Positions 1 to 36,295 of a stretch of DNA of 36,295 nucleotides are shown one piece after another (position 1 is the first letter of the stretch; every line of letters starts with the position of its first letter). This stretch comes from a virus. The stretch lies in the IMG/VR virus record IMGVR_UViG_3300027969_000232, positions 1-36,295 of that record. The stretch is one strand, 5' to 3'. Under the pieces are notes generated by a model. The model was not told where the DNA came from and made no database searches. It was given only the letters and a program-made list of their open reading frames with translations. The translations under genes were made by a program, and so were the position numbers.

Positions 1-83
1 ATTTGATGACTTATGTCAAATCAACTTCAGACGAGGATTTCAACTTTGACGGCGCAATTATCGGCGCTGAATTGAAGTTCTAA
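1..83 (+). CDS. 3' end of an unidentified gene (partial)
   Basis: An open frame enters from the left edge (first full codon at position 3) and stops at TAA 81-83. The visible 26 residues end in FNFDGAIIGAELKF. The frame is followed at once by a ribosome-binding site and the next gene on the same strand, as in a phage operon. Too little remains to name the protein; no function is assigned. Confidence 0.6.
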   Translation, partial: LMTYVKSTSDEDFNFDGAIIGAELKF

Positions 84-101
84 TCTAAAGGAACCAGGTC
101 C

Positions 102-290
102 GTGAAATATATTATTGAAGAAACTATCGTGAGACATGCCGCTGCTAAGAGCGGACCTGGTTCAACTTTCCATAAAATATTAAATGACGGTGCAAAATTC
201 TCAAGGGCAGGATTGACACCTAAGTACATCTATGATGATATATTAGAGATGATAGAAGTCACTTTTGACGAAAAACGAAAAATGAATTGA
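102..290 (+). CDS. Small hypothetical protein, 62 aa
   Basis: The frame starts at GTG 102, with an AAAGGA ribosome-binding site about 10 bases upstream, and stops at 290. The product is small and charged with no signal peptide or membrane segment. The second half (TPKYIYDDILEMIEV) looks like an amphipathic helix. I do not recognise a family. It lies in the same-strand series leading to gp33, gp59 and gp32, so it is probably an accessory gene of the replication/late-transcription block. The next gene begins 7 bases after its stop. Confidence 0.6.
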   Translation: MKYIIEETIVRHAAAKSGPGSTFHKILNDGAKFSRAGLTPKYIYDDILEMIEVTFDEKRKMN

Positions 291-297
291 GGGCACT

Positions 298-693
298 ATG
301 ACATTTGATGAATGGTTTAAATTAAACAGAGATATGTTGAAATCTGCATATGACGCAGGTTTCCAAGAAGGTTCTAAACAACCTGTTCCTTTAACTATTA
401 CGACAATTCCGACACCGCCACATATCAAGTATCCCATGGCAGCAAATCCCAGACCTGATGATCTGTTCAAACGAACTCACGAAGCAATTTGGCCTAATAT
501 CAAGTCATGCTCGAAGTGTGGTATTAATTTGTCGGGTATTATGGGTTATGTTTGTTATGATATGAAATGTCCGACTCAGATGAGAATCACTGCAGGCGGC
601 GGATCAACCCTCAGCGGCGTAGCACATTCAAGCGGTGGCGCTGGTGCGATAGGTTCTGAAGGTAGTTACATAGTAGGGGACATCAAACGATGA
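298..693 (+). CDS. Zinc-ribbon small phage protein, 131 aa
   Basis: Residues 71-91 hold a four-cysteine cluster (C71, C74, C86, C91; CxxC-x11-CxxxxC) with the context CSKCG...GYVC, which resembles small zinc-ribbon proteins common in tailed phages. Residues 1-25 look helical, 28-52 are Pro/Thr-rich, and the end from about 99 is Gly/Ser-rich and probably disordered. Start ATG 298 has a GAGGG element just upstream. The TGA stop (691-693) overlaps an ATG at 690, which was the original start of the next gene before an endonuclease gene was inserted. Role unknown; zinc binding is inferred from cysteine spacing. Confidence 0.65.
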   Translation: MTFDEWFKLNRDMLKSAYDAGFQEGSKQPVPLTITTIPTPPHIKYPMAANPRPDDLFKRTHEAIWPNIKSCSKCGINLSGIMGYVCYDMKCPTQMRITAGGGSTLSGVAHSSGGAGAIGSEGSYIVGDIKR

Positions 694-710
694 AAGTTTA
701 CATCGGCTAA
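690..710 (+). pseudogene. Severed 5' end of the gene now starting at 1249
   Basis: The ATG at 690 overlaps the preceding stop in the ATGA style used throughout the window and reads MKVYIG before a TAA at 708-710. The gene at 1249, beyond the HNH endonuclease gene, begins MRVYIG. The short frame is therefore best read as the original first six codons of that gene, cut off when the endonuclease gene was inserted. The 11-base string at 690-700 is repeated at 714-724, right at the start of the inserted segment. Confidence 0.7.
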
Positions 711-722
711 ATTATGAAAGTT

Positions 723-730
723 TATAAATA
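723..730 (+). promoter_or_regulatory. T4-type late promoter box TATAAATA (HNH gene)
   Basis: Exact match to the T4 late promoter consensus TATAAATA. In T4 this box spans about -13 to -6, which puts transcription start near 736, about 20 bases upstream of the HNH start codon. The same 13-base string TATAAATACTCTA sits in front of the second homing endonuclease gene (34498-34510). gp33, a late-promoter co-activator, is encoded nearby. A single box could occur by chance; the shared arrangement is what supports it. Confidence 0.65.
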
Positions 731-753
731 CTCTAAATAAATAAGGAGTATTT
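726..753 (+). promoter_or_regulatory. RBS-masking hairpin before the HNH gene
   Basis: AAATACTC (726-733) pairs perfectly with GAGTATTT (746-753), an 8-bp stem with a possible extra U-G pair. The 3' arm contains most of the GGAG ribosome-binding site (745-748). Transcripts arriving from upstream would fold and hide the site. Transcripts from the overlapping late promoter would start at about 736, lack the 5' arm and be translatable. This is the known T4 logic of I-TevI, e and soc; here it is inferred from sequence. Confidence 0.65.
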
Positions 754-756
754 TGA

Positions 757-1248
757 ATGGGCACACACTTACATCATATTATACCAAAACATATGGGTGG
801 TTCTGATAACGCAGAAAATTTAATAGAATTAACTGTTGAAGAACATGCTGAAGCCCATAAAAAATTATGGGAAGAACATAATAAATGGCAAGATTATATG
901 GCATGGCAAGCTCTTTCAGGTCAAATAAAAAGTGATGACATAAGACGTGAAATGACTAGATTGAATTGGACTGGTCGAAAACATACAGAAGAATCTAAAG
1001 ATAAAATTAAATCAGCCAGAGCTTTACAGAAATTTTCAGATGAAACAAGATCGAAGATGTCGGAAAGTAGGAAGGGTAAACCTTTGACTTGGGACCTTAA
1101 AAATAATACATCTGAAGCAAATGAAAAGAGAAGTAAGACAATGTCTGGCATACCGAAACCGACTACTCAATGTCCACATTGCAATAAAATTGGCGGACTA
1201 CCTCAAATGAAACAATGGCATTTTGATAATTGTAAGGATAAAAAATAA
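757..1248 (+). CDS. HNH homing endonuclease with NUMOD3-like repeats, 163 aa
   Basis: The N-terminus carries an HNH core: H6-H7...P10, N21-L22, H30 and H34, in the context HLHHIIPKHMGG...ENLIELT..EH...H. Residues about 73-110 contain two NUMOD3-like helical DNA-binding repeats (HTEESKDKI and FSDETRSKM). The C-terminus has a CxxC...HxxxC zinc-finger-like element (C139, C142, H155, C159) seen in phage HNH endonucleases. The family makes a strand cut in a recipient phage genome so that the endonuclease gene is copied in. The gene is free-standing, not in an intron, and interrupts the gene now starting at 1249. Start ATG 757 has GGAG 8 bases upstream, inside a hairpin with a late promoter. The stop abuts the next start codon. 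Confidence 0.88.
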   Translation: MGTHLHHIIPKHMGGSDNAENLIELTVEEHAEAHKKLWEEHNKWQDYMAWQALSGQIKSDDIRREMTRLNWTGRKHTEESKDKIKSARALQKFSDETRSKMSESRKGKPLTWDLKNNTSEANEKRSKTMSGIPKPTTQCPHCNKIGGLPQMKQWHFDNCKDKK

Positions 1249-1836
1249 TTGCGTGTATATATCGGACCGTATCGGTATCGTTGGGTCAGCACTATTCATC
1301 ACAAATACATGAATTGGAAATACGATCATGATTGGTGCGATAGTACAAATGTGTTTGAGCGTTTTCTCGAAAAACTAGAATACTCTTTGCAAACTGTTTA
1401 TAATGCAACTATCAATCAGATCCTTGATGGTCGTAAAGATCAAAAGGTAAAAGTTCGCATTGACAAATATGATGTTTGGGGTATGGATGATACCCTCGCA
1501 TTGATCGTTGACCCTATGTTGAAGTTGCTTAAAGAACATAAGCATGGTTCGGCATATGTTGACAATGCGGATGTTCCAGAAGAACTTCGCCATCCAGACA
1601 CTGATGATCCTGATCATGATGATACTATTCATAAGCGTTGGGATTGGGTTCTTAATGAAATGATATGGGCGTTTGAACAAAAAGCACGTCCGGGTGGGTG
1701 GGAATCTGACTTCTATAACTTTGGTCCTAACGGCAATTACATTAGTTCAGATTCCAAAGGTATGCAGAAGCATCAGAATCGTATGAGCAATGGTTTTCGA
1801 CTATTTGGTCGCTATTATGAGGCATTATGGGACTGA
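1249..1836 (+). CDS. Conserved T4-like phage protein with restarted N-terminus, 195 aa
   Basis: Starts at TTG 1249, directly after the HNH stop, with AAGGA at 1234-1238. The product is rich in Asp, His and Trp and contains motifs I recall from uncharacterised proteins of many T4-like phages: KVRIDKYDVWGMDDTLA, a segment near residue 100 with DVPEELR, a KRWDWVLNEMIWAFEQK helix, and a C-terminal GFRLFGRYYEALWD. No catalytic motif can be assigned. Its first codons (MRVYIG) duplicate the severed MKVYIG at 690 in different codons, so this gene was split by the endonuclease insertion and given a new start. It overlaps the gp33 start by one base. Confidence 0.8.
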   Translation: MRVYIGPYRYRWVSTIHHKYMNWKYDHDWCDSTNVFERFLEKLEYSLQTVYNATINQILDGRKDQKVKVRIDKYDVWGMDDTLALIVDPMLKLLKEHKHGSAYVDNADVPEELRHPDTDDPDHDDTIHKRWDWVLNEMIWAFEQKARPGGWESDFYNFGPNGNYISSDSKGMQKHQNRMSNGFRLFGRYYEALWD

Positions 1837-2066
1837 TGAAAACACCTATGCAGTTTAACTCGACACTCGTTGAGGAAGTAGAATTCATTGTGAAAAATCG
1901 CAAGATTGAATACATGGATGCTGTTATTATGTGGTGTGAAATGAACAATCATGAAATTGAGTTTGCAGGTGATCTTATTCGCCGTCATGCAGTTCTTAAA
2001 TCTAAAATTCAATTAGAAGCAGAAAATCTTAACTTCATGCGAAAGAGTTCTCGGTTACCTATATGA
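1836..2066 (+). CDS. 33: Late-promoter transcription accessory protein gp33, 76 aa
   Basis: The product (MKTPMQF...EYMDAVIMWCE...LKSKIQLEAENLNF...LPI) matches the short gp33 type of marine T4-like phages; T4 gp33 has 112 residues. In T4, gp33 bridges host RNA polymerase and the gp45 sliding clamp so that late promoters can be activated together with sigma gp55. Its place just before gp59 and gp32 is the same as in T4. I prefer the ATG at 1836, which overlaps the preceding TGA and begins MKTP; an upstream ATG at 1827 would add three residues. The stop overlaps the gp59 start (ATGA). Confidence 0.82.
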   Translation: MKTPMQFNSTLVEEVEFIVKNRKIEYMDAVIMWCEMNNHEIEFAGDLIRRHAVLKSKIQLEAENLNFMRKSSRLPI

Positions 2067-2647
2067 GCACAGCATACGATGTTTTCAAAGATTACATTGC
2101 GCTGAAGAATCATTTCACAACCAAATCATACGACTACTTCAAATATCAAGGTAAATCTCGATCAATTACACCCGAGAAATACAATCAAAGAAAAGACAAA
2201 GTTTTCTTCATGAAGTTGGCAAAACATAGGGATCCTAAACATTTCCTCGTTGCCAACTTCATTGAAGGAGATACATGGATTGGTTCGCTTGCATATAATG
2301 AACAAGCGCAAAACACATATACCAATTGGTTAAAGCGAACACAATCGCTTACCTATATTTTCCAGAAAGAAATAGAACAACTTAACGATGAGTTCAATTC
2401 GAATTTCATCGTTGAAGAGGGACAACACCCAAACGCTTTAAAACTGTATTTGCGAAAAGAAATATCAATCGAAACACTCGTCATTCTTATTGACGTTGTT
2501 AGATGTTTTTCGCACTGGCAAAAGCATATGAGTGAAGACATTGTATGGAAAGAGTTGTCTCATAAATTAATGAAATACAAACCTTTCCTACAATATGATA
2601 GGGCAAAGTGCAAAAAGATTTTGCTTGATCATTTCAAAACTGCATGA
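2063..2647 (+). CDS. 59: gp59 replicative helicase loader, 194 aa
   Basis: The start AYDVFKDYIALKNHFTTKSYDYFKYQGKS and the lines RKDKVFFMKLA, FLVANFIEGDTWIG and YTNWLKRTQSLTYIF are hallmarks of T4 gp59 (217 residues in T4). gp59 binds fork DNA and gp32 and loads the gp41 helicase onto gp32-covered single strands during replication and recombination-dependent initiation. The protein is basic and mostly helical, as expected. It starts at ATG 2063 overlapping the gp33 stop. The 33-59-32 order is the T4 order, which strengthens all three assignments. Confidence 0.92.
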   Translation: MSTAYDVFKDYIALKNHFTTKSYDYFKYQGKSRSITPEKYNQRKDKVFFMKLAKHRDPKHFLVANFIEGDTWIGSLAYNEQAQNTYTNWLKRTQSLTYIFQKEIEQLNDEFNSNFIVEEGQHPNALKLYLRKEISIETLVILIDVVRCFSHWQKHMSEDIVWKELSHKLMKYKPFLQYDRAKCKKILLDHFKTA

Positions 2648-2767
2648 TACAATGCATATATAATGTGTCAAAGATGATACGTTAACCTGCATAATCGCGG
2701 TTTGTGCATCAATGATGATACATTAAATACAAAAATACTTTTCATACAAAATATACGGAGACTACAT
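2648..2767 (+). promoter_or_regulatory. gp32 leader region, possible promoter
   Basis: This 120-base non-coding stretch precedes gp32, whereas neighbours are joined with overlaps. It holds a perfect -10-like TATAAT (2659-2664) without a clear -35, a near-repeat GATGATACnTTAA (about 2673 and 2715), and an A/T-rich unstructured end before the GGAG at 2757-2760. In T4, gp32 represses its own translation by binding such a leader, nucleated by a pseudoknot. I see no convincing pseudoknot, so autoregulation is inference. Confidence 0.4.
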
Positions 2768-3703
2768 ATGGCACTTTCATTCGCAGAAATGAAGAAATCT
2801 CGTCAAAATACACTTGAGTCGTTGACCAAGGAATTGACAAAACTCCAGACGCCCAATGGCGGCGCAGACGATGATAGTCGTTTCTGGAAACCAACTGTTG
2901 ACAAAGCAGGCAACGGTATGGCAACTATTCGCTTCCTACCTCCTATCGCTGGTGAAGATATGCCTTTTGTGCGTATGTTCTCACACGGGTTTAAAGGCCC
3001 GACCGGTTTGTGGTATATCGAGAACTCATTGACTACTCTCGGTAAGAATGATCCTGTTTCAGAATATAACTCTGAATTGTGGAATTCGACCACTGATGAT
3101 GCATCACCCGCTCGTAAACAAGTGCGTGATCAGAAGCGTAAGCTGAACTTCATCTCGAACATTTATGTCGTGAAGGACAGTGCAAATCCTGCAAACGAAG
3201 GCAAGGTATTCTTGTATCAGTATGGCAAGAAAATCTTCGACAAAGTCAACGAAGCAGTTAAGCCTCCTTCACAATTTGAAGATGAAAAACCTATGAACCC
3301 ATTTAATTTGTGGGAAGGTGCAAACTTCAAATTGAAGATTCGTCAAGTTGAAGGTTATCGTAATTATGACAAAAGTGAATTTGAAGCTCCATCACCTTTG
3401 AGCAATGATGACGATGTTCTCGAAACCATTTGGAAGAGTGAATATCCATTGCAAGAATTGGTCGGTCCTGATAAGTTCAAGTCGTATGACGAACTTAAGG
3501 CAAAGCTGGTTCGTGTATTGGGTCTTGATGGAAATCCTATGGTATCGCGTAACAGAACAGCAGAGAACAACTCGTATGATACAAATGTAGAATCTGCACC
3601 TAGTCAGCGAACTGCGACCGCTCCTAAAATTGAATCTTCTTCATTCGCGGATGACGATGATGACAATATGGAGTTTTTCAAGAATCTTGCTGATGGAGAC
3701 TAA
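2768..3703 (+). CDS. 32: Single-stranded DNA-binding protein gp32, 311 aa
   Basis: Clear homologue of T4 gp32 (301 aa): basic N-terminal B domain (SFAEMKKSRQNTLESL), OB-fold core with FRMFSHGFKG-like and WYIENS segments, VVKDSANPANEGKVFLYQYG, FNLWEGANFKLKIRQVEGYRNYDKS, and an acidic C-terminal tail (FADDDDDNMEFFKNLADGD) of the kind that contacts gp59 and the polymerase. It coats single-stranded DNA cooperatively. Start ATG 2768 is chosen because GGAG lies 7 bases upstream and the protein then begins MALSFAEMKK. The T4 zinc ligands (three Cys, one His) are absent: there is no cysteine at all. A strong terminator follows. Confidence 0.96.
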   Translation: MALSFAEMKKSRQNTLESLTKELTKLQTPNGGADDDSRFWKPTVDKAGNGMATIRFLPPIAGEDMPFVRMFSHGFKGPTGLWYIENSLTTLGKNDPVSEYNSELWNSTTDDASPARKQVRDQKRKLNFISNIYVVKDSANPANEGKVFLYQYGKKIFDKVNEAVKPPSQFEDEKPMNPFNLWEGANFKLKIRQVEGYRNYDKSEFEAPSPLSNDDDVLETIWKSEYPLQELVGPDKFKSYDELKAKLVRVLGLDGNPMVSRNRTAENNSYDTNVESAPSQRTATAPKIESSSFADDDDDNMEFFKNLADGD

Positions 3704-3722
3704 TAGTTCAGAAATGAACGTG

Positions 3723-3752
3723 AAGGGAGAGCTTAATTGCTCTCCCTTTTTT
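3723..3752 (+). terminator. Rho-independent terminator after gp32
   Basis: AAGGGAGAGC (3723-3732) and GCTCTCCCTT (3739-3748) form a 10-bp stem with a 6-base loop, followed by a T run (to 3752). It closes the gp32 transcript. The convergent - strand operon ends at 3754, so the stem could also slow transcripts from that side, but no good T run follows in that direction. Confidence 0.92.
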
Positions 3753-3753
3753 A

Positions 3754-5358
3754 TTAAGTAAATATTCCGGAATTTTGAAATATAGTTTGTTCAAATACAG
3801 TTGCCGCAGGATACGGACTATCAGTTCCTGCGGTAGGATAACCAGTTGTTTCACTATTATACATGACAGGTTGCGATTGCACAGGTTTTTGTGATTTTGT
3901 TTTAGTAGGTGCAACTTTTGCTGCCATAAATGTTTTTGATGACAAATCACTCAATGTTTTACCTATAGATGATACCATCGAAGATAACGAAGAACCTATT
4001 TCACTAATACCACTTAATCCCATATTTGCTGACATACCTTTGACAGGTTGATTGCCGTTTAACATACTTTCATGGCTTGAACCTATATTTCCTCCGCCGA
4101 CATTTCCTCCTGTTGTCTTATCATTTTGTGCCGTTTCTTGATTAGGTGGCGAGTAACTAGCATTTTGAGCGACTGCTGGTGAACTAGTTTGTTGTTGAAC
4201 TATTCCCGTATTTTTGAAACGAATTATATCTGAAATAAATTTAATTTCATCTGCTTTTAAAGTTATTTCATCAGTCTTTGAATTTTCATTCATAGAATAT
4301 GATGTTGGTGATGCTGCACCAAAACTTCTTTGACCTTGAAATCCGGATGGAGATATAAATTCTCCAATTGATTTCATGTTGCGAAACAATTTATAAAGAT
4401 CATAAATTGTTTTTAATCCTTTAGCTTCTCCTAAATACGGCACAAAATATGATAATACATTCAACATATCCATTGTAGATATGGGTTCATTAGGCAATGC
4501 ATTATCACCGACCGCAAGCCCAGGAGCTCCTTGATATTTCCACCAATCTTCAGGTACTAATCCTTGCGAAGCAGCTGCGGGTAACTCGCCCGGATGTTCT
4601 TTTTCGGGGGGATTAGGATTATTTGCAGGTGTTTGTGGTTCAGGCTTGAAAATCGGTTTAGCATCTGGTATTAGCGGCTCGGGATTATTCGCAGGTATCA
4701 GTGGTTCGCTTGGACCAGGTTTGAAAATTGGTCTAGAATCAGGTCCCGGCACAGTTATGGGCGGGGTTTCAGGGGCCGGGTTATCTAAAGGTTTAGGAGT
4801 CTCTGCTGGCTGTGCAGGTTCAATAACTGGCTTTGGAACAGGTGCGGGTGCTGTTCCTGGAATAACTGGTTGATCCGCAGGTGCAGGTTCTCCTAATGGT
4901 ATTGGTTTTGTAATAGGGGGTGCTGCAGGTATAGGTGAAGGTTTTGTTATAGGTGCAGGCTGAGCCCCCGGGATTTGTTGCGGCTGTGGCACAAATATTT
5001 CACCAGGAACCGCTTGTCCTTGACGCTGGCCCTGTCTTTGTCTTTGTGGTTCTTCTTCTTCGTTACCTGGTCTATTTCTTCTTCTTTTTCTTCCATCATC
5101 AGATTCATCTTTGCTGTCATCATGATTACAGCAGCAAGGATTCAAAACTTTTACAGGTATATAGCCATTATCATCAAAAAATTTGTCTAAATTAGGCATA
5201 CCGCTAGTTTGATGCTTAAATAGATTTTGATTCTCAGATAAAAAATTGTAAATTAAATCTAATTCTAATGCAGCATTTTCATTGAAAGCATTTGCTTTCA
5301 CTAATTGAGAATTAATATCATCAATCTTGTTGCTTAAATTTTCGTTTTCTTCTTCCAT
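3754..5358 (-). CDS. Pro-rich virion protein, paralogue of its neighbour, 534 aa
   Basis: Residues 1-60 are helical/coiled-coil-like, followed by FFDDNGYIPVKVLNPCC (about 60-76), a charged Arg/Glu/Gln-rich stretch, then a long Pro/Ala/Lys-rich region (about 115-260, recurring PAP, KPIF, NNPEP) that should be extended and flexible. Near residues 362-385 is an EITLKADEIKFISDII segment. The GYIPVKV-NPCC motif and the ITL-A-I-F segment recur in the 703-residue protein encoded just upstream, so the two arose by duplication; this copy lacks the peptidoglycan-degrading domain. The gap between the genes is 11 bases. As last gene of a tail/baseplate operon it is probably a virion or assembly protein; exact role unknown. 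Confidence 0.75.
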   Translation of the reverse strand: MEEENENLSNKIDDINSQLVKANAFNENAALELDLIYNFLSENQNLFKHQTSGMPNLDKFFDDNGYIPVKVLNPCCCNHDDSKDESDDGRKRRRNRPGNEEEEPQRQRQGQRQGQAVPGEIFVPQPQQIPGAQPAPITKPSPIPAAPPITKPIPLGEPAPADQPVIPGTAPAPVPKPVIEPAQPAETPKPLDNPAPETPPITVPGPDSRPIFKPGPSEPLIPANNPEPLIPDAKPIFKPEPQTPANNPNPPEKEHPGELPAAASQGLVPEDWWKYQGAPGLAVGDNALPNEPISTMDMLNVLSYFVPYLGEAKGLKTIYDLYKLFRNMKSIGEFISPSGFQGQRSFGAASPTSYSMNENSKTDEITLKADEIKFISDIIRFKNTGIVQQQTSSPAVAQNASYSPPNQETAQNDKTTGGNVGGGNIGSSHESMLNGNQPVKGMSANMGLSGISEIGSSLSSMVSSIGKTLSDLSSKTFMAAKVAPTKTKSQKPVQSQPVMYNSETTGYPTAGTDSPYPAATVFEQTIFQNSGIFT

Positions 5359-5369
5359 TTAATTACCTA

Positions 5370-7481
5370 TCAAACCCATGGATTGCGTGCTAAAGTAGCA
5401 TCGTCAAGCATGTCAAACATATCATGGAACGCAGCCCATGGTTCATCAACTGGCGGCGCAGATGATTTAACGTTTATGATTGACGCAGAAGAAACAGCAG
5501 GAGCTACTGTCGGTGCTGCCGGAGGTTTATTCAGCTCTAAAGTAGTTGATGCTGATTTTGATGCTATATCAGCATGAGGACTAAATTCATCAGAATTTGA
5601 CGCTAATTTAGTGCCTGGTTTTATTATATCAACTTCACCCCTTTTAAATCCCTCGACTTGATGCATTGCTTTTAGCATCGAATCTCTTTGTTCTGATGAC
5701 AATTGAGATAACAAAGTGTTTGGCGAAACACCTATTGCTGATGCTACGCTATTAATATACGCTTGAGTATTGTTTTCAGAAGGTGGCGCATATCTAGATA
5801 TTGCCTGAGCAATAGTCATTCCTTGATACCCCTTTCCTTCGAACAATAAGGATTCTTGTGCTTTTTCGCCGGTTTCAAAATTTGGAAATATTGCAAATCT
5901 TCCATCAGATCCTATAGCTCCACGTCTGATAGCAAAATCACCGTATTCTATATTCCCTGGATTGTTATTTCTCCAATTTCTAGCGCCAGTTCGTTTTTCA
6001 ATTGTTCCGTCAGCCAATTCAACAACGTTATATCCTGCACCCGCTTCTTGTATTTTAGCAATTGCTGAACCACTATCGCCATATGTCACGCCACCCATTG
6101 ATGGATTGTTTATTGCGCCAGATCCGCCGCCATTCATTGGTATAGCAGATTCTTGAGGATTGAATGATACAGTTGATAAATCGCCGCCCATACTGCCCCC
6201 GTATGAACCCGATGAACCTGATGAAGCATTACTACTCTGATCTATGAACTCAAATTTACCTGCTTCGTATGTGATTTCTTTCGCAACAAAATTGATTTTT
6301 CTTGCAGTAAGTATAGTGTTATCAGTGTTGTCTTTTGTTATACCGTAATTACCTAATGCATTATCAGGTTTTCTGTAACTCATATTCTCTAATACTGGAC
6401 TATCTTCATCACCAAAAACACTAGGATATTTGCCGCCGCCCACTCCACCTTGTCCAGGCATACCCAAATCAGGCATATTCATAAGGGCGCCACGACCGCC
6501 ACCAGAACCGGGAGGTCTAGCATAAGGATTTTCTAAAAATCTAGTTAAACTACTAGGTAGTTTTGGTGTAGATGGAGTCGTAGTTATTGCTCTGGGTGTA
6601 ACGGGTTCTGGTGGGACTCTAGTTATAGTAGGCAATCTTGTTGCAGATTGTGTAGCAGTTGACCCGGGTGCTATCACGGGATTAGTTGTGATCAATGGAG
6701 CAGAACTTACGCTGGGGTTATTTCCTACAACTGCAGGATCTTTTGCAGCAACTACAGTATTGGGAGTTACAGCAGGAGTTGGAACAGTTTGTGTTGATAT
6801 AGCAGCAGGTAATTGACCCACGCTCATTGAAACTCTAGGATCAACAGGCAATGACATTGCATCAGCAGGTGCTGTAACTCGAGTTACAGCAGGAGTTGGA
6901 ACAGTTTGTGTTGATATAGCAGCAGGTAATTGACCCACGCTCATTGAAACTCTAGGATCAACAGGCAATGACATTGCATCAGCAGGTGCTGTAACTTCTT
7001 CTTCAGCAGGATGAAATTTTGAAGCAATATATGCAAGAGCTGGAACAACTGCAGGTATAATATCTGCAAGATATTCTTTGAAACTTTTAGGTTTATCTTT
7101 ATCTTTATCTTTGTTTTTATCTTTATTTGCAGTATTGTCTGTTGTAGATTCTTCATCACAACAAGGATTAATTACCTTGACTGGGATGTATCCATTTTCA
7201 TAAAAATATGTATCTAAAGATGAGACATAAGGAACAGGTCTCATAGTTTTCAATATTTCATAGATGTCATTTAATCTAATGGCACTATCTTCAGAATAAT
7301 CAGTCATCCGTTTAATTTGTGACGATTGATCAGTTAAACGCATTTTGAATATGCCATATGATTGCGCGTCATATGAACTGGAAACTGTATCATCCTTATT
7401 TGAAACAGGTTTAGACGCCGTTGCAGGTTTTGCACGGCGTCCTATTTTTTTATTTTCTGGTGGTATATTATTGTCTGCCAT
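5370..7481 (-). CDS. Virion protein with NNPGNI-type peptidoglycan-degrading domain, 703 aa
   Basis: Order of parts: low-complexity N-terminus; YFYENGYIPVKVINPCC (about 93-109), shared with the 534-residue neighbour; a Lys/Asp tract; a short hydrophobic helix (IIPAVVPALAYIA); a Pro/Thr/Ala-rich linker with a perfect 39-residue tandem repeat (about 162-239); TILTARKINFVAKEI (about 385-400); and near residues 497-620 a domain with RNWRNNNPGNI...RRGAIGSDGRFAIFP, SRYAPPSENNTQAYI and a closing HQVEGF. This domain resembles phage structural transglycosylase/lysozyme proteins, which open the cell wall during DNA entry. T4 carries this activity in gp5; the gp5 here lacks it, so this protein may replace it. 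ATG 7481 lies 2 bases after the gp51-like stop. Catalytic residues are not assigned. Confidence 0.8.
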   Translation of the reverse strand: MADNNIPPENKKIGRRAKPATASKPVSNKDDTVSSSYDAQSYGIFKMRLTDQSSQIKRMTDYSEDSAIRLNDIYEILKTMRPVPYVSSLDTYFYENGYIPVKVINPCCDEESTTDNTANKDKNKDKDKDKPKSFKEYLADIIPAVVPALAYIASKFHPAEEEVTAPADAMSLPVDPRVSMSVGQLPAAISTQTVPTPAVTRVTAPADAMSLPVDPRVSMSVGQLPAAISTQTVPTPAVTPNTVVAAKDPAVVGNNPSVSSAPLITTNPVIAPGSTATQSATRLPTITRVPPEPVTPRAITTTPSTPKLPSSLTRFLENPYARPPGSGGGRGALMNMPDLGMPGQGGVGGGKYPSVFGDEDSPVLENMSYRKPDNALGNYGITKDNTDNTILTARKINFVAKEITYEAGKFEFIDQSSNASSGSSGSYGGSMGGDLSTVSFNPQESAIPMNGGGSGAINNPSMGGVTYGDSGSAIAKIQEAGAGYNVVELADGTIEKRTGARNWRNNNPGNIEYGDFAIRRGAIGSDGRFAIFPNFETGEKAQESLLFEGKGYQGMTIAQAISRYAPPSENNTQAYINSVASAIGVSPNTLLSQLSSEQRDSMLKAMHQVEGFKRGEVDIIKPGTKLASNSDEFSPHADIASKSASTTLELNKPPAAPTVAPAVSSASIINVKSSAPPVDEPWAAFHDMFDMLDDATLARNPWV
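6764..6996. repeat. Perfect 117-bp tandem duplication
   Basis: Bases 6764-6879 and 6881-6996 are identical at an offset of 117 bp, adding 39 residues in frame to the linker of the 703-residue protein. I found no difference between copies, so the duplication is recent or actively homogenised; an assembly artefact cannot be excluded. Confidence 0.92.
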
Positions 7482-7483
7482 AG

Positions 7484-7675
7484 TTATTGAGCACCTGCCG
7501 CCATCTTTTGTTTCTCTTCCAGTTCTTCAAGGTATTTCCTGAGCATATCAAGATAAATATCACGTTCAAAAGGAATCATATTTTCTATATCTTCTAGAGA
7601 ATATTTATGGTGTTGCAGTAGTGCAAAATTGACGTTATAATAATTTTCTAAAGTATTATGATTTAAACTAAGGTA
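7484..7675 (-). CDS. 51: gp51-like baseplate hub assembly frame, read by -1 frameshift, 63 codons
   Basis: This frame runs from the gp26 slippery site to TAA at 7484-7486 and reads YLSLNHNTLENYYNVNFALL..., followed by QHHKYSLEDIENMIPFERD and IYLDMLRKYLEELEEKQ. The NYY-NFALLQHH and ENMIPFERDIY signatures match what I recall of small gp51-type hub assembly proteins in T4-like phages. A TGA lies in frame just upstream, and there is no ATG, GTG or TTG before residue 33, which is past the conserved part. The gp26 frame ends in DFFTLV-stop over T7, so a -1 slip joins the two exactly: gp26 residues 1-235 plus these 63, giving 298 residues. In T4, gp51 acts as a catalyst of hub assembly. Independent start at ATG (residue 33) is possible but would lose most of the motif. 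Confidence 0.7.
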   Translation of the reverse strand, partial: YLSLNHNTLENYYNVNFALLQHHKYSLEDIENMIPFERDIYLDMLRKYLEELEEKQKMAAGAQ

Positions 7676-8379
7676 AAAAAATCAACTAACGATGTCATCA
7701 GAATTTTTCTTTCTGTGCCTTTTGAGTTAGTATATTTTATTTCGTAATTTAAACGTGGCATGTTTAACACGAATTTCCGCATCTTGTCATATGACAAAGA
7801 ATCAAATTCATCTTCTAGATATTGTTGTAGTTCAGCTTTTGGCACATCACGAATTTCAAATATCTCGTCACCTTGAAATATTTTATCGACACAATTTGCA
7901 ATCAGCATATCAAAATACTTGTTCATATCAGTTTGAGTGAACTCATCATCAGTCATAAGTGAAGATGGCGCATATTTCATAACAACAACTATGTCATCAT
8001 TTATTTTAATATTCTTGTCAATATTCTCGGGAAATTTAACTGAAACTTCATCTAAATTAACTTCAAATTCATATGATTTGTCATCTTCTGAATCTATATA
8101 AGAAACCTTAGATATATTGCTGATTGAGTATGCACGAATCTTAATAAACAAATATTCAATGTCGAAAGTTGTTAAACTATCAATATCAATTTTATCGTCC
8201 ATGATACAATTATTGACAACTTGTCTAACTGCAGTTAATGCGTCTCTAGGATCTCCACCGCTTTTTGCCATAAGAAGTATTTTTTCTTCTTTAACAAGCA
8301 TAGGACGAATTTTGATTTTTTTATTTGTTGATGGTATAGTCACATCAAACAGCGGGTGACTAATTTTAGGTAAAGCCAT
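7663..8379 (-). CDS. 26: Baseplate hub assembly protein gp26, 238 aa
   Basis: The opening MALPKISHPLFDVTIPSTNKK, then IRPMLVKEEKILLMAKSGGD, AVRQVVNNCI, DIEYLFIKIRAYSISN and a C-terminal LPRLNYEIKYTN-like stretch fit the T4 baseplate gp26/gp51 family (T4 gp26 has 208 residues, gp51 249). In T4 these act in building the central hub. GGAG sits just upstream of ATG 8379. The last codons (GAT TTT TTT ACC TTA GTT TAA) include a seven-T run in the right register for -1 frameshifting into the gp51-like frame. Whether the name should be gp26 or gp51 depends on the phage; the family is firm. Confidence 0.82.
   Translation of the reverse strand: MALPKISHPLFDVTIPSTNKKIKIRPMLVKEEKILLMAKSGGDPRDALTAVRQVVNNCIMDDKIDIDSLTTFDIEYLFIKIRAYSISNISKVSYIDSEDDKSYEFEVNLDEVSVKFPENIDKNIKINDDIVVVMKYAPSSLMTDDEFTQTDMNKYFDMLIANCVDKIFQGDEIFEIRDVPKAELQQYLEDEFDSLSYDKMRKFVLNMPRLNYEIKYTNSKGTERKILMTSLVDFFTLV
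7675..7681 (-). other. Predicted -1 ribosomal frameshift site (T-TTT-TTT)
   Basis: On the - strand the gp26 frame reads ...GTT GAT TTT TTT ACC TTA GTT TAA. The seven T form an X-XXY-YYZ slippery heptamer in the zero frame. A -1 slip continues as TAC CTT AGT TTA AAT into the start-less gp51-like frame. The gp26 stop is only 10 bases beyond the heptamer. I see no strong downstream stem or pseudoknot. The layout resembles the G/GT chaperone frameshift of other tailed phages. Confidence 0.65.
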
Positions 8380-8398
8380 AATTTACTCCATTATTAAG

Positions 8399-9046
8399 TT
8401 ATTGTGGTCCTATTACAGTAGAACCCATATTCGCAGACGAAACAGAAACACTTTCTGAATACCAATCAGTGTATGTAAATGCTACAGGTATTTTCATATA
8501 ATCGTTTGTATCATTCCAATTTAATTGTATGTCACCCATATCAGTAGGATATGCGTTTCTTAATACTACCTTAATTATTTCATCCGTATTCTCTTTAAAT
8601 ACATGAATTGATATATCAGTTATGTAGTTATCTTTATATGCTAGCTCATATGATCTTGATGAGCCAGTTCCATTAGATTTCAAATTTTTCAAATCGCCAT
8701 CCCGAACATCGAAATTATGGATCATTCTTATCCAATTATAGAAAAATGAATGTATTGCACCTTTACTATCACCCATGAACGTCATTGATACATTATTGAA
8801 AGATGAACTAGAAGGTCTTTTTTCTGTAACACCATAGCCATATCGTCTAATTTGGGTAGTTTGTAGGGAAACACCGGGCAAGTTTGAACTATCACACCAT
8901 AACTCTACGTATCTTGCTGTATTTTTAAGATCAGAATTTCCACTAAATCCTACAGGGTAAGGCATTCTTACAAAAAACTTATTGTTTCGTAAAATGCCGT
9001 TAGCATTCAAATGAGACGTGAAATTTGCTATATTAAATCCAGACAT
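8399..9046 (-). CDS. 54: Tail-tube-fold baseplate protein, gp54-like tube initiator, 215 aa
   Basis: The sequence NKFFVRMPYP...RYVELWCDSSNLPGVSLQT, IRRYGYGVTEKRP, FNNVSMTFMGD, FFYNWIRMIHNFD, YELAYKDNYITDISIHVF and YPTDMGDIQLNWNDTNDYMKIPVAFTYTDWY is typical of the tube-fold family that includes T4 gp54, gp48 and gp19. gp54 sits on gp48 and starts polymerisation of the tail tube. Location beside gp26 and near gp48 favours gp54, although 215 residues is short against 320 in T4. A tail tube (gp19) or tail terminator role is the alternative. ATG 9046 lies 2 bases after the upstream stop. Confidence 0.62.
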   Translation of the reverse strand: MSGFNIANFTSHLNANGILRNNKFFVRMPYPVGFSGNSDLKNTARYVELWCDSSNLPGVSLQTTQIRRYGYGVTEKRPSSSSFNNVSMTFMGDSKGAIHSFFYNWIRMIHNFDVRDGDLKNLKSNGTGSSRSYELAYKDNYITDISIHVFKENTDEIIKVVLRNAYPTDMGDIQLNWNDTNDYMKIPVAFTYTDWYSESVSVSSANMGSTVIGPQ

Positions 9047-9048
9047 TT

Positions 9049-9687
9049 TTAAAACTGCTTTGAAGAATTGCGGTAAACTTTTGACTTGTCGGCGCCAACG
9101 AATTGTTCAGTTGGCAATAATATAGTGGTATCCCATTCAGCAGGTGTTATGTAAAAATAACGCGATTTCACATGACTGTATAAATAACGTTTGACACAAG
9201 GTCTGAAATAACTAAACTGTGACGCACTTTTCAATATTCTGTAATTGATATTAAGTTTTGTTGTGTCATCATTATTTTTATTATTTATCGTAGAATATAA
9301 AGCATCCATTAATTTGGCTCTTGCAAGAGGTGAAATATAATGTAGGTTGATACCTAAGAATCCATCAGGATACATTTCAATCGGGAACACCAATGGAAAT
9401 CTATCCCAATAAGGTAATTCGTCTTTATACTTCGCATCGTAATAAAACATATACATTCTGCCAATAGAAAATTTATTCATATTGTTAACTAAACGATCTT
9501 TATCAGCAGCTAAATTGCTTTTTGTAATATTGCCTAGTTTCTTAGTATTGTTCAAAAACCATGAACGTGCTTCGTTGATTGCGGAACTTTCAACAGCTCC
9601 GACTTTATTCATACTAGCAATTTTTTCGAACGTATATGCTACCATTTGATATTTAGTTCTTTCTCTGTCATGATAAGGAACCTCCAT
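9049..9687 (-). CDS. Conserved T4-like structural protein, 212 aa
   Basis: Core motifs are FSIGRMYMFYYDAKYKD, LPYWDRFPLVFPIEMY, DGFLGINLHYISPLARAKLMDALY and, near the end, PCVKRYLYSHVKSR.YFYITPAEWD followed by LLPTEQF. I recall this combination as a conserved but poorly characterised virion protein in marine T4-like phages. Its neighbour is gp4, and in T4 gene 4 adjoins gene 2 (DNA-end protector), so gp2 is a possibility I cannot confirm. Start is uncertain: ATG 9687 overlaps gp4 by 49 bases and has no clear ribosome-binding site; ATG 9645 would shorten the overlap to 7 bases and remove 14 residues. Confidence 0.72.
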   Translation of the reverse strand: MEVPYHDRERTKYQMVAYTFEKIASMNKVGAVESSAINEARSWFLNNTKKLGNITKSNLAADKDRLVNNMNKFSIGRMYMFYYDAKYKDELPYWDRFPLVFPIEMYPDGFLGINLHYISPLARAKLMDALYSTINNKNNDDTTKLNINYRILKSASQFSYFRPCVKRYLYSHVKSRYFYITPAEWDTTILLPTEQFVGADKSKVYRNSSKQF

Positions 9688-10082
9688 TTTCGGTCAGCAC
9701 AATATTCACTTGCTGCTTTCCATTTTGCTTGGTTTACACCCCAAGTCATGACTTCGTTGATGTATGCTTTATTTATCGTTTTTTTCTTGACTGGTTCGAC
9801 TGTTTGATTTGCTGGTTTAATTTCAACAAGAACAGTTTCGATCACACCTCGTAGGTCTTTCTTATGAACAAGGAAATCAGGAAAATAACGATGTATTTTC
9901 CCGTCAACAGGACTTCGATATGGGATTACAAGTTCTTCACTTGCCCAATAAATAACATCAGGATGCTCATCTAAATATTTCATAAATTTTGCTTCCCACG
10001 AACTGCGATAAATAATGTTAGTGGGATCGCCCTTATATCTAGACGGGTTCTTTGGTTTAAATTTACCTTTGTAACTTTTCAT
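9639..10082 (-). CDS. 4: Head completion protein gp4, 147 aa
   Basis: The N-terminus MKSYKGKFKPKNPSRYKGDP, then IIYRSSWEAKFMKYLDEHP and WASEELVIPY, is characteristic of T4 gp4 (150 residues), which finishes DNA-filled heads before tails attach. The sequence also shows a PD-(D/E)xK nuclease pattern: E30, P68-D69 in RYFPDFLV and E87-x-K89 in VLVEIKP. This suggests a nuclease fold that could trim or bind DNA at the portal. ATG 10082 is chosen over a TTG at 10109 because homologues begin at the MKSYKGK-type sequence. It is the first gene of the - strand operon and is divergent from gp48, with only 26 bases between start codons. Confidence 0.86.
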   Translation of the reverse strand: MKSYKGKFKPKNPSRYKGDPTNIIYRSSWEAKFMKYLDEHPDVIYWASEELVIPYRSPVDGKIHRYFPDFLVHKKDLRGVIETVLVEIKPANQTVEPVKKKTINKAYINEVMTWGVNQAKWKAASEYCADRKWRFLIMTEKELNIKW

Positions 10083-10108
10083 ACTACTACTTATAACAAG
10101 GAAAAACA
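10083..10108. promoter_or_regulatory. Divergent intergenic gap between gp4 and gp48
   Basis: The 26 bases separate two oppositely read operons. On the - strand TATAAGTA (10095 to 10088) differs from the late box TATAAATA at one position and would place transcription start at about 10082, the first base of gp4. On the + strand TATAACAA (10092-10099) overlaps it, and AAGGA (10098-10102) is the gp48 ribosome-binding site. Promoter function is uncertain. Confidence 0.3.
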
Positions 10109-11068
10109 ATGGTCACTATCACATCAGGATCACTTAGTTCTGGCTCATCTATTGCGGCAGGATATTCAACGCCGCAAGGGGTATCAGTAACTCGTGCAGA
10201 CATTGCAGGACCTTCAACTATGTATAAGTTGAAAAACATTGAAAGTAATCAGCAAGCAAGTAATCTCACATTCCCGGCTGACATAGGTCCGCATTACATG
10301 ACGATTGCGATTGCTGAATCTACAAGAACAAACAGAACAGATTCAATAGGTGGTGGAACTAGATTTGGCGGGATGAAATTTAAAGGACAATCTTACATTC
10401 GTTTGCCGTTACCCGAACATATTAAAGACATTAATGAAGTAGATTATACACCTGAAGGTGTTGTTAGTGCTAGCTCAACCGCAAGTGCTCTCATGGGAAC
10501 TATATTCCCTCAAGGAACTTTTGTGAATGAAATGATAAAAACTGCATCTCAACAAGGTGTCGGGGCTGAATTGAGAGCAAGATCAGGTACTGCCCCGAAT
10601 CAAATGTTGACCATATTGTTGAAGGGTCCTAAATATAAAGATCATTCATTTTCGTGGAAATTGTATCCTAGAAATGCAAAAGAATCTGCTGTTGTAAGAT
10701 CTATAATTCAAACATTAAAATCTAGTTCAAGACCCGGATTAAGTCAAAATGGATGGTTTTTCACATTCCCTCGTATTTTTAAATTATCTTTCATCACAGG
10801 AAATAAAGAAAATAATGAAAAGGGGAGTGGATATTTGTTTGAATTTAAACCATCCGTGTTGCAATCTGTTGTAGTTAATTATACTCCATCAGGAGCACCT
10901 GCATTGTATTCAGGAACTTCAGCACCTGATGGTGTCGAATTAACTCTCAATTTTAAGGAATTAGAATACTGGTTGGGTGAAGATAGACCTTCTGAATGGG
11001 ATTTAGGAGGAGAATTGCTAGGATCATTCGGATTAGATAATAATACATTACGTGGCACAGATCGTTAA
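10109..11068 (+). CDS. 48: Baseplate tail-tube cap gp48, 319 aa
   Basis: Recognised from the central part: SYIRLPLPEHIKDINEVDY, KDHSFSWKLYPRNAKESAVV, IIQTLKSSSRPGL, FTFPRIFKLSFITGN, FEFKPSVLQSVVVNYTPSG, DGVELTLNFKELEYW. These match T4 gp48 (364 residues), which binds on top of the hub and forms the platform for gp54 and the tail tube. The N-terminus (about 60 residues) is Ser/Gly-rich. AAGGA is 6 bases upstream of ATG 10109. It is the first gene of the long + strand baseplate operon. A gp48/gp54 mix-up is possible because both share the tube fold, but the length and YPRNAKES motif favour gp48. Confidence 0.8.
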   Translation: MVTITSGSLSSGSSIAAGYSTPQGVSVTRADIAGPSTMYKLKNIESNQQASNLTFPADIGPHYMTIAIAESTRTNRTDSIGGGTRFGGMKFKGQSYIRLPLPEHIKDINEVDYTPEGVVSASSTASALMGTIFPQGTFVNEMIKTASQQGVGAELRARSGTAPNQMLTILLKGPKYKDHSFSWKLYPRNAKESAVVRSIIQTLKSSSRPGLSQNGWFFTFPRIFKLSFITGNKENNEKGSGYLFEFKPSVLQSVVVNYTPSGAPALYSGTSAPDGVELTLNFKELEYWLGEDRPSEWDLGGELLGSFGLDNNTLRGTDR

Positions 11069-11090
11069 AATTAATAAGGTAAGAATTTAA

Positions 11091-11951
11091 ATGCCAGAAC
11101 CATTTTTCAGTAAATTCCCAGTTATAACATATGCAAATACACGATGCATTGACATAACTAAACGAGTTATTATTGACTCTGGATTGAGAAGAAATCCTAT
11201 TGTGTATGATCAACATGAATTGAAACACGCAACAAGAGCAGACGTAATTGCTGAAAATTACTATGAGGATCCTTCCATGGAGTGGATGCTTTTCCTTGTG
11301 AATGGCATAATCGACCCATACTATGGATGGAATTTATCTTCATTTGATTTCGATGAACATTTGATAAAAAAATATGGGTCGATTGAATTGTCCACTCAAA
11401 AAACAGCATATTACAAAATAAACACAGAAGATGAAACTGAATTTAGCGTTGATTATTACGATAGTTATATACCTGAAAATCTTAAAAAATACTACTCACC
11501 TAATTTCAATGCAGATCTAAATATTAGTAGTTACAGCAGAAGAAAAGATAATATAATCGTAAACACAAATAAAGTTTATCAATTTGAAATATCACTAGCT
11601 AATTCAACATCAGGGTTTACAATCGGAGAATTAGTTACTGCTAGTCCAGGTGCAGCAAATGGTGAAGTAGTTTTTGCAAATTCCACATTCGTAAAAGTTA
11701 AAAATGTTACAGGTAATTTTAACGCAAACATTACACAGGTTAAAGGTAGAAATTCAACAGCAAATGCTAGTGTTATATCAAAAACTTTGTTAAGCACAAA
11801 TATACCAGATAATGAAGCAGTTTACTGGACATCAGTGTCTTATTATGATTATGAAAATGACATAAATGAAAAACACAAATCTATAAAACTTATGAATCCT
11901 GCATATGCTAGCGAAACTGCTTTTAACATGAGAAAAATATTAAAGTCATGA
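11091..11951 (+). CDS. 53: Baseplate wedge gp53 with inserted module, 286 aa
   Basis: The N-terminal part contains the gp53 signature: DITKRVIIDSGLRRNPIVYDQHEL, RADVIAENYYEDPSMEWMLFLVNGIIDPYYGW and FDEHLIKKYGSI. The C-terminal VYWTSVSYYDYENDINEKHKSIKLM is the usual end. gp53 joins wedges to the hub in T4, where it has 196 residues. The extra 90 or so residues lie at about 160-245 and contain GFTIGELVTASPGAANGEVVF and GNFNANITQVKGR, a module that also occurs in gp7, gp8 and the 1525-residue protein. The insertion is therefore a module gain rather than divergence. The stop overlaps the next start (ATGA). Confidence 0.88.
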   Translation: MPEPFFSKFPVITYANTRCIDITKRVIIDSGLRRNPIVYDQHELKHATRADVIAENYYEDPSMEWMLFLVNGIIDPYYGWNLSSFDFDEHLIKKYGSIELSTQKTAYYKINTEDETEFSVDYYDSYIPENLKKYYSPNFNADLNISSYSRRKDNIIVNTNKVYQFEISLANSTSGFTIGELVTASPGAANGEVVFANSTFVKVKNVTGNFNANITQVKGRNSTANASVISKTLLSTNIPDNEAVYWTSVSYYDYENDINEKHKSIKLMNPAYASETAFNMRKILKS

Positions 11952-13198
11952 GTTTACCTAATTATACACAAGCAATCATAAAAAAATGTTCGATAGATAA
12001 TATCGACGTTTCATTGCATGTCAGACAATTGTATGTTTCATCTTCGATATTGACACCTTATATAACAGCAAAAATATCTATAGCTGATGTTAGTTCATTG
12101 CAGGACGCATTATATGAACCAGGCAAACCTGTATCTATTGTTTATACTGGCGGTGATAGCTCTATTATCCGTGAATATAATTTAGTTACTATGGGAAGCA
12201 TGGGCGGAACTAAAGATCAAAATAATCGTGCAGGTAAAACTGAAATTATTGCAATAAGCAGATGTTATTTTGATATGCAAAATGAGCATACAAGCCATCA
12301 TCAAAACATTCCGACTTCTGAGGTATTTAGAAAATTACATAATGAATTAGTTCCGGGATCAAAAATAGATATAACAAAAACTAAAGGTTTGATTTCAGAT
12401 ATTGAACCATTTCATTTGCGTGGAATTAGATTGGGTAGAGCCATAAACATGGTTAGAAATCGTATGACAGATGATAAGTATAAATCTGCTTCATATGTAT
12501 ATTATGTTGATCAAAATTCTGATTATCATTGCGTCCCGCTAGAACAATTATTCGATAAAGCAGCAGGACCTAAATATATTCAAAGAGTTGCAGGGATTAG
12601 TTTTCTTAAAGAACATGACACATTAGCATACAATATCATTTCTATGAAAAGAGGATCGACTAAATCGGGATATGGTAGCGACGATGCTTCTGCGTATCAA
12701 TCAACACAAAGACAACGAGGCGGCGCAACCAATGAAGGTTGGGATTGGGCTAGCGGTTCATATACTGCACCTATCGCAAAATCGTATAAACTATCTTCTG
12801 TTAAAACAAAAGGCTCACCAGGTGATGAAATTCTTACCACTCAGGGTGCTGACGCAGCGGGAACAGTAAATCACAATTTCATGATTGACTCTAATCAAAA
12901 AAGTTCTGCAGATTTTGAAGCGGATATTGCAAAGAAAAATATATTGAAATCTTTGATCATGCAAGGTTCATCATTAATTAATGTTCCCCTCGAGGGTGGA
13001 TTAAACTCGTATGTCGGGAAGGGATGCTATCTTGATATACCTTCTGATATAGGAGATGGAGACAGCAATAAATCTTTGTATGGCGGCCAACACTTAGTGA
13101 TCGCTCAAGGAGAATATATATTTCAAGATCAAAATGGCATGATGGGTATTGCTGCAATACAAACATCAAGTGGCGGTAAACAAGGGAGTTTAGGTTAA
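11948..13198 (+). CDS. Baseplate hub protein, gp27-like, 416 aa
   Basis: Starts at ATG 11948 overlapping gp53. The opening DNIDVSLHVRQLYVSSSILTPYITAKISIADVSSLQD and the segment IIREYNLVTMGSMG...KTEIIAIS with RCYF resemble the first beta-barrel of hub proteins of the gp27/late-control-D class; IPTSEVFRKLHNELVPGSKI and RLGRAINMVRNRM continue the pattern. T4 gp27 has 391 residues. It is followed at once by a gp5-like OB-fold, the partner of gp27 in the T4 hub. Residues about 235-260 are Ser/Gly/Gln-rich. The C-terminus (LNSYVGKGCYLDIPSD, VIAQGEYIFQ) looks like an insertion-tolerant beta region. Named by context and pattern, so moderately certain. Confidence 0.7.
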   Translation: MSLPNYTQAIIKKCSIDNIDVSLHVRQLYVSSSILTPYITAKISIADVSSLQDALYEPGKPVSIVYTGGDSSIIREYNLVTMGSMGGTKDQNNRAGKTEIIAISRCYFDMQNEHTSHHQNIPTSEVFRKLHNELVPGSKIDITKTKGLISDIEPFHLRGIRLGRAINMVRNRMTDDKYKSASYVYYVDQNSDYHCVPLEQLFDKAAGPKYIQRVAGISFLKEHDTLAYNIISMKRGSTKSGYGSDDASAYQSTQRQRGGATNEGWDWASGSYTAPIAKSYKLSSVKTKGSPGDEILTTQGADAAGTVNHNFMIDSNQKSSADFEADIAKKNILKSLIMQGSSLINVPLEGGLNSYVGKGCYLDIPSDIGDGDSNKSLYGGQHLVIAQGEYIFQDQNGMMGIAAIQTSSGGKQGSLG

Positions 13199-13199
13199 T

Positions 13200-13511
13200 A
13201 TGGCATCTTATGGTCGTGGTCGTGGGTTCAATTATTTTATAGGTGAAGTTGTTAGTGTCAATTCTCCGTATCAGGATGGTAGCGTAAAGGTTCGCGCATA
13301 CGGCACTGAGGATGATAAAGCTAAAATCCCAGATGATGCGCTGAGATGGTACAAAGTATTGATGCCGGTGACACATGCACAAATACCCGGACACGGCGGC
13401 ATCCACGGGCTGCTGAAGGGCTCTGTGGTGATGTGTATATACCTTGACGACTTCGAACAAATTCCTATGGTGATCGGAACATTAACTTCATCAGGCAAAC
13501 CTAAAAAGTAA
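13200..13511 (+). CDS. 5: gp5-type OB-fold hub protein, 103 aa
   Basis: The protein corresponds to the N-terminal OB-fold of T4 gp5 only: FIGEVVSVNSPYQDGSVKVRAYG, LRWYKVLMPVTHA, GLLKGSVVMCIYLDDFEQIPMVIGTL. In T4 this domain sits on gp27 and carries lysozyme and needle domains on the same chain. Here the reading frame stops after the OB-fold; the needle is a separate gene at 14133 and no lysozyme part is present. ATG 13200 is two bases after the hub stop. Same fold as VgrG/gpV OB domains, so binding to the preceding hub protein is expected. Confidence 0.82.
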   Translation: MASYGRGRGFNYFIGEVVSVNSPYQDGSVKVRAYGTEDDKAKIPDDALRWYKVLMPVTHAQIPGHGGIHGLLKGSVVMCIYLDDFEQIPMVIGTLTSSGKPKK

Positions 13512-13521
13512 AGAGAAAAAA

Positions 13522-14121
13522 ATGGCAATTACAATTGATAACTTTTCAATCGGAATACCTGCATCAGCAAGACCAGCAGAGGATCCTAGACTTATAGATG
13601 GATTAAAAGGACTTGAAACCCTTCACGGGACCTTACAGAATAGCATTGATAACATTTACAATTTATCATATAAACTGACAGGTGGCGAAATACTAAAGAA
13701 TTTTGATCTTCCTAGCATAGGTGCTCAAATTTTTGATGGTAATAGCGATGCAGCAAAATTCATCAAACAATTCGATCCTAATAATAAAAGCGGAGCAGTC
13801 GGTTTTGCATTAGGATTAGTAGATAAGATTAATTCTGAATTAGACGAAGGTAAATTGTTGAAGGACTTGATGGGTCCTCAAGTTGCATGTCTCGTCACTT
13901 CATTCGTTGACATAAGCAATATTATCCCTACTCTATCATTGAATTTTCCTGATATTGTTGGCATGTTAAAAAATAAACTACAAGAAATTCAAAATGCTAT
14001 GACCTCAGCAATCGACGGTTTACTAGCACCTGTTAGAAACCTGATAACATCTTTAACAGATGCTTTACAGAAAGTGAATGATTTAATTGGAAAAATTGCT
14101 GCTTGTGCTAGTGCAACTTAA
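13522..14121 (+). CDS. Helical protein between gp5 OB-fold and spike, 199 aa
   Basis: AGAG lies just upstream of ATG 13522. No family recognised. The N-terminus (IDNFSIGIPASARPAEDP) is extended; most of the rest should be helical, with SLNFPDIVGMLKNKLQEIQN and LLAPVRNLITSLTDALQKVNDLI as amphipathic, perhaps coiled-coil segments. No transmembrane helix of usual length. It lies between the separated gp5 OB-fold and beta-helix genes, where T4 gp5 has its lysozyme, so it may be a spike linker, chaperone or tail-lumen protein. Only the position supports this. Confidence 0.65.
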   Translation: MAITIDNFSIGIPASARPAEDPRLIDGLKGLETLHGTLQNSIDNIYNLSYKLTGGEILKNFDLPSIGAQIFDGNSDAAKFIKQFDPNNKSGAVGFALGLVDKINSELDEGKLLKDLMGPQVACLVTSFVDISNIIPTLSLNFPDIVGMLKNKLQEIQNAMTSAIDGLLAPVRNLITSLTDALQKVNDLIGKIAACASAT

Positions 14122-14132
14122 AGGAATATACA

Positions 14133-14852
14133 ATGGGTAAAATTGCAGACGATCTCGAAAGCCTCGTAAAATCAACTGAGGATGCTATAAAATTAGCTAG
14201 AACTGTTTTTTCAGGAAGAACTCCTGATGCCGGTGAAAATAATAAGGGTCAATACCCTTTGCGAAATGTGATGGAATATATCGGCGGGCATAGACAAGTG
14301 TTTGATAGTACACCGGGTGCTAGGATTGTTGAACAAGCTCATGGTTCAGGCACATTTCAACAATGGTCTGAAGACGGTTCAGAAATTCGTGTTGTTGTCA
14401 GCAATAAGTATGAACACCTCAAGGCAGGATATACTTTAACTGTCAATCAAAACGGCGATATTAAGATTGATGGGCATTGCAGAGTTTCTGTTGGCGGTGG
14501 TGCCCATGTTGAGGTTGCAGGTGATGTGTCATTAGTATCAACTGGAACCATTACCCAATACGCAGCAAAAGACATTAACCTTGTCGCAGGCGGTAAAATC
14601 AATATTCTTGGCAATAAGAGTTTGAATTTGACAACTGATGGAACACATACAGTCCGTGTAGGTAAAGATCACAAATCAACCGTTCACGGCAATTCAGACA
14701 ATAAAGTTGACGGCAATTCAACTACAAGAACTACAGGAAATGAATCTGCAATCATTGGCGGAACTAAAGATATATCAGTTGCTGGTGCAACATCTATTAC
14801 TTCAAGTGCCGCAATGACATTAAAAGGCAAAACTATAGACCTAAATCCGTAA
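14133..14852 (+). CDS. Beta-helical cell-puncturing spike, gp5 C-domain-like, 239 aa
   Basis: Residues about 180-225 form V-x-G-x5 octads (VHGNSDNK, VDGNSTTR, TTGNESAI, IGGTKDIS, VAGATSIT), the diagnostic repeat of the T4 gp5 triple-stranded beta-helix needle. Residues 40-90 (RNVMEYIGGHRQVFDSTPGA, GTFQQWSEDGSE) and 110-150 (GDIKIDGHCRVSVGGG, VEVAGDVSLVSTG) are further strand-turn units of the kind found before spikes. It would trimerise and pierce the outer membrane. Separate from the OB-fold gene at 13200, unlike T4. AAGGA precedes ATG 14133. Confidence 0.85.
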   Translation: MGKIADDLESLVKSTEDAIKLARTVFSGRTPDAGENNKGQYPLRNVMEYIGGHRQVFDSTPGARIVEQAHGSGTFQQWSEDGSEIRVVVSNKYEHLKAGYTLTVNQNGDIKIDGHCRVSVGGGAHVEVAGDVSLVSTGTITQYAAKDINLVAGGKINILGNKSLNLTTDGTHTVRVGKDHKSTVHGNSDNKVDGNSTTRTTGNESAIIGGTKDISVAGATSITSSAAMTLKGKTIDLNP

Positions 14853-14877
14853 TGCGGAGTCTCAATAAGGAAAAACA

Positions 14878-15297
14878 ATGTCAAGAATAGACACAAATGT
14901 AACTACAAGTAAAAAAGAAAAACGTTACAGTGATCTTGCAATGGGATTTACTATGTCACCCGTGACTGGTAATATTGCTATGGTTTATGATGAACAATCA
15001 GTCAAACAAGCAATAAAAACATTGATCTTGACTAAACCTGGTGAGCGATTCTATAATAAAGATTATGGGACAAGTGTTCATGATATGTTATTTGATATGA
15101 TTGATCCTATCACTGCTGAAAATATAAAAATGAGTATTGAAGAAGCTATTAAAAATTATGAACCTCGGGTTGAAACGCTCGAGGTTCGAGTAGTAGGTGA
15201 TGAAGTAAATCTACAGTATGTAATCAATATATTTTTCAGAATAATAAATATACCTGAGGTCCAAACAATGGACATAATCCTAAAAAGAGTTCGTTGA
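14878..15297 (+). CDS. 25: Baseplate wedge gp25, 139 aa
   Basis: A single GPW/gp25 domain: RYSDLAMGF...VYDEQSVKQAIKTLILTKPGERFYNKDYG, MLFDMIDPITAENIKMSIEEAI and the conserved EPR loop (E95-P96-R97 in NYEPRVETLEV). The length is close to T4 gp25 (132). gp25 binds gp6 and gp53 at the wedge core and is where sheath assembly begins; it is homologous to TssE of type VI secretion. AAGGA is 7 bases upstream of ATG 14878, and the next gene starts 3 bases after the stop. Confidence 0.95.
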   Translation: MSRIDTNVTTSKKEKRYSDLAMGFTMSPVTGNIAMVYDEQSVKQAIKTLILTKPGERFYNKDYGTSVHDMLFDMIDPITAENIKMSIEEAIKNYEPRVETLEVRVVGDEVNLQYVINIFFRIINIPEVQTMDIILKRVR

Positions 15298-15300
15298 AGC

Positions 15301-17139
15301 ATGTCAAATTCATCTATTAATCTAGTAAACTTAGATTTTGCAACCTTAAAATCTAGCCTAAAAACATATATGTCAGCGCAAAATATATTCAAAGATTATA
15401 ACTTTGATGGATCTGCAATGGATGCTTTGCTTGATGTTCTTGCATACAACACATACAAAAATGCTTTCTATCTAAACATGGTAGGCGCAGAAGGTTTCCT
15501 AGATTCGGCACAGATGAAAGGTTCTATATTTTCACATGCTAAAGAACTGAATTATCTACCCAGATCTGCGAGAAGTTCTTCTGCAAACGTCACGATAAAT
15601 TTTACAGCAACAAGTGCAAGCCAACCTTACGTTATTCGTAAAGGTGAAACCTTTAGCACAATTATAAACCAAACCTCATATGTGTTTAGTGTCGCTGATG
15701 ATCAAATATTGACTTCAGCAAATAACACATATACTTCTACCTTCAACATTTATGAAGGTTCATATGTGACAGATAATTATATAGTTCTTGATAGTGACAT
15801 CTCACAGACATTTATTATTAGTAACGTTGATGTTGACACAGATTCCATCTCTGTTTTAGTCTATGAACACGGTTCTACCACACCTTCTGTTTACGCCAGA
15901 GCAACTTCACTATTAGGATTAAATTCACAATCAAAAGTCTATTTTATTCAAGCAAATTCTACTGGCAAATATGAGATAATTTTCGGTGATGATGTTATCG
16001 GAAAAAGACCTTTGCCCGGAAGTACAGTCATTATTGATTATCGTGTTACTGCAGGTCTTGCTGGTAATGGTGGAAAGAATTTCATAATAAATTTTGATCC
16101 TACTGGAAGTGGCGAATTAACTTCATCAGTTGCCACAACCACTAACAAATATTCACCTGAAGCAGCCGGTCAATACTCTGCAAATGGTGATGACGCAGAA
16201 AGCATTGAGTCAGTAAGATATTATGCACCTCGTCATTTCCAGACACAAGAACGTGCTATTACTACGAATGATTATGAAACAATTCTTAAGATGCAATATC
16301 CTGAAATCGGCGCTATATCTGTTTATGGTGGAGAAGATGCAACACCACCTAGATATGGTAAAGTTTTCATTGCAATTGATATTAAAAATGTTGATGGGTT
16401 ACCCACATCCAAGAAAAACGAATATTACAATTTCTTAAAATCTCGTATGCCTCTTTCGATTGATCCTATATTCATTCAACCTGAAATGACATATGTTCAA
16501 GTCAATTCTCGTGTAAAATATAACGTTAACGAAACCACTAGAACTTCAAATAATATCAAGGCAGGAATATCGTTGGCTATTTCTGAATTTGCATCAAAAT
16601 ATCTAAATAATTTCAAAGCAGCTCTTTATTATTCAAAATTGACATCTGCAATTGATGCTGTTGATAATAGCATTGTATCAAATCAAACAAAACTATACGT
16701 CTATAAGAAATTAAGTCTGTCAACTGACATACCTCAAAATTTAGTTATAGATTTCAACATGCCATTGAAGAAAACTTACTATGTTTTAAACACCTTAATA
16801 TCAAATAAATCAGTAACTCAAGATGACGTTGAGATGGCACATTCACTTCATTCTTCATTATTTATCTATAATGGAAGTATTTGCGAATTGGAAGATAATG
16901 GTGCTGGTGTGGTTCGTATAATCAGAAAAACTGATCATGTCGTTGTCAAGAATATTGGAACTATCAATTATGAAACTGGTAGAGTACTGCTGAATAATTT
17001 TTCAGTAGATTCATATGATGGCAATTACTTCAACCTATACATCACCCCACGAGAATCAGATGTAGTGATTAAGAAAAATGAAATTCTGTATATTGAATCT
17101 TCTGGAATTAATGTAACTGTAGAACCTGTGAGAATCTAA
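15301..17139 (+). CDS. 6: Baseplate wedge gp6 (baseplate-J type), 612 aa
   Basis: N-terminal LVNLDFATLKSSLKTYMSAQNIFKDYNFDGSAMDALLDVLAYN, followed by LNMVGAEGFLDSAQMKGSIFSHAKELNY, is the gp6 signature; further on come KVYFIQANSTGKYEIIFGDDVIGKRP, HFQTQERAITTNDYETILKMQYPEI and ISLAISEFASKYLNNFKAAL. T4 gp6 has 660 residues. gp6 forms the inner iris ring of the baseplate with gp7 and gp53 and triggers sheath contraction. It follows gp25 as in other contractile injection systems. The TAA stop overlaps the gp7 ATG (TAATG). Confidence 0.96.
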   Translation: MSNSSINLVNLDFATLKSSLKTYMSAQNIFKDYNFDGSAMDALLDVLAYNTYKNAFYLNMVGAEGFLDSAQMKGSIFSHAKELNYLPRSARSSSANVTINFTATSASQPYVIRKGETFSTIINQTSYVFSVADDQILTSANNTYTSTFNIYEGSYVTDNYIVLDSDISQTFIISNVDVDTDSISVLVYEHGSTTPSVYARATSLLGLNSQSKVYFIQANSTGKYEIIFGDDVIGKRPLPGSTVIIDYRVTAGLAGNGGKNFIINFDPTGSGELTSSVATTTNKYSPEAAGQYSANGDDAESIESVRYYAPRHFQTQERAITTNDYETILKMQYPEIGAISVYGGEDATPPRYGKVFIAIDIKNVDGLPTSKKNEYYNFLKSRMPLSIDPIFIQPEMTYVQVNSRVKYNVNETTRTSNNIKAGISLAISEFASKYLNNFKAALYYSKLTSAIDAVDNSIVSNQTKLYVYKKLSLSTDIPQNLVIDFNMPLKKTYYVLNTLISNKSVTQDDVEMAHSLHSSLFIYNGSICELEDNGAGVVRIIRKTDHVVVKNIGTINYETGRVLLNNFSVDSYDGNYFNLYITPRESDVVIKKNEILYIESSGINVTVEPVRI

Positions 17140-20126
17140 TGTCGAATATTGAAAAGAATATTTCTCAGTTTATCAAAAATCAATTCCCTGTTATTTACAG
17201 GGAAGAAGGTGATTTGTTTGTTGAATTTGCGACTAAATATTATGAATGGATGGAACAATCGAACAATGTTTTATATTATTCAAGAAATTTTTTAGAAAAT
17301 AGAGATATTGATGAGACTGTAGATGATTTTATCATAAGATTCAAAAATAAGTATCTAAATGATATTCAAATTGACACTGTTTCTAGTTCAAGAAATCTAG
17401 TAAAACATTCATTAGATTTATATCGTGCAAAGGGAACTGAGCGTGCTATTGACACGTTTTTTCGTGCTGTATATGGCGCACCTGCTGAAATTTATTACCC
17501 AGGTAAAGACGTTTTTCGCCTATCAGATGGAAGATGGGTTAAGCCTATCTACCTCGAAGTCAATGAAAGTGAACACAATGTTTTTTTTGCTGGCAAACAG
17601 ATTGTAGGTTTGAATAGTGGAGCTACAGCTTTCGTTGAGCGATACATCAAACGCAAAATTAAATCAAAATATATTCACATATTTTACATATCTGCAATTA
17701 ACGGAGAATTTGTAACAGGTGAATCTTTGACGTTGCCCGATCAGACGACTTTGAAAAACATACCTAAAGTTATTGGGTCAGTGACAACACTTGATGTTAT
17801 TGCAGGAAGCAGCGGGTTTGCAATTGGCGATATTGTCAATATATCTTCTGAAAACGGCAATCAAGGTAAAGCAAGAGTTACTGCAATCGCAGACGTTACA
17901 GGACTTGTGACATTTAATTTAACAGATAGTGGATGGGGTTATACTTCAAATGCTCAAATCCTAGTTTCTGATAAAGTTTTAACTCTTAGCAATGTTGTTG
18001 CAGGTCCTGCAACAACAGATTTGCCTTTTAAATTATTCGAGACTATCAAACAACCTTTAGCTAATATCGCCCTTAGAAATGCAAATGATACTATTTCAAT
18101 TGCTAATGGTGATTATCTTTACACATATTATTCAAATAATAAATTAGCAGGAACAGGTCGAGTTTTATCATATACTTCAAATGGTTCTACAAACGGTGAA
18201 GTTTTTGTTGCAGAAGTTTATAACACACTCGGACCAGTCGTTCAGCCATCTGCAAACTTGGCAGGAACTGTTTCTGTAACTTTGAATGATACACCTGTTA
18301 CGGGATATAGCACTATAACTGCTAACTCAACAATCATTGATGGCACAGGAACTGATTTTGTAAGCAATATTAGACCAGGTCAGATTATTAAATTATTTGC
18401 GTATAATAGCAATAACGTATTATTGAGTATTCAAGACAAAAAAGTTTCAAGTATAGCTAATACTACTCGTCTTACTCTGACAACAAATTCGACAACAACT
18501 TCTTCTAAAGTCATAATTCAATCTATAGGTTCATTAGGTATAACTGGATCAGGAACTTCTTTCAATACTCAATTTGTTTATGGTGACACAATTGCAATTT
18601 TTGGTAATTCTTCTAGTTATGTTTTGAGAACTGTCAATGCTGTTACAAACGCAACATATTTAACTATTCAGGAGAATATTGATTTTAGTAACACTTCATG
18701 CAATTATGCTAATGTGTCATACGACTATAAAGTATATACTGGAGGCAACACATTAAGTGCGAATATTTCAACAAGAACTGATAAATCTGTTACAGCTAAT
18801 ATTATGGGTGAGTCTGCAAATTTGACGTTATATGTCACGGGCATTAATGGGCAATACACAAACAATCAAATCGTGTATCAACTGAATGCAAATAATGTTG
18901 AAATTGCTAATGCAATTGTAGTTTCTTCTCAAATCACCGTAGGTTCGAATGTTCTTTATAGTGTTCAGAATTCTAACGGCGTATTTGTTGTAGGCGGTCA
19001 ACCTATTAATTCAAGATATGCTAATGGAAAAAATACAGGATTTATTGGCACTTTATCTAGAGTTGATATGAGTATAGGTATTACTGATATTGCAGGTGCA
19101 GGTTCGTTTACTGATACCACATACAACTATGTCTATGGTGTTGACTCTTCGTCAAATGCTTCTATATCTAGAATAAGTTCAGGTACTTTAGCTGATTTTA
19201 GTATAACTAATACAATGACATATTCTGAAACTATCATAATATCAACAGATAGAATAACTAAATATGCAAATGTAAGATTAAATTCTACTGTATTCGGGTT
19301 TCCTGCTAACGTAACTGCAAATGTAATTTCACATAACTTGATAGATATATTGCCGCCTTCTCCATATGATATAATCATTGGCGGAATATCATCTTTGACC
19401 GGCATCAACCCAGGTAAGAATTATGACGTAGCACCCTTTGTCACGTTATATGAACCTGAAGTTGCTATTTTCGGTCTAAGAGATCTTGAGTTGCAAATAA
19501 CAAATCTTGTTGGCGGATATTTCTCACCTGGCGAGTTAGTTTATCAAACTTCCGGTGCTAGAGGCATCGTGAAGGAAGCAAATTCTACTAATGTTAGTGT
19601 AAAGAGATTAAACTTTGCAAATAGTTTCTTACTCACGGAAAATATCACTGGCTCTTTGACAGGATCTTATGCAAATGTAATTTCATTCTTTACTTCACCT
19701 GGTGCAACTCCTATAGGTTTGAATGCTTTAGTTTCTGCTAATGTGCAAACTTCTTCAGGTTCTGTTAGCAAGTTAGAAGTATATGATTCCGGTTTCGGAT
19801 ATTTACCTGATGAAGTTACAAAATTTGTTTCAAGTGATGGAACAAGAACAGGTACTACAAAAATAAATTTAGGCAAAAAAGGAATGTCTGAAGGTTTCTA
19901 TAAGAATAAAAAAGGTCAATTGAGTGCGTCTAAATACATTTATGACGGCGAATATTATCAAGATTTTTCGTATGAAATTATCACTGAAATTCATGTCGAT
20001 AAATATGCTGATATGATTAAAAAGGTATTACACGTTGCAGGGACTAAATTTTTCTCATCAACAATTTTATCTGACATAGCAAATAATTCAACGAACATTA
20101 TAACTGAAATTACGAAAGAATCATAA
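17139..20126 (+). CDS. 7: Baseplate wedge initiator gp7, 995 aa
   Basis: The first 140 residues (NISQFIKNQFPVIYREEGDLFVEFATKYYEWME, then LVKHSLDLYRAKGTERAIDTFFRAVYG) match the gp7-type initiator of marine T4-like phages; T4 gp7 has 1032 residues. gp7 connects gp6, gp8 and gp10 and starts wedge assembly. The middle and C-terminal parts are Asn/Ser/Thr-rich beta modules: at least two GTG/SGT-F copies (18298-18530 and 18538-18730) and several GE-type copies (17695-17790, 18830-19060, 19500-19690). The end (KKGQLSASKYIYDGEYYQDFSYEI, VLHVAGTKFFSS) is a conserved C-terminal element. It overlaps gp8 as TAATG. Confidence 0.85.
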   Translation: MSNIEKNISQFIKNQFPVIYREEGDLFVEFATKYYEWMEQSNNVLYYSRNFLENRDIDETVDDFIIRFKNKYLNDIQIDTVSSSRNLVKHSLDLYRAKGTERAIDTFFRAVYGAPAEIYYPGKDVFRLSDGRWVKPIYLEVNESEHNVFFAGKQIVGLNSGATAFVERYIKRKIKSKYIHIFYISAINGEFVTGESLTLPDQTTLKNIPKVIGSVTTLDVIAGSSGFAIGDIVNISSENGNQGKARVTAIADVTGLVTFNLTDSGWGYTSNAQILVSDKVLTLSNVVAGPATTDLPFKLFETIKQPLANIALRNANDTISIANGDYLYTYYSNNKLAGTGRVLSYTSNGSTNGEVFVAEVYNTLGPVVQPSANLAGTVSVTLNDTPVTGYSTITANSTIIDGTGTDFVSNIRPGQIIKLFAYNSNNVLLSIQDKKVSSIANTTRLTLTTNSTTTSSKVIIQSIGSLGITGSGTSFNTQFVYGDTIAIFGNSSSYVLRTVNAVTNATYLTIQENIDFSNTSCNYANVSYDYKVYTGGNTLSANISTRTDKSVTANIMGESANLTLYVTGINGQYTNNQIVYQLNANNVEIANAIVVSSQITVGSNVLYSVQNSNGVFVVGGQPINSRYANGKNTGFIGTLSRVDMSIGITDIAGAGSFTDTTYNYVYGVDSSSNASISRISSGTLADFSITNTMTYSETIIISTDRITKYANVRLNSTVFGFPANVTANVISHNLIDILPPSPYDIIIGGISSLTGINPGKNYDVAPFVTLYEPEVAIFGLRDLELQITNLVGGYFSPGELVYQTSGARGIVKEANSTNVSVKRLNFANSFLLTENITGSLTGSYANVISFFTSPGATPIGLNALVSANVQTSSGSVSKLEVYDSGFGYLPDEVTKFVSSDGTRTGTTKINLGKKGMSEGFYKNKKGQLSASKYIYDGEYYQDFSYEIITEIHVDKYADMIKKVLHVAGTKFFSSTILSDIANNSTNIITEITKES

Positions 20127-22483
20127 TGGCTCAATCTAAAAAACTCATAACGAAAGAAACTCGTTTACATAATGCTAGACAGTTATTAGAATCGGTCAAT
20201 GAGCCTTCAAATACTGCCTATTACACATTCATAGGTAATCATCTAGATTATGCAAATACTTCGAACATACCACAGCCATATGATTCAGTATCTGAAGTAC
20301 ATATTGATGCCTATCGGAATATGATTTATGGTAAAAGATTAAATACCGGTGATATGTCTTTGATGATCAGAAGAAATGATTACGTCACAAATACTGTATA
20401 TACAATGTATGATGACAATTTGGGTGAATCCAATCTCGCATTATTTGACAGTAATTATTATGCTATTGTAAACGCTGATGCCTTTTATCATGTATTCAAA
20501 TGTTTAGATAATAACAGAAACTCACCGTCAACAATCCAACCTGAATTTTCCGAAATTGATGTGGCAGATGAATCATATCAAACTTCTGATGGATATACAT
20601 GGAAATATATGTATACTGTCGATGATACTTTTAGAGGAAAATTTGCAACTAGTGAATATTTTCCAGTCGTTGCAAACGCTCAAGTTTCATCTGCTGCAAA
20701 AACAGGTATTATCGACGTTATCAAAGTAGAGACTGCAGGTTCAGGTTATGACAACTACTGTAATGGTGTTTTCCGAGTAGATGATTTGAGAATTTCAGGT
20801 AATGTCAGAACATATTCATTGAACAGTTCAGTCGGTGCAAATACAACAAGTAGATTTTATACAGGGTGCTATATTTACATTTCATCCGGCACTGGCGCAG
20901 GACAATATGCTAAAATTACGGATTATGTCGTAAATTCTACAGTTAAAGCAATAACGATTGACCGAGCTTTTAATGTAAAACCATTAGCTAGTTCTGCGTA
21001 TCAGATCTCACCCGGTGTAGTAATTTTAGGTGATGGCACCGAGACTGTTACTGCCGAGGCAAGGGCAATTGTAAATTCATACGGAAATACAATTCAAAAA
21101 ATTGAAATGTTGAATTTAGGTGAAAACTATAATTATGCTACTGCTACAATTGTAACAGATTCAGTTGTTGGTGTCAGTAAAACTGCAACACTAAGACCAA
21201 TTTATTCTCCCCCGGGTGGTCATGGTTATGATGCTGCAAGAGAATTGGGTGCAACCAGATTATGTGTCAGCACTAAATTTTCTAATACTGATATAGGTAT
21301 TCCTCTAAAGAATGATTACAGAACAATCGGAATTTTAAGAGATCCAGTATTTGCGAATGTAACTTTTAACATTACGGGTGCTGTAGGTTCTTTTGTTGCA
21401 GGTGAAAGCATATACAAAGTTAATGGCGTAAAAGTAAGTTCAAATGTTAGTATTTCAGCAACAGATTCTGTAGCTATAAGCAACACCGGAAATAGTGATT
21501 TCCTAAATCAATTTTCTGTTGGGGAATATGTTTATTTAAAAACAGAATCAGGATACCAATTATCTGTAGTAAATTCAATTGTAAATTCAACTTACATGAC
21601 CTTTGCGTCAAATAATTATTACACTAGTAATCAGAATGCTGATATCTACAAAACAAATATCGGTGCTAATTTAACATCAGTTGATTTGACATATTCGACT
21701 ATATTAACTGGTAATGTTTCTGTTAACACGACTTCTGCAAATATGAATGGAACCGGAACTAGTTTTACTACAGAACTTAAAGCAAATAGTAGTTTAGTTT
21801 TTATCTATAATGCATCTGCTGGCGGCGGAACTATTCGCAAAGTCAAAACAGTTGTTAGCAACACAGTGGCTATACTAGACTCAAATTGCAGTTTTGCTAA
21901 TACGACTGCAAAAGCACAATTATTAAGTTACACTGTAAATTCAATAGTTTCACGAGAAATTAGTGCATCACAAGGATTGTTAACATCAGTTGCAGCAGGA
22001 ACCTTTGATGCGTCTGGTGTTTCAGGTATATTTAAAACTGGTGATTTTGTAATAGGAGCAAAATCTGGGGCATTTGCAACTATAAGTTCTATTATGAGAA
22101 GCGGGGTCTACAAAGATTTTAGCACTTTTATTCAGATGTATAAATATAACGCAATTCCCTTTTCGGGAAGTTTTGTCGAAGACGAAAAAGTGTTTCAAAG
22201 CACTACAGGTTCTAGTAGACAGCAATTTGCTAATGCATATTTACATTCAGTCGTTGATTCTAACGTAAACAAAGATTATTACGTTACAAATCAAATTGGT
22301 TCTTTTCAAACTGGATCCCCAATAATAGGAACTTCTAACACCACACCGAGGGCAGATGTTGTTAATAAATATTCTCCGGAATTGGTTTTTGGTAGCGGTA
22401 AAGTCATGTATTTAGAAAAAGTAGATGCTATATCAAGAAGTAATACTGCAGCAGAAACAATCAAATTTATATTCGAATTTTAA
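20126..22483 (+). CDS. 8: Baseplate wedge gp8 with expanded middle, 785 aa
   Basis: Both ends match T4 gp8: N-terminal YYTFIGNHLDY...PYDSVSEVHIDAYRNMIYGKRL, SLMIRRNDY, AFYHVFKCLDNN and SDGYTWKYMYTV; C-terminal GSGKVMYLEKVDAISRSNTAAETIKFIFEF, equivalent to the T4 ending. T4 gp8 has only 334 residues. The extra roughly 450 residues lie in the middle and consist of Asn/Thr/Ser-rich modules, including GTGTSFTTELKANSS (about 21715-21930), a weaker copy (21463-21655) and GE-type units (21380-21440, 22000-22350). gp8 dimers link gp7 to the periphery of the wedge. An exact TATAAATA at 22139 lies inside the gene and is probably chance. Confidence 0.88.
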   Translation: MAQSKKLITKETRLHNARQLLESVNEPSNTAYYTFIGNHLDYANTSNIPQPYDSVSEVHIDAYRNMIYGKRLNTGDMSLMIRRNDYVTNTVYTMYDDNLGESNLALFDSNYYAIVNADAFYHVFKCLDNNRNSPSTIQPEFSEIDVADESYQTSDGYTWKYMYTVDDTFRGKFATSEYFPVVANAQVSSAAKTGIIDVIKVETAGSGYDNYCNGVFRVDDLRISGNVRTYSLNSSVGANTTSRFYTGCYIYISSGTGAGQYAKITDYVVNSTVKAITIDRAFNVKPLASSAYQISPGVVILGDGTETVTAEARAIVNSYGNTIQKIEMLNLGENYNYATATIVTDSVVGVSKTATLRPIYSPPGGHGYDAARELGATRLCVSTKFSNTDIGIPLKNDYRTIGILRDPVFANVTFNITGAVGSFVAGESIYKVNGVKVSSNVSISATDSVAISNTGNSDFLNQFSVGEYVYLKTESGYQLSVVNSIVNSTYMTFASNNYYTSNQNADIYKTNIGANLTSVDLTYSTILTGNVSVNTTSANMNGTGTSFTTELKANSSLVFIYNASAGGGTIRKVKTVVSNTVAILDSNCSFANTTAKAQLLSYTVNSIVSREISASQGLLTSVAAGTFDASGVSGIFKTGDFVIGAKSGAFATISSIMRSGVYKDFSTFIQMYKYNAIPFSGSFVEDEKVFQSTTGSSRQQFANAYLHSVVDSNVNKDYYVTNQIGSFQTGSPIIGTSNTTPRADVVNKYSPELVFGSGKVMYLEKVDAISRSNTAAETIKFIFEF

Positions 22484-22495
22484 GGTTCAGGGAAC

Positions 22496-25400
22496 ATGAC
22501 ATTAGAGACTAATTTTAACGTAGCTCCATATTTTGATGATTACAATGAAACAAAGGATTTTTATAAAATCCTATTTCGCCCAGGTGTTGCAGTACAAGCT
22601 AGAGAATTAAATCAATTTCAGTCTATTTTGCAAAAACAGATTGAACGTTTCGGAGACAATATCTTCAAGCGCGGGACAATTATTGATGGATGTAATTTTA
22701 ATTTCTATTCATCATATCAATACGCTAAATTAGTTGATCAACAAAAGGATGGTTTGACTGCTATACCATCAAATTACGTTGGCTATTTTGCGAAGAGCGT
22801 AAATCCTTCAATAGGTGTAAACGCATATATTATTAATTATGCTGACGGATTCGTATCGACTTATCCAGATTTGAAAACTATATATTTGAATTATATTAAC
22901 TCAGGTGCTAATGGATCAACAAATACATTTACTGCGGGTGAAACAATCAGCATATATGATCCGAACTATCCTCTGTTAGGTGTGGCTGCAAACAATGGCG
23001 GGTTAGGATTTAGTAATAGTGATTCTGTCGTTATTTCTCCTGCTCTTATTGTAAATGTGTCTTCAGGTACCTTTACTAATACTGAATATTTGTACCAACC
23101 TTTCACAGGTGCAAACGTTCAAATTATTGGAATCGACACTACTACGTTAGCAGATACACAACAAGTAATTCTTCGTGTCAAACCTAGAACAGTTGACTTG
23201 ATTGATTCTACAGCAAAATCAACTCGCTGGACAATTTCAAATTCACACCCAGTTAGAAATGCGTCAGCGTCAGTAACTGCTGATGTTGAAGGTATTATAG
23301 GAACTGATGCTTCAGCAATTATTGTAACTGATTCTGCAGGTAAAGTTACTGATGTCACTATAACATCTTTAGGTTCAGGCTATGAAACACTTCCTTATGT
23401 GACTGTGAAATCAGCAAACAATTCTTCGGGATTGTCAACCCTTAACCTACAACCTAGAAATTATATTGCAAATGTCCAAATCTCAACATTACCTAATTCT
23501 ATAGGTAACGGTTACGCATTTGCAGTCGGAGATGGTATCGTATATCAAAAGGGATATTTCTCAAAAGTAACACCACAAACTGTGATCGTTTCTAAATATT
23601 CGCAAACACCAGATGCAGTAGTTGTTGGGTTCAATACTGCTGAAAGTATTGTTGATAGTAATATTGACACATCATTGTTAGATAATGCACAAGGAACTGA
23701 AAATGAAAATGCTCCTGGTTCTAACAGATTAAAACTTACTCCTGAACTTATGATTGCATCAACTGCAGATGCAGCAGCAAATGACAACTTCTTTTCTCTA
23801 GTTGAATGGTCAGAAGGTCGTCCTTATAAGCAAAATCAACAAACTGCTTACAATAAAATCAATGATGAAATGGCTCGTAGAACATCAGACGAATCAGGCG
23901 ATTATGTCATAAATAAATTTCTTGTTACTACTAGAAGCCCTGCCAATTCTTCACTAGAAGGTAATACTTTTAGTGTGCTTGTTGATCCGGGTATTGCATA
24001 CATTGACGGATATAGAGTTGAAACAAAATCAAATTATACTATCAATATTAAAAAAGGTAATGATTACAGATCAGTAAATAATCATGCTGTCACATTGAAT
24101 TATGGAAATTATATTAGGATCAAAGAGGTCGGCGGATTATTCCAATATAGCACTGGCGATATTATTAAGCTATATGATACTGCAAAGAATTTTATTTCTA
24201 ACACAGCTGCTGCTGCAATAGGTAATACTGCAAACGTAGGAACTCAAATCGGAACTGCTAGAATTCGTTCGATGTTACCTTATAGCGGAACTGTAGGAAC
24301 TGCAGATTCGACATATAAGTTGTATTTGTTTGATGTGAATATGAACTTAGGTAAGAATTTCCGTGATGTAAGATCGGTGTATTATGATGGCACAAACAAA
24401 GGTATTGCTGATGTTGTTACAAAATATGATGCATTAGTCGGAAAAGATACTGCTATTATTGAAGAAACTGCTAATAGCACCCTGGTGTTCAATTCTGGCG
24501 CATATTCAGTAAAGAGTACTGCTAATAGCACATACAATTATAGAACAATTGATCAAAATATTTCAATTGCTAATTCAGGATCTTTGACAAAAGATATATC
24601 AAGCATTTCAGGTGAATATTATACATTTGTAGGTGCTGCTCAAGTATCTAATTTGCAGGATATGTACTTAGTTCCAACTAGCGCAGGCTTAGTCGCTACT
24701 CTGTTTGCTAATGGCGATGTTAGCGTTAATACAACCTCGCCGAATGTTGTAGGAACAAGCACATATTTTACAAACGATTTCCAGCCAGGTGATTTTGTTT
24801 ATATCAGTAATGGATCTTCAAATAGTATAAAAAGAATCGTCAGCATTACAAATAACACACTTATGGTTCTAGATTCAAATACTAGTTATGCAAATGCTTC
24901 TAACAAAGTTTATAGATATTTCCCGAAGAACGTTCCAATTTCGATGGGTGTCAGAAATGTGCCTGGTCAATATAGCCATACTGGCAACGTTGATGCTAAT
25001 GGCAATATTTTGACTATAAAATTCAAGCACGCCAACAACACAGACATGACATTCAATGCTGTGGGTTCAACTACTGCAAGTTTAGGTGTTGAAATTCAAC
25101 GCAGAGGTGTAAACTCGTTGACTGTGAATGCTAGAAGAAGCGCATATGTGAAACTTAGACTTGCAAACGTTGCAGGAAGTAATATCGGGCCATGGTGCAT
25201 CGGTGTTCCTAATGCATTCAGATTGAGATCAGTTTTTGTAGGTAATTCAACTGTTAACGCAACTGGATTCCCTGATGCTATTGATGATTTCTATATTGAT
25301 CATAATCAAACAGCAGATTATAATGGGCTAAGTTACCTATATAAAACTCCAGGTTCATCTTTAAATTTGAATGCTAGCAATGATTATTTACTAGTTAAAT

Positions 25401-27073
25401 TTGATTACGGCATTTCAACAGGTGCAGGTTTCATAGACACAACCTCATATACAGGTGATGCGAACGCAGAAACAGTTGCTATAAATGATAGTTTGCCATT
25501 GTCAAGTTTGACTACTAAATACAACTCATTTGAAATTCCTGAAGTTTATACTAAGACAGGAAAATATTATGATTTGATTGGCACACTTGATTTCCGTCCT
25601 TCTGTGAGCAATACAGTATCACCTAATACTACATGGTCTAATGCGCCACTGAACCCATCGAATACAATTAGTTTTGGTGTGACTTCAGATCCCGCAAATG
25701 ATAAAAAATTCCCAATCCCAGGATCAATTTTTAAAACTAAACTTGATTATTATGTCGGTCGTATTGACTCGGTATTCGTTGATCGTGAAGGTGATATATT
25801 TGTTACTAAAGGATCATCGGGATATATTAATAATATTGCAAAAGCAAAAATACCTGTAAAACCAGATTATTCGATGAGATTGAATAATTTAGTTATTCCG
25901 CCATATCCTAATTTACCTATAAATCCTTCGAATACTGTAATTGCTATATTAGATAGAAATATAGCAAATGAAAATAAATCAAATGCTCGCATTGAAAGTA
26001 GAGTTGTCAATGTTCCATTAACTAATGCGAATATTGAGGAACAACAACCCACTGGCTATACTATGAAAGATATTGGAAATCTTGATAGAAGAATTCAGGA
26101 TCTAGAATATTATGTTTCATTGACTTTGTTGGAAAAGGATATTAAAGAAAAAACAATTCCTTCATCATCAACACCTACGTTGTCTAGATTCAAATATGGA
26201 TTTTTTGTTGATGACTTTTCGACTACTAATAATACTGATCTAAATCATAAAGCATATGCAGCTTCTATTCAAAATGATGATGCATTGCCTGAAAAATCAT
26301 TGTTTACATTGAAGAGTAGAGTTGCAGCACTACATCAGGACTATTTTGAATATCCTGCTGTTTCTCAAGTTAACGCAACATTATATACTCCAGTGTTGCC
26401 ACCTAATGGTAATGGTACTGGCAACACTGGAACTGGTAATACTGGAACTGGTAATACTGGAACTGGTAATACTGGAACTGGTAATACTGGTACAGGAAAT
26501 GTTGTTGTTGTTGTTGTCAATACGACACCAATTATATCAAACACATGGTTAACTGTTGCAAACCCATCAACTGTATCACCTGTAACCACAACTAATTTTA
26601 CAATGGCTAATGCGGCAGGTCCTGTAACACTGTATGGTCATTTCTACTCAGGTCATGATGCGATTGAAGTTTATCAAGGAAACACTTTAATAAGAACTTC
26701 ATCAAATAGTTCACAACTTGCTCAATTGACTACTACAGACAAAACGAAGTTATTGTCGAATGTTGTTCCAGGTAAGTGGTTTAATGGAGTGGTATTTGCA
26801 AATTATACTACTGCCGCAAAATCATCTAGCGGATGGAGTGGTAATGCTGTGAATAATTCTTTCAAATTTACATGGGATCATAATCCATCAGGCGCATTGC
26901 AATATACTATTAAAGTTAGATTATTCTCATCAATCTGGAGATATGCAGTAGAATATCCCGGAAGCAATATTACAGTTTCTAATACTGTGACAACTAATGT
27001 GGCTGTTACTCCCACCATATATACAGGGACAATGACAATCACACCACCATCAGTTGATACTAACTGGCGCTAA
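22496..27073 (+). CDS. Giant DUF4815-like baseplate/virion protein, 1525 aa
   Basis: The N-terminus (FNVAPYFDDYNETKDFYKILFRPGVAVQARELNQFQSILQKQIERFGDNIFKRG) is the start I associate with DUF4815-type virion proteins of T4-like cyanophages. Further on come VDPGIAYIDGYRVETKS, YTMKDIGNLDRRIQDLEYYVSLTLLEKDI and FVDDFS, typical for that family. One GTGT-F-like module sits at 24718-24920. Residues 1307-1337 are a low-complexity linker of GTGNT repeats plus six Val, after which a separate C-terminal beta domain (LYGHFYSGHDAIEVYQGNTLIRT) begins. It is thought to sit at the baseplate rim, perhaps holding fibres; the role is inferred. Ribosome-binding site AGGG near 22490. Confidence 0.78.
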   Translation: MTLETNFNVAPYFDDYNETKDFYKILFRPGVAVQARELNQFQSILQKQIERFGDNIFKRGTIIDGCNFNFYSSYQYAKLVDQQKDGLTAIPSNYVGYFAKSVNPSIGVNAYIINYADGFVSTYPDLKTIYLNYINSGANGSTNTFTAGETISIYDPNYPLLGVAANNGGLGFSNSDSVVISPALIVNVSSGTFTNTEYLYQPFTGANVQIIGIDTTTLADTQQVILRVKPRTVDLIDSTAKSTRWTISNSHPVRNASASVTADVEGIIGTDASAIIVTDSAGKVTDVTITSLGSGYETLPYVTVKSANNSSGLSTLNLQPRNYIANVQISTLPNSIGNGYAFAVGDGIVYQKGYFSKVTPQTVIVSKYSQTPDAVVVGFNTAESIVDSNIDTSLLDNAQGTENENAPGSNRLKLTPELMIASTADAAANDNFFSLVEWSEGRPYKQNQQTAYNKINDEMARRTSDESGDYVINKFLVTTRSPANSSLEGNTFSVLVDPGIAYIDGYRVETKSNYTINIKKGNDYRSVNNHAVTLNYGNYIRIKEVGGLFQYSTGDIIKLYDTAKNFISNTAAAAIGNTANVGTQIGTARIRSMLPYSGTVGTADSTYKLYLFDVNMNLGKNFRDVRSVYYDGTNKGIADVVTKYDALVGKDTAIIEETANSTLVFNSGAYSVKSTANSTYNYRTIDQNISIANSGSLTKDISSISGEYYTFVGAAQVSNLQDMYLVPTSAGLVATLFANGDVSVNTTSPNVVGTSTYFTNDFQPGDFVYISNGSSNSIKRIVSITNNTLMVLDSNTSYANASNKVYRYFPKNVPISMGVRNVPGQYSHTGNVDANGNILTIKFKHANNTDMTFNAVGSTTASLGVEIQRRGVNSLTVNARRSAYVKLRLANVAGSNIGPWCIGVPNAFRLRSVFVGNSTVNATGFPDAIDDFYIDHNQTADYNGLSYLYKTPGSSLNLNASNDYLLVKFDYGISTGAGFIDTTSYTGDANAETVAINDSLPLSSLTTKYNSFEIPEVYTKTGKYYDLIGTLDFRPSVSNTVSPNTTWSNAPLNPSNTISFGVTSDPANDKKFPIPGSIFKTKLDYYVGRIDSVFVDREGDIFVTKGSSGYINNIAKAKIPVKPDYSMRLNNLVIPPYPNLPINPSNTVIAILDRNIANENKSNARIESRVVNVPLTNANIEEQQPTGYTMKDIGNLDRRIQDLEYYVSLTLLEKDIKEKTIPSSSTPTLSRFKYGFFVDDFSTTNNTDLNHKAYAASIQNDDALPEKSLFTLKSRVAALHQDYFEYPAVSQVNATLYTPVLPPNGNGTGNTGTGNTGTGNTGTGNTGTGNTGTGNVVVVVVNTTPIISNTWLTVANPSTVSPVTTTNFTMANAAGPVTLYGHFYSGHDAIEVYQGNTLIRTSSNSSQLAQLTTTDKTKLLSNVVPGKWFNGVVFANYTTAAKSSSGWSGNAVNNSFKFTWDHNPSGALQYTIKVRLFSSIWRYAVEYPGSNITVSNTVTTNVAVTPTIYTGTMTITPPSVDTNWR
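26414..26518 (+). repeat. 15-bp GTGNT codon repeat plus Val-codon run
   Basis: Five units of 15 bp (26414-26488) encode Gly-Thr-Gly-Asn-Thr; units 2-5 are identical and unit 1 differs at third codon positions. A shorter GTGN unit follows, then five GTT codons and one GTC. It makes a flexible linker between the DUF4815-like body and the last domain. Such perfect repeats vary in copy number easily by slippage. Confidence 0.93.
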
Positions 27074-27098
27074 TCAATAACTCGGAGCAAATTAAAAA

Positions 27099-27425
27099 AT
27101 GGGCGCGACTATTAAAAATTTCACGATACAATGCAAAGGTTTGAAACCCAATACTATTCATCAATTCTTTTATGAGGGGGTTGATAATACCAATCTGTGT
27201 TTGTCCGATATGCCAACAGAAAAAAATACAACAGTATTAAAAACTGATTCGTCGGGAAATATAAATTTTAGATTTTCTTTGAGCGTAAACCAGTCACAGA
27301 AATATCACGGCGGACTTAGAAAACATTATACTGAATATTGGTTAGATATTTCTGGTACTAAAAAATTCGAATTGAAGGCAATAAATTCGACCGCAACAAA
27401 AACAGTTCTGTTTGCAGATACTTAA
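27099..27425 (+). CDS. Small virion-associated protein, 108 aa
   Basis: ATG 27099 follows a GGAGC element by 10 bases or so. The sequence (VQCKGLKPNTIHQFFYEGVD-like start at residues 9-28, LKTDSSGNINFRFSLSV, LRKHYTEYWLDISGTKKFELKAINS) has the pattern of a fibronectin-III/Ig-like beta domain: G-L-KPNT-H-FY-DG followed by a D-x-G-x-I turn. I recall similar stretches inside large DUF4815-type virion proteins, so this may be a detached domain of the neighbouring giant protein. Same strand and 25 bases after it. Function not known. Confidence 0.65.
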   Translation: MGATIKNFTIQCKGLKPNTIHQFFYEGVDNTNLCLSDMPTEKNTTVLKTDSSGNINFRFSLSVNQSQKYHGGLRKHYTEYWLDISGTKKFELKAINSTATKTVLFADT

Positions 27426-27440
27426 GGATTAATAAGATAA

Positions 27441-30269
27441 ATGAATAGTATAATTTTTAATTTCGCGCAATCATTTTTAATTGATCCTGCGTCAGTGAAG
27501 GGTGCTAAAACAGTTGATGTTTCTTCTGTTGATTTATATTTCAAAAATAAGCCTACTGCAACTGGAAATAAATCAGGGATAAACAATCCCGGTGCTTATA
27601 TTTTCTTGTGCGAATTAAACGCTGATGGTGTTCCTAATATAATTCCATTTGTTAATGGATCGCATTTGCCTGAAGCAAGAGCTGAATATGTTGAAATTAA
27701 AGCTACATATGATGCAAGTTTGCCAACTAAATTCAAATTTAAAACACCTATTAAAGTTCCTACAGGAATCAATTATGCTATTGTAGGTATTTTTGACGGC
27801 AATGAAGCATTTACTTTATGGAGCAGCACAATTGGCGAGAATCTAGTGGGGACGAACACACCCTCAACCGGTTCTAGTGGAAAATACGTTGGAAATTATT
27901 TTAGTAGCTTGACTATTTCGCAACAACCTTCAATCACCGATCCTAATGCAACACTGCCATTGACTGTTATTCCTACATGGAAACCATCAACGACTACTGA
28001 TTTGAAATTCAATTTGAATATTGCAAGATATGCAGTAGACGGTGTTCCTGTCGGGCATAGTTCAATTCAGTCGGGTCTTCCTCCTTCAGCAATTACATAT
28101 ACTTCACCATTGAGTGAAAGAGACCAGATAACATATACGACTGATGGAGTGACATTCAAAGTCTCGCCCACACCTTATGAATTTATCACATTTGATAGAA
28201 AAAATAGCGTTGTGACAGATAATGTATTTGGTGGCGAATATGTGTATCAAAACACTGTATTCTATCCGGGCGGCAGCGGAACGGCTAATATCCAACAAGG
28301 GATAGCTGTTGCGACTGTTGCAGGAAACAATTTGATTACTGCAAATACGAATTATCCTAATGGCGCATTATTTAACTGGTCAAGTGTATATGGATCAATT
28401 ACTGGAAATGAATATATTGTTATTGTTAGTTTAAATGGTACAACAGGAAGAAAAACTGATATTAGAAAAATTGTTACTCAAATTTCTAACACAGTAATTC
28501 AGGTTGATGCTGCTTGTGGTTTCACAAATTCTGCAGCATATTTTATAAAATCACCTGTTGCAAAAATCGACTTCATCGACAAAGTAAAAACTTTCGATGT
28601 GAAAGCAGATACTATGTTTGGAAGAAGAGCAAAGGTTATAAAGGATCTATTAGTATTGTCTGACTCAAATGCGAATAGCACAGTTAAATTTGTCAACAAC
28701 ACTATAAATTCTATATCAATTACTGCCGGCGGTTCAAATTACACTAATTCAGATTACGTTATAGTAAATGGATTTGAAAACGGTGTTGACGTTGCTGCAG
28801 GTTATGCTGCTAAAGCAAATATTGTAGCTAATACATCAACTGGAGCAATTGAACAGATATACTTGTCTAATGTTGGTGCAGGTTTCTCTGATGTTGCAAA
28901 TATCACATACACAATAACAAGAACCACGGGAACAACAGTAGGAACAAGTGCAACATTCTCAGTGACTACAGGAACTGTTTTGCGTTCTGAATATGACGGT
29001 CGTGGAACTTTGGATGACGCAACATGGGGACTTGGTGGCAGATTCAATGATTGTAATATCATTAATTTAGAGTTTTATGATTTTGCACCTAAGTCATTGA
29101 TACAAACTGAATCTAGTTCAATTTATAATATGACTCATTCGATTCCATATTACGCACGCTATTCTGATTCTACATACTCTGGTGTTGCATATAGAATGGC
29201 AAGTAACGATACTATTTTAACAGCAGAAGTTACGAATCTATCGAATACATCTATCATAAGCAAAAACACTCCAATAATTGCATCAAAGTCTAACGAATAC
29301 GCAATTATTCAAGATGGCGCAGGTGCTCCCACCGGTGTTCATTCCGGTGCGGGCTACACAAACATTGTTGCATCTTCGAACAACGATTTTGTTGGTGTTA
29401 CAGTAAAAGATTTCTCTACAACGTTTAGTAGATATAATATCAATAGTGATTATTCTGCTGAAAACGGAGATTATGGCAATGCAGCATCAAAACATATAAC
29501 TAAAAAAATAACTTTTGCACAAGATAAAAAAGCAGAAGATTTATTAGTATATTTGTCAGCATATAAACCTTTGAACACTGATATTAAAGTTTTTGCTAGA
29601 CTGTATAATTCAAATGATCCTGAAGCATTTGATGATAAAGATTGGACATTGTTGGAATTGTTGGATCCTGTTGCTCCTAAATTCAGTAGTTCAACAAATT
29701 CAAATGATTTCTTTGAAATGCAATTCGGTTTGCCAGATTCACCCAATACTGCTATTCTTAATGGCGCATCATGGATATATGCAGGGCAAATTAACGTAGA
29801 AAACACATCAACAATGAATGTGATTGGAACCGGCACAACGTTTTCAACTAATGCAACTAGCAATGTTCAAATCAATGATTTGGTTAAAATTTATTCACCA
29901 TTGTTCCCAACAAATTATGCTATAGCAGTTGTGACAGATGTGCCATCAGATACTAGAGTTGTTATTTCTTCTCCAGTCGGCACAACAGGTCCGACAGGAA
30001 CCGGATTGAGTATGGCGTTGTTAGGTCGTGTGGGCAATTCATCATTAGCTTCTGTGGGTTATCCATTGCAAGCATTCAATAATAGAAATAATGGAAATGT
30101 CGCAAGATATTACAGTCATTCTATGATTGAATATGATACATTCGATACCATGCAATTAAAAGTTGTATTCCTAGCAGATACTGGATTGGTTAGCAGCACA
30201 ACTTCAAATTTAATTCCTACATCAATTCCACGCATTGATGATATTAGAGCGGTGGGTGTGTCAGCATGA
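27441..30269 (+). CDS. Large virion/baseplate protein, 942 aa
   Basis: Begins FNFAQSFLIDPASVKGAKTVDVSSVDLYFKNKP with GAYIFLCELNADGVPN and FKFKTPIKVPTGINYAIVGIFDG, which I associate with the C-terminal half of DUF4815-type tail proteins in marine T4-like phages. A central GRRAKVIKDLLVLSDSN-like region, FYDFAPKSLIQTESSSIYNMTHSIPY and a C-terminal YYSHSMIEYDTFDTMQLKVVFLA, IPRIDDIRAVGVSA complete it. Two copies of the GTGT-F-type module are seen, a weak one at 28300-28560 and a clear one at 29800-29990. Together with the two preceding genes it may form one peripheral baseplate unit. Inferred from position and resemblance only. Confidence 0.7.
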   Translation: MNSIIFNFAQSFLIDPASVKGAKTVDVSSVDLYFKNKPTATGNKSGINNPGAYIFLCELNADGVPNIIPFVNGSHLPEARAEYVEIKATYDASLPTKFKFKTPIKVPTGINYAIVGIFDGNEAFTLWSSTIGENLVGTNTPSTGSSGKYVGNYFSSLTISQQPSITDPNATLPLTVIPTWKPSTTTDLKFNLNIARYAVDGVPVGHSSIQSGLPPSAITYTSPLSERDQITYTTDGVTFKVSPTPYEFITFDRKNSVVTDNVFGGEYVYQNTVFYPGGSGTANIQQGIAVATVAGNNLITANTNYPNGALFNWSSVYGSITGNEYIVIVSLNGTTGRKTDIRKIVTQISNTVIQVDAACGFTNSAAYFIKSPVAKIDFIDKVKTFDVKADTMFGRRAKVIKDLLVLSDSNANSTVKFVNNTINSISITAGGSNYTNSDYVIVNGFENGVDVAAGYAAKANIVANTSTGAIEQIYLSNVGAGFSDVANITYTITRTTGTTVGTSATFSVTTGTVLRSEYDGRGTLDDATWGLGGRFNDCNIINLEFYDFAPKSLIQTESSSIYNMTHSIPYYARYSDSTYSGVAYRMASNDTILTAEVTNLSNTSIISKNTPIIASKSNEYAIIQDGAGAPTGVHSGAGYTNIVASSNNDFVGVTVKDFSTTFSRYNINSDYSAENGDYGNAASKHITKKITFAQDKKAEDLLVYLSAYKPLNTDIKVFARLYNSNDPEAFDDKDWTLLELLDPVAPKFSSSTNSNDFFEMQFGLPDSPNTAILNGASWIYAGQINVENTSTMNVIGTGTTFSTNATSNVQINDLVKIYSPLFPTNYAIAVVTDVPSDTRVVISSPVGTTGPTGTGLSMALLGRVGNSSLASVGYPLQAFNNRNNGNVARYYSHSMIEYDTFDTMQLKVVFLADTGLVSSTTSNLIPTSIPRIDDIRAVGVSA

Positions 30270-30493
30270 AGCTAGCAAAAACAGATGCTGATGGTTATTA
30301 TAAAAATATTGAGACTAATACAGTCATAAATAATAACAATAATGATTATGCAAATTTCATTCAAAATCGTGAAAGAATAAAACAAATGCAAGGTTTGCAA
30401 AACGATATTGAAATTTTAAAAAATGAATGTAGAGAATTAAGAGAAATCTTTAAAGAAATAAGCGAGAGATTTAATGTCAAGACAAATCAGTAA
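30266..30493 (+). CDS. Small coiled-coil protein, 75 aa
   Basis: Starts at ATG 30266, overlapping the previous stop (ATGA). Residues 1-30 include an Asn run (NTVINNNNND); residues 35-70 (ERIKQMQGLQNDIEILKNECRELREIFKEISERF) have clear heptad spacing of Leu/Ile and should form a coiled coil, likely a trimer or dimer. The next gene begins 20 bases before its stop. No family recognised; a small assembly or fibre-attachment protein fits the context. Confidence 0.65.
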   Translation: MKLAKTDADGYYKNIETNTVINNNNNDYANFIQNRERIKQMQGLQNDIEILKNECRELREIFKEISERFNVKTNQ

Positions 30494-31088
30494 TGTAGAA
30501 GTTGCATCAGATACATTCGACTCATGGCGTATTAAAACTAACCAGATGGCAAATGCTTTCGGGGATACTGTCACGCTCATTAGAAACTCTACAGGTGAAG
30601 CGACTACCGGTAACGGGTTTGTAGTTGGTATTCTAGGTGCAAACACTTTAGCAACAACTGAATTGCGCGGAGGTAACGTTGCAACTACAACATTACTAAC
30701 TGTTACTTCAAATATTGCAACAGGCAATACTTCATCTCAAATTTATGTTTCACATAACGACATTACACAAGTTAGAAGTTCATCAAACACGACTACGAAT
30801 ACGGATGTGCAAATCGTTGATACATTTAGCACATTGACATATAGAAGTGGCAAATATATGTTGTCATTGAAAAATCCAACAAACAGCAAATATCAATATA
30901 CTGAAATTGCGATTCTACATGATGGCGGAAATACATATACCACCGAATACGCAAGTTTAATTTCTAATGGAACTATTGGTCAATTCACGTCTAATGTTGA
31001 TACAGGTTCTAATACTTTTAGATTATGGTTAACACCCACATATTCAGATACTGTGGTTAAATATCAAAGAACTCTATTGGCGGTGTAA
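30474..31088 (+). CDS. Virion structural protein, 204 aa
   Basis: Starts at ATG 30474 inside the previous gene. The start VEVASDTFDSWRIKTNQMANAFGDTVTL is a pattern found at the beginning of fibre-type structural proteins in marine T4-like phages (helical trimerisation start, then beta). The rest is Thr/Asn-rich and beta-like (LRGGNVATTTLLTVTSN, TFSTLTYRSGKYMLSLKNP, YQYTEIAILHDGG, YTTEYASLISNG). In similar proteins the RSGKYMLS...TEIAILHDG part forms a small C-terminal domain. Probably a short fibre or fibre-joint protein. Only 1 base separates it from the next gene. Confidence 0.7.
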   Translation: MSRQISNVEVASDTFDSWRIKTNQMANAFGDTVTLIRNSTGEATTGNGFVVGILGANTLATTELRGGNVATTTLLTVTSNIATGNTSSQIYVSHNDITQVRSSSNTTTNTDVQIVDTFSTLTYRSGKYMLSLKNPTNSKYQYTEIAILHDGGNTYTTEYASLISNGTIGQFTSNVDTGSNTFRLWLTPTYSDTVVKYQRTLLAV

Positions 31089-31089
31089 C

Positions 31090-31416
31090 ATGGCACTCAA
31101 AGCAAACATAGTAATAGACCAAGGAACAACATTTGCATCAAGTATTTCTATACTTAATGAAAATGAAGAACCTATTGACATGACATACTATACATCTCGC
31201 GGTCAAATAAGAAAAACATATACAAGTAGCAATGCAGTTAATTTCACAACTGCGTTAGCAAACGGTGTTCTTGTTTTATCTCTGACCGCAACTCAAACTG
31301 CAAATATTGTTGCAGGACGATATGTCTATGATGTTGAATTGATTGACGGATCAAATACTGTAGTCCGAATACTTGAAGGTATTGTCACGATAACTCCAGA
31401 AGTTACTAGAGTATGA
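31090..31416 (+). CDS. Virion structural protein, Ig-like, 108 aa
   Basis: The whole protein reads as one small beta domain: NIVIDQGTTFASSISILNENEEPIDMTYYTSRGQIRKTY..., NGVLVLSLTATQTANIVAGRYVYDVELID, RILEGIVTITPEVTRV. I recall this pattern (IDQGTTF, D-T-Y-RGQIRK, GRYVYD-E, EG-V-PEVTR) from small structural proteins near fibre genes in T4-like cyanophages and from the upper-baseplate BppU-like N-domains of other phages. It probably decorates or connects fibres. The stop overlaps the next ATG. Confidence 0.72.
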   Translation: MALKANIVIDQGTTFASSISILNENEEPIDMTYYTSRGQIRKTYTSSNAVNFTTALANGVLVLSLTATQTANIVAGRYVYDVELIDGSNTVVRILEGIVTITPEVTRV

Positions 31417-31835
31417 CAAATTATATTATAAAATTAAAACCTAATACATCAGGAATAATTGTTAAAGCTAGTTTTTCAACAACTTCAAATCCGACTTCAG
31501 AAATTTCTATTAAAAATCAAGTATTGAAAGTTACCGGAAATACAACTACTATTTCCGGGTCCAATATGTTTGTATCACCCAACACTCACACGACAGGTAT
31601 TGTCATTCAGCCGCATTTAAATGCGATACCAAACCCCAATTCGACTGTAACAATAAAAAATCTAGTATTGACTGTAAGCACTCCAGGTCGTCTCGATCAC
31701 TTGCAGGATGTTGTTGAAGGGTTTGAACCTATAGCTGGTTCAACACTCGTGTACCATCCAGATAATGATAAATATGCAGTACAAAGATTACAGATTGCGG
31801 ACGTTGATGGGCCACTTGATGGTGGGAATTTTTAG
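31413..31835 (+). CDS. Virion structural protein ending LDGGNF, 140 aa
   Basis: Starts at ATG 31413 overlapping the previous stop. Contains two similar beta halves (SEISIKNQVLKVTGNT and STVTIKNLVLTVSTPG), so it is an internal duplication. The C-terminus LQDVVEGFEPIAGSTLVYHPDNDKYAVQRL...DGPLDGGNF is a recurring end of structural proteins in marine T4-like phages; the fibre protein encoded next ends LDGGTF. This end may dock on a common partner. Function otherwise unknown. Confidence 0.7.
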   Translation: MTNYIIKLKPNTSGIIVKASFSTTSNPTSEISIKNQVLKVTGNTTTISGSNMFVSPNTHTTGIVIQPHLNAIPNPNSTVTIKNLVLTVSTPGRLDHLQDVVEGFEPIAGSTLVYHPDNDKYAVQRLQIADVDGPLDGGNF

Positions 31836-31875
31836 CATGAGTTTGTCCTTCTAAGTTTACATATAAAGGAATATC

Positions 31876-34485
31876 ATGGCTAATAACCTAATTCAAATTA
31901 AAAGATCGCTAAACACCGCAAATGCTACAGGTCTAGCAAACGGTGAATTAGCATGGTCATCTAATGGCGATATTTTATGGATTGGCGCAAATAGCGTTAC
32001 GCTGCCTATCACTGGTAAGCGCTATCCAGGAACTTTAACCGCCAACCAAGCATTAGTTGCAAACGCAACATCAGGCATTGATAAAGTCATTGTCGCAAAC
32101 CTTGTGCCTATCGCCATATGGGCTAACGGCGCACAAGGTTCTGCAGGTCATGTTCTGAAATCTTCAGGTGCAGGCACAAACGTTTACTGGGAAGCGGTAA
32201 CTGTTGCGGCAAGTGTTGCGGGTTCCGATACACAGATTCAGTATAATGATGGCGGCTCCACATTAGCTGGCGCAACAGGTTTCACATATAGCAAAACAAC
32301 AAATAACGTAGCGATTGCAAATACTTTGCACATCCCTGCGAATAACGCTTTTGGTAATGCGACTACTGGCGGAACTCTTGCGAACTCGACAGCATTTGCT
32401 TCAGGTAACTCAACTGTAAATGCTGTCCATACTTCTTCATTATTTCAAGTAACAAATAGCACAGGCACTGCAAACCTAACAGCAATTGCATTGACTGTCG
32501 GTACATCTGTTGTCAACACCACAGTTCTTGCTGCCGGTGCAAACGTCATTGCAAATACTATTTCATTTTTCGTAGGTAACTCAGTAGCGAATGTTGTCAT
32601 TGGTTCAACACTCATTAAAATAACTAACAGCACATCAACTGCTAACCTATCTCCTGTCGATCTTGTAATCAACACTTCGGTCGTTAACTCATCAGTTATC
32701 GCTGCGGGTGCAAACGTTATAGTTAGCACTTCATCAGTGTTTGTTGGAAACTCAACAGTAAACGCAACACACACATCGTCACTCCTACAAGTATCAAACA
32801 CTACAAATACTGCTAACCTGACGGCAATTGATCTAAAGATCGGTGCTACAGTTGTTAACACTACAGCGGTTGCAGTGGGAGCTAACGTAATTGCCAATAC
32901 TACTGCGTTGTATATCGGAAATAGCACAGTAAACGCTGTCACTACATCAACAGTAGTTCAAATATCAAACAGCACGGGTATTGCTAATTTAACACCGATT
33001 GATTTGAAGATCGGCGGCTATGGTTCAGCAACAAGTGGATTTGTAAGTAATACTACCGCAGTTGCAGTCGGCAACAGTACAGTAAATACAATTGCTACAG
33101 CAACTCTAATCCAATTATCAAATAGCACAACTATCGCTAACCTATCTTCAATTGATTTGAAGTTGGGTGGATACGGCAACACGACCACTGGCGGTTCGGT
33201 TACAAACACTATCATTTTTGCAGTCGGCAATAGCACAGTTAACGCAATTATCAACCCTGCTTCTATTACAGTCGGCGCAAACATAACTGTAAACGCTACC
33301 ACATTCTTTGTAGGTAACTCAACTGCAAATGCTAGCGCGACCTCACTTCTTATTCAGGTGTCAAACAGCACTGCAATTGCTAACTTGACTCCACTCGCAT
33401 TAACTGTAGGAACATCAGTTGTTAATACAACTGTGCTTGCGGCAGGTGCTAATGTAATTGCAAACACAACTGCATTGTTTCTGGGTAACTCGACAGTTAA
33501 CGCTATCGCAACATCACTACAATTGCAAGTTTCAAACAGCACCGGCATCTCAAACCTAACAGCAATTGATTTGAAAATTGGTGGTTATGGATCTGCAACA
33601 AGTGGATTTGTCGGCAATACCACAGCTTTTGGAGTCGGCAACAGCACAGTTAACGTAATTGCCAACTCTTCTTCTGTGTTTGTTGGCGCAAATGTTAGTA
33701 TAAACGCTACAGCTTTTGACGTAGGTAACACTACTATATCAACAGTTAATGCGATATTTGGTGGGTCGATTTCTGTTAATAATAGCGTTGGTACTGCCGG
33801 TTATGTTCTTATATCAGGTGGTTCTTCTACAAACGCATACTGGTCAAATACTTTACCCGGTTTGTTCTATTTCACTGATGTGACTGTCTCCGGTAACTTG
33901 ACTGTTCTTGGTGATTTTGTATCATTGAACGTTTCTTCATTGTCAATTGAAGATCCATTGATTGTTCTTGCAAAAGATCAAGCAGCAGGTTTGACATATA
34001 CTGACGCAGTGGACATCGGATTTATTGCACCTTATGGTAATACGACAACTGCTAACTCAAACTGGACTGGTTTCTTCCGTGATCAGAGTGATAGCGGGGT
34101 GTATAAGCTATTCTCAGGTAACATACCAACACCAACAACTACAGTTGACACAACTAATACTAACTTCACTTTTGCGACATTGCAAGCCCAACTGAAAACA
34201 GGCGGTGCAGGTGCTGGCGGATTTATTTCAAACTCTACGACTATTGCAATCACTGCAAACTCAACACTAAACGTTGCTATTGTTGCAAACACATTGACAC
34301 TTTCTACTGCACTAGTTGCGACTAGCGGCGGCACAGGACAAAGCGTTTACGCTAATGGTGATATTCTAGTTGGTAACTCATCAAACTTTTTGAATAAATT
34401 AGCAGCAGGTTCTGATGGCTATGTGTTACAAATTAATGGAACTGGCATTGTTGCGTGGAATACATTAGACGGCGGAACTTTTTAA
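31876..34485 (+). CDS. Tail-fibre-like protein with long-period repeats, 869 aa
   Basis: AAGGA lies 6 bases upstream of ATG 31876. The N-terminus (NNLIQIKRS..., GLANGELAWSSNGDILWIGAN) is a fibre attachment type shared with the gene at 35408. The middle is an array of about nine units each starting GNSTVNA or GNSxxN, with NSTxxANLTxIDLKIG and VVNTTxxAxGANVIANT; spacing is 171, 171, 171, 153, 156, 87, 171 and 153 bases. The C-terminal part (FTDVTVSGNLTVLGDFVSLNVSSLSIEDPLIVLAKDQ, DVGFIAPYG-like, WTGFFRDQSD) is a globular tip seen in other fibres, and the protein ends LDGGTF. It is probably a long trimeric host-recognition or joint fibre. Very rich in Asn, Ser, Thr and Ala. Confidence 0.83.
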   Translation: MANNLIQIKRSLNTANATGLANGELAWSSNGDILWIGANSVTLPITGKRYPGTLTANQALVANATSGIDKVIVANLVPIAIWANGAQGSAGHVLKSSGAGTNVYWEAVTVAASVAGSDTQIQYNDGGSTLAGATGFTYSKTTNNVAIANTLHIPANNAFGNATTGGTLANSTAFASGNSTVNAVHTSSLFQVTNSTGTANLTAIALTVGTSVVNTTVLAAGANVIANTISFFVGNSVANVVIGSTLIKITNSTSTANLSPVDLVINTSVVNSSVIAAGANVIVSTSSVFVGNSTVNATHTSSLLQVSNTTNTANLTAIDLKIGATVVNTTAVAVGANVIANTTALYIGNSTVNAVTTSTVVQISNSTGIANLTPIDLKIGGYGSATSGFVSNTTAVAVGNSTVNTIATATLIQLSNSTTIANLSSIDLKLGGYGNTTTGGSVTNTIIFAVGNSTVNAIINPASITVGANITVNATTFFVGNSTANASATSLLIQVSNSTAIANLTPLALTVGTSVVNTTVLAAGANVIANTTALFLGNSTVNAIATSLQLQVSNSTGISNLTAIDLKIGGYGSATSGFVGNTTAFGVGNSTVNVIANSSSVFVGANVSINATAFDVGNTTISTVNAIFGGSISVNNSVGTAGYVLISGGSSTNAYWSNTLPGLFYFTDVTVSGNLTVLGDFVSLNVSSLSIEDPLIVLAKDQAAGLTYTDAVDIGFIAPYGNTTTANSNWTGFFRDQSDSGVYKLFSGNIPTPTTTVDTTNTNFTFATLQAQLKTGGAGAGGFISNSTTIAITANSTLNVAIVANTLTLSTALVATSGGTGQSVYANGDILVGNSSNFLNKLAAGSDGYVLQINGTGIVAWNTLDGGTF
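32404..33660 (+). repeat. Long-period repeat array inside fibre gene
   Basis: GNS(T)xN units begin at 32404, 32575, 32746, 32917, 33070, 33226, 33313, 33484 and 33637. Spacing is 57 residues (171 bp) in four cases and 51-52 in three (units with a GYG turn), with one short 29-residue unit. The protein pattern is well kept but the DNA has drifted, so the array is old and under selection as protein. Confidence 0.88.
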
Positions 34486-34497
34486 ACACGCGCTATG

Positions 34498-34505
34498 TAT
34501 AAATA
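34498..34505 (+). promoter_or_regulatory. T4-type late promoter box TATAAATA (GIY-YIG gene)
   Basis: Exact late consensus, 12 bases after the fibre gene stop. Expected transcription start is near 34511, between the two hairpin arms and upstream of the TTG start at 34537. The string TATAAATACTCTA is identical to the one before the HNH gene. Confidence 0.65.
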
Positions 34506-34534
34506 CTCTAGAGATAATATCAAAGGAGTATTTA
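34500..34534 (+). promoter_or_regulatory. RBS-masking hairpin before the GIY-YIG gene
   Basis: TAAATACTC (34500-34508) pairs with GAGTATTTA (34526-34534), a 9-bp stem with a 17-base loop. GGAG (34525-34528) lies in the 3' arm, 8 bases before TTG 34537. As at the HNH gene, fibre-operon read-through RNA would hide the site while RNA from the internal late promoter would not. The arms are identical in both cassettes, the loop differs. Confidence 0.68.
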
Positions 34535-34536
34535 AT

Positions 34537-35169
34537 TTGCAAAAATTTGGGTTCATATATCTGTGGTTTGATAAAAGATATAATAGATTTTATATTGGTA
34601 GGCATTGGGGAACTGAAAATGATGGGTATATTTGTTCTTCTACTGCTATGAGGGATGCTCACAGAAGAAGACCAGACGACTTCAAAAGACGTATATTAAA
34701 AAGAATATACACTAATAACGAAGATCTAGTGATTGAAGAACAAAGATGGCTTGACATGATTGATCCTATTGAGTGTGGCAATAAATACTACAACAAGACA
34801 TTGAAATCTAATACACCATCAACTAGAGGATATAAACATACTGAAGAAACTATTGAAAAAATAAAAATAGGTAATCAAGGTAAAACTATATCTGATGAAA
34901 CAAAAGATAAAATTCGCTTAGCTAATAAAATTCAATTTGAAGATTTAAACCAACGTGAAATAAGAAAACAAAAAAGCAATAATTTATGGGCAGATGATAA
35001 ATATCGACAAAGACAAATAGATGCTCATACAGGAAAAGTAAATGGTCCGCATTCTGATGAAACAAAAGATAAAATAAGAGAAAAAATGTTGGGTCGTAAA
35101 TTTTCTCCTGAAACAATTGAAAAAATGAGAATGTCAGCGAAAAATAGGAAATGTAAAAATGGAAATTGA
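34537..35169 (+). CDS. GIY-YIG homing endonuclease with NUMOD3 repeats, 210 aa
   Basis: The N-terminus has the GIY-YIG core: GFIYLWFDKRYNRFYIG (residues 5-21), then RHWG, a catalytic-type Glu in LVIEEQRWLD and Asn in NKYYNKT. The C-terminal half contains several NUMOD3 units: HTEETIEKIKIGNQGK, SDETKDKIRLAN, HSDETKDKIREKMLGRK and FSPETIEKMRMSAKNRK. The family spreads by cutting homologous sites. TTG 34537 is preferred over ATG 34495 because GGAG lies 8 bases upstream and the protein then begins at the nuclease domain, matching the HNH cassette. It sits between two related fibre genes. The last 11 bases overlap the next gene. Confidence 0.87.
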   Translation: MQKFGFIYLWFDKRYNRFYIGRHWGTENDGYICSSTAMRDAHRRRPDDFKRRILKRIYTNNEDLVIEEQRWLDMIDPIECGNKYYNKTLKSNTPSTRGYKHTEETIEKIKIGNQGKTISDETKDKIRLANKIQFEDLNQREIRKQKSNNLWADDKYRQRQIDAHTGKVNGPHSDETKDKIREKMLGRKFSPETIEKMRMSAKNRKCKNGN

Positions 35170-35368
35170 TTTCGTTAATGCTTATATAGAACGTATGATA
35201 CAAGAAATTGTGGAGCTTACTAAAAATAGGCTCCTCAATGAAGCTAGATTGACATATATTGAATCTGTGAATAAAAAATTGTTGATGAAAATAGAAGAAT
35301 TGGAATCACAGATAGAAAAGCAAAATAAACGAAAAGCAAAGGAAGTAAATACTTCTGAAGTGATTTGA
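35159..35368 (+). CDS. Small coiled-coil protein, 69 aa
   Basis: ATG 35159 lies inside the 3' end of the GIY-YIG gene, with AGGA about 10 bases before it. The sequence (FVNAYIERMIQEIVELTKNRLLNEARLTYIESVNKKLLMKIEELESQIEKQNKRKA) is nearly all heptad-like helix and should form a coiled coil; the end is basic and then polar. It resembles in kind the 75-residue coiled-coil gene at 30266. No family recognised. Its placement before a fibre gene suggests an assembly factor, but only by context. Confidence 0.62.
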   Translation: MEIDFVNAYIERMIQEIVELTKNRLLNEARLTYIESVNKKLLMKIEELESQIEKQNKRKAKEVNTSEVI

Positions 35369-35372
35369 TACC

Positions 35373-35386
35373 TCGGTATATACCGA
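35373..35386. promoter_or_regulatory. 14-base perfect palindrome
   Basis: TCGGTATATACCGA is a perfect palindrome 4 bases after the coiled-coil gene stop and 21 bases before the fibre start at 35408. It has no T run, so it is not an intrinsic terminator. It could be a protein-binding site or a small RNA hairpin (little loop). Function unknown. Confidence 0.4.
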
Positions 35387-35407
35387 TTGAATTAAGGAGT
35401 GCCAATA

Positions 35408-36295
35408 TTGGCCAATAACAGAATCGTCGTAAAGCGGACAAGTACTGCTGGTCGCACACCAAACACCACTGCACCAGCAAACCTGCAATATATTGCTGCG
35501 GGTGAATTGGCGTTGAATATGGTTGATAAGACGTTTTTCACGTCTAACGGCACAAACTTAATTTATGTCGGATCTAACGTTGATTCGCTTTACGTTAGCA
35601 CTAATACTGCAACAATTGGCACAGGCACCTATTTCGTATCTAATGGCAACGTAGGTGTCGGCAACACCACGCCCGATGCTAAATTACAAGTCACAGGAAC
35701 TGCTAATATATCTGGTAATGTTGGTATCGGGACAACTATCGCAGTTAATGGTAGCATCGGTACTGCGGGACAAGTATTAACGTCAGGTGCAGGAACTAAT
35801 GCATACTGGTCAACACCCACAACTGGAACTGTGACTTCTGTTGCGACTGGCAATGGTATGTCTGGCGGTCCTATTACTAGCACAGGAACTGTATCAGTAG
35901 TCGCTAATAGTGGAATTGTTGCGAACGCTACAGGTGTTTATGTCAATCCAAATACAGGTATAGTTTCAAACGCTACAGGTGTTTATGTTAATGCTACATA
36001 TATTGCAACTATCAGCGCAAATAACGCTTCATTTCTAGGCACAGTTGCTGCTGCATCATATGTTCAGAATACTGATTCTAGAACCTTATCAGGTAACCTT
36101 GTTATATCTGGCACCTATTTTAACCCATCTGCAAACACAATCCTATTAGGTAACACAACTCAGCGTTGGGTATTATCGGGAAATACTGGGGATTTCAGTA
36201 GTTCAGTTAACGCTGCATCACATACAGTCGGCACTGCATTCACTGCAAACTCAACAGTTGTTAATGCTGTCGCATACTACTCAGGAACATTATTA
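35408..36295 (+). CDS. Second tail-fibre-like protein, partial at right edge, at least 296 aa
   Basis: The start is TTG 35408, with AAGGAG 9 bases upstream, and the frame is open to the window end (296 codons). The N-terminus NNRIVVKRTSTAGRT...LQYIAAGELALNMVDKTFFTSNGTNLIYVGSN is related to that of the 869-residue protein (IQIKRS, GELA, IGAN). Later parts include GIGTTIAVNGSIGTAGQVLTSGAGTNAYW, which matches NSVGTAGYVLISG...TNAYWS of the other fibre, then TGTVTSVATGNGMSGGPIT and twice NATGVYVN. At the edge it enters FTANSTVVNAVAYYSG, close to the NSTVNA units. Probably a paralogous fibre or fibre segment. Confidence 0.82.
   Translation, partial: MANNRIVVKRTSTAGRTPNTTAPANLQYIAAGELALNMVDKTFFTSNGTNLIYVGSNVDSLYVSTNTATIGTGTYFVSNGNVGVGNTTPDAKLQVTGTANISGNVGIGTTIAVNGSIGTAGQVLTSGAGTNAYWSTPTTGTVTSVATGNGMSGGPITSTGTVSVVANSGIVANATGVYVNPNTGIVSNATGVYVNATYIATISANNASFLGTVAAASYVQNTDSRTLSGNLVISGTYFNPSANTILLGNTTQRWVLSGNTGDFSSSVNAASHTVGTAFTANSTVVNAVAYYSGTLL

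Follow-up and report, generated by a model that had tools for sequence, protein, structure and literature searches.

A predicted −1 ribosomal frameshift joins gp26 and gp51, the apparent tail-assembly chaperones of a T4-like environmental phage

Introduction

How is a reading frame translated when it has no start codon ahead of its conserved part? The question is raised by a virus fragment of 36,295 bases that carries T4-type baseplate and tail genes (the whole stretch analysed is called the window here), in which a gp51-like frame overlaps the end of gene 26 in a different register. In T4, gp26 and gp51 are described as hub assembly chaperones, and gp51 is listed as essential with unknown function (Leiman et al. 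2010; PMC3004832). We find that this T4-like (exo-T4) environmental phage very probably makes two tail-assembly chaperones from one gene by a −1 frameshift.

Results and Discussion

Slip site and reading frames

The features at the end of gp26 are as follows.

7663..8379, minus strand: gp26, the predicted short chaperone form (like G or TAC-N), 238 aa; PF12322, phrog_150 and AlphaFold model
7682..7684, minus strand: TGA that opens the −1 frame and abuts the heptamer
7675..7681, minus strand: slippery heptamer T_TTT_TTT in the gp26 frame, in the X_XXY_YYZ register
7484..7681, minus strand: gp51-like −1 frame (two Phe codons, 63 further codons and TAA), the predicted C-terminal extension of the long form

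The minus strand from 7690 to 7663 reads G TTA GTT GAT TTT TTT ACC TTA GTT TAA. In the −1 frame the sequence is TGA TTT TTT TAC CTT AGT TTA AAT, and this frame ends with the TAA at 7486–7484. The original prediction had placed a canonical slippery heptamer in the right register at the end of gp26, and T_TTT_TTT at 7681–7675 indeed lies in the X_XXY_YYZ arrangement. It had also described the gp51-like frame as stopped by a TGA just upstream and without a usable start ahead of its conserved motif. Both points are borne out: the TGA (7684–7682) abuts the heptamer, and the first ATG, GTG or TTG of the frame is an ATG 86 nt past the first base of the gp26 stop codon, within the conserved region. 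Because the −1 frame opens at a TGA that abuts the slip site, ribosomes translating gp26 can switch into it at this point or later, but not before. The predicted long form has 235 residues through Phe-Phe plus 63, and the earlier sizes of 298 residues for gp26-gp51 and 238 for gp26 are correct.

Heptamers were counted in 26 of the 29 listed ORFs of the window, three overlapping ORFs being excluded. Among the 10,942 codon positions there are four in-frame T_TTT_TTN and 34 in-frame classical heptamers, and the one in gp26 is the sole heptamer at most 40 nt from the end of its own ORF, which speaks for more than a chance occurrence. The seven T are also present in the separate contigs L002 (gp26 100% identical), L003 (99%) and L004–L006 (79–80%), which makes a read error in one assembly very unlikely.

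Conservation in relatives

We collected 302 loci. They come from IMG/VR by gp26 (72) and by gp51 (the best 80 of 202), from a T4 gp51 query (10), a T4 gp26 query (6) and a 12-member gp26 alignment query (the best 80 of 596), and from genome contigs (37), named phage regions (16) and the window. Several contigs are present twice, and lineages near the query are over-represented since the best 80 of 202 and the best 80 of 596 loci were used. Three loci without a gp26 match, three with a cut gp26 and 18 without a nearby gp51 were excluded. The last group is made of 15 T4-type entries (12 genomes), L011, L236 and L300 (masked); L011 and L236 are contigs that end soon after gp26, and the heptamer is present in both.

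In all 278 loci having both parts, the window included, the gp51 frame is −1 relative to gp26. T_TTT_TTN stands in the gp26 frame in 277 of them, the single exception being L283 with G_TTT_TTT. One of the six search peptides of the gp51-based IMG/VR search spans the Phe-Phe itself; when the loci from that search are left out, T_TTT_TTN is in frame in 197 of 198. The G_TTT_TTT of L283 resembles the GTTTTT motif given for relatives of phage Adele (PMC12846349).

Dereplication at 85% nucleotide identity left 196 loci. The first Phe codon is TTT in every one, and the codon before it ends in T in 195. The second slip codon is TTT in 108, TTC in 81, TTA in 6 and TTG in 1, giving the heptamers TTTTTTT (107), TTTTTTC (81), TTTTTTA (6), TTTTTTG (1) and GTTTTTT (1). 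Six T are held and the last base varies, as in an X_XXY_YYZ site whose Z is unconstrained. The Phe codons in the rest of these gp26 genes are 1524 TTT and 692 TTC. A codon alignment of 195 of the 196 loci (one omitted) gave TTT/TTC counts of 151/24, 84/90, 122/54 and 77/110 at other conserved Phe columns, compared with 195/0 at the slip column. Probabilities on the 196-locus codon counts, such as 1e-32, treat the loci as independent, which they are not. In seven of the 196 loci the second codon is Leu (TTA or TTG) and the six T are kept. The gp26 of RHph_I34, for example, ends in Asp-Phe-Leu-His with T_TTT_TTG, so that the residue is changed and the base pattern kept.

The original prediction looked for a conserved run of seven T and a missing start codon in relatives, and took relatives with a normal ATG as evidence against a frameshift. 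The conserved element turned out to be six T: the run is six long in 88 of the 196 loci, seven in 77, eight in 24 and nine in 6 (L283 uncounted). The −1 frame opens at most 36 nt upstream of the slip in 174 loci. From this opening to a point 31 nt beyond where the slip site starts, 76 loci have no ATG, GTG or TTG and 125 have no ATG. Relatives with an ATG in the −1 frame over this stretch do occur (71 of 196), yet all 71 keep the six T, and the frameshift is not refuted by them.

The slip arrangement was found in 12 named phages, the number checked for it against 578 phage records that match gp26. They include the Kyanoviridae S-PM2, S-CREM1, P-SSM3, ME01, S-CAM4 and HTVC008M, together with phiM12 (Emdodecavirus), RHph_I34 (Pootjesviridae) and Sf-CH11 (no family in the record). 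Within the Straboviridae it is present in PC-Liy1 (Schizotequatrovirus), Aeromonas phage 65 (Ishigurovirus) and LPCS28 (Nanhuvirus). Many matches among L266–L302 are on contigs whose labels assign them to MAGs of marine bacteria and archaea. These contigs look like phage binned with hosts, and the host labels are therefore untrustworthy.

T4-type genomes as a natural control

In T4 itself, gp26 (208 aa) and gp51 (249 aa) are encoded by two divergent genes without a slip site. Both proteins match the whole PF12322 profile (E 8.8e-64 and 3.9e-52, respectively), and they share 20% identity over a 161-column alignment (E 2e-6). T4 gp51 consists of the PF12322 domain and a C-terminal extension that matches phrog_634, and T4 gp26 is without this extension. 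By this comparison the two are paralogues, which would correspond to the short and long forms. The T4 genes and the window thus have PF12322 in common, and the C-terminal part of T4 gp51 is homologous to the −1 frame of the window; the difference is that T4 has two genes, whereas the window has one gene plus a −1 frame.

The end of T4 gp26 reads GAG TTC TTT GAG TTA CTA TAA, in which Glu-Phe-Phe is kept and the heptamer is absent. The heptamer was found in none of the 14 T4-type genomes with a readable gp26 end, in which gp51 is its own full gene. These are the 12 genomes of the locus set plus Aeromonas phage 25 and Proteus phage Pm5461 (last 12 codons). In one T4-type IMG/VR locus (L178, 3001–3758), gp51 is split by a one-base frame change into ORFs at 3001–3363 and 3387–3758, which may be an error or a real break.

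Protein identity and fold

The gp26 of the window matches PF12322 with an E-value of 1.2e-48 (166.1 bits against a cut-off of 24.5) and phrog_150 with 1.4e-51; T4_baseplate is its only Pfam match at E up to 0.1. The gp51-like frame had been said to have a well-preserved protein pattern, and it matches phrog_634 ("baseplate hub assembly catalyst") with an E-value of 2.8e-26 in a library without cut-offs. It also matches the C-terminus of phrog_150 (231–280; E 6.1e-9).

An AlphaFold2 model of gp26 built with 85 relatives has a mean pLDDT of 89. The closest VIA-align neighbours of its residues 1–96 are 3FGX (Z 8.3), 2OB9 (Z 7.8) and 3KLU (Z 6.9), followed by one at Z 4.7 and then lower ones; according to the tool's own note, a Z near 8 can mean a common arrangement. 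The text of PMC9603447 names all three as phage tail assembly chaperones, and its table gives 3FGX and 3KLU as uncharacterized. 2OB9 is the HK97 tail assembly chaperone, and the gp26 model matches the chaperone fold as in HK97 gp13 with a moderate Z. A Foldseek comparison of the gp26 model with the PDB returned nothing at E < 0.001. 2OB9 came only fourth (E 0.51, probability 0.91), so the structural match, though good, is moderate. Among predicted viral proteins the model has 64 matches at E up to 0.001, and the named top ones are mostly baseplate hub proteins. A sequence search of solved structures gave weak matches for gp26 (best E 0.22), and with T4 gp51 nothing was found up to E 1. For the model of a T4-type gp51 (pLDDT 82, 8 sequences), VIA-align listed no chaperone (best Z 4.9) and Foldseek had none among the 50 matches listed. 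Judged from its model, gp26 looks like a tail-assembly chaperone. The original prediction had drawn a parallel to the G/GT chaperone frameshifts; the parallel is supported but was put too weakly, as gp26 and gp51 appear to be the T4-type tail-assembly chaperones themselves.

Stimulatory elements around the slip site

Pairing with the anti-Shine–Dalgarno (anti-SD) sequence was compared with synonymous codon permutations (40 permutations). In the relatives it peaks in 7-nt windows that start 14–18 nt upstream of the heptamer, with a best z of −12.8. Of the 196 loci, 86 have an SD-like motif within the 17 nt tested (38.8 expected, sd 4.8). Where a Glu-Gly motif is encoded, the Glu codon is GAG in 67 of 88 cases, compared with 686 of the 2573 Glu codons found in the rest of those genes. 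By an energy threshold, 100 of the 196 loci have an SD-like sequence. Where the stop lies 0–1 codons past the slip, it is present in 90 of 121 loci; where the stop lies three codons past it, as in the group of the window, the number is 6 of 62. The cut-offs (−5 kcal/mol for SD, −8 kcal/mol for the hairpin) and the grouping by stop distance were chosen after seeing the data. The window itself has no SD-like match approximately 10 nt upstream of the heptamer. Synechococcus phage S-PM2 (L155, 3690–3755) carries a GGAGGG box that ends 9 nt before the heptamer and a 14-bp hairpin that begins 9 nt after it, a compact dnaX-like signal. Of the two parts of a dnaX-type signal, an upstream SD and a downstream hairpin, the window has neither, whereas its relatives carry such elements.

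Downstream, the 52 nt that begin 4 nt past the heptamer fold with a mean energy of −7.72 kcal/mol over the 196 loci, compared within each locus with −4.07 for synonymous nulls (sd of the null mean 0.13), and 79 loci lie below all 20 of their nulls. Nine control offsets, one of them partly overlapping, gave z values of −2.0 to −8.8 against the synonymous null, and a further overlapping offset gave −12.5. Other regions thus also fold better than the null, and part of the downstream z of −28 is general. With dinucleotide shuffles the downstream z was at most −1.0 on average (random 90 of the 196 loci).

A 9-bp stem that starts 7 nt after the heptamer and closes a 38-nt loop occurs repeatedly in the window's group. 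All nine pairs form in 31 of the 62 loci, against 0.6 expected from synonymous codons, and eight or nine pairs form in 41 (4.1 expected). When 11 loci with the stop two codons after the slip were added to give a 73-locus alignment, 80.5% of the stem cells paired, compared with at most 39% when the stem was slid. The covariation score was 0.233; shuffled alignments gave 0.155, with none of 500 reaching the observed value, and slid versions stayed at or below 0.110. Of the five measures on this alignment, two did not exceed the shuffles. The first is the number of pairs with changes on both sides, five against a shuffled mean of 4.8 (reached in 305 of 500 shuffles, and six in one slid version), and the second is the number of further pair types, 19 (reached in 52 of 500). 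RNAalifold predicted no consensus structure for the 73 downstream regions. The stem was first found by eye and then tested on overlapping sequences, which makes its support partly circular, and the synonymous-codon null and the slid controls are the safer evidence. In the window the arms of this stem fall at the following positions.

7659..7667, minus strand: position of the 5′ arm of the relatives' 9-bp stem, degenerate here
7612..7620, minus strand: position of the 3′ arm of the relatives' 9-bp stem, degenerate here

Four of the nine pairs (7659–7667 with 7612–7620) can form in the window and four or five in its near relatives. The 52 nt tested fold at 0 kcal/mol in the window, with no stable stem-loop, and Rfam gave no match there at gathering scores. 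Two sub-threshold Rfam matches elsewhere, in six loci, were taken as chance.

As judged from these sequence comparisons, both an SD-like sequence upstream and RNA structure downstream are under selection in the relatives. The SD, the hairpin and the 9-bp stem are all missing in 33 of the 196 loci, the window among them. Stimulators cannot be claimed for the window, which has no SD, hairpin or intact stem; slipping there may be infrequent, or its rate may depend on the T7 run alone. We lean slightly towards a joint reading in which the stimulators are lineage-specific. An SD-like GAGGG box ending approximately 8–9 nt upstream would serve cyanophage- and pelagiphage-like lineages, and the covarying 9-bp stem would serve the wider lineage of the window. 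The window's subclade would have lost both and use a bare T7, and the T4 branch would have dropped the slip by having two genes. The result would be a natural series from fully stimulated to no slip around one chaperone ratio. What most merits specialist attention is that relatives show selection on stimulators which the window's subclade lacks.

Mechanism and alternatives

The original prediction of a −1 frameshift joining gp26 and gp51 is strongly supported by the offset of −1 in 278 of 278 loci, the heptamer in 277 of 278 and the chaperone-like gp26 model. In the mechanism we propose, most ribosomes would halt at the TAA of gp26 and give the 238-residue short form. A minority would slip back by one base with both Phe tRNAs on T_TTT_TTT, continue in the −1 frame and give the 298-residue gp26-gp51. 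If the division of labour is like that of lambda gpG/gpGT, coating of the tape measure protein would fall to the shared domain and recruitment of tail tube subunits to the gp51 extension, with the slip setting the ratio of the short and long forms. The register, the missing start and the conservation are read directly from the sequence, and to these is added the resemblance of the gp26 model to chaperones; that the slip occurs, its rate and the division of labour are what we infer.

One alternative, within translation, is that gp51 is a separate gene with its own start and that the T run merely encodes Phe-Phe. A separate gp51 is annotated in S-PM2, S-CREM1, P-SSM3, phiM12, ME01 and Sf-CH11, among others, and in the 71 relatives with an early ATG separate initiation may act as an extra route. 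For the window it fails because there is no ATG, GTG or TTG ahead of the conserved region. The protein does not explain the third-base constraint on the six T, the seven relatives with Leu as the second codon still keep them, and the heptamer is absent where gp51 is a full gene of its own (0 of 14 T4-type genomes with a readable gp26 end). We regard a separate start as very improbable. The same low probability is given to slippage of RNA polymerase on the T run, by which a minority of the mRNAs would be frame-changed. The seven T of the window would suit it, and UUUUUUU is under-represented in E. coli genes, for which transcriptional slippage is named as one possible reason (PMC4066793). However, 88 of the 196 relatives have only six T, and the X_XXY_YYZ register, which polymerase slippage does not need, is kept. 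The SD-like sequence and downstream RNA structure selected in relatives point to the ribosome, and together with the 88 loci with six T they make polymerase slippage unlikely.

A plain gene fusion or a broken gene, with one T more or fewer in the true genome, would need an error in the run. Homopolymers are error-prone, and gp51 of the T4-type L178 does have a one-base break. Against this, near-identical separate contigs (L002 and L003) carry the same run, and an offset of −1 in all 278 loci with both parts makes a sequencing error very unlikely; this explanation has almost no probability left.

Relation to known systems

The original prediction knew of no description of such a frameshift for T4-type proteins, and on this point it appears to be overtaken. 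A 2025 paper (PMC12846349) attributes to Vladimirov et al. 2022 the finding of poly-T frameshift signals in chaperone genes of T4-like phages, and the PRFect paper (PMC10885494) cites the same work for the fused long gene that accompanies a short one in some T4-like phages. The work itself (Vladimirov, Gautam, Davidson 2022, Virology 566:9–15) by its title identifies T4-like tail assembly chaperone genes. From the T4 matches to PF12322 and phrog_634, we infer that these genes are 26 and 51. Going by the citing papers' accounts, we regard the basic finding as already known, with the window as a further example. The poly-T −1 signals reported in PMC12846349 are common to both systems, and the window differs in being an uncultivated phage fragment. 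The principle is thus apparently not new, and what the window clearly adds is a new example of a system that seems to be in print already. In the parts of the literature searched, we found no description of SD-like or hairpin stimulators at a T4-type chaperone slip site. The words stem-loop, hairpin and Shine-Dalgarno have no occurrence in the text of PMC12846349 as consulted.

Many tailed phages obtain a short and a long chaperone from one gene by a slip of one base. In lambda, a low-level −1 slip near the 3′ end yields gpGT, which shares its N-terminal part with the short gpG (PMC5009743), and the arrangement predicted for the window is the same in its short form, the place of the slip and the N-terminally shared long form. 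It differs in that the only Pfam match of gp26 at E up to 0.1 is T4_baseplate. The lambda heptamer also differs from T_TTT_TTT. A 2016 review lists T4 as an exception to the G/GT rule, which is true of T4 itself and not of these relatives. In phage Adele and in the Vandenendeviridae and Andersonviridae, a −1 frameshift with a GTTTTT motif close to where the short form ends is conserved (PMC12846349). The Adele locus, as described there, also slips directly before the tape measure gene, in other phage families.

Sullivan et al. 2010 (PMC3037559) report that gp51 of cyanophages and marine vibriophages is without its first approximately 200 residues, and the word frameshift has no occurrence in the text of that paper as consulted. 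Our results suggest that cyanophage gp51 is mis-annotated and that the "missing" residues are those of gp26, from which the ribosome would arrive by frameshift. The gene models of many deposited genomes would then have to be revised, given the 578 phage records that match gp26. The frameshift is probably how marine and freshwater T4 relatives make the chaperone pair that in T4 is two genes. The locus also lets the slip, the stimulators and the ratio be compared across lineages.

Gene neighbourhood

In the classic (lambda) order, the chaperone pair has the tail tube gene on one side and the tape measure gene on the other. The flanking genes of the window are as follows.

8399..9046, minus strand: tail tube gene, directly upstream of gp26; phrog_45 (E 4.8e-36) and PF23849 (E 1.6e-9)
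5370..7481, minus strand: tape-measure-like gene, directly downstream, 703 aa, with a lysozyme-like stretch

The minus-strand order is tail tube (9046–8399), gp26 (8379–7663), gp51-like frame (7681–7484) and tape-measure-like gene (7481–5370). The tape-measure-like gene matches phrog_873, an endolysin profile (E 4.9e-24, residues 493–629), and phrog_2276, tail length tape measure (E 2.2e-18, residues 490–614). Both profiles match the same lysozyme-like stretch, and the tape-measure reading therefore leans on position, which makes the classic order likely for the window rather than established. An annotated tape-measure-like gene is found at this place in phiM12 and HTVC008M, with one small gene between.

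The tape-measure-like gene contains an exact tandem duplication at 6764–6996 (117-bp unit, 2.0 copies, 100% match), which could be real variation or an assembly artefact. This gene and the neighbouring minus-strand ORF at 3754–5358 have the N-terminal motif NGYIPVKV.NPCC in common, which suggests from sequence that the two are related, perhaps as paralogues. Further along the window, at 26413–26490, approximately five copies of a 15-bp unit encode Gly-Asn-Thr repeats in an ORF of 1525 residues.
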